From: Halorhodospira neutriphila
GTDB taxonomy: Bacteria; Pseudomonadota; Gammaproteobacteria; Nitrococcales; Halorhodospiraceae
Length of the DNA: 47,240 nucleotides
Reading direction: 5' to 3'
NCBI RefSeq assembly: GCF_016584055.1
Contig: NZ_NRSH01000002.1
Location: 1 to 47,240, forward strand
The notes below the pieces were generated by a model. It worked only from the letters and a program-made list of their open reading frames with translations. It was not told the origin of the DNA and ran no database searches. Shown one piece after another: positions 1 through 47,240 of this stretch. Numbering within the stretch: the first letter of the stretch is position 1; each line of letters opens with the position of its first letter. Both the position numbers and the translations under genes were made by a program.

Positions 1-2718
1 GCGGATCGGCCGCCCCTGCGCTAGCGGCCGCGGCGGCGGCTCGACGGCGACGGCCTGCGGCGCCGCCGCCGCGATCTCCCCCAGGCGGGCGCGCACCGTC
101 GCCGGCTCGAGCCACGCCGGCGGCCTCTTGTGGCCCAGCCACGCCTCGGCGCTCGCCCCGTCCCGGCCGTGCAGCAGCCAGGCCAGGGCGCTGTCGGCGG
201 CCTGGGTGGCCACCCCCCAGCTGGCGAAGCAGGCCTGCTCGGCGCGGGTCAGCGCCACGTAGAGCAGCCGCACCGCCTCCGCCTTGTGCTCGCGGACCGC
301 GCGGGCCGGGCCGTCGGCGGCGGCGCCGTAGTCGAGCCAGGCGTCGCCGTCGCCGTCGTGGAAGACGTAGGGCGGCTGGGCCGGGCTGCCGAGGGTACCG
401 AGGAAGGGGGCGAAGGGCACGAGGACGATGGGGTACTGCAGCCCCTTGACGCGGTGGACGGTGGTGATGCGCACCAGCGCCTCGTCGGACTCGAGGCGCA
501 GCTGCTCGGCCTCGCCCGCCTCGGCCCCGCCGCCCTCGTCGATCGCCCCCTGGAGGTGGCGGATCAACCCGTCGAGGCCGAAGGTCTCCGCCTCGGCCTC
601 CTGGAGCAGCTCGGCGAGCTGGAGGTAGTTGGTCAGCCGGCGCTCGCCGTCCTCGAGGCCGAGCAGCCGGGGGGCGGCCGCCTGCACGGCCCCCTCGAGC
701 AGGGCGAGGACCCCCGCGGCCCGCCAGCGCTCATGGGCGCGCTGGTAGCGCTCGAGCACCGCCTGCCAGGCGGCCTCGTCCTCGCCGAGGGCGATGAGGT
801 CGCCGAGCCGGTAGCCCTCCAGGGCCGTGGCCAGGGCGGCGCGGACCGCCGGCTCGTCGGCGGGCGCGGCGGCGGCCTGGAGCAGGCGCAGGACATCCTG
901 CGCCTCGGCGCTGGCGTAGACGCTGTCCTGGTGGAGGCAGACGGCGGGCACGCCGCGGCGGCTCAGCGCCGCCTGGACCCGGCTCGCCTGGCTGTTGGTG
1001 TTGACCAGCACGGCGATATCCGCCGGCGCCACCGGCCGCTCCGCAGCCTCCCCCTCCCCCCTCTGGCGGCGCAGCACCGCCGAGCCGTCGAGCAGGTGCT
1101 GGATCTGCGCCACCGCCGCCTCGAGGAGGCGCTCCTCGGCCTCCCCCTTGCCTAGCGCCGCGCCGTCCTCCCCCTCGAGGGGCCAGAGGGTCAGCGCCGG
1201 CCAGGGCTGCGCGGCGCCGCCGTCCGCCGGGCGGCGCAGGAGCGCGGCATCGCCGGCCGGGCGGCCGGCGCGCACCGGGTGCAGCTCGATGCCCGGGATC
1301 AGGAAGGCCTCCCGGCCGCCGGCGGCGAAGACGGCCTCCACGGCCCGGAGCAGCTCCGGGGTGGCGCGGAAGTTGGTCCCCAGGTGGTAGCGGCCGTGGG
1401 CGGCCGCGGCGGCCTTGAGGTAGGCGAAGACGTCGCCGCCGCGAAAGCCGTAGATCGCCTGCTTGGGGTCGCCGATCATCAGCAGCCCGCCGCCCTCGCG
1501 CCCGGCGTAGATGCGCCGGAGGATCTCGTACTGCAGCGGGTCGGTGTCCTGGAACTCGTCGACCAGCGCCCAGGGCCAGGTCTCGTGGAGCGAGGCGGCC
1601 AGGTGCTCGCCGTCGGGCTCGGCGGTGATGGCCGCGTGGAGGCCCTCGATCAGGTCGGCGAAGCTGAACTGCCGGCGCTCGCGCTTGCGCGCCAGGGCCT
1701 CGGCGCGGACCCGCGCCAGCGCCTCGCGGATGGCCGCCAGGCGCCCCAGCGGCTGCAGCTCGGCCAGCGCCTGGACCAGCGCCAGCTCCTGGGGCCGGCA
1801 CCACTGCTGGGCCGGCGCCTTCTTGAGGTGGCGGCGCGCGCCCGCGTCGCTGGCCAGGTCGGCGATCCAGCCGGGCAGCGCCGCGTGGCCCGCGGCGGTC
1901 CCGGCGAGGCCGTCGGCCAGGGCGCCGAGCAGGCCGGCCATGCCGCCGTGGCGGCGGCGGTCCTGGTCGAGCCCCTCGCCCTTGAGCAGCGCCCCCTCGG
2001 CCTCGGCGGCGAGGAGCAGGCGCTCGAGCTCGGCGCCCTCCTCCCGCCAGAGCGCCCGGGCGCGCTCGGCCCGCTCGGCGATATCCCCCGCCGGCGGGCC
2101 GGCGAGCCCGGCGTGGGGCTTGGCCAGCACCGGCCGGAGGGTCTCGTGCAGGGCACCGGGGCTGTCCCAGAGCTGGCGGAAGGCCTCGGCCTGGGCGGCG
2201 GGCTGGCCGATGACCTGGCTGCGCCAGTAGTCGGCGGCCGCCTCCCGGAAGAGCGGCTCGTCGTCGGCCTGCTCGCCGCGGTCGAAGGGCAGGCCGCCGT
2301 CGAAGGCGTTCTCGGCCGCCGCCTGCTGGGCGAAGCCGTGGATGGTGGTGATGGTCGCCTCGTCCATGCGCGCGGCGGCGTCGCGCAGGCGCTCGGCGAG
2401 CTGCGCCGGGCCCTCCGGCGAGGCCTCGAAGAGGGCCACGGCCGTGCGCTCCTCGGGGCGCTGGCAGGCCGGCCACGCCTGGGGCTCGGCGGCCAGGCGG
2501 GCCGCCTCCACCAGGCGGGTGCGGATGCGCTCGCGCAGCTCCTGGGTGGCGGCCCGGGTGAAGGTCATCACCAGGATCTGGTGGACGGCCAGGCGCCGCT
2601 CGACGAGCAGGCGCAGGTAGAGCCCGGCGAGGCTGAAGGTCTTGCCGGTGCCCGCGCTGGCCTCGATGAGCCGCAGGCCGTCGAGGGGCATGGACTCGAT
2701 CGCGAAGGGCTCGCTCAC
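1..2718 (-). CDS. recB: Exodeoxyribonuclease V subunit RecB (3' end cut by window edge)
   Basis: RecB is the 3'-5' helicase and nuclease subunit of RecBCD, which processes double-strand breaks. About 906 codons are visible, starting from a GTG whose GTGA overlaps the recC stop, so the two genes are translationally coupled. Residues 19-28 carry the UvrD-type Walker A motif (EASAGTGKT), followed by the MTFTRAA motif. Further on come the Walker B block VDEFQDTDPLQ (near 1530-1565), the GDPKQAIYGFRGG motif (near 1450-1490) and the late helicase motif VHRVKGLQYPIV (near 425-465). The helicase domains are therefore complete. The C-terminal nuclease domain of a usual ~1200-residue RecB lies beyond position 1, where recD would also be expected. 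Confidence 0.95.
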   Translation of the reverse strand, partial: MSEPFAIESMPLDGLRLIEASAGTGKTFSLAGLYLRLLVERRLAVHQILVMTFTRAATQELRERIRTRLVEAARLAAEPQAWPACQRPEERTAVALFEASPEGPAQLAERLRDAAARMDEATITTIHGFAQQAAAENAFDGGLPFDRGEQADDEPLFREAAADYWRSQVIGQPAAQAEAFRQLWDSPGALHETLRPVLAKPHAGLAGPPAGDIAERAERARALWREEGAELERLLLAAEAEGALLKGEGLDQDRRRHGGMAGLLGALADGLAGTAAGHAALPGWIADLASDAGARRHLKKAPAQQWCRPQELALVQALAELQPLGRLAAIREALARVRAEALARKRERRQFSFADLIEGLHAAITAEPDGEHLAASLHETWPWALVDEFQDTDPLQYEILRRIYAGREGGGLLMIGDPKQAIYGFRGGDVFAYLKAAAAAHGRYHLGTNFRATPELLRAVEAVFAAGGREAFLIPGIELHPVRAGRPAGDAALLRRPADGGAAQPWPALTLWPLEGEDGAALGKGEAEERLLEAAVAQIQHLLDGSAVLRRQRGEGEAAERPVAPADIAVLVNTNSQASRVQAALSRRGVPAVCLHQDSVYASAEAQDVLRLLQAAAAPADEPAVRAALATALEGYRLGDLIALGEDEAAWQAVLERYQRAHERWRAAGVLALLEGAVQAAAPRLLGLEDGERRLTNYLQLAELLQEAEAETFGLDGLIRHLQGAIDEGGGAEAGEAEQLRLESDEALVRITTVHRVKGLQYPIVLVPFAPFLGTLGSPAQPPYVFHDGDGDAWLDYGAAADGPARAVREHKAEAVRLLYVALTRAEQACFASWGVATQAADSALAWLLHGRDGASAEAWLGHKRPPAWLEPATVRARLGEIAAAAPQAVAVEPPPRPLAQGRPIR

Positions 2719-5700
2719 GCCGCCTCCTCCGCCCGCAGGTGGGCCACCAGCGGCCCGCAGACCGCCTCGGCGATGCGGCAGAAGTCGCTCGTCGCCGGGT
2801 CCTCGCCCAGGTAGGCCGGCGGCGGCGCCGCCAGCCGGAAGTACGGGTCGGCCCGCCACTCCCAGGCCGGCCGCCACGTGTTGCTGAGGTAGCCGTTGCG
2901 GCTGCGCAGGGCCGCCGCCGCGTCCTTGGGCCGGCGGCTGGCGGCGGGGTCCTGGTCCACCTGGTAGTCCACGCCGAGGCTGGGCAGGAAGGGCAGCGGC
3001 CGGCGCTGCGCCTCGCGGTAGACGCCGACGAGGGCGTCGAGCCACGCCGCGGCGTCCGCCGCCGGGACCTCGGCCCGGCGCTGCTCCAGCGCGCCCTCCC
3101 GGTCGACGCCGGCGCAGCGCAGCCGCCCGCCGCCGCGCGCGGCGACCACGGCGAGGTAGTCGACCCAGTCGCGCAGCAGGCGCCGGCCGTGGAGGCGGCC
3201 GGGGTGGACCCGGCACAGCCCCGGCTCGCCGACGTCGCCGAGGCGCCCGATCAGCCGCGCGCCGCTGGGCAGGCGGCAGTCGATGGCCAGCGGCCCGGCG
3301 GCGGCGATCTCCGGCTGCCACGCCTGCCAGAGCGGCAGCAGCGGGCGGAGCTGCTCGAGCAGCCCCTGGTACGCCCCCTGGTCCAGCGGCGGCGGCGGCA
3401 GGACCCCGCGGGCCTGCAGGAGCGGGTCCGGCTGCGCCGGCGGCTCGGCCTGCGGCTCGCGCAGCGCCTCGAGCAGCTCGGCGCGCAGGCCGTAGCCGGC
3501 CAGCCCGTCGAGGCTGAGCGGCTCCTCGTCGGCCGGCGCGTCGGCGGCGCCCTCCAGCTCCAGGCCCAGCCGCTCGCGGAAGAACCACCGCGCCGGCGCC
3601 TCCAGGACCCGCTGCAGCGCCGCCAGCTCCACCGCCGGCTCGGCCTCCGGCTCGCCGAGGGCGCTGCCGTCGAGGAAGGCCGGCGCCGCGGCGCGCTCGC
3701 CGCGCAGGGCCTGGGTCCCGGCGTGCCACTGGGCGTCGAAGGTGAGCACCCGCGGGGCGTCGCTGCGGAAGTGGCGCTCGCTGAACGGCTGCATGGGCTG
3801 GCGGACCACCACCCGGGCGGCGGCCTCGGCGCGGCTGACCTCGGGGAAGTGGAAGCGGTGCAGGAAGTCGAGGAGCTCGCCGACCACCGGCGAGGGCTCG
3901 AGGGCCTCGCCGGAGCGCACGTCCTGGCCCGTATAGCTGAGGTAGAGCCAGTCCCGGGCGGCCATGAGCGACTGCAGGAAGAGCAGCCGGTCGTCGTCCC
4001 GGGCGCTGCGGTCGCCGAGGCGCGGCGAGCGGCGCAGGATGTTGAAGGCGCGGTTGCGGTCCTGGCGCGGGAAGGCGCCGTCGTCCAAGCCGAGCAGCGC
4101 CACCATCCGGAACGGCAGCGCCCGCAGCGGCATCAGCCCGCAGAAGGTGATCCCGCCGCCGAGGAAGGGCTGGCGCTCGCCGCCGTCGTCGAGCTCGGCG
4201 CGGACGATCTCGCGCACCGCCTCCCAGCCCAGCGGCTCGTCGCCGAGGCTCTGCGCGGCGCCGCCGAGCACGCCGACGGCCTCGCGCACCGCGGCCAGCG
4301 CGGCCTGCTCGTCGCCGTCCTCCGGGTCGAGCTCGAACAGGGCCTCGAGCCAGCCGTTGAGCCGCTCCTGCCACTGCGCCGCCGGCACCGGCCGCTCCAT
4401 GGCGTCGCGCATCTCGCGCAGGCGCTCGACGAGGACGTAGAGCCGGCCGAGGTGCTCGGTGGCGCCGCCCTCCAGGTCCGACCACGGGGCGACGCCGTCG
4501 ACGAGGGCCTGCTCGTCGGCCTGGGCGATGCCGGCGAGCAGCCGGTCGAGGCCGAAGGCCCAGGTGTGCTGCGACCAGTCGCCGGCGCCGAGGCGCCGGC
4601 GGGTCTCGGCGTCGAGCCCCCAGCGCACGCCGGCGGCCTGGGTCCAGGCGCGCAGCTCGGCCAGGGCCGCCTCGTCGAGGCCGTAGCGGCGCATCACCGC
4701 CGGCACCCCGGCGAGGGCGAGGACCTCGCTGGCGCTCCAGCGCGACAGGGGAAGATCGAGCAGCTGCGCGAAGGTCATCGCCAGCGGGTGGACGCTGCGG
4801 CGCGGCTGGTCGGAGACCGTGTACGGCAGCCGCTGCGCGGCGCCGCGGTCGCCGAAGACGCTGTGGATGGCCGGCGCGTAGCGGGCGACGTCGGGGAGCA
4901 TGACCACGATCTCCCGCGGCTGCAGGGTCTCGTCGCGGCTCATGCGATCGAGGATCTGCTCGCGCAGGACCTGCACCTCGCGCAGCGGGCCGTGGCAGGC
5001 GTGGATCTCCAGCGAGGTGTCCCCCGCCGCCACGCCGGTCGCGGCGGGCCGGGCGTCCATGCGGATGATCCCCGACTGGACGCGGTGGAGGAGCGAGCCG
5101 TCGCCGGGCGGCTCGTAGGCGAGCGCCTCGCCGAGCTCCGGCTCCTGGATGGCGGAGAGCTCGTCGGCGTAGAGCACGCGCAGGAAGTCCCGCGCCGAGT
5201 GGCCGAGGCTGGCGAGCAGGGGGTGGCCCTCGGCGACGCCCGCCTCCCCCGGCGGGGCGCCGGCGGCCTCGGCGTCGTAGAGCCGGACGGGGCGGCGCTC
5301 GATATCCCCCCAGTAGACGTCGCTGGGGTTGGTGACCAGGTAGTGGACGTCGACGTCGCGGCCGATGCCGTAGAGCAGCCGCAGGTAGTCCGGCGGCAGG
5401 TTGACGAGGCCGAAGCAGTAGACGGCGGACGGCCAGTGGCTGCGCTCGAGGGGGCCGCCGGCCTCCACGGCCTCGAGGAGCTCGGTGAGCAGCCGCGCCC
5501 GGTGGCGGCGGCCGAGGCGCGCCACCAGCGCCCGCCAGACCGGCGCCTGCCACTCGTCGGGGCTGGCGGCGCGCTCCTCGCCGGCCTCCCAGGCGAAGAG
5601 CATATCGCGGCGGTAGATCAGGTACTGGTCGAAGACGTCGGCGAGCTGCTCGGCGAGCTGCAGCCGGCGCAGCTCCCGCGGCCGCTCGCTGAGGTACTGC

Positions 5701-6050
5701 GCCACGCGGGGCTGCTCGGCGCCGAGGCGCGGCAGCAGCGCGTAGAGGTGCCAGCGCAGGTTCTCGCGCTCGAAGGCCGAGCTGTCCGGCGTCCCCCCCT
5801 CCCCCTCGCCGCGGTCGACGGCTAGGCTGGTGCTGAGCAGCCACCAGATGAACTTCGCCGGCAGCGGCAGCGCCAGGTTGGCGGCCACGCCCTCGGCCTC
5901 GGCGAGCTGCATCTGCAGCCACCGCCCGACGCTGCGGTTGGGGACGAGGACCGTATCCGGGCGCAGGGGGTCGCCGGCCCGGCGCTCGCGCAGGGCCGCG
6001 AGCAGCTCGGCGAGGCGCGTCGGATCGTGGTGGTGGTAGAGGTAGAACAT
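2715..6050 (-). CDS. recC: Exodeoxyribonuclease V subunit RecC
   Basis: RecC is the Chi-recognition and scaffold subunit of RecBCD. The protein is 1111 residues, close to the E. coli length. It starts at the ATG of MFYLYHHHDPTRL; a GTG 27 bases upstream is in frame but less family-like. The N-terminal half holds the inactive helicase-like domain (VPNRSVGRWLQMQLAE near residues 45-60). The block reading LLFLQSLMAARDWLYLSY near residue 700 is typical of RecC. Its stop overlaps the GTG start of recB. It is transcribed divergently from the dehydrogenase at 6158, so the promoter should lie in the 107-bp gap. Nothing looks truncated. Confidence 0.95.
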   Translation of the reverse strand: MFYLYHHHDPTRLAELLAALRERRAGDPLRPDTVLVPNRSVGRWLQMQLAEAEGVAANLALPLPAKFIWWLLSTSLAVDRGEGEGGTPDSSAFERENLRWHLYALLPRLGAEQPRVAQYLSERPRELRRLQLAEQLADVFDQYLIYRRDMLFAWEAGEERAASPDEWQAPVWRALVARLGRRHRARLLTELLEAVEAGGPLERSHWPSAVYCFGLVNLPPDYLRLLYGIGRDVDVHYLVTNPSDVYWGDIERRPVRLYDAEAAGAPPGEAGVAEGHPLLASLGHSARDFLRVLYADELSAIQEPELGEALAYEPPGDGSLLHRVQSGIIRMDARPAATGVAAGDTSLEIHACHGPLREVQVLREQILDRMSRDETLQPREIVVMLPDVARYAPAIHSVFGDRGAAQRLPYTVSDQPRRSVHPLAMTFAQLLDLPLSRWSASEVLALAGVPAVMRRYGLDEAALAELRAWTQAAGVRWGLDAETRRRLGAGDWSQHTWAFGLDRLLAGIAQADEQALVDGVAPWSDLEGGATEHLGRLYVLVERLREMRDAMERPVPAAQWQERLNGWLEALFELDPEDGDEQAALAAVREAVGVLGGAAQSLGDEPLGWEAVREIVRAELDDGGERQPFLGGGITFCGLMPLRALPFRMVALLGLDDGAFPRQDRNRAFNILRRSPRLGDRSARDDDRLLFLQSLMAARDWLYLSYTGQDVRSGEALEPSPVVGELLDFLHRFHFPEVSRAEAAARVVVRQPMQPFSERHFRSDAPRVLTFDAQWHAGTQALRGERAAAPAFLDGSALGEPEAEPAVELAALQRVLEAPARWFFRERLGLELEGAADAPADEEPLSLDGLAGYGLRAELLEALREPQAEPPAQPDPLLQARGVLPPPPLDQGAYQGLLEQLRPLLPLWQAWQPEIAAAGPLAIDCRLPSGARLIGRLGDVGEPGLCRVHPGRLHGRRLLRDWVDYLAVVAARGGGRLRCAGVDREGALEQRRAEVPAADAAAWLDALVGVYREAQRRPLPFLPSLGVDYQVDQDPAASRRPKDAAAALRSRNGYLSNTWRPAWEWRADPYFRLAAPPPAYLGEDPATSDFCRIAEAVCGPLVAHLRAEEAA

Positions 6051-6157
6051 GGGCGGGGCGGTTCCTTGCCGGCGCACGCTCAGGCTAGCGGGCCGCGGCG
6101 CTCAGCGAAAGCCGGGCGGGGCCGTCCCACCCCCATCCCGCGTGACAGGAGGCACCC

Positions 6158-6901
6158 ATGCCCGATACGCCCGTGGCCTTGATCACCGGCGCCGCCCGCG
6201 GCATCGGCCTCGGCATCGCCGAGCGCCTCGCCGCGGACGGCTGGCAGGTGATCGCCGCCGATCTCGCCGGCGCCGGCGCGGCCGCCGAGGCCCTCGGGCC
6301 GGGCGCCGCCGGCCTCGAGCTGGACGTCCGCGACGAGGCGCAGGCCCGGGCGGCCCTGGCCGGCATCGAGCGGGAGCGCGGCCGGCTCGACGCCCTGGTC
6401 AACAACGCCGGGGTCAGCGACCCGGCCTCCGGCCCGCTCGAGGCCCTCGAGCTGGCCGACTGGCACCGCTGGCTGGAGACCAACCTCACCGGCGCCTTCC
6501 TGCTGTGCAAGCACGCCCTGCCGCTGCTGCGCCGCCAGGGCGGCGCCGTCGTCAACATCGGCTCCACCCGGGCGCTGCAGTCCGAGCCGCACACCGAGGC
6601 CTACGCCGCGAGCAAGGGCGGCCTCGAGGCCTTCACCCACGCCCTGGCAGTCAGCGCCGGCCCCGAGGTGCGGGTCAACTGCATCCACCCCGGCTGGATC
6701 GACAGCCGCGGCGCGGCCGAGCGGCGCGCCGAGCCGCTCAGCGCCGCCGACCACGCCCAGCACCCCGCCGGGCGCGTCGGCACGCCGGCGGACGTCGCCG
6801 CCCTCGCCGCCTTCCTCCTCGGCCCTGAGGCAGGCTTCATCACCGGGCAGGCGTGGGCGGTGGACGGCGGCATGACGCGCCGGATGCTGTACACCGACTA
6901 G
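6158..6901 (+). CDS. Short-chain dehydrogenase/reductase (SDR family)
   Basis: A 247-residue classical SDR oxidoreductase. The Rossmann cofactor loop TGAARGIG is at residues 10-17 and the structural NNAG motif is near residue 82. The active site has Ser in GSTRALQ and the Tyr-x3-Lys pair in YAASK near residues 148-152. The C-terminal stretch GPEAGFITGQAWAVDGG is the usual SDR end. An aspartate after the second beta strand (AADLAG) suggests NAD(H) preference. A good ribosome-binding site (GACAGGAGG) precedes the ATG. The substrate cannot be inferred: it stands alone between divergent recC and co-directional cysK. Confidence 0.88.
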   Translation: MPDTPVALITGAARGIGLGIAERLAADGWQVIAADLAGAGAAAEALGPGAAGLELDVRDEAQARAALAGIERERGRLDALVNNAGVSDPASGPLEALELADWHRWLETNLTGAFLLCKHALPLLRRQGGAVVNIGSTRALQSEPHTEAYAASKGGLEAFTHALAVSAGPEVRVNCIHPGWIDSRGAAERRAEPLSAADHAQHPAGRVGTPADVAALAAFLLGPEAGFITGQAWAVDGGMTRRMLYTD

Positions 6902-6930
6902 GAGGCCGCCCTCCGCCCGAGCCGGCGTAC

Positions 6931-6953
6931 GCGGCCCTTGCGCCGCGGGCCGC
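6931..6953 (+). terminator. Possible hairpin terminator after the SDR gene
   Basis: A 7-bp GC-only stem (GCGGCCC / GGGCCGC) with a 9-base loop lies 30 bases after the SDR stop and before cysK. There is no T-tract, so it may be only a folded spacer in a GC-rich genome. Confidence 0.3.
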
Positions 6954-7007
6954 TCCCGGCGGATCCTGGAGTGACATTCCGCAATCCGGTAACGCAGGAG
7001 TCCCGAG

Positions 7008-7973
7008 ATGACCGCCCCCACCCAAGGCCCGCGCCTGCTCCACGGCCGCACCTACGACAGCGTCATCGAGACCACCTACAACACCCCGCTGGTGCGGCTG
7101 AACCGCCTCGCGCCGGCCGGGGCGACGGTGCTGATGAAGCTGGAGTTCTTCAACCCGCTGGCCAGCGTCAAGGACCGCATCGGCCGGGCGATGATCGAGG
7201 CGGCGGAGGAGGCGGGCACCATCGGCCCGGACACCCACATCATCGAGCCGACCAGCGGCAACACGGGCATCGCCCTGGCCTTCGTCTGCGCCGCCAAGGG
7301 GTACCGGCTCACCCTCACCATGCCGGAGTCGATGAGCCTGGAGCGGCGGGCGCTGCTGCGGGCCCTGGGGGCCGAGCTGGCCCTGACCCCCGCGGACCAG
7401 GCCATGAGGGGGGCGATCAGCAAGGCCGAGGAGCTGGTCGCCGCCGCCGGCAACGCCTGGATGCCGCAGCAGTTCGAGAACCCGGCCAACCCCGACGTCC
7501 ACTACCGGAGCACCGGCCCCGAGATCTGGAACGACACCGAGGGCGGCGCCGACATGCTCGTCGCCGGCGTCGGCACCGGCGGGACGCTCACCGGGATCAC
7601 CCGCTACTTCAAGGAGCGCAGGGATGACTTCCAGGCGATCGCCGTCGAGCCGGCGGCCTCGCCCGTGCTCACCGGCGGCAGCCCCGGCCCCCACAAGATC
7701 CAGGGCATCGGGGCCGGCTTCGTCCCCAAGAACCTCGACACCCAGCTCCTCGACGGCGTGGAGCAGGTGGACAACGAGACCGCCTTCGAGTGGGCCCGGC
7801 GCCTCGGCCAGGAGGAGGGGATCCTCGGCGGCATCTCCAGCGGGGCGAACGTCTGCGCCGCCTGCCGCCTGGCGGAGCGCCCGGAGAGCCGCGGCAAGAC
7901 CATCGTCACCGTGGCCTCGAGCTTCGGCGAGCGCTACCTCTCGACGCCGATGTTCGACGGGCTGCGGGACTGA
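7008..7973 (+). CDS. cysK: Cysteine synthase A (O-acetylserine sulfhydrylase)
   Basis: A pyridoxal-phosphate enzyme that makes L-cysteine from O-acetylserine and sulfide in the cytoplasm. The 321-residue protein shows the PLP lysine in [10 protein letters not shown] (about residue 55), the substrate loop TSGNTGI (about 82-88), the phosphate-binding loop GTGGTLTG and the C-terminal ISSGAN block. GGAG eight bases before the ATG supports the start. CysK is favoured over CysM by the length and the [12 protein letters not shown] end. The 3' end overlaps antisense the last codons of the EamA-type transporter on the other strand. Confidence 0.93.
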
Positions 7974-8641
7974 GCCGGGAGCCCTAGCCCAGCCGGCTGC
8001 CCGGTCAGCAGGTACAGCCCGAGCGCCAGCAGGGCGGCCTGGCCGAAGAGGCGGGTGTAGCCGCGGAACGGGATGGTCCCCGCCTGGCGCAGGTAGACCG
8101 AGAAGAGCGCCCAGGCGCCGCCGCTGAGCAGGCCGAGGCCGTAGGCGGGCAGCGGCGTCTCGGCGCCGCCGCCGTCGCCGGCGACCAGCGGGGCCACGCC
8201 GGCGAAGGCGATCGCCATGCCGAGCAGCACCCGCAGCCGCACGCCGCGCCCGGCGAGCCAGTTCGCCCCCACGACGAAGACCACCGGCCAGAGGTAGGTG
8301 ACCAGCGCGATCCGGGCCGGATCGCCCCAGGCCAGGGCGGCGAAGTAGCAGTAGAGCGCCGCGACGAGGCCCCCCACCCCGCCGATCCAGTAGGCCAGGC
8401 TCGAGTCGTGCCAGGGACCTCGGGGCTCGCGCGCCAGAACCGCTGAGATCCGGGCCACGCCAGCGGCGGCGGCCAGCGCCACGACGGCTGTCATCATCGC
8501 CGGCAGATCAGTTAGTTGGCGCATAAGCGGCAGGCTCCCCCAGAGACTGACTGTAAAAACGCCTGCCACAAGCCCCGAAAGCACTGCACGATCGAGCAAC
8601 TCCACGCCTCCCTTAGTTCGTCGTAAGCCTTTTGCTGCCAA
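7934..8641 (-). CDS. EamA/DMT-family transporter, C-terminally shortened
   Basis: A membrane protein of up to 235 residues with about eight hydrophobic segments. The EamA signature regions are visible, for example [16 protein letters not shown] and [12 protein letters not shown]. Family members usually have ten helices and about 290 residues. Here the last transmembrane pair is missing and the final ~12 residues are read antisense to the end of cysK. This looks like a deletion joining the gene to cysK, so it may be non-functional. The start is uncertain: TTG at 8641 gives the complete first helix, while an internal ATG at 8524 would lose it. It is divergent from the LysR gene at 8726, its probable regulator. 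The 5' 200 bases are less GC-rich than the surroundings. Confidence 0.7.
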
Positions 8642-8725
8642 CGTTGTGCAATGCGTAATATAGGGATCGACAAGCGATTCTTGAAACGAATCTTTACGAT
8701 CAACCCATCACGGAATCCGATCGCC

Positions 8726-9595
8726 ATGGAGCAGCGCCCGCTCGACCTGACCCTGCTGCGGACCTTCGTGACGGTGGTGGACAGCGGCGGCTTCACCGCC
8801 GCCGGCGACGCCCTGCACCTCGCCCAATCGACGGTCAGCGCCCACCTCGCCCGCCTCGAGGAGGCGGTCGGCCAGCAGCTGCTACGCCGCGACCGGCGCC
8901 GCCTCGCCACGACGACCAAGGGGGAGCGGCTCCTCGTCCACGCCCGGCGCATGCTGCGCCAGAACGCCCTGGCCTGGCAGGAGCTGCAGGAGGAGCGGCT
9001 GGCGGGGAAGGTCCGCCTAGGGGTGCCCGACGACTACGTGGGGTTCCTGCCCGAGAGCCTGAGCGAGTTCGAGGGCCGCTACCCGGGCATCGAGCTGGAG
9101 GTCACCTGCGGGCTGAGCGTGGACCTGGTCGAGCGGGTCCAGGCCGGGCAGCTCGACCTGGCCGTGGTCACCCGGCAGCCGAAGAGCCCGGGCGGGGAGG
9201 CGCTGCGCCGCGAGCCCCTGGTCTGGGTGGGCGCCGCCGATCACGCCGCCGAGGAGCGCGACCCGCTGCCCCTCGCCCTCTCGCGGGCGGGCATCTGCGT
9301 CTTCCGGGAGCGGGCGCTCGCCGCCCTGGAGGCCACGGGGCAGCAGTGGCGCATCGCCTACACCAGCACCAGCCTCTCGGGGCTGCAGGCGGCGGTGCGC
9401 GCGGGGCTGGCGATCACCGTGCTCACCCCGTCGATGCTCGAGCCGGGGCTGCGCACCCTCGGCACGGAGCAGGGCCTGCCGGAGCTGCCCGGCGTGGAGC
9501 TGGCCCTGCACCGCAGCCCCGGGCGGCCCAGCGAGCCGGCCCGGCAGCTGTTCGCCACGCTCCAGGAGCGCCTGGGGAATATCAGCGCCTCTTAG
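8726..9595 (+). CDS. LysR-family transcriptional regulator
   Basis: A 289-residue LysR-type regulator. The N-terminal winged helix-turn-helix spans about residues 5-64 (LLRTFVTVVDSGGFTAAGDA, then QSTVSAHLARLE). It is followed by a periplasmic-binding-like effector domain starting around KVRLGVPDDYVG. The ATG at 8726 is chosen because family members begin just before the LDLTLLRTF block; an in-frame ATG at 8651 would add 25 atypical residues. LysR proteins usually control a divergent neighbour, here the shortened EamA transporter across an 84-bp gap. It converges with the Phd-like gene, with a single base between stops. Confidence 0.9.
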   Translation: MEQRPLDLTLLRTFVTVVDSGGFTAAGDALHLAQSTVSAHLARLEEAVGQQLLRRDRRRLATTTKGERLLVHARRMLRQNALAWQELQEERLAGKVRLGVPDDYVGFLPESLSEFEGRYPGIELEVTCGLSVDLVERVQAGQLDLAVVTRQPKSPGGEALRREPLVWVGAADHAAEERDPLPLALSRAGICVFRERALAALEATGQQWRIAYTSTSLSGLQAAVRAGLAITVLTPSMLEPGLRTLGTEQGLPELPGVELALHRSPGRPSEPARQLFATLQERLGNISAS

Positions 9596-9596
9596 G

Positions 9597-10007
9597 CTAG
9601 CGTGGCGGCCACCTTAAGGCGGAGGGGGAGCGCGGCGCCGTACGGCGCGGCCTCGCCTTCTTGCGGCGTCCCCACCGGTCCCAGACGGCCTGCGGGTAGC
9701 GCTCCTTCGCGGGCACGTAGTAGAGGGTGAGCACCGCCGGGCGGCGGCCGGTCTCGGCGCCGGGTAGCGGGGCATCGCGCCACTCGTTGTCCCAGTGGAC
9801 GTGGACGAAGTCCTCCGGGGCGCCGTCGGCGGGCGGCAGGGCCGTCGCTGCCGGGGCGGGGGCGTCGGCGGCGGGATAGGGCCTGGCGACAATCCGCAGG
9901 CGCCGGCCGAGGTAGATCAGCTCCACGGGCTTCCCCGTCTCCAGGACCCAATCGATGACGGCGTAGATATTACCGCGCAGCCTTGATGCCGAGATAAAAC
10001 GGTCCAA
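9597..10007 (-). CDS. Phd/YefM-like antitoxin-type protein, no toxin partner seen
   Basis: A 136-residue protein. Its first ~43 residues (DRFISASRLRGNIYAVIDWV, then a GKPVELIYLGRRLRIV strand) match the pattern of Phd/YefM antitoxin DNA-binding domains: a SATELRxNL-like helix, a ThrGly-type turn and a RR-x-I-V strand. The remaining ~90 residues are Ala/Pro-rich, then contain aromatic blocks (VHVHWDNEW, LTLYYVPAKERYP) unlike known toxin-binding tails, and end very basic. No toxin-like gene (PIN, RelE, Doc) is adjacent. It could be an orphan antitoxin or a solitary repressor. Family assignment is by motif only. Confidence 0.55.
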   Translation of the reverse strand: MDRFISASRLRGNIYAVIDWVLETGKPVELIYLGRRLRIVARPYPAADAPAPAATALPPADGAPEDFVHVHWDNEWRDAPLPGAETGRRPAVLTLYYVPAKERYPQAVWDRWGRRKKARPRRTAPRSPSALRWPPR

Positions 10008-10179
10008 CCCCCCTCCTTACCCGCGGTTACTGCCCACGAGGAAGCCCTCATCAGCGCCGCGAGGCGCCTATATCCCCTAGCTCAACCGCTGTTATTGTGC
10101 ACTGCGCAACACCGGGGCGCAAACAGGGCCTCGCCGCTACAGGCCGGGCGCCTTCGCCGGGGTCGCCGGCGTGCGCGCC

Positions 10180-11034
10180 CTACCGCCGCTGGGGGTGGAT
10201 CCAGGTGAAGGCGAGGCCGCGGCGCGGGACGGCGTCGGTGTCCTTGATGGCCCAGGCGACGTGGCGGCGGCGGATGGCGCCCTCGCCCTCGCTGCAGGCG
10301 ACGAGCAGCGACTTGTGGGCGAGCGTGTTGACCAGCCGGGGCACGCCGTCGGCGGCGTAGGCGAGCAGCCGCACGGCGTGGGGGCTGAACAGCCCCGGCC
10401 CCTGGTAGCCGGCGACCTGCAGGCGGTAGTGGAGGTAGTCCGGCACCATCGAGCGCGGCAGCGGGTCGAGGCGGTGGGCGACCGTGCAGCGCTGCTGGAG
10501 CTGGCGCAGGTGCGGCTGCGCGAGGCGCTCGTCGAGCTCCGGCTGGCCGATGAGCACCACCTGCAGGAGCTTGTCCCGCTCGGTCTCGAGGTTGGTGAGC
10601 AGACGGATCATCTCCAGGCTCTCGTCGGGGATGACCTGCGCCTCGTCGATGAGCAGCACCGCCCGGCGCCCCGAGGCCGCCACCGCGTAGAGGCGCTCGT
10701 AGAGCCCCATGAGCAGCTCGTGGGCGTTGCCGCAGTCCTCCTCGGCCACGCCCAGCTCGTGGGCCACGACCTGGCGCAGGGCCTCGGCGTCGAGGGTCGG
10801 GTTGGGGATGGTCGCCGTCAGCCAGCCGGCGCTGAGCTCGTCGAGGAGCATGCGGCAGAGCAGCGTCTTCCCCGTGCCCACCTCGCCGGTCAGGCGGATG
10901 AAGCCCTCGCCGCTGGCGAGCGCCGCGCCCATGACCTCGAGGGCCTGGCGGTGGCCGCCGCGGGCGTAGAAGAACTCGGGGGTGGGGGTGAGCTGGAAGG
11001 GGTACTCCTGAAGACCGAAGTGCTCCAGATACAT
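10180..11034 (-). CDS. MshM/ExeA-like AAA ATPase
   Basis: A 284-residue P-loop ATPase of the ExeA/GspA-MshM type. The family signature YLEHFGLQEYPFQLTPTPEFF opens the protein. Walker A GEVGTGKT is at residues 50-57, Walker B VLLIDEAQ at about 127-134, and the IGQPELDERL sensor block follows. Relatives act with type II secretion or MSHA/type IV pilus assembly, where ExeA helps the secretin cross peptidoglycan. No peptidoglycan-binding C-terminal domain is present and no secretion or pilus gene is nearby, so the role here is unknown. There is a 60-bp gap to the upstream MgtC-like gene on the same strand. Confidence 0.82.
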   Translation of the reverse strand: MYLEHFGLQEYPFQLTPTPEFFYARGGHRQALEVMGAALASGEGFIRLTGEVGTGKTLLCRMLLDELSAGWLTATIPNPTLDAEALRQVVAHELGVAEEDCGNAHELLMGLYERLYAVAASGRRAVLLIDEAQVIPDESLEMIRLLTNLETERDKLLQVVLIGQPELDERLAQPHLRQLQQRCTVAHRLDPLPRSMVPDYLHYRLQVAGYQGPGLFSPHAVRLLAYAADGVPRLVNTLAHKSLLVACSEGEGAIRRRHVAWAIKDTDAVPRRGLAFTWIHPQRR

Positions 11035-11094
11035 AGGGGCTGTCTCAACAGAGTCCGGTGATGGAGCGCAGGATGCGCCCGCGGCCGGCGGCTT

Positions 11095-12369
11095 TCAAGC
11101 GATGCCTAGCCGCAGCAGCAGGGCGGCGCCGCCGCCGGCGATCATCGCCGCGGCCGCCAGCGCCACCTGCCACGCCATGCGCCCGCCGGCGATGACGACC
11201 ACCATCAGCGACTTGACCACCGTGTTCGTCATGGCCGCGATCACCATCCCCCGCACCGCCACCTCCGAGGACAGGCCGCGCTCGGTCATGCGCGCCAGCG
11301 ACAGGGTGATGGCGTCGACGTCGGCCACCCCGGAGAGGAGCGCCAGCAGGTAGAGCCCCCGGTCCCCGAGCCAGCGCCCCGCCAGCTCGCTGAGCACGCC
11401 GATGACGGCCAGGGCGGCGGCGAACTGCAGGGCCACCTTGAGCTGGAAGGGCCGCGTCCCCTCGATGCCGGCGGGCCGGTCCGGGGCCCGGCGCGGGCGC
11501 AGCAGGACCGCGCCTGCCACGCCGAAGCCGACGAGCGCCATCGTGCCGAGCACCGGGGCCGCCGCGGCCAGGAGGCCGGGGCTGACCAGCGCCACCTCCA
11601 CGAGCATGCGCAGGAACATCGTCGACGCGGCCACGGCCACGCCGATGGCGAGCCAGGGGTGGAGGGCCGCGTGCTCCCGGCCGATGCGCGCGAAGCTCAG
11701 CGTCAGCGCCGTCGAGGAGGCCAGGCCGCCGGCCAGCCCGGTGAAGAGCAGCCCCCGGCGCTCGCCGGCGACCCGGATGGCGAAGTGGCCGACGAAGGAG
11801 ATCGCCGTGATCAGCACCACCAGCCACCAGAGGGCGTAGGGGTTCAGGGCGCCGCCGGGCCCGTAGCCCACGTCCGGGAGCAGCGGCAGGACCACCACGG
11901 AGATCAGCCCGAGCTGGAGGGCGGCGATGAGCTCCTGGCGGTCCAGCCGGCGCAGCCAGGCGTGGAGCTCCGGCTTGAGCCCGAGGAGGGTGGCGGTGAT
12001 CACCGCGCCCGCCGCTGCCGGGGCCGGATGGCCGGCGACGGCGGCGGCGCCGAGGGCGAAGGTCGCCAGGGAGGCCACCTCGCTGGTGATGCCGTAGTCC
12101 TCGGTCCGCCAGGACGACTTGAAGTGGGCGACGATGAGGGTCGCGGCCAGCCCGGCGAAGCCGAGGCCGAGCATCACGCCGCCGTAGGCGTCGGCCAGCA
12201 GGGCGCAGAGGCCGCCGAGCAGGCCGATGAGCCCGAAGGTGCGCAGCCCCGCCACCCGCTGCCCCTCGGGGGCGTCGCGGTCGTGCCAGCCCCGCTCGAG
12301 GCCGATGAGCAGCCCCACGGCGAGGGCCACGCCGAGGGTGCCGAAGACGCGCCAGGGGATCTCGTCCAT
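11095..12369 (-). CDS. MgtC/SapB-DUF4010 family integral membrane protein
   Basis: A 424-residue polytopic membrane protein. The first ~130 residues have the MgtC/SapB pattern: a glycine-rich helix ending LIGLERGWHDRD, then RTFGLIGLLGGL. The C-terminal two-thirds fits DUF4010, with around nine further helices and polar motifs such as GLASSTALTLSF and SGVADVDAITLSLARM. A separate MgtC-domain protein is known to be important for Mg2+-limited growth and virulence, but the function of the DUF4010 fusion is not established. The start ATG lies 16 bases after the stop of a small open frame. No Mg2+-responsive leader is recognisable. Confidence 0.8.
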   Translation of the reverse strand: MDEIPWRVFGTLGVALAVGLLIGLERGWHDRDAPEGQRVAGLRTFGLIGLLGGLCALLADAYGGVMLGLGFAGLAATLIVAHFKSSWRTEDYGITSEVASLATFALGAAAVAGHPAPAAAGAVITATLLGLKPELHAWLRRLDRQELIAALQLGLISVVVLPLLPDVGYGPGGALNPYALWWLVVLITAISFVGHFAIRVAGERRGLLFTGLAGGLASSTALTLSFARIGREHAALHPWLAIGVAVAASTMFLRMLVEVALVSPGLLAAAAPVLGTMALVGFGVAGAVLLRPRRAPDRPAGIEGTRPFQLKVALQFAAALAVIGVLSELAGRWLGDRGLYLLALLSGVADVDAITLSLARMTERGLSSEVAVRGMVIAAMTNTVVKSLMVVVIAGGRMAWQVALAAAAMIAGGGAALLLRLGIA

Positions 12370-12385
12370 GGCCCCGGGGAGCGGC

Positions 12386-12517
12386 TCAGCGCACCACGCG
12401 GTTGCGGCCCGCCCGCCGCCGGCCGCAGTAGACAGCGCCCCGCAGGGCGCTGGGGAGCTCCGCCAGCCACCTCGGCTCCAGCTCCTCGGGCGGATCCGAT
12501 TCCGACGTAGCGCTCAC
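12386..12517 (-). CDS. Small ORF resembling the tail of a GGDEF protein (remnant or leader peptide)
   Basis: A 43-codon frame starting GTG, with a purine-rich GGGGGA seven to twelve bases upstream. Its last residues (AVYCGRRRAGRNRVVR) resemble the very C-terminus of diguanylate cyclases, which typically end ALYRAKxxGRNRVV. The first half (PPEELEPRWLAELPSALRGA) has no matching GGDEF core. It lies 16 bp before the MgtC/DUF4010 start and is divergent from an intact diguanylate cyclase. It may be a decayed signalling-gene end or a short leader peptide; translation is unproven. Confidence 0.3.
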   Translation of the reverse strand: MSATSESDPPEELEPRWLAELPSALRGAVYCGRRRAGRNRVVR

Positions 12518-12634
12518 CTTCGATTCCCCCTGGAAAACGGCTCAGCAACCCGGAATGGTAATCGGCCACCCTGGAGTACGCGAGCCTTTTTCCCTAATCT
12601 GCAAAGGGTTAATCGCTTAGGTCAACGACCTGCC

Positions 12635-14935
12635 ATGGCTCGATCCAAGCTCTTCCTGAAGGCCTTCTCGACCATCGTTGTCGCTGTACTGGTCTTCACG
12701 GCCGCCAGCTACCTCTCCTTCGTCCCCTGGGTCCGCGACACAGTGCAGCAGCAGGAGGAGCGCACCGGACAGCTGGTACTCGACAACATCCACGAGCTGC
12801 TCCGCAACGCCCACCACCACCTCGAGGCGTGGCGGCAGTCAGCCATGGCGGCGCGGCGCCGGGAGCTTCGCCACATCATCCAGGTCGCCGAGGGGGCGAT
12901 CCAAGAGATCGAGCGGGAGAGCGAAGCCCAGGGGCTCTCGGAAGCGGCTACCACTGAGCGGATCCTCGAGGCCGTGCGCAAGCTCACCTACGGCCGTAAC
13001 GATTATGTGTTCATCGCTGACTACGAGCACCGGCTCATCTCCCACCCCGACCCTCAGCTCCACGGCGTGGACTTCTCCAACGTCAAGGGGCCGCGGGGGA
13101 ACCTGATCGTTCCGCCCATGGTCGAGGGCGCGCGGGAGCACGGTGAGGGCTTCCACACCTACTGGTGGAACCGGCTCGGCGAGGATGAGCCGGCGCAGAA
13201 GCTCACCTACTACAAGCACCTTCCCGAGCGCGACTGGGTCATCGGGACGGGGGTCTACATCGACGATGTCGAGGAGGCCGTCGAGACGCGCAAGGCCGCG
13301 ATCACCCAGCGGCTACGCCGCCACCTCCACAACACCCGCATCGCCGAGACCGGCTACCTCTACGTCTTCGACGCAGACCTGAACATGATCATCCACCCCA
13401 ACCCGAATATCGAGGGCACCAACTTCAGTGAGATGGAGAACCGGGTAACCGGACAGCCCATCGGCAAGGACCTGATCGCCGCAGCGCGCAGCGAGAGCGG
13501 CCAACTCAGCTACAAGTGGGATCGGCCGAACGACCCCGGCCACTACGTCTACGACAAGATCGCCTGGGTCCGCCACCTAGAGGGTTTCGACTGGTATATC
13601 GCCTCCTCGGTCTACCTCAGTGAGCTGCGCGATACCGCCGACGCCTTGACCCTGCGAATCCTCTCCGTGGCCGGGGTGGCGCTACTCAGCGCCCTGCTCG
13701 GCGCCTACCTCTTCCTACGCCGGCTGACGGTGCCGATCTCGCGGCTGGCGGAGACGGCCTCGCGGGCCGGCCAGGGGGACCTGACAGCGAAGACGGAGAT
13801 CCGCCGCAACGACGAGATCGGCGTCCTGGCACAGACCTTCAACGCCACTATCGACCGGCTTCGAGACCAGATCGAGCACATGGACAGCCGGGTTAAGGAG
13901 CGTACCGCCGAGCTGAGCCGCTCGGTGCAGGACCTGGAGCGGCGCAACCGCCAGAGCGCCGCGATCAACCGAATGGGAGAGCTTCTCCACTCCTGCCGCA
14001 ACGAGGCCGAGATCTTCACCGTCGTCGTCCAGACGGGCCGGGCGCTCTTCCCCGAGGATGCCGGCCGGGTCTATAGGGTTGTCGAAGGCGGCCTGCGGCT
14101 GGTCGGCGAGTGGGGACCGAAGGCGCCTGTCGAGGCGATGGCGGACCCGCAGGCGTGCTGGGCGCTCCGCCGGGGACAGACCCACCGCGATGGGCCCGAC
14201 TGCAGCGAGACCCTCTGCCCTCACTGCTGCGAGCCGGGCATGAGCAGCCTGTGCATCCCCTTGCTGGCCGAAGACGGGGGCACCGGGATCCTCAAGCTCA
14301 ATCCCGCCGCCGTCGGGGAGGACCTGGAGCAGACCCTAAGCGAGCGGGAATCTCTCGGAACCACCGTGGCTAAGCAGGCCGCCCTCTCCGTGACCAACCT
14401 GCGTCTGCAGGAGCGCCTGCGCCAACAGTCGATTCAGGACCCCCTGACCGGCCTGCTCAACCGACGCCGCCTCGAGGAGGACCTCGACCGGGAGCTGGCC
14501 CGGGCTGAGCGCCACGGCCTACAGATCGGGGTGATCATGCTCGACATCGACTGCTTCAAGCGCCTCAACGACACCTACGGCCACGAGAGCGGCGACGCGG
14601 CTCTCCGAGAGCTCGGGCAGCTGCTCGGCAGCGCCCTGCGCGGTGCCGATACCGCCTACCGCTACGGCGGCGAGGAGTTCACCCTGCTGGCCCCCGAGAC
14701 CGATGAGCGGGGACTACGGGCCCTCGCCGAGCGGATCCGCGCCGAGACTGAGGCGCATATCAGCTCCACCCTAGGGCTATCGGCACCGGTAACCGTCTCC
14801 CTCGGGATCGCCGTGTACCCGCACCACGGCCAAGACGCGACTGCCTTGGTCAAGGCCGCTGACGAGGCCCTCTACACCGCCAAGAGCAGCGGCCGCAACC
14901 GCATCGCCGTCGCTGGTGAGGTCACGGCCCCCTAG
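12635..14935 (+). CDS. Membrane diguanylate cyclase: double Cache - HAMP - GAF - GGDEF
   Basis: A 766-residue membrane-bound enzyme expected to make cyclic di-GMP. An N-terminal helix (about 6-28) and a second helix (about 342-362) enclose a periplasmic sensor with two Cache-like repeats, each carrying a YxFIADYxxxxISHPDP or YLYVFDADLNMIIHPNP block. A HAMP segment follows, then a short coiled coil, a GAF-like domain (about 440-585) with an unusual Cys/His cluster (CPHCCEPG) that could bind metal or sense redox, and the catalytic domain. The active motif is GGEEF at about 677-681. An inhibitory I-site (RGAD) lies five residues before it, predicting product inhibition. The ATG at 12635 is preferred over upstream in-frame starts because the signal-anchor begins there. 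Confidence 0.9.
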   Translation: MARSKLFLKAFSTIVVAVLVFTAASYLSFVPWVRDTVQQQEERTGQLVLDNIHELLRNAHHHLEAWRQSAMAARRRELRHIIQVAEGAIQEIERESEAQGLSEAATTERILEAVRKLTYGRNDYVFIADYEHRLISHPDPQLHGVDFSNVKGPRGNLIVPPMVEGAREHGEGFHTYWWNRLGEDEPAQKLTYYKHLPERDWVIGTGVYIDDVEEAVETRKAAITQRLRRHLHNTRIAETGYLYVFDADLNMIIHPNPNIEGTNFSEMENRVTGQPIGKDLIAAARSESGQLSYKWDRPNDPGHYVYDKIAWVRHLEGFDWYIASSVYLSELRDTADALTLRILSVAGVALLSALLGAYLFLRRLTVPISRLAETASRAGQGDLTAKTEIRRNDEIGVLAQTFNATIDRLRDQIEHMDSRVKERTAELSRSVQDLERRNRQSAAINRMGELLHSCRNEAEIFTVVVQTGRALFPEDAGRVYRVVEGGLRLVGEWGPKAPVEAMADPQACWALRRGQTHRDGPDCSETLCPHCCEPGMSSLCIPLLAEDGGTGILKLNPAAVGEDLEQTLSERESLGTTVAKQAALSVTNLRLQERLRQQSIQDPLTGLLNRRRLEEDLDRELARAERHGLQIGVIMLDIDCFKRLNDTYGHESGDAALRELGQLLGSALRGADTAYRYGGEEFTLLAPETDERGLRALAERIRAETEAHISSTLGLSAPVTVSLGIAVYPHHGQDATALVKAADEALYTAKSSGRNRIAVAGEVTAP

Positions 14936-15117
14936 GCCGGAAAGCGCCGCCTCCCACGACGTTGAGCCGCACGGGCTTGGCACGGACGTCGCCGCCCTCG
15001 CTGAGGCCGTGCAGTCCCGTGACGCCCTGCCACCGCCTCTCGATCCCTTGCGGCCTGCGGCGTCCCGCCGGTTGCCCGCAGCGCCGATAAGGGGCAGCGT
15101 AGGAAGGATCCTATTAG

Positions 15118-15154
15118 AGTAACCACTAAAGTAACCACCGCTTTAAGTAACCAC
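15118..15154 (+). repeat. Three direct copies of AGTAACCAC before dodecin
   Basis: Three exact copies of the nonamer start at 15118, 15130 and 15146, in an A/T-richer patch ending 15 bases before the dodecin ATG. Spacings of 12 and 16 bases are not one helical turn. They could be an activator or repressor site, or part of an mRNA leader. The Shine-Dalgarno (GGGAGG) follows directly. Confidence 0.55.
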
Positions 15155-15168
15155 CACGGGAGGCCACC

Positions 15169-15378
15169 ATGAGCGACCACGTCTACAAGCACGTCGAGCT
15201 GACCGGCACCTCGCCCAACGGCGTCGAGGAGGCCGTCAACAACGCCATCCGCCGCGCCGGGGAGAGCCTGCGCAACCTGCGCTGGTTCCAGGTCATCGAC
15301 ACGCGGGGGCACATCGAGAGCGGCCAGGTCACCCACTGGCAGGTCACCATCAAGGTCGGGTTCACCCTCGAGGAGTAG
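15169..15378 (+). CDS. Dodecin (flavin-binding dodecamer)
   Basis: A 69-residue dodecin, a small protein that forms hollow dodecamers and stacks flavin (FMN, FAD or riboflavin) pairs between tryptophans. The usual fold is visible: beta strand [13 protein letters not shown], a helix [12 protein letters not shown], then strands with the flavin-stacking Trp39 (LRWFQVID) and the [10 protein letters not shown] end. It resembles, from memory, the crystallised Halorhodospira halophila dodecin over its whole length, and this is the best taxonomic clue in the window. It lies 31 bp before the PAS hybrid kinase on the same strand and may share its transcript. Confidence 0.93.
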
Positions 15379-15409
15379 TCAGGGGGGGAGCTCCCAGGGA
15401 GGGGGAGCC

Positions 15410-18070
15410 GTGGCAGAGCAGCGCCCAACGAGCCTCTGGGAGCAGCTCCCGGTAGGCGCCTTCGTCAGCACGCCGGGCCCCGAGGACCGGCTCCTCTACG
15501 CCAACGGCGCCCTGGCGCGCATGCTCGGGGCGGCGTCGGCCGAGGTGCTCAAGGCCTACCCGCCCAGCCGCTTCTACGCCGTTCCGGCGCAGCGGCGGGC
15601 CCTGAGCGAGATCCTGCTCCGCGAGGGGCACATCCACCGCCGGGAGGTCGTCCTGCGCACCCTCGACGGGCGCACGATCTGGGTGGCCGAGACCGCCAAC
15701 TGCCGGCGCAGCGAGGCGGACGGCACCCCCCTGCTCGAGGGCTTCATCGAGGAGATCACCGAGCGCAAGCGGGCCGAGCGGGAGCGCGACCTGTTCACCG
15801 GCGGACCGGTGGTCGTCTTCCTCTGGCGCCCCGAGCCGGGCTGGCCGGTGGAGTACGTCTCCCCCAACGCCGCCGAGATCCTCGGCCATCAGCCCGAGGC
15901 GCTGATGGCCGGCCGCCCCGTCTACGCCGAGCTCGTCCACCCCGAGGACCTCGAGCGGGTGCGCCAGGAGGTGGCGGAGCACACCGCCGCCGGCGCCGGG
16001 CACTTCGAGCACGCCCCCTACCGGCTGCGCACCGGCGGCGGCGCCTACCGCTGGTTCCAGGACTTCACCGTCATCGAGCGCGACGAGCAGGGAGCCGTCG
16101 CGCGCTACTACGGCTACCTCCTCGACATCACCGAGCGCAAGGAGGCGGAGCTGACCCTCGCCCGCAGCGAGCAGCGCTACCGCCTGGCCCAGGCGGCGGC
16201 CCACTTCGGCATCTGGGAGTGGGACCTGCGCCGCGACCGGGTCTACTGGGACGCCGACTGCTGGCGCCTGCTCGGCTACCGGATGCAGGAGCGCGGCGCG
16301 CTGAGCTACGCGGAGTTCCGCGCGCGCATCCACCCCGAGGACCGGGAGGCGCTGGAGGACACGGTCCACAGGAGCCTCCTGCGCCTGCACGGCGAGACCT
16401 TCTCCGTGCAGTTCCGCTGCCGGCGGATCGACGGCGGGTGGCAGTGGCTCCACGGGCGCGGCCAGGTCACCGCCCGGGACGAGGCGGGCGCGCCGACCTA
16501 CGTCATGGGGACCCACACCGACATCAGCCAGCTCAAGGAGGCCGAGACGACCCCGCGCGAGGCCGAGGAGCGCTACCGGCGCTTCCTCGACGACTTCATC
16601 GGGATCGCCTACCAGGCTCGCCTGAAGGGCCCGGAGCTGCTCCTGCTGCGCGGCATGGTCGAGGAGATCACCGGCTACCGGCAGGCCGACTTCTTCAGCG
16701 GCCGGCTCGGCTGGCAGGCGCTCATCCACCCCGAGGACTTCCCCGCGGTGCGGGCGCGCAACCGCGCCCTCATCGCCGAGGCCGGCGAGGGGGCCGTCAC
16801 CGACCGGGAGTACCGGATCGTCCGGCGCGACGGGACGGTGCGCTGGGTCCGCGATATCGGCCGGCTGGTGCGCCTGCCCGCCGAGCGGGCGCTCACCCTG
16901 CAGGGGGCGATCTACGACATCACCGCCCAGAAGGAGGCCGAGCGCAGCAAGACCGACTTCCTCAACGCCGTCAACCACGACCTGCGCACGCCCCTGAACG
17001 CCCTGACGGGCTTCCTCGAGCTGCTCGCCGACTCGCCGCTCGCCGCCGAGCAGCGCCGCCACCTCGAGCTCTGCCGGAGCGCCGCCAAGCGCCTGCGCGG
17101 GCTCATCGACACCCTCCTCGAGCTCTCGCAGCTGCAGGCCGGGAAGATCGCCCTCCAGCCCGAGGCCTTCGAGCTGCGCCCCTTCCTCGACGAGCAGCTG
17201 GCGCTGCTGCACCTCCAGGCCGAGCGCAAGGGGCTGGAGCTGACGTCGACGGTGGACCCGGCGCTGCCGCGCTGGGTCCGCACGGATCCGACCCGCCTCG
17301 GCCAGGTGCTGCTCAACCTCCTCAGCAACGCCATCCAGTACACCGAGCAGGGCTCGGTGCGGCTCCACGTGGCGGCCGACGGCGACGGCCGGGCGCGGGC
17401 GGCCGTGACGGACACCGGCCCCGGCATCGACCCGCGGATGCAGGAGCGGATCTTCCAGGCCTTCGACCGGGCCGGCTGCGGCGACCGCCAGCAGGGCAGC
17501 GGGCTCGGGCTGGCCATCGCCCGCGAGCTCGCGGGGCTGCTCGGCGGCGAGCTGCGGCTCGACAGCGAGCCCGGCGCCGGGTCGACGTTCACGCTGACCC
17601 TCGAGCTGCCCGCCGCGGCGCCGCCGGCGGAGAGCGGCGAGGCGGGCGCCGGCGACGAGGAGCTGCCGGCGCTCGTCGGCGCCGGGCTCCGGGTGCTCGC
17701 CGCGGAGGACGACGCCGCCAACGCCCTGCTCACCCAGGCGCTGCTCGAGCGCCTCGGCAGCAGCGCCGAGCTCACCGAGGACGGGCGGGAGGCGCTCGAG
17801 CGCTGGCGGCAGAGCGCGCCGGATCTCGTGCTCCTCGACCTGCAGATGCCCCGGATGGACGGCCTCGAGGTCCTCGAGGCGATCCGGGCCGAGGAGGCGC
17901 TGCACGGCCTGGGGCGGACCCCCGTGGCCGTGCTGACCGCCCACACCCTCGACGAGCCCCAGCAGGCCTGCTGCCGCGCCGGCTGCGACGCCTACCTGAG
18001 CAAGCCGCTCCAGCAGCAGGGCCTGCACCGGCTGCTGGCGTGGGTTCAGCGCGCTAGCGCCCCTCGATAA
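15410..18070 (+). CDS. Soluble multi-PAS hybrid histidine kinase with receiver domain
   Basis: An 886-residue cytoplasmic sensor kinase with no membrane segment. Four PAS/PAC units are visible, three of them ending in DITERK-like or equivalent blocks (EEITERK, DITERKE, TDISQLKEAE, YDITAQKEAE). Then comes a HisKA dimerisation domain with the phospho-accepting His near residue 523 (NHDLRTPLN). The ATPase domain has an N-box (NLLSNAIQY), G1 (DTGPGID) and G2 (GSGLGLAI). A C-terminal receiver has its Asp near residue 810 (LLDLQMPRMDG) and its Lys in SKPL. The GTG start has a strong GGGAGGGGG site. There is no HPt domain, so output must pass to a separate partner. The last 17 bases overlap convergent sodC. 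Confidence 0.93.
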   Translation: MAEQRPTSLWEQLPVGAFVSTPGPEDRLLYANGALARMLGAASAEVLKAYPPSRFYAVPAQRRALSEILLREGHIHRREVVLRTLDGRTIWVAETANCRRSEADGTPLLEGFIEEITERKRAERERDLFTGGPVVVFLWRPEPGWPVEYVSPNAAEILGHQPEALMAGRPVYAELVHPEDLERVRQEVAEHTAAGAGHFEHAPYRLRTGGGAYRWFQDFTVIERDEQGAVARYYGYLLDITERKEAELTLARSEQRYRLAQAAAHFGIWEWDLRRDRVYWDADCWRLLGYRMQERGALSYAEFRARIHPEDREALEDTVHRSLLRLHGETFSVQFRCRRIDGGWQWLHGRGQVTARDEAGAPTYVMGTHTDISQLKEAETTPREAEERYRRFLDDFIGIAYQARLKGPELLLLRGMVEEITGYRQADFFSGRLGWQALIHPEDFPAVRARNRALIAEAGEGAVTDREYRIVRRDGTVRWVRDIGRLVRLPAERALTLQGAIYDITAQKEAERSKTDFLNAVNHDLRTPLNALTGFLELLADSPLAAEQRRHLELCRSAAKRLRGLIDTLLELSQLQAGKIALQPEAFELRPFLDEQLALLHLQAERKGLELTSTVDPALPRWVRTDPTRLGQVLLNLLSNAIQYTEQGSVRLHVAADGDGRARAAVTDTGPGIDPRMQERIFQAFDRAGCGDRQQGSGLGLAIARELAGLLGGELRLDSEPGAGSTFTLTLELPAAAPPAESGEAGAGDEELPALVGAGLRVLAAEDDAANALLTQALLERLGSSAELTEDGREALERWRQSAPDLVLLDLQMPRMDGLEVLEAIRAEEALHGLGRTPVAVLTAHTLDEPQQACCRAGCDAYLSKPLQQQGLHRLLAWVQRASAPR

Positions 18071-18590
18071 CGCCGCAGGCGATCCGCGCCCCGGCGCCGC
18101 CGATGGGCTGGCTCTCGTGGTCGTCCGGCCCCTCGTGGATGACCAGCGCCGCGCCGTCGCTGTCCCGGATCCGGGCCCCCACCGCGCCGTCGAGGCTGGC
18201 CCAGGGGGTGAAGAGCTCGGCGCGGACCCGCCCCCGGGCGTCGGCGTAGATGTTGGCGAAGTCCCCGGCGTCGGGCCCCTGGGAATTGAGCAGCCCGTGC
18301 TGGCGCCCCTGCGGGTTGAGGTGGCCGCCGGAGGCCTGGAACCCCTCGCCGGGGTCGCTGCAGTCGCCGCGCTGGTGGATATGGATGGCGTGGAAGCCCT
18401 CGCCCCCGGCGAGCCCGTCGAGCTCGAGGCGGACGAGGGTGCCCTCCGGCCCCTGGTGCAGCTCGGCGGTGCCGATGGGCTCGCCCTCCGTGTTGATGAG
18501 GCTGGCGCTCGCCGCCGGCCGCTCCGCCGCGGCCGCGGCGCCGGCGGCCGCCGCCCCGAGGATCGCCGCAATGGTGAAAGCACCCCGCAT
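18054..18590 (-). CDS. sodC: Periplasmic Cu/Zn superoxide dismutase
   Basis: A 178-residue secreted dismutase that converts superoxide to peroxide and oxygen. A signal peptide of roughly 21 residues (RGAFTIAAILG, ending AAAA) starts at the ATG at 18590. The Cu and Zn ligands are all in place: the HAIHIHQRGDC block, GGHLNP, the QHGLLNSQGPDAGD stretch and VIHEGPDDH, with the closing arginine and cysteine in GGAGARIACGVI. The two cysteines for the conserved disulfide are present. It sits between the PAS kinase (convergent, 17-bp overlap) and the HD-GYP gene. No OxyR or SoxR site is recognisable. Confidence 0.93.
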   Translation of the reverse strand: MRGAFTIAAILGAAAAGAAAAAERPAASASLINTEGEPIGTAELHQGPEGTLVRLELDGLAGGEGFHAIHIHQRGDCSDPGEGFQASGGHLNPQGRQHGLLNSQGPDAGDFANIYADARGRVRAELFTPWASLDGAVGARIRDSDGAALVIHEGPDDHESQPIGGAGARIACGVIEGR

Positions 18591-18724
18591 GGCCCCTCCT
18601 GCACTGGCGCTCTGGGTGGATGGGATCGGCGTTAGGGACACCCCTCAAGGTAGACCATCGGCGCCGGGCTCAAGGCCCGGCACGCCGAGGCCGGCCCATC
18701 GGGGCCCCGGGCGGCGGGCCGCCG

Positions 18725-19768
18725 TCAGTCCTTGAGGGTCTCCTGGATGCGGTCGAAGGCGGCGGCGTTGCGCTCGAAGGCGCGCAGGATCTCCGGGTCG
18801 AAGTGCTCCGGGGCGGTCCGGCCGTCCCCCTCGAGGATGATCCGGCGCGCCTGCTCGTGGCTGAAGGCGGGCTTGTACGGCCGCTCGGTGCGCAGGGCGT
18901 CGTAGACGTCGGCCAGCTGCACCAGGCGGGCCGAGAGGGGGATGGCGTCGCCCGCCAGGCCGTCGGGATAGCCGGTGCCGTCGTAGCGCTCGTGGTGCGA
19001 GCGGGCGACCTCCGCGCCGCGCTGCAGGTAGGGGGAGTCGGAGCCCTGGAGCATCCACTCGCCGTCGACGGTATGGCGCTTCATGAGCGCCCACTCCTCG
19101 GCGTCGAGGGGCCCCGGCTTGCGCAGGACGTGGTCGGGGACGGCGATCTTGCCGACGTCGTGGAGGGCGGCCACCTCGAAGAGCTCGCGGCACAGCTGCC
19201 CGTCGCAGCCGAGGGCGTCGGCGAGCTGCCGGGTATGGTGGCAGACGCGGGCGATGTGGCGGCCGGTGTCCGTGTCCCGGAACTCCGAGGCGCGGGTGAG
19301 CCGCTGCACCGTCTCGCTGAGCGTGTACTGCAGCTGCTCCGTGCGCTCGGCGACCCGGCGCTCCAGGACCTGGCTGTACGCCGCCGTGTCTGTCAGGCGG
19401 CCGTTGAGGTCCGCCGAGAAGGCGCGCAGGCGCAGGAGGTTCTGGATCCGCGCCCACAGCTCCGCCTTGCTCAGGGGGCGGCGGACCACGTCCTCGGCGG
19501 TGTCGCCGAGCCGCTCCGAGGCCTGCCGGACGCCGTCGCCGGAGACCATGAGCAGCACGGGGATCAGCAGCGGCGACCATATCGCCCGCGCCTGCCGGAG
19601 GGCCGGCTCCCAGCGGTGCAGGGCGCGCGGGTCCGCCACCACCAGCTCCGGCGGCTCCGCCTCGAGGCAGAGCTCCTCCTCGGCCATCACGGTATAGTGC
19701 GGGCCGAGGTAGTCGTGGAGCAGGCGGCGGTTGCCGCTGTGCTCCACCAGCAGCGCGACGCGGGCCAC
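18725..19768 (-). CDS. HD-GYP phosphodiesterase with degenerate receiver domain
   Basis: A 347-residue protein starting GTG two bases after the stop of the KaiC-like gene, so the two are one operon. Residues ~1-120 fold like a response receiver. The aspartate position is kept (VVADP), but the acidic pair is Glu-His (LLVEHS) and the conserved Lys is Arg (VRRPLS), so phosphorylation is doubtful. A coiled linker (ERRVAERTEQLQ) leads to an HD-GYP domain with HDVGKI and HHERYDGTGYPDGL, the residues expected of an active cyclic-di-GMP phosphodiesterase. It may oppose the diguanylate cyclase encoded 4 kb away, or act only on signals relayed by the ATPase. Confidence 0.88.
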   Translation of the reverse strand: MARVALLVEHSGNRRLLHDYLGPHYTVMAEEELCLEAEPPELVVADPRALHRWEPALRQARAIWSPLLIPVLLMVSGDGVRQASERLGDTAEDVVRRPLSKAELWARIQNLLRLRAFSADLNGRLTDTAAYSQVLERRVAERTEQLQYTLSETVQRLTRASEFRDTDTGRHIARVCHHTRQLADALGCDGQLCRELFEVAALHDVGKIAVPDHVLRKPGPLDAEEWALMKRHTVDGEWMLQGSDSPYLQRGAEVARSHHERYDGTGYPDGLAGDAIPLSARLVQLADVYDALRTERPYKPAFSHEQARRIILEGDGRTAPEHFDPEILRAFERNAAAFDRIQETLKD

Positions 19769-19770
19769 GA

Positions 19771-21189
19771 CTAGACAGCCTGCTGACCGGCGCCGAGCTC
19801 CTCCACCTCGAGCCCGTAGGGGGTGAAGGCCAGGTAGGCGGCCCGCTCGTCGAAGCCGCCGGTGCGGCGCTTGAGCATCCGGAGCTGCTTGCGCAGCCGG
19901 CCCTCCTCGACGACCAGGTTGAACAGCAGCACGTTGTCGACGAGCGGGCTGAGGTCGAAGCTGCTGGAGCGCAGCTCACTCGCCGAGCGGGCGTTGATCT
20001 CGTTGACCAGGAGGACGGTCACGCCCATGTTCTTGAGGTACTGGCTCAGGGTGTGCAGCTCCAGCAGCGGATCCTGCCCGCGCAGGGCCAGCTGGTAGCC
20101 GGCGATGCTGTCGAGCATGACCAGGCGCACGTCGCGCTCCTCCACCTGGTGGCGCAGGAGGTGGGCGAGCTGCGTGGGCGTGTAGTGGAGCGGCTCGACC
20201 CGCTCAAGGTAGAGCGTGCCCCGCTCGAGCATGCCGCGCAGGGGCATCTGCAGGGCGTCGGCGCGGTGGAGCAGCGTCGCCGGGTCCTCCTCGAAGAGGA
20301 ACAGCGCCGAGCTCTCGCCGCGGCCGGCGGCCTCCTTCATGAACTGCATCCCCAGGGTGGTCTTGCCGCTGCCGCTCGGCCCGGCGAGCAGCGTGGTGGT
20401 GCCGCGGTGGACCCCGCCGCCGATGAGCTGGTCGATCCGCGGCACGCCGGAGTTGATCACCTGGGGCTCGAAGCGGCTGCCGTAGTGCGAGGGGACGAGG
20501 CGGGGCCGCACCTGGATCCCCTGGGCATCGCCGAGGGTGAGGTCGTGCTTGCCCGAGAGGAAGCCGGAGCCGCGGAGCTTGCTCACCTCCAGGCTGCGGC
20601 TGCCGTCGGCCTCCAGCGTGAGCGTGATGACCCCGTCACTGAGGAAGCGCAGGTCGTCGTCCGGCGCCTCGCCGCTGGCCTCGGAGGTGAAGAGCACCGT
20701 CGCGCCCTGGTCGGTGAAGGTGCGCAGCAGGGCGAGGACCTGGGAGCGGAACTGCGCCGGATCGGGGCTCAGGTAGCGCAGCTGGGTGAGCGAGTCGATG
20801 AACACGCGCCGGGGCCGCAGGCGGGAGGCGGCCTCCTGGATGCGCTCGAAGACCGGCGCCACCTCGACCTCGTCGCTGTGGAAGAGGTCGTAGGCGGGGT
20901 GGCTCTGGAGATGGCTGGGGGCCGGCGAGAGGTCGAGGATCTCGATGGCCTGCAGCGCCCCGGCCAGGTCGCTGAAGTCGGCCCGGAGCTGCTCGGGCCG
21001 CTCGCCGAAGGTCACGTGGACCGCGCTCGCCTGGGGGTCCGCTGCCAGGAAGTGCAGCCCCAGGGTGGTCTTCCCGCACCCCGGGCCGCCCCGGATGTGG
21101 TAGACGCGCTCGCTCAGCAGCCCGCCCTGGAGGACCTCATCGAGCCCCGCTACGCCGGTGCTGAGCCGGCGGGTGCCTGTGCGCTCCAT
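19771..21189 (-). CDS. KaiC-like double-domain RecA-superfamily ATPase
   Basis: A 472-residue protein with two RecA/KaiC repeats. Domain 1 has Walker A GGPGCGKTT (about residues 33-41) and Walker B RVFIDSLTQL. Domain 2 has GPSGSGKTT and LVMLDSIAGY. The catalytic glutamate pair is complete in domain 2 (FEEDP) but single in domain 1 (FGERP). At the site matching KaiC Ser431/Thr432 the sequence is LSPLVD: the serine stays, the threonine is proline. No kaiA or kaiB lies nearby, so a circadian oscillator is not supported. KaiC-like ATPases of this type often pair with signalling proteins, here a degenerate-receiver HD-GYP protein. The ATG at 21189 has a GGAGG site; an upstream in-frame ATG adds a non-family tail. 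Confidence 0.88.
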   Translation of the reverse strand: MERTGTRRLSTGVAGLDEVLQGGLLSERVYHIRGGPGCGKTTLGLHFLAADPQASAVHVTFGERPEQLRADFSDLAGALQAIEILDLSPAPSHLQSHPAYDLFHSDEVEVAPVFERIQEAASRLRPRRVFIDSLTQLRYLSPDPAQFRSQVLALLRTFTDQGATVLFTSEASGEAPDDDLRFLSDGVITLTLEADGSRSLEVSKLRGSGFLSGKHDLTLGDAQGIQVRPRLVPSHYGSRFEPQVINSGVPRIDQLIGGGVHRGTTTLLAGPSGSGKTTLGMQFMKEAAGRGESSALFLFEEDPATLLHRADALQMPLRGMLERGTLYLERVEPLHYTPTQLAHLLRHQVEERDVRLVMLDSIAGYQLALRGQDPLLELHTLSQYLKNMGVTVLLVNEINARSASELRSSSFDLSPLVDNVLLFNLVVEEGRLRKQLRMLKRRTGGFDERAAYLAFTPYGLEVEELGAGQQAV

Positions 21190-21352
21190 GGCACACCCTC
21201 CTTGACGGCTGCGCCGCTCCCGGGGATCTCTTCCCCTTCTACAGCCGCTGGACCGCCCCTGAAATCCCACCCTCGGGATCGTAGAACAGGGCAGCCTTCC
21301 CTTTGATGAAACGGCGGTGAATCGACCCGCAGAGGCGCAGCCTTTTAGCGCT

Positions 21353-21378
21353 ATATAGTCCTTGATAAGGAACTATAT
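21353..21378. promoter_or_regulatory. Inverted-repeat operator (ATATAGT-CCTT / AAGG-AACTATAT)
   Basis: A 26-base near-perfect palindrome centred on GAT in an A/T-rich patch. The left arm is ATATAGTCCTT and the right arm is the complement with one extra base. It sits in the 315-bp gap between the divergent KaiC-like and MarR-like genes, about 165 bases from the first and 127 from the second. MarR-family dimers bind sites of this size and symmetry, so autoregulation or control of the kaiC-like operon is likely. The rest of the gap (21190-21504) shows no gene. Confidence 0.6.
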
Positions 21379-21504
21379 GCACTTGCGTACCAATGAATCA
21401 ATCCCTTCTGGCAGCATGGTTTTAGGTAACGGCAGCGCTCCCTCCCCCGTAGCGCCCTGCCCCGCTGCGCCCGAGCAGAAGCGGCCAAGCCGGAAGGGGG
21501 GAAG

Positions 21505-21819
21505 TTGGACCTAAGCCAGTATCTCAAGGCGCTGGAGGCCTTCAAGGCGCACGACCCCTTCATGTCGGCGCAGCTGATGGAGGTGTTCATCACGGTCTGC
21601 CTGAACGAGGGCCAGTCCGCCCAGGCGCTGGAGCTCCAGCTGGCCATCCCCAAGTCCACGCTCTCCCGCCACCTCGGCCACCTCGGCCCCCGGTACCGAC
21701 GAGGCGCCCAGGGGCTCCAGCTGATCCGGCTCGAGGAGAACCCCGCCGACCGGCGGAGCAAGCTCGTCTACCTGACGGACCGGGGCCAGGCACTGCGGGA
21801 GGCGCTGATCCGGGCCTAG
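21505..21819 (+). CDS. MarR-like winged-helix regulator
   Basis: A 104-residue protein with a winged helix-turn-helix: a helix (SAQLMEVFITVC), a recognition region with PKSTLSRHLGHL, and a wing with the NPADRRSKLVYLTDRG pattern that is diagnostic of MarR proteins. It is shorter than typical MarR (about 140) because the N- and C-terminal dimerisation helices are reduced. The start is TTG after a strong GGAAGGGGGG site; the next ATG (21562) would remove the first helix. It is probably an autoregulator acting on the palindrome upstream. The ligand is unknown. Confidence 0.75.
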   Translation: MDLSQYLKALEAFKAHDPFMSAQLMEVFITVCLNEGQSAQALELQLAIPKSTLSRHLGHLGPRYRRGAQGLQLIRLEENPADRRSKLVYLTDRGQALREALIRA

Positions 21820-21843
21820 GCGCCCCCCGCCACACGCTGTCCT

Positions 21844-22152
21844 CTACTCCGCCGCGCTGAGCCCGCCGGGCTCGAAGAACTCCTCGTGGAGCTGCTTGAC
21901 GGCGATGTGGAGCGCCTGCTCCTCGCTGACGCCGAGACGCCGGGCGCACTGCTGGAGCTCGCGGCGGCTCGCCCGGGCCGGCAGGCCGCTCTCCTCGGCC
22001 CAATCCCCGGCGCGCTCGAAGAGCGCCTCCTGCGCCGCCGCCGCAGCGCCTGCGGCGAAGGCCTGCTCGGCGTGGACGACCGTTACCGGCGCCTCCCGCG
22101 GGGGCTGCCCCCGCTGCGCCGCCGTGGTGCCGATGGGGTGCTTGGACGCCAT
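21844..22152 (-). CDS. Hypothetical protein, possible iron-regulated small protein
   Basis: I do not recognise this 102-residue protein. The N-terminal third is polar (KHPIGTTAAQRGQPP) and the middle is an Ala-rich helix. The C-terminal part (ASRRELQQCARRLGVSEEQA, then LHIAVKQLHEEFF) looks like a helix pair. There is no signal peptide or membrane segment. The ATG has a strong GGAGGAGG site. A Fur-box-like sequence lies 40 bases upstream, in the only A/T-rich patch here. It converges with the MarR-like gene and precedes the 3' end of the B12 ABC transporter operon, from which it is separated by a 119-bp gap. Confidence 0.55.
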   Translation of the reverse strand: MASKHPIGTTAAQRGQPPREAPVTVVHAEQAFAAGAAAAAQEALFERAGDWAEESGLPARASRRELQQCARRLGVSEEQALHIAVKQLHEEFFEPGGLSAAE

Positions 22153-22192
22153 GGCTGCCTCCTCCGCGGAATCTGTACCTGAAAGGTTGTAT

Positions 22193-22211
22193 TTAAATGA
22201 TAAATATTCTC
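22193..22211 (-). promoter_or_regulatory. Possible Fur box upstream of the small hypothetical gene
   Basis: On the minus strand the 19-mer GAGAATATTTATCATTTAA matches 12 of 19 positions of the Fur consensus GATAATGATAATCATTATC. It stands 40 bases before the ATG at 22152. In a genome this GC-rich an A/T patch can also simply be a promoter -10 region, so the assignment is weak. Confidence 0.35.
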
Positions 22212-22271
22212 ATGCAGAAGTCAAGCACACCCCGCCGGCAGGCGCGGGCGCCCTGGGGAGACGGCGGCGGC

Positions 22272-23051
22272 TCAGCCGCCCGGCCGGGCGAGCTCGTAGC
22301 CGGCCACGAAGGGCGTGCCCCCGCGCTCGACAAGCCGGACGGCCACGCCGTAGGCGTCGCGGATACCGGTGGCGGTGACCACCTGCCGCGGGGGCCCGTC
22401 GGCCCGCACCTGGCCGTCGCGCAGCAGCAGGATGCGGTCGGCGAGCTGCACCGCCACGTTGATGTCGTGGAGCACCACCAGGACGCCCTGCCCCTGCTCG
22501 CGGGCGCAGCGGGTGAGGATCTCGATGAGGTCGCGCTCGTGCCGCATGTCCAGGTGGTTGGTGGGCTCGTCGAGGAGCAGGAACGGCGCCTCGCGCACCA
22601 GCGCCCGGGCCAGGGCCGCCTTCTGCCGCTGCCCGCCGCTGAGCTCCGGCAGCGGGCGCTGCGCCAGCTCCCCCAGGCCGAGCCGGGCCAGGACCCGCTC
22701 GGCCCGGGCCAGGTCCGCGGGGCCGTAGCGCCAGCTCGCCCGCCCCAGGCCGAGGAGGACGCTCTCGAGGACGGTCAGCGGCTCGGCGGCCTCCGAGCCC
22801 TGGGGCACGTAGGCGAGGTGGCGGGCGATGCGCGCCTGGCGCTGGCCGCGGAGGGGCTCGCCGGCGATGCGGATCTCGCCGCGGCGCGGGCGCAGGATGC
22901 CGGCCAGGCAGCGGAGCAGCGTGCTCTTGCCCGAGCCGTTGGGGCCGATGAGCGCCACCACCTCGCCGGCGTCGACGCGGCCATCGACCCCGTGGAGCAC
23001 CTCGGCGCCCCGGTAGGCGTAGCGCAGCCCGCGGACCTCGATACGGCTCAT
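22272..23051 (-). CDS. btuD: ABC transporter ATP-binding protein, FecCD/BtuCD type (probable B12 import)
   Basis: A 259-residue cytoplasmic ATPase. Walker A GPNGSGKST is at about residues 36-44, the signature LSGGQRQ at about 138-144, Walker B FLLLDEPTNHLD and the switch VLHDIN follow. This is the pattern of the Fe-siderophore/heme/B12 subfamily. The ATG overlaps the permease stop by four bases (ATGA). It is the third gene of an operon behind a cobalamin riboswitch, so B12 is the likely substrate. Its last ~25 residues extend past the usual end. Confidence 0.88.
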   Translation of the reverse strand: MSRIEVRGLRYAYRGAEVLHGVDGRVDAGEVVALIGPNGSGKSTLLRCLAGILRPRRGEIRIAGEPLRGQRQARIARHLAYVPQGSEAAEPLTVLESVLLGLGRASWRYGPADLARAERVLARLGLGELAQRPLPELSGGQRQKAALARALVREAPFLLLDEPTNHLDMRHERDLIEILTRCAREQGQGVLVVLHDINVAVQLADRILLLRDGQVRADGPPRQVVTATGIRDAYGVAVRLVERGGTPFVAGYELARPGG

Positions 23052-24139
23052 GCCCCGCTGCCCCCCTCGCGGCGGCGCAGGATCAGGTAGACGAACAGCG
23101 GCGAGCCGAGGAAGGCGGTGACCACCCCGACGGGGAGCACCACGGCGTCGAAGGCGTGCAGCGAGACCAGGTCGGCCAGCGCCAGGAGCAGCCCGCCGAT
23201 AAGCGCCGTGGCCGGGATCAGGAAGCGGTGGTCGGCGCCGATGAGCAGCCGGGCCAGGTGCGGCGCCACGAGCCCCAGGAAGCCGATGCCGCCGGTGAAG
23301 GCCACCACCACCGCCACCAGCAGCGCCACCAGGAACATCAGCGCCAGGCGCAGCCGGGCCACCGGGATGCCCAGGCTGGTGGCCGCCTCCTCGCCGAGGA
23401 GCAGCCGGTTCAGGTCCCCGGCCCGCAGCGCGAAGACCGGCAGCGTCAGCGCCAGGGCCGCGCTGATGAAGGCGAGGCTCTCCCAGCCGGCGCGGCTGAG
23501 GCTGCCCACGCCCCAGAACATCACCTCCCGGGTGGCGTCGGCGTCGGCGAAGTAGACCAGCAGCGTGGTCGCCGCCCCGAAGAAGTACATCAGCGCGATC
23601 CCGGCGAGGATCAGGCTCGCCGGCGTCGCCCCCTTCACCCGGCCGATGAGCAGGATCAGCAGCGACACGCCGAGGGCGAAGAGGAAGGCGTTGCCGACGA
23701 TGCCGTAGGTGCCGACGACCGAGACGCCGAGGACGATGGCCAGCGCCGCCCCCAGCGAGGCGCCCGAGGCGATACCGAGGGTGAAGGGCGAGGCCATGGG
23801 GTTGCGCAGCAGGGTCTGGAGGATCACGCCGCCGAGGGCCAGCCCGGCGCCGGCGACCACCGCGGTGGCCAGGCGCGGCAGGCGGATGCGCCAGACCACG
23901 TGGGCGGTCTGCTCGCTCACCCACTCCGCGCCGAGGGGCCGGGCGAGCACGGCCTGGACGACCTCGGTGAGCGGGATCCCCAGCGGCCCGAGGCCCAGCC
24001 CGGCGAGGCAGACGCCGAGCAGCGCCGCCGCCAGGGCGAGGAGCACCACCCCCTTGCGCCGGACCGCCCGGGCGTAGGCCGCCGTGACGGCCGGCGCCCC
24101 GGCCTCCTCCGGGGCGCCGGCGGAGCCGGCCGCCCCCAT
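23048..24139 (-). CDS. btuC: FecCD-family ABC permease (probable B12 import)
   Basis: A 363-residue inner-membrane permease of the FecCD/BtuC family with about ten helices. Family blocks are RLPRLATAVVAGAGLALGG, LLRNPMASPFTLGI, FTGGIGFLGLVAPHLAR (the coupling region that contacts the ATPase) and the LPVGVVTAFLGSPLF end. A ~30-residue Ala-rich cytoplasmic extension precedes the first helix. It begins exactly after the SBP stop and overlaps the ATPase start by four bases. Substrate is inferred from the upstream cobalamin riboswitch; the sequence alone would equally fit siderophore or heme. Confidence 0.88.
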   Translation of the reverse strand: MGAAGSAGAPEEAGAPAVTAAYARAVRRKGVVLLALAAALLGVCLAGLGLGPLGIPLTEVVQAVLARPLGAEWVSEQTAHVVWRIRLPRLATAVVAGAGLALGGVILQTLLRNPMASPFTLGIASGASLGAALAIVLGVSVVGTYGIVGNAFLFALGVSLLILLIGRVKGATPASLILAGIALMYFFGAATTLLVYFADADATREVMFWGVGSLSRAGWESLAFISAALALTLPVFALRAGDLNRLLLGEEAATSLGIPVARLRLALMFLVALLVAVVVAFTGGIGFLGLVAPHLARLLIGADHRFLIPATALIGGLLLALADLVSLHAFDAVVLPVGVVTAFLGSPLFVYLILRRREGGSGA

Positions 24140-25264
24140 CTACCTGCGGCCCTCGAGCCCGCTCTGCTCGGCCAGGTGCTCGTAGAGCCCCGGCTCGCCG
24201 TAGAAGAAGCGCAGGATCGCCTCGCCGCGCTCGGCGCGATCGACCCCGGCCATGGCCTGCGGGTAGAGGATCTTGGCCATGTGGACCAGGTCGACCAGGC
24301 CGGTGGCCAGGTCCCAGCCCATGTAGGTGCCCTTGAAGCGGTAGACGCGCCCCTGCTCGACGGCCTCGACGCCGGCCAGGCGCGCGTCGTCGAGGACCGC
24401 CTCGCGGCTCACGCGGCTCGCCTTGGAGGGGGTGTGGAGGAAGATATACGCCGGGTCCCACTTGACCAGCTCCTCGGCGCTGACCTCGCCGTCGCCGCCC
24501 GGGCGCCCGGCGGTGACCAGCTCGGCGCCGAGCTGCTCGGCCGGCGGGTAGAAGGCAACGTGGTTGTAGAGGTTGCGCCGGTGCGCCAGGTAGATCCGCG
24601 GCGCCGAGGCGGCCTCGGGGAGCCGCGACTGCACCTGCGCGACGCCGTCGCGGTAGTACTCGAGCAGCGCCGCCGCCCGCTCCTGGCGGCCGGTCAGCTC
24701 GCCCACCAGGCGGTAGGCGGTCTCGATCTCCTCGAGGGCCGCCTCGGCCGAGCTGCGGTCGCCGCCGAGGGTGCTGACGGCCACCACCGGCACGCCGAGC
24801 TGGCGCTCGAGGCGCTCCGCCCGATCGGCGAGCGCGCCGGGCTCGTCCCTGCGGGTGAAGGCCCAGTAGAGGAAGACGTCCGGGTCGGTGGCCAGCACCC
24901 GCTCGAGGTTGATCTCGGCGCCGGGCTGCCCGCCGCCGACCCGCGGCGTCTGCGCCAGGGCCTCGAAGGCCCGCGCCTCGATGGTCTTCTCCTCGGCGAA
25001 GCGCGAGCCGAACATGTTGCTGGGGATACCGACCAGCCGCTCGGCGGCGCCGAGGTGCAGGAGCATGCGGAAGGCGTCGACGTTGACCGTGGCGATGCGC
25101 TCGATCTCCCGCGGCACCTCGACGCTGCGGCCGAGCATGTCCTCGACGGTCCGGGTCCGCTCCGCGGCGGGCGCGGCGCCCTCCTCCGAGTCGGCGGGGC
25201 AGGCGGCGAGCAGCACGACGGCCGCGACGAGCGCGGCGAGCAGGCGGGAAGCGGGGTACGGCAT
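24140..25264 (-). CDS. btuF: Substrate-binding lipoprotein of the B12-type ABC importer
   Basis: A 374-residue periplasmic binding protein of the FecB/BtuF (TroA-like) fold. The lipobox LLAAC gives a lipid-anchored Cys22. Mature blocks include TRTVEDMLGRSVEVP, ERIATVN, ERVLATDPDVFLYW and VYRFKGTYMGWDLATG. It is about 100 residues longer than E. coli BtuF and nearer in size to iron-complex binding proteins, so the name rests on the riboswitch 49 bases upstream. It leads the operon SBP-permease-ATPase. The run MAGVDRAERGEAILRFFYGE near the end is typical of the longer FecB-like group. Confidence 0.8.
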   Translation of the reverse strand: MPYPASRLLAALVAAVVLLAACPADSEEGAAPAAERTRTVEDMLGRSVEVPREIERIATVNVDAFRMLLHLGAAERLVGIPSNMFGSRFAEEKTIEARAFEALAQTPRVGGGQPGAEINLERVLATDPDVFLYWAFTRRDEPGALADRAERLERQLGVPVVAVSTLGGDRSSAEAALEEIETAYRLVGELTGRQERAAALLEYYRDGVAQVQSRLPEAASAPRIYLAHRRNLYNHVAFYPPAEQLGAELVTAGRPGGDGEVSAEELVKWDPAYIFLHTPSKASRVSREAVLDDARLAGVEAVEQGRVYRFKGTYMGWDLATGLVDLVHMAKILYPQAMAGVDRAERGEAILRFFYGEPGLYEHLAEQSGLEGRR

Positions 25265-25312
25265 GGGGCCTCCAGGCTTGGCGCGATCCCCCGTCGCGCG
25301 GTGTCCTCACCT

Positions 25313-25543
25313 CCAGGCCGGTCTCCGGGCTCGCGAGCGGCGCCCTGCGCCCGGCGCGGCGCCTTCCCGCACCGGGTGCCGGGGACACCCGGGTGCAGTG
25401 GCTCGTGCCGCGCCTGCTCTCGCCTACCGTTGCGGGGACAGCGCCGGCCTTGCCCGCGCCTTGCGGCGGCGGGCGCACCGGCTTCCCGATCCCGCGGCGC
25501 ACCCGGCCGCGGGATCCCGGCGGCCTCCCGCCGGGGCACCTGG
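25313..25543 (-). promoter_or_regulatory. Cobalamin (AdoCbl) riboswitch upstream of the ABC importer
   Basis: Read on the minus strand, the conserved pieces occur in the right order: the opening GGTGCC, a GGGAAGCCGGTG block, the core CTGTCCCCGCAACGGTAGGC, GAGCCACTGC, CGGGAAGGC, and the B12 box ending GAGCCCGGAGACCGGCC. The element ends 49 bases before the lipoprotein ATG, leaving little room for a terminator, so translational control by hiding the ribosome site is likely. High B12 should shut expression off. Confidence 0.9.
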
Positions 25544-25671
25544 AGAGCGGATGACCCTAAGGGGGTAGCACGGGGGTGTCAATCGGGCCCGCTCGTAGCG
25601 GGCCGTCGCCGGGGCGCGATCCCCTGGCTTGCAACACACGGCCGTGCCCGTCTAAGATCCGCCGCCTTGAT

Positions 25672-25887
25672 GTGGGTGCCCTGCGGGCGAGATCGCCTCG
25701 CCCGCCGGGTTAAACGGGAAGTCCGGTCCAGCTGCCCCGCTGCAGTGAAGCCGGCGCTGCCCCCGCAACGGTAGGTGGGTCCTGCGGATTACGGGCCACT
25801 GCGAGACAGCCGTCAGCCGGCGGCCCTCGTGGGAAGGCGATCCGCAGCGGCGCGTCCAGCGCCCCCCACGAGCCCGGAGACCGGCCC
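25672..25887 (+). promoter_or_regulatory. Cobalamin riboswitch upstream of the TonB-dependent receptor
   Basis: The plus strand carries a second, independent cobalamin aptamer: GGTGCC at 25675, GGGAAGTCCGGT, the core CTGCCCCCGCAACGGTAGGT, GGCCACTGCGA, TGGGAAGGCG and the B12 box GAGCCCGGAGACCGGCC. It is followed by about 150 bases of leader before the receptor ATG. The two aptamers are arranged back to back, about 130 bp apart, so both promoters must lie in that spacer. The receptor-exbB-exbD-exbD-tonB unit is therefore predicted to be repressed by B12. Confidence 0.92.
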
Positions 25888-26035
25888 ACAGCAACCCACG
25901 GAACGGCGTGCGGGCGGCGCGCCTGGGGGAAACGGTCGGTCCTACCTACCCGCCTCTGGCAACGGCGGCACGCTCGCCGTCGGCCTCCCCCAGCATGAGT
26001 CGCCAGCGCCCGTCGCAAGACGAGGAGCGCTGAAG

Positions 26036-28084
26036 ATGCTGCATCCACCAACCGGGCGCCTGACGGGCGCCCTGCTCGCCGCGGCGGCCACCGTACCCGC
26101 CGCGGCCGCCGACGACGGAAGTGAATTATCGTCCACCAGCCTGTCGCCGGTGCGCGTCGAGGCCGGCGGCGACCCCCTCGAGCGCGGCACGGGGCGTGAA
26201 GAGCTGCAGCGCCGTCAGGCCTCCAGCAGCGCCGAGGTCTTCCGCGGCGAGGCCTCGGCGGAGGTCGGCGGCGGCAGCCGCAACGCCCAGCGGCTCTACC
26301 TGCGCGGCGTGGAGTCCAGCAACCTGAACGTCACCGTGGACGGGGCGCGCCAGGGGCGCGATCTCCACCAGCACCGCGGCGGCCTCACCGGCATCGACCC
26401 GGCCCTGCTCAAGGCCGTGGAGATCGACCCACGGCCGGCGGCGGACCAGGGGCCCGGCGCGCTAGGCGGCGCGGTCCGCTTCAAGACCGTGGACGCCCAG
26501 GATCTGCTCGCCCCCGGCGAGGATACCGGCGCCCGGCTGAGCGCCGGCTACGCCAGCGCCGACGATGCTGAGCGCGGCTCGACGACCCTCTTCGGGCGCC
26601 TGGGTAACGACTGGGGGGCGCTGGCGCACATCGGCGCGACCAACCGGGACGACTACCGGGTCGGGGGCGGCGGGACCATGCCGTACTCCGGCGGGCGCGA
26701 CCGCGACTACCTGGTGCGCCTCAGCCGGACGCCGGCCTCGGGCCACCAGCTGCGCCTCGGGGCGCAGCGCAACACCTTCGAGGGGGACCACCCCTACGGC
26801 TCCTGGGGCAGTGACTTCGGCGACCCCCGCGAGACCCTCAAGCTGGAGCCGGTGGGCCAGGAGCAGCGCCGCGAGACCTGGACCGCCGAGCACCGCTACC
26901 GGCCGGCGAACTCGCTCGTCGACTGGCGGGCCCGGATCTACCGCAACGACAAGCGCCTGGAGCGCCAGGACGACAATACCGCCATCCGCGCCGTCGAGTA
27001 CGGCGGCGACCTGCGCAACACCTTCACCCTGGAGGCCGGGGCGGCCCGCCACCGGCTCACCGTCGGCCTCGACTACTACACCGAGGACGGCCGTATCGAG
27101 CAGGCCGACGGCCCGCGGCTGAGCCACCGGTCCCGGAACCTCGGCGCCTTCCTGCAGGACCGCATGCGGTGGGAGCGGCTGCGCCTCTCGGCGGGCGTAC
27201 GCCTCGACGACTACAGCACCGACCTGGTGGAGCAGGAGCTGGACGGCGACGCCGTCTCGCCCAACCTCAGCGCGGAGCTGGACCTGGCCGCGGGCTGGAC
27301 CGCCTTCGCCGGCTACGGCGAGGCCGTCAACGGCGCCGGCACGCTGCCCATCGGCTGGCTGCAGTTCATCGACGCGGAGAACACCAACCTCAACGACGGC
27401 GAGCCGTTCCAGGCCGAGGAGTCCCAGCGCCGCGAGGGCGGCCTGCGCTACCAGGGGCGGGACCTGCTCACCGCCCGCGACCGCCTCGAGCTCGAGGCCA
27501 CGCTCTTCGAGACGCGAATCGAGCACAGCATCGAGCGCAACGACCCCTGGGGGAGTCCGTTGAGCCCTAAGGCACGGGACAAGAACGATGGCGACCCCCT
27601 CATCGGCGAGATCCGCAACCGCCCCGACCCGGTCCGCCTGCGCGGCTACGAGCTGCGCGCCGCCTGGGGGGCAGGCGCTTACGACACCCGGGTGTCGTTC
27701 ATGAGCGCCGAGGCCGTCGACGACGACGGCGAGCCGGTGGGCGTGAGCCGGCGCCTGGGCGGGGCCGGCGGCGACCGCCTGGTCTGGGATCAGCGCTGGG
27801 CCGTCCACGAGACCCTGACCCTGGGCTACACCCTCACCTGGGTCGACGACTACACCGATGTCCCCGACGACGAGCCCGAGCGCGACGGCTACCACCTCCA
27901 CGACGTGCAGGCGCAGTGGCGCCCCTGGGCCGACGAGCGCCTGACCCTGGCGCTGGCCGTGAACAACCTCCTCGACGAGCAGTACGCCACGCATACCTCC
28001 CTGGCGGTTGAGGAGGACGGCGAGTTCCACATCCGCGAGGAGCCCGGCCGGGACGTGCGGGTGACCGGGACCCTGCGCTTCTAG
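26036..28084 (+). CDS. TonB-dependent outer-membrane receptor (B12-regulated, heme-receptor-like plug)
   Basis: A 682-residue outer-membrane beta-barrel receptor with a signal peptide (LTGALLAAAATVPAAAA). A TonB box-like LSPVRVEA follows, then a plug domain (about 45-160) and a 22-strand-type barrel ending in Phe (VTGTLRF). The plug reads LYLRGVESSNLNVTVDGARQ and LLKAVEID..PGALGGAVRF, which is the pattern of heme/hemoglobin receptors rather than BtuB. The cobalamin riboswitch upstream argues for B12 or a related corrinoid as ligand. Heme is the alternative if the riboswitch was captured. ATG 26036 follows GAGGAGCGCT. A 13-bp gap leads to exbB. Confidence 0.85.
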   Translation: MLHPPTGRLTGALLAAAATVPAAAADDGSELSSTSLSPVRVEAGGDPLERGTGREELQRRQASSSAEVFRGEASAEVGGGSRNAQRLYLRGVESSNLNVTVDGARQGRDLHQHRGGLTGIDPALLKAVEIDPRPAADQGPGALGGAVRFKTVDAQDLLAPGEDTGARLSAGYASADDAERGSTTLFGRLGNDWGALAHIGATNRDDYRVGGGGTMPYSGGRDRDYLVRLSRTPASGHQLRLGAQRNTFEGDHPYGSWGSDFGDPRETLKLEPVGQEQRRETWTAEHRYRPANSLVDWRARIYRNDKRLERQDDNTAIRAVEYGGDLRNTFTLEAGAARHRLTVGLDYYTEDGRIEQADGPRLSHRSRNLGAFLQDRMRWERLRLSAGVRLDDYSTDLVEQELDGDAVSPNLSAELDLAAGWTAFAGYGEAVNGAGTLPIGWLQFIDAENTNLNDGEPFQAEESQRREGGLRYQGRDLLTARDRLELEATLFETRIEHSIERNDPWGSPLSPKARDKNDGDPLIGEIRNRPDPVRLRGYELRAAWGAGAYDTRVSFMSAEAVDDDGEPVGVSRRLGGAGGDRLVWDQRWAVHETLTLGYTLTWVDDYTDVPDDEPERDGYHLHDVQAQWRPWADERLTLALAVNNLLDEQYATHTSLAVEEDGEFHIREEPGRDVRVTGTLRF

Positions 28085-28097
28085 AGAAGGAACGGCG

Positions 28098-28775
28098 ATG
28101 AGCGACGCGATCCCCCTACAGCCTTTCGCCGAGGGCGGCATCGGCCAGCGGCTGCTGGCCGTTGTCGACAACGGCGGGCCGGTGCTGATCCTGCTGGCCC
28201 TGCTCTCCGTCTTCACGCTGACCCTGATCCTGCTCAAGCTCTGGCAGTTCAGCGCCGCCCGGCTCCACGACCGGCGGACGATGGCCCAGGCGCTGGCATC
28301 CTGGCACGCCGAGGAGCCGGGGCAGGCCCTGCAGCGCCTGGCGGCGAGCCGGCACATCGGCGCCGAGCCCCTGGCCGCGGCCATGCGCGGCCGCCTCGAT
28401 CCGGAGGCCGACGAGGCGCGGCTCCGCGAGGAGGTCACCCGCCTGGCCAGCGGCCGGCTCGAGCAGCTGCGCGCCTACCTGCGCGGGCTCGAGGCCATCG
28501 GGGCGCTCAGCCCCCTGCTCGGGCTGCTCGGCACCGTGCTCGGCATGATCGAGGCCTTCCGCCAGCTCGAGGCGGCGGGCAGCCAGGTGGACCCGGCGAT
28601 GCTCTCCGGCGGGATCTGGGAGGCGCTGCTGACCACGGCGGCCGGCATCGCCCTGGCGATCCCGGCCGTGGCCGCCCTGACCTGGCTCGAGCGGGTCGTC
28701 GAGCGCTTCCGGCACCGCCTCGAGGACGCCGTGACCCAGGTGTTCACCGCCGCCCCGCCGCGCCATGCGGCTTGA
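28098..28775 (+). CDS. exbB: ExbB proton-channel protein
   Basis: A 225-residue inner-membrane protein of the MotA/TolQ/ExbB family, the pentameric proton channel of the TonB energising complex. The three expected transmembrane segments are visible: VLILLALLSVFTLTLILL near residues 32-50, then LSPLLGLLGTVLGMIEAF and the third helix TTAAGIALAIPAVAALTWL, containing the conserved GLLGTVxGM and TTAxGLxxAIP signatures. It starts 13 bases after the receptor and its end overlaps the first exbD by 11 bases, indicating coupling. Confidence 0.93.
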   Translation: MSDAIPLQPFAEGGIGQRLLAVVDNGGPVLILLALLSVFTLTLILLKLWQFSAARLHDRRTMAQALASWHAEEPGQALQRLAASRHIGAEPLAAAMRGRLDPEADEARLREEVTRLASGRLEQLRAYLRGLEAIGALSPLLGLLGTVLGMIEAFRQLEAAGSQVDPAMLSGGIWEALLTTAAGIALAIPAVAALTWLERVVERFRHRLEDAVTQVFTAAPPRHAA

Positions 28776-29166
28776 GCCGCCACCGCGGCGGCGGCGCCTG
28801 GTGAGCCTCACCCCGCTGATCGACGTCGTCTTCATCCTGCTGGTCTTCTTCATGATCGCCTCCTCGTTCGTGGAGTGGCAGGCGTTCAGCGTCAGCGCGC
28901 CGGGCAGGGACAAGGCCAGCGAGCAGGAGGAGGAGGATCCCTTGCGGCTGCACGTCGAGCAGCAGGGGTACCGCATCGGCGACGCCGCCCTGACGGCGGC
29001 GGAGCTGGACGAGCGGCTGCGGGCGGTGCACGCCGAGGACGCCGAGCGCCGGCTCCACCTCCTGGTCGGCGCCGGGGTGCCCGTGCGCCGCGTCGTCCAG
29101 GCGCTCGACGCCGCCTCGGCCGCCGGGCTGAGCCGCGTGGCCGTGCGACGCGGGGAGGCGGAATGA
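28765..29166 (+). CDS. exbD: ExbD/TolR-family protein (first copy)
   Basis: A 133-residue ExbD with one N-terminal transmembrane helix containing the proton-carrying aspartate (LTPLIDVVFILLVFFMIA, Asp near residue 20), and a periplasmic domain with the usual alpha/beta fold ending in VAVRRGEAE. It acts with ExbB to convert proton flow into TonB motion. It starts inside exbB and its TGA overlaps the ATG of the second exbD. Only this copy keeps the Asp; the neighbouring copy has Asn there. Confidence 0.92.
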   Translation: MRLEPPPRRRRLVSLTPLIDVVFILLVFFMIASSFVEWQAFSVSAPGRDKASEQEEEDPLRLHVEQQGYRIGDAALTAAELDERLRAVHAEDAERRLHLLVGAGVPVRRVVQALDAASAAGLSRVAVRRGEAE

Positions 29167-29567
29167 GGCTGCCCGAGCCCCGGCGGCGGGAGCCGGAGGA
29201 AGGCACCGTCCCGATGATCAACATCGTCTTCCTGCTGCTGATCTTCTTCATGGTGGCCGGGACCCTGACGCCGGAATCGCCCCTCTCCGTCGACCCGGCC
29301 GCGAGCGAGGCGGGGGAGGCAGCCCCGGAAGACCCGATCCGGGTGCTCATCGACGCCGAGGGGCGCCTGGCGCTGGGCGACGAGGTCGTGGACGGCCGCG
29401 AGGGCCTGCGCAGGCGCCTCCAGGAGCGCCTCGAGGAGGGCCCGGAGCGCCCCGTGGAGGTCAAGCCCGACGCCGAGGCCGACGCGGAACGGCTGCTCGA
29501 GGTCATGGATGACCTGCGCGCCGCAGGGCTCGAGCGGGTGCGGCTGATCACGCGCCGGGAGGACTGA
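29163..29567 (+). CDS. Second ExbD-like protein with Asp replaced by Asn
   Basis: A 134-residue ExbD/TolR relative. The membrane helix reads PMINIVFLLLIFFMVAG: where ExbD has the essential Asp (PLIDVVF in the first copy) this one has Asn. The rest (periplasmic alpha/beta domain, VEVKPDAEADAERLLEVMDD) is conserved. ExbD acts as a dimer inside the ExbB pentamer, so a mixed dimer of an Asp and an Asn copy could be the working form. The TGATG overlap with tonB shows tight coupling. Confidence 0.85.
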   Translation: MRLPEPRRREPEEGTVPMINIVFLLLIFFMVAGTLTPESPLSVDPAASEAGEAAPEDPIRVLIDAEGRLALGDEVVDGREGLRRRLQERLEEGPERPVEVKPDAEADAERLLEVMDDLRAAGLERVRLITRRED

Positions 29568-30481
29568 TGGTGCAGCTACAGTGGGTCCATTGGGTGGCGG
29601 CCGGCGCGGCGGCCCTAGGCGTCCACGCCGCCTTGCTGGCCATCCTCCTGGGGGCGCAGGAGGAGCCGGAGCCGATCCGCCCCCCTCAGGGTGTGGAGGT
29701 CCAGCTCGCCTCGGGATCCTCCGCGGCCGAGACGGGGCAAAGCGAGGCCGAAAAGGCGGAGGCCGAGGAGGCGGAGGCCGAGGAGGCGGACACCGAGCAG
29801 GCCGAGACCGACAACGCCACCCCCGAGCAAGCGGACACGGAGGAGGCAGAGCCGTCGGAGGCCCCCGCAGCCAATCCCGACGAGGGCGAGGCGAACGAGG
29901 CCGAGGAGCCGCCGCAGGAAGAAGCAGGGCCCGAGGATGCCGCCGAGCCCGAGCCGGAACCCGAGCAGGAGCCCGAGCCGGATCCCGAGCAGGAGCCCGA
30001 GCCGGATCCCCGGCCGGCCCCCGAGCCTGAGCCGGAGCCGCGGCCTGCCCCCGCGCCGGAGCAGCGCGAGGAGCCTGAGGAGCCGGAGGAGAAAGAGGAG
30101 CCGGAGACCGAGCCGGCCTCCCCCGGGCCGCAAGGCAGTGATAGGGCGAGCAAGGCGGGGGAGTCCCGCGAGGCGAAGATGGGGACCGCCGCGGATGTCG
30201 ACGACGCCTACCTGGCCGAGCTCCGCCGGGCGCTGCAGGCGGAGCAGCGCTACCCGCGCACCGCGAGGCACCGCCGCCTTGAGGGCAAGGTCCTCCTGCG
30301 CTTCACCCTGGATGCCGACGGCACCGTACGCGACTGGGAGATCGAGGCCCCCTCGGGGCATGAGGCCTTCAACGCCGAGGTCGAGCGGATGATCGAGGCG
30401 GTACAGATGCCATCCCTGCCCGAGGAGGTGGAGGCCGAGCGCCTGGCGCTGACCGTCCCCATCGAGTTCCGGTTGCGCTAG
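29567..30481 (+). CDS. tonB: TonB with an unusually acidic Glu/Pro spacer
   Basis: A 304-residue TonB. The N-terminal anchor (WVAAGAAALGVHAALLAILL, with the functionally important His near residue 20) is followed by a spacer of about 150 residues (45-205) made of EAEEAEAEEAD-, EPEPEPEQEP- and PAPEPEPEP-type repeats. The C-terminal domain starts near residue 210 (AYLAELRRALQAEQRYPRTA) and contains the family GKVLLRFTLDADG and AVQMPSLP blocks. Typical TonB spacers are Pro-Lys and Pro-Glu mixtures; this one is nearly lysine-free, as expected for a salt-adapted periplasm. It is the last gene of the B12-regulated unit. Confidence 0.92.
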   Translation: MVQLQWVHWVAAGAAALGVHAALLAILLGAQEEPEPIRPPQGVEVQLASGSSAAETGQSEAEKAEAEEAEAEEADTEQAETDNATPEQADTEEAEPSEAPAANPDEGEANEAEEPPQEEAGPEDAAEPEPEPEQEPEPDPEQEPEPDPRPAPEPEPEPRPAPAPEQREEPEEPEEKEEPETEPASPGPQGSDRASKAGESREAKMGTAADVDDAYLAELRRALQAEQRYPRTARHRRLEGKVLLRFTLDADGTVRDWEIEAPSGHEAFNAEVERMIEAVQMPSLPEEVEAERLALTVPIEFRLR

Positions 30482-30571
30482 CCCCGCGGCCCCGGGGGGG
30501 CGCCGCTCGCAGTGAGCCGGACAGGACCACTCTATGCTAAGGGCAAGGAGTCTACGATGCGGGGGTGAACA

Positions 30572-31531
30572 ATGCCGGGGCCCGATCTGCTCTGCCACAC
30601 CGAGGCCAGCCCGCCGGAGCACGGCGGCGCCTGGGCGAGCGAGCCCACGTCGGCGGAGGCCAGCTACGCCCGCTTCCGGCGCAATGCGCCGGCGCCCCCG
30701 GCGCTGGGCGGCGCCCACCCGGCCAAGCGCGTATCGCGGCAGCTAAAGCACCAGTACCGCCTCATCCGGGCGCTGGAGCCCGGCGTGATCGCCGGCCTCG
30801 ACCCCGAGTTCCTGCACCAGTACCGGGTCAACCTGCGCCGCAGCCGGGCGATCGGCGAGTCCGTGCTGGCCGTGGTCAAGGTGCCGGGCCTCAAGGGGGC
30901 GCTCAAGGGCCTCAAGCGGCGCGCCCAGGCGACCAGCGACCTGCGGGACCTGGACGTCTTCCTGGCCTCGCTTGCCCAGCAACAGACGCCCCTGGCCCCC
31001 ACCGCGCAGCCGGCCCTGCAGCGCTGGCTGAGCGCCCGCCGGGAGGCCGCGCATCAGGCGCTCTGCGAGCAGCTCTCGCAGGGCGCCTACGCCGAGGAGA
31101 TGCACGCCTGGCGGGCCTTCCTCAGCTCCAAGGGGTTCCGAAAGCGCTTGCGGAAGCTGACCTCAAAACGCGTCCAGGCGGTGCTGGCCAAGCGCCTCAC
31201 GCAGCACAACCGGGACCTGGCATCGCTCAGCGCCGCCAGCCCCGACGGGGCGCTGCACGAGCTGCGCAAGGGCGTCAAGCGCATCCGCTACCTGAGCGAG
31301 CTGCACCCCAAGCGCCACCGCGAGTTGCTGGCCCGCCTGAAGCAGCGCCAGACCCTGCTGGGCGAGTTCCAGGACCTGTGCACCTGGCAGGCCTGGATCG
31401 CGGGCTTCGTGGGCGAGCTCGGCGATGCCCCCGCCCAACGGGCGGAGTGCGACCGCTGGCTGGCCGAGCTCGAGCAGCAGAAGCAGGCGCTGCGCCAGCG
31501 CATCATGGACTTACCGCCCTGCGCCCTGTAG
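30572..31531 (+). CDS. CHAD domain protein
   Basis: A 319-residue helical protein with a CHAD domain, recognised by conserved histidine/arginine helices: EFLHQYRVNLRRSRAI near residues 87-102, and ALHELRKGVKRIRYLSEL near 230. CHAD domains bind polyphosphate and locate to polyphosphate granules. No CYTH (triphosphatase) domain is attached. The first ~45 residues are disordered-looking. There is a 31-bp gap to the methyltransferase-HNH gene on the same strand, so they may be cotranscribed, though no functional link is known to me. Confidence 0.85.
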   Translation: MPGPDLLCHTEASPPEHGGAWASEPTSAEASYARFRRNAPAPPALGGAHPAKRVSRQLKHQYRLIRALEPGVIAGLDPEFLHQYRVNLRRSRAIGESVLAVVKVPGLKGALKGLKRRAQATSDLRDLDVFLASLAQQQTPLAPTAQPALQRWLSARREAAHQALCEQLSQGAYAEEMHAWRAFLSSKGFRKRLRKLTSKRVQAVLAKRLTQHNRDLASLSAASPDGALHELRKGVKRIRYLSELHPKRHRELLARLKQRQTLLGEFQDLCTWQAWIAGFVGELGDAPAQRAECDRWLAELEQQKQALRQRIMDLPPCAL

Positions 31532-31562
31532 CGTTCCGGAGGAGCGCGCACAAGGGACGAGC

Positions 31563-33320
31563 ATGCAGGACGGCAAGCGAGACCCGGCGATCCGCTGGTA
31601 CGACGAGCACGCCGAGCGCGTCGCCGGCAACTACGAGTCGCTGTCCTTCGCCGACGTCCACAACTGGCTCATCTACCGCCTGCCCCCGCCGGGCGAGAGC
31701 ACGATCCTCGACGTCGGCGCCGGCTCCGGGCGCGACGCCGCCTGGCTCGCCGAGCGCGGCCACGAGGTGGTCGCCGTCGAGCCCGCCACGGCCCTGCGCC
31801 GCGAGGCCGCCGAGCGCCACCCCCACCCGCGGATCCGCTGGCTCGACGACCGCCTGCCGGGCCTGGAGCAGGTCCACCGGCTGGGGCTGGGCTTCGACGT
31901 CATCCTGCTGAGCGCCGTCTGGATGCACCTCCCCGAGGGGCAGCGGCCCCGCGCCTTCCGCAAGCTCATCACCCTGCTCAAGCCCGGCGGCCTGCTCGCC
32001 CTCACCCTCCGCCTCGGCCCGGCGGAGCCGGAGCGCGGCCTGCGGGCCGTCTCGGTCGCCGAGCTCCAGCAGCTCGCCGCCGCGCACGGGGCGTACGTCG
32101 AGCACGTCAGCGAGAGTCCCGACGCCCTGGGCCGCGCCGAGGTCTCCTGGGCCGAGGTGGCCATCCGGCTGCCGGACGACGGCACCGGCGCCCTGCCCCT
32201 GCTGCGGCACATCATCCTCAACGACGACAAGAGCGCCACCTACAAGCTGGCGCTGCTGCGCTGCGCCTGCCGCGCCGCCGACGGCATGGACGGCCTCGCC
32301 GTAGCCGCGGAGGACGGCGACGCGGAGAGCCGCGTGGAGCTGCCGCTGGGCCTCGTCGCCCTGATCTGGGTCCGGCTCTTCCTGCCCCTCGTCCGCCACC
32401 GCCTGCCGCAGCTCCCGCCCCACGACGGCACGCCCCGCGGCCTCGGCTTCGCCGGCGACGGCTTCCGCAAGCTCCTCGAGCTCCAGGTCGCCCCGGAGGA
32501 GCTGCGCATCGGCGTGCGCTTCAGCGGCGACCGGGCGCGGGCCCTCTCCCTCGCCCTGCGCGAGGCGGCGGAGACCATCCGCAAGATGCCCGCCCACTAC
32601 ACCACCTTCCCCCAGGGCGGCCAGGTCTTCCACGCCGTGCGCGCCCGCGGGGTCCGCGCGCAGGACGAGGCGATCCTCGACGCCCCCTTCCTGTGGCGCT
32701 ACGGCGCCTTCCGCGTGCCGCAGCCGCTGTGGCGGGCCCTGCAGCGGTTCAGCGTCTGGGTGGAGCCGGCGCTGGTCACCGAGTGGAAGCGCCTCATGGC
32801 CCACTACGCCGAGCGCCAGGGCCGAGCGCTGACGACCGGGACGATGGAGCAGGCCCTCGCCTGGCGCGAGCCGCAGCGCGACGTGCGCCTCGTCCGGGAG
32901 CGCATCGAGGCCCTGCGGGCGGCCGGCGAGCCGATCCACTGCGTCTGGAGCGGCCGCCGGCTGCGCCGGGATGCCCTCGACGTCGACCACTGCATCCCGT
33001 GGGCCGCCTGGCCCTGCGACGACCTGTGGAACCTGGTACCCGCCAGCCCCCGCGTGAACAGCGACAAGGGGGCGCGGCTGCCGGACGCGGCCACGCTCCA
33101 GGAGGCCGAGGACCGCCTGAAGGCCTGGTGGGAGCGCGCCTGGCAGCGCGCGCCGCAGCCGACGCTGGCCGAGCGCTTCGAGCGCGAGGCCGTGGCGACG
33201 CTACCCGGGCTGCGGGAGGCCGAGGCGAAGGACCTGGACAGCGTCTTCTCCGCCCTGGACCTGCGCCGGATCCGGCTCAAGCAGGACCAGCAGATCCCGG
33301 AGTGGTGCCGGAAGCGATAG
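31563..33320 (+). CDS. SAM methyltransferase - HNH endonuclease fusion protein
   Basis: A 585-residue two-enzyme protein. Residues 1-~210 are a class I SAM methyltransferase: motif I LDVGAGSGRDAAWL, then VAVEPA, and VILLSAVWMHL with LKPGGLLALTLR. A middle region (~210-450) includes LPLGLVALIWVRLFLPL and MPAHYTTFPQGGQVF, of a type I have seen alongside HNH domains. Near 455-505 is an HNH nuclease: a zinc-finger-like start (IHCVWSGRRL), DVDHCIPW as the catalytic His pair, and NLVPASPRVNSDKG. All HNH residues look intact. The target is unknown: DNA modification/restriction is plausible, and small-molecule or protein methylation cannot be excluded. The ATG at 31563 has a GGGACGAG site. Confidence 0.82.
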   Translation: MQDGKRDPAIRWYDEHAERVAGNYESLSFADVHNWLIYRLPPPGESTILDVGAGSGRDAAWLAERGHEVVAVEPATALRREAAERHPHPRIRWLDDRLPGLEQVHRLGLGFDVILLSAVWMHLPEGQRPRAFRKLITLLKPGGLLALTLRLGPAEPERGLRAVSVAELQQLAAAHGAYVEHVSESPDALGRAEVSWAEVAIRLPDDGTGALPLLRHIILNDDKSATYKLALLRCACRAADGMDGLAVAAEDGDAESRVELPLGLVALIWVRLFLPLVRHRLPQLPPHDGTPRGLGFAGDGFRKLLELQVAPEELRIGVRFSGDRARALSLALREAAETIRKMPAHYTTFPQGGQVFHAVRARGVRAQDEAILDAPFLWRYGAFRVPQPLWRALQRFSVWVEPALVTEWKRLMAHYAERQGRALTTGTMEQALAWREPQRDVRLVRERIEALRAAGEPIHCVWSGRRLRRDALDVDHCIPWAAWPCDDLWNLVPASPRVNSDKGARLPDAATLQEAEDRLKAWWERAWQRAPQPTLAERFEREAVATLPGLREAEAKDLDSVFSALDLRRIRLKQDQQIPEWCRKR

Positions 33321-33435
33321 CCTACCGCCACGCCCCCCAATGACGGCCGCTGATGCGCGTACCGTCCTACGGCGACCGCGCCCTGCTCGAGCCGAGCATT
33401 TGGATGGGCACGATCACCCGGCTATCCTCGGGAGG

Positions 33436-34437
33436 ATGAGCGCACCCGTCCCCACCAACCTCATCACCGGCTTCCTCGGCGCCGGCAAGACCACCGCGAT
33501 CCGGCACCTGCTCGCCGAGGCGCGCCCGCCGGACGAGCGCTGGGCGGTGCTGGTCAACGAGTTCGGCGATGTCGGCGTGGATGCCGCCGGCCTGGGGGAC
33601 GGCGCTGCCGTGGAGGAGCTGCCCGGCGGCTGCCTGTGCTGCACGCTCGGGGTGCCGTTCCGCGTCGCCCTGGCGCGGCTGCTGCGCCGCAGCCGCCCGG
33701 CGCGGCTGCTCATCGAGCCCACCGGCCTCGGCCACCCGGCCCGCATCCTGGATCAGCTGCACGAGTTCGAGGAGCAGGGCGCCCTCACCCGGCACGCCAC
33801 GCTGACGCTGATCGACCCGCGCCAGCTCGAGGACCCGCGCGTGGCCGCCCACGAGGCCTTCCACGACCAGGCCCAGCTGGCCGATATCCTCATCGCGCAC
33901 AAGAGCGACCTGTGCACCGAGGCGCAGCTGGCAGCGCTGACGCGCTGGGCCCACGGCCTCTACCCGCCCAAGCGGGGCATCGAGCGGGCCGCCCACGGCC
34001 GGATCGAGGCGGCCTGGCTGGACGAGCCGATCGGCCGGGCCGGTCCCGCCGACCCGGCCGCCTCTGCCGAGGCCCCGCACCACCATCCCGAGCACCACCA
34101 CGAGCGCAGCGGTCCGGCGCCCGAGCCCGGCCGCCCGGTCCGCGCGGAGCAGTCCGGCGGCGACACGGCGGCCTGCGGATGGCTCTTCCACCCCGAGGAC
34201 ATCTTCGAGCGTAACGCCCTGCTAGCGGTCCTGGAGGGACTGCGCGGCTGCCAGCGGACCAAGGGCGTGGTACGCACCGGAAGCGACTGGCTGCGCGTCG
34301 ATGCGGATAGCGACGGCGTGCGCACCGAGGCGGTGGCCTGGCGCGGGGAGAGCCGGCTGGAGGTCATCGGCCCCGCCCCGGAGGTCACGTGGGACGGCGT
34401 CGAGGCGCAGCTCCTGGCAGCACGCCGCGGCTCCTGA
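33436..34437 (+). CDS. CobW-family (COG0523) G3E GTPase, metal chaperone type
   Basis: A 333-residue GTPase with Walker A GFLGAGKTT (about 10-18), the metal-binding Cys motif GCLCC near residue 70, the EPTGLGHP switch, and a HKSD guanine-recognition motif (usually NKxD). A histidine-rich loop (HHHPEHHHERS, near 215-225) would bind metal. The family supplies zinc or cobalt to enzymes; the closest named type is YeiR/ZigA-like. No Zur box is visible in the 115-bp upstream gap. A GGAGG site precedes the ATG at 33436. Confidence 0.88.
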   Translation: MSAPVPTNLITGFLGAGKTTAIRHLLAEARPPDERWAVLVNEFGDVGVDAAGLGDGAAVEELPGGCLCCTLGVPFRVALARLLRRSRPARLLIEPTGLGHPARILDQLHEFEEQGALTRHATLTLIDPRQLEDPRVAAHEAFHDQAQLADILIAHKSDLCTEAQLAALTRWAHGLYPPKRGIERAAHGRIEAAWLDEPIGRAGPADPAASAEAPHHHPEHHHERSGPAPEPGRPVRAEQSGGDTAACGWLFHPEDIFERNALLAVLEGLRGCQRTKGVVRTGSDWLRVDADSDGVRTEAVAWRGESRLEVIGPAPEVTWDGVEAQLLAARRGS

Positions 34438-34488
34438 CGGCTCGCGTGATCGCGAGCGCAGGAGCCGGGAGGCGGGCCGCCGGGCGCC

Positions 34489-34689
34489 TCACTCGTCCCC
34501 GCGGCGCAGGGCCAGCTCGGGCTCCTCGGCGCCCAGGGGCCAGCGCACCGCCACCTCGATGGGCGCGCAGCAGACCGGGCAGTCCTCGACGTAGTCGGCC
34601 TCCGCGCAGTCCGTGTCCACGATCAGCAGGAAGGGCTCACCGCAGTACGGGCAGGAGACCGTCCGCTCGGGGCGCCAGCTGGAATCCAT
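34489..34689 (-). CDS. CPXCG-motif zinc-ribbon protein
   Basis: A 66-residue protein with two Cys pairs, CPYCGEPF and CPVCCAPI, that make one zinc ribbon, followed by an acidic tail. This is the CPXCG small-protein family of unknown function, common in gammaproteobacteria. The ATG at 34689 is preferred; a longer in-frame start reaches into the TnpB insertion. It is convergent with the CobW-family gene. The TnpB-bearing insertion abuts its 5' side, so its native promoter may have been displaced. Confidence 0.8.
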   Translation of the reverse strand: MDSSWRPERTVSCPYCGEPFLLIVDTDCAEADYVEDCPVCCAPIEVAVRWPLGAEEPELALRRGDE

Positions 34690-34736
34690 CAGGACCTCGA
34701 CACCAGATTGCACATGTGGACACGCAAGCAAGGGCA

Positions 34737-36287
34737 TTATTGCGTTGCGCTTCGACCCACGAGATCTTGTGGGTGCGCGCTCGGCAACGTGATCCTCGGG
34801 CCGGCCCGCGCATCAGGCCGATCCGGGTCACCCCTGGAGCCCCGCCCAGGGGATCGCCGCGCCGCCTCGGGTGGGTGGCACGGCTTTCGCTCGGCGAAGC
34901 GCCGGAGCGCCTCACCGAGGACAGCACGCCGGCGGCGGCGCGGGTTCCCCATGACGGGGCAAGAACGTCTCGCCCCGAGGTTCCGGGCCGCGTTGACGTC
35001 GGCGTGCATCCGGCGACCGCAGCAGCGGCACCGGAACTCGGACTGGCTGCGGCGGTTGGCCCGCTCGACCCAGCCGCAGTGCGAGCAGGTCTGCGAGCTG
35101 TAGGCGGCGTTGACCTCGGTGTGCGTCACGCCGTAGCGCTCCTCGAGGTCCCGGAGCTTGGCCCGGAGGACGCCGCGCCCGCAGTTGGTGAGGAGCCGGT
35201 TCATCCGCCGCGACAGCCCCGGCATCCGGAAGTCCAGCCGCTCGACCGTCAGGTGGGCGGGCCGGTGCAGGTACACGAGGCGGTTCAGGATGCGGTTGAT
35301 CTCCGTGCGCAGCCAGCCACGCAGCTGCCGCACGGCCTTATCGTAGCGCCTCGAGCGCACCTTCAGCCCGGCCTTCTGCCGGTGCCGGGCGATGCGCGTG
35401 ATGCGCCGGTCCAGCCGCTCCAGGTGCTGCAGCGCGCCCCGCCCCATCCGGTCGCCGGCGTCGGTGGCGATCAGCGTCGACAGGCCGAAGTCGATCGCGA
35501 GGTCGTCGCGCAGCGGGGTGTAGGCCGCCCGCTGCGCGGCGAACGGCGCCGAGACGTCCGTGACGACGCCCACGCTGATCCGTCCGTCCCGGTCCTCGTT
35601 GACCTGGACCGTCCGGCAGCGCTGGCCCGCCCGCCGCTCGAAGTACGGGTGGGACTGGAGCGGGATCTCGATCCGCCGGCCGTGCTCGAGCGTGCCCAGG
35701 CGCAGCCAGAGCGGGAACGCCGAGGCGCTCGCCGCGCTGGACAAGCTCGCCTGCCGGCGGTCGATCACCATGTTCACCCGCTTGAACGACGGCCGCCGGT
35801 GCCGGCCGAGCACATGCCGCATGATCCGCCGCGCCAGGTCGCGCACCGCGTCCGGGACCGGCTCGCCGGTGTCCGGCATGACGACGTCCCGGCACCGATC
35901 GAACCAGGCGCCGGCCTTGTTGACCACGTGCAGCATGTGCCGCGTGCGCTCGTCGAAGCCCTCGTGCCGGGCGACGAGCTCGGCGAACTCGTTCTGGCGG
36001 TTGGCGAGGAACGAGCTCAGCGTGCCGACGACCTGGTAGCGCACCATCTGCAGGCGCTGAGCGCCAATCTCCGCCTTGGCCGCAGCGACGCCGGGCGCGG
36101 CGGCCTCTTGGGCCGCCGGCAGGTTCTTGCGGAAGCCGCCGTCGCGGAAGAAGCGCGTCCACTGGTCCGCGGCCACCGCCCGCGCCGCCCGGCGCCAGGC
36201 GCGCAGCAGCTCGCGCACGGCGGCGGCCTTGCCGGCGTTCATCGCCGTGGGCAGCAGGTCGGTGCGGTGGATGGCCGTGGCTGTCAT
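34737..36287 (-). CDS. tnpB: TnpB family RNA-guided nuclease (IS605 OrfB type)
   Basis: A 516-residue TnpB. The split RuvC domain is intact: Asp in AIDFGLSTL (about residue 264), Glu in TVERLDF (about 348), and Asp in DVNAARN (about 430). Between the last two is a zinc ribbon with two CxxC pairs (CSHCG, CRCC). An Arg-rich tail of ~85 residues follows, which may overlap the guide RNA (omegaRNA) that in this family runs from the tnpB 3' end to the element's end. All catalytic residues suggest a working guided nuclease, not a dead repressor type. The start at 36287 is five bases after the zinc-ribbon gene's stop, so the two are coupled. The N-terminal ~200 residues are longer than in compact TnpBs. 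Confidence 0.88.
   Translation of the reverse strand: MTATAIHRTDLLPTAMNAGKAAAVRELLRAWRRAARAVAADQWTRFFRDGGFRKNLPAAQEAAAPGVAAAKAEIGAQRLQMVRYQVVGTLSSFLANRQNEFAELVARHEGFDERTRHMLHVVNKAGAWFDRCRDVVMPDTGEPVPDAVRDLARRIMRHVLGRHRRPSFKRVNMVIDRRQASLSSAASASAFPLWLRLGTLEHGRRIEIPLQSHPYFERRAGQRCRTVQVNEDRDGRISVGVVTDVSAPFAAQRAAYTPLRDDLAIDFGLSTLIATDAGDRMGRGALQHLERLDRRITRIARHRQKAGLKVRSRRYDKAVRQLRGWLRTEINRILNRLVYLHRPAHLTVERLDFRMPGLSRRMNRLLTNCGRGVLRAKLRDLEERYGVTHTEVNAAYSSQTCSHCGWVERANRRSQSEFRCRCCGRRMHADVNAARNLGARRSCPVMGNPRRRRRAVLGEALRRFAERKPCHPPEAARRSPGRGSRGDPDRPDARAGPRITLPSAHPQDLVGRSATQ
34756..34773. repeat. Imperfect palindrome near the tnpB 3' end
   Basis: CCCACgAGATCTtGTGGG has an AGATCT core and five-base outer arms, with one mismatch pair. 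It lies inside the last codons of tnpB, where IS605-type right-end hairpins and the omegaRNA scaffold usually sit. Confidence 0.4.
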
Positions 36288-36291
36288 GCGG

Positions 36292-36795
36292 TCAGCGTCC
36301 GGAATCATCGTCGCCCGCGTGCTCCGGGCACGCGGGTAGGTCACCATCCACGTCGGTTTCGGCCATCTCCACGACCCTGCGCAGCACCGGATCGTCGCTG
36401 GCCATCATCCGGCGGATCCGGTGCGACAGATGCCAGGCGGTCCGGTACTGGAGGCCGAGCCGGAAGCCGAGCTGCCGGGCCGAGATGCCCTGGGATGAGC
36501 ACGCCATCAGGAACATCGCGGTCAGCCAGGTCCGGACCGGCAGATGAGAGGCCGCCATCGGCGTACCGGCGCGCGCCGAGGTGGCCCGGCCGCAGTCGCG
36601 GCAGTGGAACAGCATCTTGCGCCCCGGCAGCCGGCGCGCGTTGCCGACGGAGCCGCACCAGCGGCAGACTGGGCCTTCCGGCCAGCGCGCCGACAGGAAC
36701 AACACCTCAGCATGCGCCTCATCCGGCACCAGATCCAGGAAGCCTTGCAGGGTCAGAGGGTCATGCACCATACCCATCAAGATAGAGGGCATCAT
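36292..36795 (-). CDS. IS1595-type transposase N-terminal zinc-ribbon/HTH protein (lacks DDE domain)
   Basis: A 167-residue protein matching only the front of IS1595-family transposases: the opening helix (LQGFLDLVPDEAHAEVLF), a zinc ribbon CRWCGS...CRDCG with the GTPMAASHLPVRTWL region, and a helix-turn-helix with QLGFRLGLQYRTAWHLSHRI. It stops just after the first catalytic position, and there the Asp of the usual VEVDETY motif is Ala (VEMAETDVDG). No DDE domain follows, so it cannot be an active transposase; DNA binding is the only visible role. Three candidate starts (GTG 36798, ATG 36795, ATG 36771) exist; I chose the first ATG. Tight coupling to tnpB suggests the pair is kept together. 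Confidence 0.75.
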   Translation of the reverse strand: MMPSILMGMVHDPLTLQGFLDLVPDEAHAEVLFLSARWPEGPVCRWCGSVGNARRLPGRKMLFHCRDCGRATSARAGTPMAASHLPVRTWLTAMFLMACSSQGISARQLGFRLGLQYRTAWHLSHRIRRMMASDDPVLRRVVEMAETDVDGDLPACPEHAGDDDSGR

Positions 36796-36860
36796 CACCA
36801 GAAAGCAATAGCTCCGAGGAAGAATACCCGCTCACTGCGGACAGCCAAGGAGAGACAAGG

Positions 36861-37253
36861 ATGCACACGACGCTGACCTACACACACATCCTCGCCGCCT
36901 ACCTGAGCATCACGCTCTTCGTCGCCCGCGGCGCCCTGACCTTCGCGGGCTCCGGCTGGGCGCGCCATGCGGCGCTGCGCACGGTCCCCTCCATCGTCGA
37001 CACCGTCCTGCTCGGCACCGCCGTGGCGCTGCTCTTCGTCATCCAGGAGTACCCCTTCGTCGACCAATGGCTGACGGTGAAGGTCCTGGGGCTGGTAGTC
37101 TACATCGTGCTCGGCGCCCTGGCCCTCGGCAGCAGCGCCACCCGGGCCCGCCGGACGCGGGTGACCGCCTTCCTCGCCGCGGTCGCGGTCTTCGCCTACC
37201 TCTTCGGCGTCGGCTACACCCACAGTCCGCTCCTGACCACGGCGCTCGGCTGA
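36861..37253 (+). CDS. SirB2-like membrane protein
   Basis: A 130-residue inner-membrane protein with four hydrophobic helices, including THILAAYLSITLFVARG at the start and VVYIVLGALALGS near residue 85. The layout and the conserved His and Asp matches (THILAAYLSI, PSIVDTVLLGTAVAL, WLTVKVLGLVVYIVLG) fit SirB2/invasion expression regulator family proteins, whose biochemical role is not settled. The start has an AAGGAG site. It is 65 bp before the nsrR gene and may share its transcript. Confidence 0.82.
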   Translation: MHTTLTYTHILAAYLSITLFVARGALTFAGSGWARHAALRTVPSIVDTVLLGTAVALLFVIQEYPFVDQWLTVKVLGLVVYIVLGALALGSSATRARRTRVTAFLAAVAVFAYLFGVGYTHSPLLTTALG

Positions 37254-37314
37254 GGCCCAGGGGCGGCGCCCCGGCGGCGGCACCGCGGCCCGGGGCCCGC
37301 ACGAGGAGCAAGGC

Positions 37315-37785
37315 ATGCGACTGACGCGCCACAGCGACTACGCCCTGCGGGTGCTGCTCTACCTCGGCGCCGCCGAGGAGGGCCTGGTCACCATCGGGGC
37401 GATCGCCCAGCGCTTCGGGATCTCGCGCAACCACCTCATGAAGGTGGTCAACCGCCTGGCCGCCTACGGCTACGTGGAGACCCTGCGCGGCAAGCGGGGC
37501 GGGATCCACCTCGCCGTGGCCCCGGAGGAGATCCGCATCGGGGCGCTGCTGCGGCGCACGGAGGAGGACTTCTCCCTCGCCGAGTGCTTCAACCCCCGCG
37601 GCCAGCGCTGCCGCATCGAGGGCACCTGCGCCGTGCGGGCGCTGCTCGGCGAGGCCCTCGACGCCTTCTTCGAGGTCCTCGACCGCTACACGCTGGACGA
37701 CCTGCTGCAGAACCGCCACGACCTGGCCGCGGACCTCGCCCTGACCGAGCGCCCGCCGTGCCGCTCCTCGGGCTCCTCGACGTAA
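37315..37785 (+). CDS. nsrR: NsrR, Rrf2-family nitric-oxide-sensing repressor
   Basis: A 156-residue Rrf2 regulator. The N-terminal winged helix (MRLTRHSDYALRVLLYLG, then ISRNHLMKVVNRLAAYGYVE) and the RGKRGGI wing are typical. Three cysteines in ECFNP...RCRIEGTC (about residues 92-106) are spaced like the Fe-S ligands of NsrR rather than IscR. It senses nitric oxide through the cluster and represses NO-detoxifying genes; none of these is in this window. The ATG follows GAGCAAGGC. Confidence 0.88.
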   Translation: MRLTRHSDYALRVLLYLGAAEEGLVTIGAIAQRFGISRNHLMKVVNRLAAYGYVETLRGKRGGIHLAVAPEEIRIGALLRRTEEDFSLAECFNPRGQRCRIEGTCAVRALLGEALDAFFEVLDRYTLDDLLQNRHDLAADLALTERPPCRSSGSST

Positions 37786-37872
37786 GCGCCAGGGGTCCAC
37801 CAAGGGACCTGCCCTGGAGGGCTCGAGATCTATCGGTAGGGAGTAGAGTAATGGGTATCGAGGAGGGATACT

Positions 37873-37945
37873 GGAGCGGGTGATGGGAATCGAACCCACA
37901 TCGCCAGCGTGGGAAGCTGGTGCTCTACCATTGAGCTACACCCGC
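37873..37945 (-). tRNA. tRNA-Gly (CCC anticodon)
   Basis: Read on the minus strand: acceptor stem GCGGGTG / CACCCGC, D-arm with AGCTCAATGGTAGAGC, anticodon arm CCAGC-TTCCCAC-GCTGG with anticodon CCC, T-arm with GGTTCGATTCC, discriminator U and an encoded CCA. The 73-base span with CCA fits glycine tRNAs. It lies between nsrR and thiS with no other gene in the gap. Confidence 0.93.
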
Positions 37946-38029
37946 AAGTCAGTTTCGTATCGTACCGCTGGCAGCCCCCGATGGCAACCGGTGCGCGCCG
38001 CTGCCGCAGCGCGTTATCCTGTGGGGGCT

Positions 38030-38260
38030 ATGAGTACCGAGGCAGAGCAAGCGGTCATCCACGTCCGGATCAACGGCGAAGCGGCGCAGCTCCCCGCCGG
38101 GGCGAGCTGCGCCGACGTGCTGGCCCGGCTCGGCATCACGGAGCAGCGCCGGCTCGCCGTGGAGCGCAACGAGCAGATCGTCCCGCGCAGCCGGCTGGCA
38201 GAGCAAGAGCTCGCCGATGGCGACCGCATCGAGGTCATCCAGGCCATCGGCGGCGGCTGA
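38030..38260 (+). CDS. thiS: Sulfur carrier protein ThiS
   Basis: A 76-residue ubiquitin-fold protein that carries sulfur as a C-terminal thiocarboxylate for making the thiazole of thiamine. The Gly-Gly C-terminus (IEVIQAIGGG) and the conserved strand LAVERNEQIVPRS are visible. The start ATG is about 10 residues longer than E. coli ThiS. It is followed 24 bases later by thiG, its partner. No TPP riboswitch is visible in the ~85 bases before it, the rest of the gap being tRNA. Confidence 0.93.
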   Translation: MSTEAEQAVIHVRINGEAAQLPAGASCADVLARLGITEQRRLAVERNEQIVPRSRLAEQELADGDRIEVIQAIGGG

Positions 38261-38284
38261 CCCAACAGCGGAGATCCCTCGACC

Positions 38285-39073
38285 ATGCCCCATCGCGACC
38301 CCTTGGTGATCGCCGGACGCGAATACCACTCCCGGCTGCTCGTCGGCACAGGCAAGTACCGCGACCTCGAGCAGGCCGGCGCCGCGATCGAGGCGAGCGG
38401 CGCGGAGATCGTCACCATCGCCCTGCGCCGCAGCAACATCGGCCAGGACCCCGACGCCCCCAACCTCCTCGACGCCGTGCCGCCGGAGCGCTACACCCTG
38501 CTGCCCAACACCGCCGGCTGCTACACGGTCAAGGACGCGCTGCGCACCTGCCGGCTCGCCCGGGAGCTGCTCGACGGCCACAACCTCGTCAAGCTCGAGG
38601 TCATCGGCGACGAGCGCACGCTCTACCCCGACGTGGGCGCCACCCTGGAGGCGGCCGAGCAGCTGGTCGCCGAGGGCTTCGAGGTCATGGCCTACACCAG
38701 CGACGACCCCATCGCCGCCCGGCGGCTCGAGGAGATCGGCTGCGTGGCGGTGATGCCCCTCGCCGCGCCCATCGGCTCCGGGCTCGGCATCCAGAACAGC
38801 TACAACCTCCTCGAGATCGTCGAGCGGCTCGAGGTGCCGGTGATCGTCGACGCCGGGGTGGGGACGGCCTCCGACGTCGCCGTGGCCATGGAGCACGGCT
38901 GCGACGCCGTGCTGCTCAACACCGCCATCGCCGGGGCCGACGACCCGGTCCTCATGGCCTCGGCCATGCGCAAGGGCGTCGAGGCCGGCCGCGAGGCGTA
39001 CCGGGCCGGGCGCATCCCCAAGCGCCGCCACGCCGCCGCCTCCTCGCCGCAGGCCGGGACCTTCTTCGAGTGA
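38285..39073 (+). CDS. thiG: Thiazole synthase ThiG
   Basis: A 262-residue TIM-barrel enzyme that condenses deoxyxylulose phosphate, dehydroglycine and ThiS thiocarboxylate to thiazole phosphate. Family blocks are visible: [20 protein letters not shown], the Schiff-base lysine in [10 protein letters not shown] (about residue 102), [13 protein letters not shown] and [10 protein letters not shown]. Its stop overlaps the GTG start of trmB by four bases. ThiG is usually followed in gammaproteobacteria by trmB, as here. Confidence 0.95.
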
Positions 39074-39807
39074 GCGCAGCGCGGCGGCCGATGCGCTCCT
39101 TCGTCCGCCGCGAGGGGCGCCTGACCCGGGGCCAGGCCCGCGCCCTCGAGCGCCTCTGGCCGGCCTACGGCGTCGCCCCCGAGGGGGCGCTCGAGCTCGA
39201 CGCCCTCTTCGGCCGGCGCGCCCCGCGGGTGCTCGATATCGGCTTCGGCGACGGCGAGGCCCTCGTGGAGATGGCCGCCGGCGACCCGCAGCGCGACTAC
39301 CTCGGCGCCGAGGTCTACCGGCCCGGCGTCGGCCACTGCCTGCTCTGCGCCGAGGCAGCGCAGCTCGCCAACCTGCGCGTCACCCCCCTCGACGCCGTGG
39401 CGCTGCTGCGCGAGCACCTCCCGCCGGCGTCCCTCGACGAGGTCCTGATCCTCTTCCCGGACCCGTGGCCGAAGAAGCGCCACCACAAGCGGCGCATCGT
39501 CCAGCCGGCCGTCCTCGACCTGCTCGCCGGGCGGCTGCGCGGCGGCGGCGTCCTCCACCTCGCCACCGACCGCGCCGACTACGCGGCGTGGATGCTCGAG
39601 ACCCTCGAGGCGGACCCGCGCTTCACCAACCTCGCCGGGGCCGGGCGCTTCCTGCCGCCGCCGGCCCCGCGCCCGGAGACCAAGTTCGAGCGCCGCGGCC
39701 GCGAGCTCGGCCACGAGGTCTTCGACCTGCGCTACGCGTTACACTCGACGCACCCACCCACCACCGACCCCTCAGGCGAAAGCGGCGGAGGCTCCCATGG
39801 GCGATGA
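39070..39807 (+). CDS. trmB: tRNA (guanine-N7-)-methyltransferase TrmB
   Basis: A 245-residue methyltransferase that makes m7G46 in tRNA. SAM motif I is [15 protein letters not shown] (about 50-64) and the catalytic/recognition block is [16 protein letters not shown]. The GTG at 39070 is inside the thiG stop (GTGA) and keeps the usual [12 protein letters not shown] region near the front; ATG 39091 gives a 238-residue form and is also possible. Its stop overlaps the gor start by 11 bases. The last ~15 residues are a non-family tail created by that overlap. Confidence 0.92.
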
Positions 39808-41158
39808 GTTCGATCTGGTCGTGGTCGGCGCCGGCAGCGGCGGCATCGCCACGGCGCGCCGGGCGGCGGCCCACGGCGCGCAGGTGGCGGTGGTCGAGCG
39901 CCACCGCCTCGGCGGCACCTGCGTCAACGTCGGCTGCGTGCCCAAGAAGGTCATGTGGTACGCCAGCGAGACGGCGGCGACCCTCGAGCGCGCCGGCGAC
40001 TACGGCTTCACCCTCGAGGGCGCCGGGCTCGACTGGCACCGGCTGCGCAGCGCCCGGGACGCCTACGTCGAGCGGCTCAACGGCGTCTACGCCAGCAACC
40101 TCGAGCGCTCCGGGATCGCCCTCTACCGCGGCGAGGCGCAGCTGCGCGGCCCGCGCACGGTGGAGGTGGACGGCCGGCGCCTGCAGGGCCGCCACCTGCT
40201 CCTCGCCCCCGGCGGGCGGCCGAGCTGGCCGCAGATCCCGGGCGCCGAGCACGGCATCGACTCCGACGGCTTCTTCGCCCTCGACGAGCAGCCGCGGCGG
40301 GCGGCGGTCGTCGGCGCCGGCTACATCGCCGTCGAGATCGCCAGCCTCTTCCAGCACCTGGGCACGGAGACGACCCTGGCCGTCCGCCGCGACGGCCCCC
40401 TGCGCGGCTTCGATCCGCTGCTGCGCGAGGCCCTGGGCGAGGCCCTGGCCGTGGACGGCCCGGAGCTGGTCACCGGCCTCACGCCGGCGGCCTGCGAGCG
40501 CCAGGGCGACGGGACCCTCGCCCTCGTCGGCGAGGACGGCCGGCGCCTCGAGGGGCTCGACACCGTCGTCTGGGCCATCGGCCGCGAGCCGGCCACCGCC
40601 GGCCTGGGCCTCGAGGCCGCCGGCATCGCGCCGCGCAGCGACGGCGCCATCCCCGTGGACGCCTACCAGGAGACCGCCGTGCCGGGCGTCTACGCCGTCG
40701 GCGACGCCACCGGCAACGACTTCCCCCTGACGCCGGTGGCCATCGCCGCCGGGCGGCGCCTGGCCGACCGCCTCTTCGGCGGCGCCGAGGGGCGGCACCT
40801 GGCGTACCGCGATATCCCCACGGTGGTCTTCAGCCACCCGCCCATGGGGACCGTGGGCCTGAGCGAGCCCGAGGCGGCCGCCGAGTACGGCGCCGAGGCG
40901 CTCCGCTGCTACACGGCCCGCTTCATCCCCATGAACTACGCCCTCGCCCCGCAGGCGGTGAAGAAGCGCACCGCCATGAAGCTCGTCACCGTCGGCGAGC
41001 GCGAGCAGGTCGTCGGCGTCCACATCTTCGGCGAGGGGGCCGACGAGATGCTCCAGGGCTTCGCCGTCGCCGTGCGCATGGGGGCGACCAAGGCGGACCT
41101 CGACGAGACGGTGGCCATCCACCCGACCAGCGCTGAAGAGCTGGTCACCATGCGCTAA
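39797..41158 (+). CDS. gor: Glutathione-disulfide reductase
   Basis: A 453-residue flavoprotein disulfide reductase. FAD loop GAGSGGIA is at residues 12-19; the redox-active pair is in [13 protein letters not shown] (about 39-51); the NADPH loop is [10 protein letters not shown]. Two arginines in [11 protein letters not shown] match those that bind the NADPH phosphate, so NADPH use is expected. The C-terminal acid-base His is in IHPTSAEE. This is closest to glutathione reductase; the glutathione-amide reductase of some purple sulfur bacteria is the alternative, but that enzyme prefers NADH. It ends the thiS-thiG-trmB-gor run. Confidence 0.9.
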
Positions 41159-41229
41159 GCTGAAGGCGCTAACGAGGTTCTCGTGGAGGTTCCAGCCCCG
41201 GGCTCGCCGGAGCGCGGGAGGAGGCCCCG

Positions 41230-41784
41230 ATGATTCGCACCTTCGCCGGGATAGCGCCCCGCCCGGCCAGCAGCGCCTGGATCGACGCCACCGCCCTGGT
41301 CATCGGCGATGTCCAGCTCGGCGAGGACGCCTCCGTCTGGCCCATGGCGGTCCTGCGCGGCGACGTCCAGCGCATCGAGGTCGGCGAGCGCTCCAACATC
41401 CAGGACGCCGCGGTGGTCCACGTCGCCCACGACGGCCCCTACAGCCCCGGCGGCCTCCCGGCGATCATCGGCCGCGAGGTCACCGTCGGCCACGGCGCCG
41501 TCCTCCACGCCTGCCGCATCGGCGACCGGTGCCTGATCGGCATCGGCGCCACCGTCCTCGACGGCGCCGAGGTCGAGCGCGAGGCCATCGTCGCCAGCGG
41601 GGCGCTCGTCCCCCCGGGCAAGCGCCTCGAGGGGGGCTGGCTCTACCTCGGCAACCCGGCCCGCGCCCACCGCGAGCTGACCGACCCGGAGCGCGAGCAG
41701 CTACGCTACTCGGCCAACCACTACATCGGCCTCAAGGACCAGCACCGCGGCGAGTCGCGCCCCTCGGCCCCGGCGCCCCGCTAG
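41230..41784 (+). CDS. Gamma-class carbonic anhydrase-like protein (YrdA type)
   Basis: A 184-residue left-handed beta-helix protein. The hexapeptide repeats are clear (ALVIGDVQLGEDASVWPMAV, then NIQDAAVVHVAH and EVTVGHGAVLHACRIGD). The three histidines expected to bind zinc in gamma carbonic anhydrases are kept (VHVAHD and GHGAVLH). YrdA/PaaY-like members may have weak or no anhydrase activity. The last four bases are CTAG, shared antisense with the stop of the SNF transporter. Confidence 0.88.
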   Translation: MIRTFAGIAPRPASSAWIDATALVIGDVQLGEDASVWPMAVLRGDVQRIEVGERSNIQDAAVVHVAHDGPYSPGGLPAIIGREVTVGHGAVLHACRIGDRCLIGIGATVLDGAEVEREAIVASGALVPPGKRLEGGWLYLGNPARAHRELTDPEREQLRYSANHYIGLKDQHRGESRPSAPAPR

Positions 41785-43145
41785 CCGAGCAGCCCGAGGG
41801 AGTTGATGAAGATCACCAGGATCGCCGCCGGCACGAGGTAGCGGATCGCCCCCCGCCAGAGCCGGTAGCCCCACTGCGCGGGGAAGGAGAGCTCCTCCGC
41901 CGTCACCTGGGCGGGGAGGACCCAGCCGGCGAAGACGGCGATGAGCAGCCCGCCGAGGGGCAGCATGATGCTCGTCGACAGGTACTCCATGATCTGCTGG
42001 AAGTTCAGGCCGAAGAGCTTGACCCCCGACCAGGCGTTGAACGACAGCACCGAGCCGATGCCGACGAGCCAGGCGGCGCCGGCCACCGCCGTGGTCGCCC
42101 AGGGCCGGCGCCAGCGCCGCGTCTCCACCAGGTAGGCCGTCGCCGGCTCCATGATCGAGATCGCCGAGCTCAGCGCCGCGAAGGAGACGAGCAGGAAGAA
42201 CAGCGTCCCGAAGAAGGCGCCGGCCGGCATCTGCCCGAAGCCGTAGGAGAGGGTCACGAAGATCAGCCCCGGCCCGCTGCCCGGGTCGAGCCCGGCGGCG
42301 AGGACGATGGGGAAGACCGCCAGCCCGGCGAGGATGGCCACGATGGTGTCCGCGCCGGCGATCAGGCCGGTGTTCCCCGGCACCGAGGAGCGGCTCGAGA
42401 GGTAGGAGCCGTAGGCCATGATGGCGCCGAGGCCGATGCTCATGGAGAAGAAGGCCTGCCCCATGGCGACCAGCACCGCCTTGCCCGAGAGGGCCCCGAA
42501 GTCCGGCGTGAACATGTACGCCAGGGCCTCGGTGAAGGCGCCGGCGCCCATGCCGTAGCCGACCATCACCAGCAGCAGCAGGAAGAGCAGCGGCATGAGC
42601 AGCTGCACCCCCTTCTCGAGGCCGCGCTCGACGCCGCGGGAGACGATCCCCGCCGTCAGGGCCATGAAGAGCGTATGCCAGAGCAGCAGCTGCCCGGGGC
42701 TGGCGAGCAGCTGGCTGAAGAACTGCTCCACCGCCTGGGTGTCGGCGCCCGTGAAGGTCCCGGCGGCGCTGTACGGGACGTAGGCGAGCGCCCAGCCGGC
42801 GACCACGGAGTAGAACGACAGGACCAGGAAGCCGGCGAGCACCCCCAGCCAGCCGAGGGTCTGCCAGGCGGGCCGCGCCCCGTAGCGGCCCGGCAGCGCC
42901 CGCATGGTGTTGATCGGGCTCTGCCGGCCGTGGCGGCCGAGCAGGATCTCGGCCATCATCACGGGGACGCCGACGAGCAGGATGCAGGCGAGGTAGACGA
43001 GGATGAAGGCGCCGCCGCCGTTCTCGCCGACGATATACGGGAAGCGCCAGATATTGCCCAGGCCGACGGCCGAGCCCGTGGCCGCCAAGATGAAGGCCCA
43101 GCGCGATCCCCATTCACCGTGGATGGACTGGCGATTCTCCGGCAT
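41781..43145 (-). CDS. Sodium-dependent transporter, SNF (neurotransmitter symporter) family
   Basis: A 454-residue membrane protein with about eleven to twelve helices. The NSS/SNF family opens with the signature GSAVGLGNIWRFPYIVGENG near residues 25-44, followed by a cluster of Na+- and substrate-binding helices. These symporters take up amino acids or small zwitterions with Na+, which fits a saline habitat (inference). The start ATG at 43145 follows the usual N-terminus. Its stop shares the palindromic CTAG with the carbonic anhydrase gene. Confidence 0.9.
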   Translation of the reverse strand: MPENRQSIHGEWGSRWAFILAATGSAVGLGNIWRFPYIVGENGGGAFILVYLACILLVGVPVMMAEILLGRHGRQSPINTMRALPGRYGARPAWQTLGWLGVLAGFLVLSFYSVVAGWALAYVPYSAAGTFTGADTQAVEQFFSQLLASPGQLLLWHTLFMALTAGIVSRGVERGLEKGVQLLMPLLFLLLLVMVGYGMGAGAFTEALAYMFTPDFGALSGKAVLVAMGQAFFSMSIGLGAIMAYGSYLSSRSSVPGNTGLIAGADTIVAILAGLAVFPIVLAAGLDPGSGPGLIFVTLSYGFGQMPAGAFFGTLFFLLVSFAALSSAISIMEPATAYLVETRRWRRPWATTAVAGAAWLVGIGSVLSFNAWSGVKLFGLNFQQIMEYLSTSIMLPLGGLLIAVFAGWVLPAQVTAEELSFPAQWGYRLWRGAIRYLVPAAILVIFINSLGLLG

Positions 43146-43219
43146 CGCCCTTACTCCCGGACGCAGAATGTGACGCAAGAGACTAATACAGTCCCTGACG
43201 GCCCACCAACCCCGCGAGG

Positions 43220-44050
43220 TCAGGCAGCAAGCCGCACCGGGCCGGGCAGGGAGAGCTCCATGGCGATGGGGAGGTGGTCGGAGAGGGGGTGGTCGAGGAC
43301 GCGGGCCCGCTCGACCTCGAGGCTCGGCGTGACCAGGATGTGGTCGATGTTGCGCCGCGGCCGCCAGCTCGGGAAGGTGTGGAGGCCGTGGATCGGCTCG
43401 CGCAGCTCGGTCCTGCGGCTGAGGCGGCGCAGCTCCCGGCTCTCGGAGCGGCAGTTGAAGTCGCCCATGACGATCACGTGGCGGTGGGCGTTGACCAGCT
43501 CGGCGAGGAAGTCCATCTGCCGGAGCCGCGCCCGGCGCCCCAGGGCCATGTGCACCAGGACGACGTTGAGCGCCTGGTCCCCCGTACCGAAGCGGATCTG
43601 CAGGGCCCCGCGCCCCGGGATCACCCCCGGCAGGCGGTGCTCCCGGATCGCCGCGGGGCGGTAGCGCGCCAGCAGGCCGTTGCTCTGCTGCGCCAGGTGC
43701 CCCATGTCGCGGTTCGTCTGGAGGTACCAGTAGGGGAAGTCGGCCTTGTAGGCGAGGTACTCGACCTGGTTCATGAAGCCGGTGCGCAGGCTCCCGCCGT
43801 CGACCTCCTGGAGGCCGACGAGGTCGTAGGGGCCGATGCACTCGCCGATGCGGTCGAGGTTGCCGCGGCGCTTGGCGTCCGGCAGGACGTGCTTCCACCC
43901 GCGGGTGACGTAGTGGCGGTAGCGGGAGGTGGCGATCCCCCCCTGGATGTTGTAGCTCAGGACCCGCAGGGCCGCCGGGCCTTCCGGGGCCCGGGTCGGG
44001 TTCAGCGTCGCGTAGGCGCCCTCCCGGAGCCGGTGGGAGAGGTTCGTCAT
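43220..44050 (-). CDS. Endonuclease/exonuclease/phosphatase family protein
   Basis: A 276-residue EEP-fold hydrolase. Catalytic blocks: LSYNIQGG (near residue 31), LQEVDGG (near 79), a central VLVHMAL, MGDFNC (near 190) and SDHLPIAME (near 260), the metal-binding and active-site residues of the DNase I/phosphatase fold. No signal peptide is seen. The ATG at 44050 overlaps the dsbA stop (ATGA). The dsbA-EEP pair is a familiar gammaproteobacterial arrangement. The substrate (DNA, lipid or phosphate ester) cannot be told. Confidence 0.85.
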   Translation of the reverse strand: MTNLSHRLREGAYATLNPTRAPEGPAALRVLSYNIQGGIATSRYRHYVTRGWKHVLPDAKRRGNLDRIGECIGPYDLVGLQEVDGGSLRTGFMNQVEYLAYKADFPYWYLQTNRDMGHLAQQSNGLLARYRPAAIREHRLPGVIPGRGALQIRFGTGDQALNVVLVHMALGRRARLRQMDFLAELVNAHRHVIVMGDFNCRSESRELRRLSRRTELREPIHGLHTFPSWRPRRNIDHILVTPSLEVERARVLDHPLSDHLPIAMELSLPGPVRLAA

Positions 44051-44703
44051 CCGCCCTCTTCGGCGTGGCGCTCCACCAGAGCGGCGATGGTCTCGATCAT
44101 AGCCTCGAGGCTGCCCGCCTGGCGGGGCGTCACCAGGTAGGCCTCGGCCACCACCACGGAGGGGGTGACGCGGATCCCGTAGTCGGCCATGGCCTGCCGG
44201 GCCCGGCGCAGGCCGCGGTCGACGCCGATGCCATCCCAGGCCTGGTCGAACGCCTCGCCCTCGACGCCGTGCTCGACGAAGAAGGCGCGCAGCGCCTCCC
44301 GGCTGCCCAGGTTGCGCCGCTGCTCGTGGATCGCCCGGAAGAGGGGCCCGTGGACCTGCTCGACGGCCCCGAGCGTCTCCGCCACCCAGTAGGCGCGGGC
44401 CAGCGGCTCCCAGCTCGGGCGGAAGACCACGGGGATCTCCTCGACCGCCACCGGCGGCTGCGCCCGCTCGAGCCACGCCGAGAAGCGCTCGCTGAAGCGG
44501 GCGCAGTGGGGGCAGAGGTAGGAGAAGAAGTCCGCCACCGGCACGGTGCCGTCGTCGTTGACCCGCGGCTCGCCGACCTTGCGGTAGTCCTCGCCGGCCT
44601 TCAGCTCGGCCGCCGAGCCGCCCCCCGCCATCAGCAGGGCGGCCGCCGCCGCGAGCAGCACCCCACTCATCCGCCGCATCCAGCCTGTACGCTTGCCCGT
44701 CAT
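44047..44703 (-). CDS. dsbA: Thiol:disulfide interchange protein DsbA
   Basis: A 218-residue periplasmic oxidoreductase that puts disulfides into exported proteins. The signal peptide is GVLLAAAAALLMAGGGSAA; the active site is CPHC in FFSYLCPHCARF (about residues 64-67); the cis-Pro loop is GIRVTPSVVV. The ATG at 44703 is chosen, with internal ATGs at MRRMSG as alternatives. It overlaps the downstream EEP gene by four bases and follows cytochrome c4. Confidence 0.9.
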   Translation of the reverse strand: MTGKRTGWMRRMSGVLLAAAAALLMAGGGSAAELKAGEDYRKVGEPRVNDDGTVPVADFFSYLCPHCARFSERFSAWLERAQPPVAVEEIPVVFRPSWEPLARAYWVAETLGAVEQVHGPLFRAIHEQRRNLGSREALRAFFVEHGVEGEAFDQAWDGIGVDRGLRRARQAMADYGIRVTPSVVVAEAYLVTPRQAGSLEAMIETIAALVERHAEEGG

Positions 44704-44776
44704 GCTCGGTTCCCGTCCCTATCCACGGCCGGGGCGCCGGGGCAGGCCCCGCACCAGCGAGGCCTGCCCGGCCGCC

Positions 44777-45430
44777 TCACTGCTTCTGCGCGACCTGGGG
44801 CTCACCGCCGAGGGTGCTCATGTAGGCGGAGACCGCCTCGATCTGCTCCGCGGACATCCGTCCGGCGATATCGCGCATCATGGCGTTGCGGTCGCTCTTG
44901 CGCTCGCGGCTCTTGAAGGCCTTGAGGCTGTTGACCAGGTAGGTCTGCTGCTGCGCGGCGACCCGGGGGAACTGCGCGCCCTGGATCCCCTCGCCGTTGG
45001 GGCCGTGGCACGCCGTGCAGGCGGCGACGCCCTCCTCCGGGATGCCGGCGTAGTAGATCCGCTCGCCCTGCTCGGCGAGCGCCGGATCCACGCCCTCGGC
45101 GGGCTTCGGCGGCTCCTGCTGGGCGAGCCACGCCGCGATGTTGCGGATGTCCTGGTCGGAGAGCCCGACCGCATTGCTGGTCATCAGGTTCTGCGGGTCG
45201 TAGCGGTTCTCGTCCCGGAAGAGCTCCAGCTGGTGGCGGATATAGTCCGCGTGCTGGCCGGCGTGGCTCGGCCACTCGGCGACGGAGCTGACCCCCTTCG
45301 CTCCGTGGCAGGCGGCGCAGACCTCGGTATTGAGCTTCTCGGCGGCCTCGAGATCGACCTCGGCGCTCGCTGTCGCGGCGGCGAGGGCCAAGCCCGCGGC
45401 CAGGATGTAGGAATAGGCACGCTCGTACAT
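44777..45430 (-). CDS. Cytochrome c4 (diheme)
   Basis: A 217-residue exported diheme cytochrome. The signal peptide (YSYILAAGLALAAATASA) starts at ATG 45430. Two heme-binding sites, CAACH (about 38-42) and CTACH (about 135-139), sit in two similar half-domains. Candidate axial Met ligands follow in each (NLMTSNAVGL; RNAMMRDIA). Cytochrome c4 carries electrons to terminal oxidases in the periplasm. This engB-cytochrome c4-dsbA neighbourhood is typical of gammaproteobacteria. Confidence 0.9.
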   Translation of the reverse strand: MYERAYSYILAAGLALAAATASAEVDLEAAEKLNTEVCAACHGAKGVSSVAEWPSHAGQHADYIRHQLELFRDENRYDPQNLMTSNAVGLSDQDIRNIAAWLAQQEPPKPAEGVDPALAEQGERIYYAGIPEEGVAACTACHGPNGEGIQGAQFPRVAAQQQTYLVNSLKAFKSRERKSDRNAMMRDIAGRMSAEQIEAVSAYMSTLGGEPQVAQKQ

Positions 45431-45598
45431 GGCTTCCGTTGTGCTCCGCTGCTGGCGTGAACTCGTGACTCGGTCGCTTTCGGCAATCGAAACATGTATA
45501 TCAGCCCGAGCACAGGGCGTCAATTTGCCTCCCCGCCCGGCGGCACTCGGCGGCGCCCGCACCGCGTGCTAGACTTGGCCCTCTATTCGCCATACTCG

Positions 45599-45814
45599 CG
45601 GTGCGGGTGCGGCCGGGGCGCTGCCCCCCGTCGGCGCCTGCCGAACGCGCCCTTCGGGTCCCCTGCGCTTCTCGCCCGAGCGGGAACGCGCGCTGAACTC
45701 GCTTCGCTCGGACAGCAGCGCGCTCCCCGAGCGGCTGGCGCCGCTCGGGCTGCGATGCTCGGCGCGTTCGAGAGGGCGCCGACGGGGGGCAGCGCCCCGG
45801 CCGCACCCGCACCG
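45599..45814. repeat. 216-bp nested inverted repeat before engB
   Basis: The outer arms, 45599-45638 and 45775-45814, are perfect 40-base complements. Just inside, 45642-45651 pairs with 45761-45770 (10 bp). Further in, 45674-45683 can pair with 45741-45750 and 45688-45695 with 45716-45723, and 45726-45735/45740-45749 makes a perfect alternative 10-bp hairpin. The whole block folds as one long rod and has no believable gene. It fills most of the 407-bp gap between cytochrome c4 and engB, and lies in the expected engB mRNA leader. It could be a structured RNA, a MITE-like mobile element or a regulatory hairpin. Confidence 0.75.
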
Positions 45815-45837
45815 TTAAGCACCGCACCCGGAGCCCC

Positions 45838-46440
45838 TTGATCTACCGTCGCGCCCAGTTCCGCCTCAGCGCCCCCACCCCGGCCGATCTCGGCGAGGAC
45901 AGCGGCCTCGAGGCCGCCTTCGCCGGCCGCTCCAACGTCGGCAAGTCTAGCGTGCTCAACGCCCTGACCGGGCAGCGCAAGCTCGCCCGGATCAGCGGCA
46001 CCCCGGGGCGCACGCAGACGATCAACGTCTTCGACCTCGACGCCGAGCGTCGGCTCATCGACCTGCCCGGCTACGGCTACGCGCGCGTGCCGCAGGCCGT
46101 GAAGCGGCGCTGGGAGCAGGCCCTGCCGGCGTACCTGCAGGGGCGAGCGTCCCTGCGCGGGCTGATCGTCATCATGGACGTGCGCCACGCCCCCACCGAG
46201 CTCGACCTGCAGATGCTCGCCTGGTGCGCCGACGCCGAGCTGCCGGTCCACGCCGTGCTGACCAAGGCCGACAAGCTCAAGCGCGGCGCCGCCCGCAGCC
46301 GCCTGGCCGCCGTCCCCGAGGCCGTCGCCGAGGCGGGGCTGGAGCTGCCGAGCGTGCAGCTGTTCTCCGCGACCAAGGGCGACGGCGTCGACGAGCTCGC
46401 CGCCGTGCTCGACGATTGGCTCGAGGTGGGGAACTCCTAG
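45838..46440 (+). CDS. engB: Ribosome-biogenesis GTP-binding protein EngB (YihA/YsxC)
   Basis: A 200-residue essential GTPase for large-subunit assembly. G1 is GRSNVGKSS (about 30-38), G2/G3 are TPGRTQ and DLPGYGYARVP, G4 is TKAD and the C-terminal SATKGDG is G5. The start is TTG at 45838, giving a family-like N-terminus (YRRAQFRLSAP); no upstream ATG in frame gives a better one. The 24 bases before it directly follow the nested palindrome. A strong terminator lies 105-143 bases after the stop. Confidence 0.92.
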   Translation: MIYRRAQFRLSAPTPADLGEDSGLEAAFAGRSNVGKSSVLNALTGQRKLARISGTPGRTQTINVFDLDAERRLIDLPGYGYARVPQAVKRRWEQALPAYLQGRASLRGLIVIMDVRHAPTELDLQMLAWCADAELPVHAVLTKADKLKRGAARSRLAAVPEAVAEAGLELPSVQLFSATKGDGVDELAAVLDDWLEVGNS

Positions 46441-46514
46441 CGCGACCTCGGGTCGCACCGTATGAGCGTCGCTACGGTGAGTCCACACTTCTCTCTCTCA
46501 AGCGTGGCGCACAG

Positions 46515-46583
46515 GCCCGGTCTCCCCCCAGGGCCGGGCGTTTTGGCCCCGATCCTTCCCCCCAAGGGTCGGGGCCTTCTTTT
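46515..46583 (+). terminator. Tandem rho-independent terminators after engB
   Basis: Hairpin 1 (46515-46539, GCCCGG / CCGGGC) is followed by TTTT. Hairpin 2 (46545-46576) has an 11-bp stem GGCCCCGATCC / GGGTCGGGGCC with one G-U pair, a 10-base loop, then TTCTTTT. Both read in the engB direction. The second is strong and ends seven bases before the cydC stop, so it separates the convergent genes. Confidence 0.85.
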
Positions 46584-46589
46584 AGCCGG

Positions 46590-47240
46590 CTATCCGGCTC
46601 CCGGGGCGAGCTCGGCGAGCGCCAGCCGGCGGTGGTGGGGCGGCGCGGCGTCGGGCTCGTGGCTGACGATCACGGCGGTGCGCCCGGCCAGCCACGGCGC
46701 CAGGCGCCGGGCCACGAGGGCGGCGGTCCCGGCGTCGAGGCCGCGCAGCGGCTCGTCGAGGAGCACCACCGGGGCGTCCGTCAGCCACACGCGCGCCAGG
46801 GCCAGCCGGCGCGCCTCGCCGCCCGACAGGCGCGAGCCGCCCTCCCCGACCCACTCGTCGAGCCCGCGCGGCGCGCTGCGGATCCGCTCGGCCAGCCCGG
46901 CCGCCTCCAGGGCCGCCCAGAGGCGCTGCTCCGGCGCCTGCGGATCGGCGATGCGCAGGTTGGCGGCGACGGTGTCGGCGAAGAGCTCGGTGCGCTGGGT
47001 CAGGTAGGCCAGGGCCCGGAAGCGCGCCGCCTCCGGCAGCGCCCCGGCCTCGGCGCCGCCGATGGTGGCCCGGCCCGCCTCGGGGGCGGCGAGGCCGGCG
47101 AGCAGGTCGAGCACGGTGGACTTGCCGGCGCCCGAGGGGCCGTGGAGGACCACGGTCTCGCCGGTGGCGACGGCCAGGCTCGCCCCCTGCAGGAGCGGCT
47201 CGGCCTGCGGCGCGTGGCGGAAGGTGACGCCCTCCAGGGC
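46590..47240 (-). CDS. cydC: CydC-type ABC exporter subunit (5' part outside window)
   Basis: The C-terminal 216 residues of an ABC exporter ATPase. Walker A is HGPSGAGKST, the Q-loop QRTELF, the signature LSGGEARR and Walker B VVLLDEP. The insert before the signature, DEWVGEGGSRLSGGE, is the characteristic CydC form (LNAWLGEGGRQLSGGE-like). CydDC exports cysteine and glutathione to the periplasm and is needed for cytochrome bd and c maturation, which suits the dsbA and cytochrome c4 neighbours. The membrane domain and the expected cydD partner lie to the right of the window. Confidence 0.85.
   Translation of the reverse strand, partial: ALEGVTFRHAPQAEPLLQGASLAVATGETVVLHGPSGAGKSTVLDLLAGLAAPEAGRATIGGAEAGALPEAARFRALAYLTQRTELFADTVAANLRIADPQAPEQRLWAALEAAGLAERIRSAPRGLDEWVGEGGSRLSGGEARRLALARVWLTDAPVVLLDEPLRGLDAGTAALVARRLAPWLAGRTAVIVSHEPDAAPPHHRRLALAELAPGAG

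Follow-up and report, generated by a model that had tools for sequence, protein, structure and literature searches.

A fusion of a class I methyltransferase and a Cas9-type HNH nuclease in Halorhodospira neutriphila as a putative single-gene defence effector

What could be the function of a single polypeptide that joins a methyltransferase to a nuclease? This question is raised by a gene (gene position 31563–33320, forward strand) in a 47,240-nucleotide stretch of the Halorhodospira neutriphila contig NZ_NRSH01000002.1, which was analysed as a whole and is called the window here. The gene encodes a protein of 585 aa plus stop. An in-frame ATG is located upstream at position 31425; close relatives start at the residue encoded at position 31563 instead. 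The first-pass annotation had described a class I SAM-dependent methyltransferase (MTase) and an HNH nuclease with intact active sites in this protein. It had compared the pair with the joined modification and cutting of restriction systems and had proposed a stand-alone enzyme of defence or nucleic-acid repair.

Both domains were confirmed using Pfam, with matches above the gathering score. The MTase domain (about residues 6–203, 31578–32171) matched Methyltransf_25 at residues 48–143 (E-value 1.1e-13; 52 bits vs. a cut-off of 27) and contains the SAM-binding motif I, ILDVGAGSGRD (residues 48–58, 31704–31736), so that both profile and motif place it among class I SAM-dependent MTases of the Methyltransf_25 type. 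The nuclease domain (about residues 455–530, 32925–33152) matched HNH_4 at residues 460–507 (E-value 3.7e-7; 30.5 bits vs. a cut-off of 22) and was attributed to the HNH_4 nucleases, since the catalytic residues are also in place, namely D475-H476 (32985–32990), where H476 is the presumed general base, and N490, N499 and K502 (33030–33068). Hence both active sites are intact, as had been claimed. The nuclease had been placed 240 residues behind the MTase; the order is right and the figure approximate, as the distance to the start of the HNH match is about 257 residues when counted from the last residue of the MTase fold (203) and about 310 when counted from that of the MTase core match (148 to 460). 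Modeling of the full-length protein using AlphaFold2 with an alignment of 77 sequences led to a model with a pLDDT of 92.3 and a pTM of 0.82, in which residues 531–585 (33153–33317) form a helical tail at the C-terminus.

The middle region (about residues 204–430, 32172–32852) is mostly helical, and Pfam revealed no match between Methyltransf_25 and HNH_4 in the window protein. The two motifs singled out earlier in this region are located at about residues 260–273 and 342–352, within a conserved part. Together with the HNH domain, the middle region is homologous to a stand-alone cyanobacterial protein (hhalign probability 99.6, E-value 1.6e-24, 284 columns), which indicates that the two exist as one module. 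A model of this module alone had a pLDDT of 94.6 and a pTM of 0.92. The closest solved folds of the predicted HNH domain were Cas9 HNH domains (8d2k: Z 7.0, rmsd 3.8, 111 aligned residues). The fold search with the middle region, run jointly with HNH, gave no convincing match for the former, and a comparison of the sequence profile of both with the PDB found only a marginal match to Cas9 HNH. A ScoMcrA-like fold of the middle region was rejected, since Z 5.9 at an rmsd of 6.7 lies in the noise range. Likewise, two nucleases adjacent to unfused MTases were not accepted as relatives of the middle region: the one in locus L183 gave a weak BLAST match and an hhalign match of only about 120 columns around HNH (probability 57), and the one in L181 carries an HNH domain of another family, with no relation found. 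In cyanobacterial plasmids, the stand-alone gene is preceded by a gene for 80 aa (L043:7774–8013, L050:7726–7965).

To evaluate the family, 14 full-length relatives were aligned and used as the query in a scan of a genome collection, which yielded 481 relatives. The best 80 of these were nearly all full-length fusions, 43–83% identical, and the frame was uninterrupted over the match in 77 of them. In the conservation alignment (77 sequences: the window and 76 others), the residues G52, G54, G56, R57 and D58 of motif I and, beyond it, R130, R133, R191 and W196 were invariant in the MTase domain. The HNH core was invariant at C460, W462, D475, N490, N499 and K502, with H476 retained in 76 of the 77 sequences. 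In this alignment, the conservation of both active sites is far beyond chance, and the MTase, middle and HNH regions are roughly equally conserved. According to record titles and tree labels, the hosts of the fusion belong to Pseudomonadota (alpha, beta and gamma), Acidobacteriota, Nitrospirota and Thermodesulfobacteriota; further records are labelled Cyanobacteria, Roseiflexaceae and Actinomycetes, and since several relatives are metagenome-assembled genomes, such labels can be wrong. In a sample spread evenly over the phylum, the fusion was present in 15 of 398 genomes (its own included) and the MTase only in at least 20 more. Within the genus of the window, several members lack the fusion or have it only in broken or split form, at differing loci, and the copy in genome G005 has no middle region. 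This patchy spread over many phyla, with broken copies in the genus, was counted in favour of a defence role. A scan of viral contigs for exact peptides found nothing, and an alignment scan of viral contigs revealed eight loci, five with the MTase and three with matches to the HNH region only.

The free-standing location noted earlier was found to be the rule. A same-strand gene lay within 60 bp upstream in 11 of 70 loci and within 100 bp downstream in 12 of 70, so the fusion gene mostly stands alone, and no fixed operon partner was seen in most of these loci. It is usually a monocistronic accessory gene. An exception that recurs is an HNH_2 gene (about 304 aa), which is located upstream in nine alphaproteobacterial loci and mostly touches the start of the fusion. 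This gene lies directly 5′ of the fusion in loci of the Sphingomonas/Azospirillum type (L095:9088–9990 and similar), and the ends sometimes overlap, which suggests translational coupling. Plasmid copies also stand alone, often amid IS elements; one is located beside McrBC and toxin–antitoxin genes, and others have ordinary surroundings. The carriage on plasmids in the company of IS elements, McrBC and toxin–antitoxin genes was counted in favour of a defence role.

The MTase is also found without the fused HNH domain. In the order to which the window belongs, solo MTase genes adjoin a gene for a protein of about 1093 aa, whose homologues (L184, L189 and L161) contain PLDc and SF2 helicase domains and, in L184, also DUF3427. 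This domain order is that of SauUSI, an ATP-dependent enzyme that cleaves DNA containing 5mC or 5hmC (PMC3874153; PMC7913695). A reverse search in 59 relatives found 11 places with a close homologue of the 1093-aa protein, with an MTase or MTase fragment next door in eight, a fused one in two and a contig edge in one. Thus, the MTase was adjacent or fused to the SauUSI-like protein in 10 of 10 decidable cases among the relatives of the window. Distant SauUSI-like homologues (about 38%) in G013 and G027 were without the MTase. The two fused cases are L214 (3176–6073, reverse strand) and L215 (830–2686, reverse strand), where an in-frame fusion places a diverged MTase at the N-terminus of the SauUSI-like PLDc–helicase protein. 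The fusion of the MTase with HNH itself adjoins distant SauUSI-like homologues in L056, L103 and L130. Downstream of other solo MTases, an HNH_2 or HNH nuclease gene follows within about 40 bp (L181, L183 and L186). This linkage to SauUSI-like and HNH nucleases was counted in favour of a defence role, and since unfused MTases stand beside or are fused to such varied nucleases, the MTase appears to be reusable, with nucleases as its exchangeable partners.

In prophages (phi458, L136), the gene of a putative membrane protein is followed by the MTase gene (L042:2336–3519, L136:9308–10576); in phi458 the cassette is near the integrase. This two-gene cassette was present in 29 of 5426 E. coli genomes and was complete in each of them. 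A related membrane-type N-terminal domain is fused to the MTase in L046, L182 and L185, and the first of these (L046:4221–12585) lies inside a Rhizobium dndBCDE cluster. DndB or PAPS-reductase genes are near L187 and L185, and a PAPS-reductase-like gene was recognized by eye in the phage loci L132 and L133. The dnd and PAPS-reductase neighbours and a TPMT match prompted the idea of S-methylation of phosphorothioate DNA, which was set aside as speculation. In a tree of 89 MTase domains, fused and solo forms were interleaved with 13 label changes, at least 10 of them forced by well-supported branches; these figures overestimate the number of independent swaps, since the solo rows include broken fusions and fragments at contig edges. 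Many of the MTases that have no nuclease neighbour fall into an outer clade of 11 solo rows. The occurrence of certain solo MTases as orphans amid ordinary genes was counted against a defence role.

Besides defence by restriction-like cutting, three explanations were weighed, which rank in the order of built-in restraint of a toxic nuclease, classical restriction–modification and housekeeping. According to the first, the HNH domain would be toxic, and the MTase domain, whether it acts as a catalyst or not, would block it until loss of SAM or a phage trigger led to abortive infection. The predominance of single-gene loci without a partner would suit such an arrangement, as would the association of unfused MTases with different effectors, including the putative membrane protein of prophages. 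However, the catalytic-type residues of the MTase are conserved as strongly as those of HNH, which suggests real methyl transfer, and MTase-only copies persist without a nuclease. We therefore regard restraint of a toxin as unlikely.

The second explanation is a type IIG-like enzyme, the MTase part of which would methylate a host site and the HNH part of which would cut the same site if unmethylated. Both activities are predicted for one polypeptide and both are conserved, as this would require. N6A and N4C DNA MTases, however, need the motif [DNS]PP[YFW], and C5 DNA MTases need a catalytic cysteine. The motif IV [DNS]PP[YFW] was found in none of the 77 sequences; the stretch at its position is SAVWMH, like that of small-molecule and RNA enzymes. 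A PC motif with the catalytic cysteine was not found in the window MTase domain, since the first cysteine of the protein is residue 234, behind this domain, and therefore there is no nucleophile of a C5-MTase. The closest fold of the predicted MTase model (residues 6–206) was 3e23 (Z 22.7, rmsd 2.4, 189 aligned residues), and other matches were ChlM, UbiG, METTL6, CmoM and NTMT1; the top matches among those listed act on small molecules, tRNA/RNA or protein termini. Grouping with small-molecule or protein enzymes had been named in advance as speaking against the initial hypothesis, and by motif and fold it was partly found, with RNA MTases among the matches as well. As judged from these motifs and the predicted fold, the MTase does not belong to the classical DNA base methylases. 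The lack of DNA-base-MTase motifs, combined with a fold of the small-molecule, RNA or protein type, makes classical restriction–modification improbable, and Pfam also found no known target-recognition domain. Thus, the mismatch with the classical types that had been pointed out holds; joined modification and cutting in the restriction–modification sense was not borne out, since the MTase sits apart from DNA base MTases.

In the window, the fusion is flanked by a CHAD gene and a cobW gene; TonB-system genes lie upstream, and no defence gene was seen beside the fusion. These housekeeping neighbours were counted against a defence role. The proximity to cobW is shared only with the closest genome (G001), in which two P-loop ATPase-like genes intervene; in G003, G005, G006 and G007, cobW is located either on a different contig or at a long distance from the fusion or its remnants. 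The CHAD-domain gene (30572–31531, forward strand) was found in no other genus member searched. Between cobW and sirB, there is an OrfB/TnpB-type protein with a Cas12f1-like TNB domain (E-value 2.1e-16; 34740–36347, reverse strand), the gene of which overlaps a short IS1595-type zinc-ribbon transposase fragment (36295–36798, reverse strand). The sole tRNA gene of the window is tRNA-Gly (CCC) at 37872–37945 (reverse strand).

Elsewhere in the genus and family, the surroundings are different. In G006, MrcB-like and DUF2357–PDDEXK_7 genes, a McrBC-type pair, precede the fusion, which was counted in favour of a defence role. A fusion remnant lies at a contig end near type I restriction–modification-like genes in G007, and remnants lie among BREX-like and AbiE-like genes in G008, according to a reading mainly by eye that was backed by one Pfam match (DUF6079). 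Relatives often stand amid McrBC, restriction, AbiE, Thoeris-like and similar genes. When neighbours within 10 kb were scanned with PADLOC models (threshold 1e-8) at 80 loci, the 148 near neighbours gave matches to 90 models and the 148 far neighbours to 82, compared with 46 models for 140 control genes taken at random from stretches of the relatives, most of which were models of generic helicases and AAA regulators; these counts are qualitative only, because they are counts of models, many of them redundant, and the control is not taxon-matched. The models matched at the 80 loci included type II and IV restriction endonucleases, AbiE, ThsB, SoFic, Dru, DrmA and pAgo, which, compared with the generic models of the control, was counted in favour of a defence role. 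Near and far genes within 10 kb of the 80 loci did not differ in defence content, which was counted against a defence role. The enrichment near defence genes that had been suggested as a check is therefore qualitatively true of many homologues, which repeatedly lie in defence-rich regions, but neither of the window copy itself nor of the near over the far neighbours. As for the function proposed at the outset, the defence context of many homologues agrees with its defence part, and the repair part found no support. A housekeeping enzyme of nucleic-acid repair or RNA modification is very improbable, since the housekeeping neighbours of the window copy, the resemblance of the MTase fold to tRNA MTases (e.g., CmoM and METTL6) and the mostly ordinary surroundings of the outer solo clade are set against low, patchy presence, broken copies within one genus, plasmid and prophage carriage, and linkage to restriction-type nucleases.

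The occurrence of the fusion in many phyla, its frequent anti-phage neighbours and the presence of its MTase beside different nucleases allow us to assume that it is probably a restriction-type defence protein not described before, a single-gene effector directed against invading DNA. The role against invaders is inferred from these features. The Cas9-type HNH domain would be the cutter, presumably of DNA; its placement on nucleic acid is probably the task of the middle region. The control module that decides what is cut could be the fused class I MTase, which most likely would modify a nucleic acid or nucleotide target, or read a SAM-dependent signal. A link to modified nucleic acid is plausible in view of the SauUSI-like and dnd partners. 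Since the MTase family also pairs with other nucleases, above all SauUSI-like ones, the general unit would be an MTase with an exchangeable nuclease. More tentatively, the family may represent defence systems of a distinct, undescribed class, with a constant class I MTase of non-DNA type that would serve as a sensor or licensing module for an exchangeable effector. The effectors would then be the fused Cas9-like HNH domain, the adjacent or fused SauUSI-like PLD nuclease/helicase, the adjacent HNH_2 protein and the putative membrane protein of the prophages and the dnd cluster, and the target could be RNA, a phage-specific nucleotide or a backbone or sulfur mark rather than an ordinary DNA base.

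If the fusion does act in defence, a one-gene restriction-like enzyme is present in hundreds of genomes and is registered by PADLOC-DB 2.0.0 only with an uninformative mad2 match. The MTase half of this enzyme would be a shared, testable module that connects type IV-like nucleases with prophage cassettes and a dnd cluster, and methylation of a target other than a DNA base could steer a nuclease in immunity. The fusion is a small, confidently modelled single protein in which such steering can be tested.

Among the literature searched, which included few subscription papers, no paper was found that describes the fusion or a link between an MTase and SauUSI-like enzymes. The mad2 model (Mad2, MADS; PDLC04134) matched the window protein at 1e-18. 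At 1e-20 or better, the same model gave matches in 59 of 59 genomes and in 14 of 14 control genomes, and single matches to it are therefore not to be read as MADS; the adjoining genes scanned at the window locus were not mad genes, and membership in MADS was set aside. The defence system PD-lambda-5 contains an MTase domain and was termed a compacted restriction–modification plus Abi system by its authors (Vassallo 2022, PMC9519451). It resembles the fusion, by description, in having an MTase domain; its host strain needed removal of the mrr region (PMC9519451), which suggests to us that it methylates DNA. Type IIG-like enzymes share with the fusion the presence of MTase and nuclease in one chain and differ in the DNA-MTase motifs and any known target-recognition domain, which the window protein lacks. 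HNH domains of the Cas9/IscB type (HNH_4) are the closest in fold, whereas RuvC and guide-RNA-binding domains are absent from the fusion. The stand-alone HNH_4 protein of cyanobacterial plasmids (Tolypothrix, L043; Nostoc, L050) has the same middle region and HNH domain and no MTase. SauUSI is a type IV restriction enzyme with a PLD nuclease, an SF2 ATPase and a C-terminal DUF3427/SRA domain (PMC3874153; PMC7913695) and, as described, no MTase. The window protein is predicted to cut with HNH and contains neither PLDc, SF2 helicase nor DUF3427, nor an SRA match. The likeness lies in the partnership: proteins with the domain order of SauUSI neighbour or fuse with relatives of the window MTase, and this linkage of the MTase and the fusion to SauUSI-like enzymes is the sole tie to type IV restriction that was seen.
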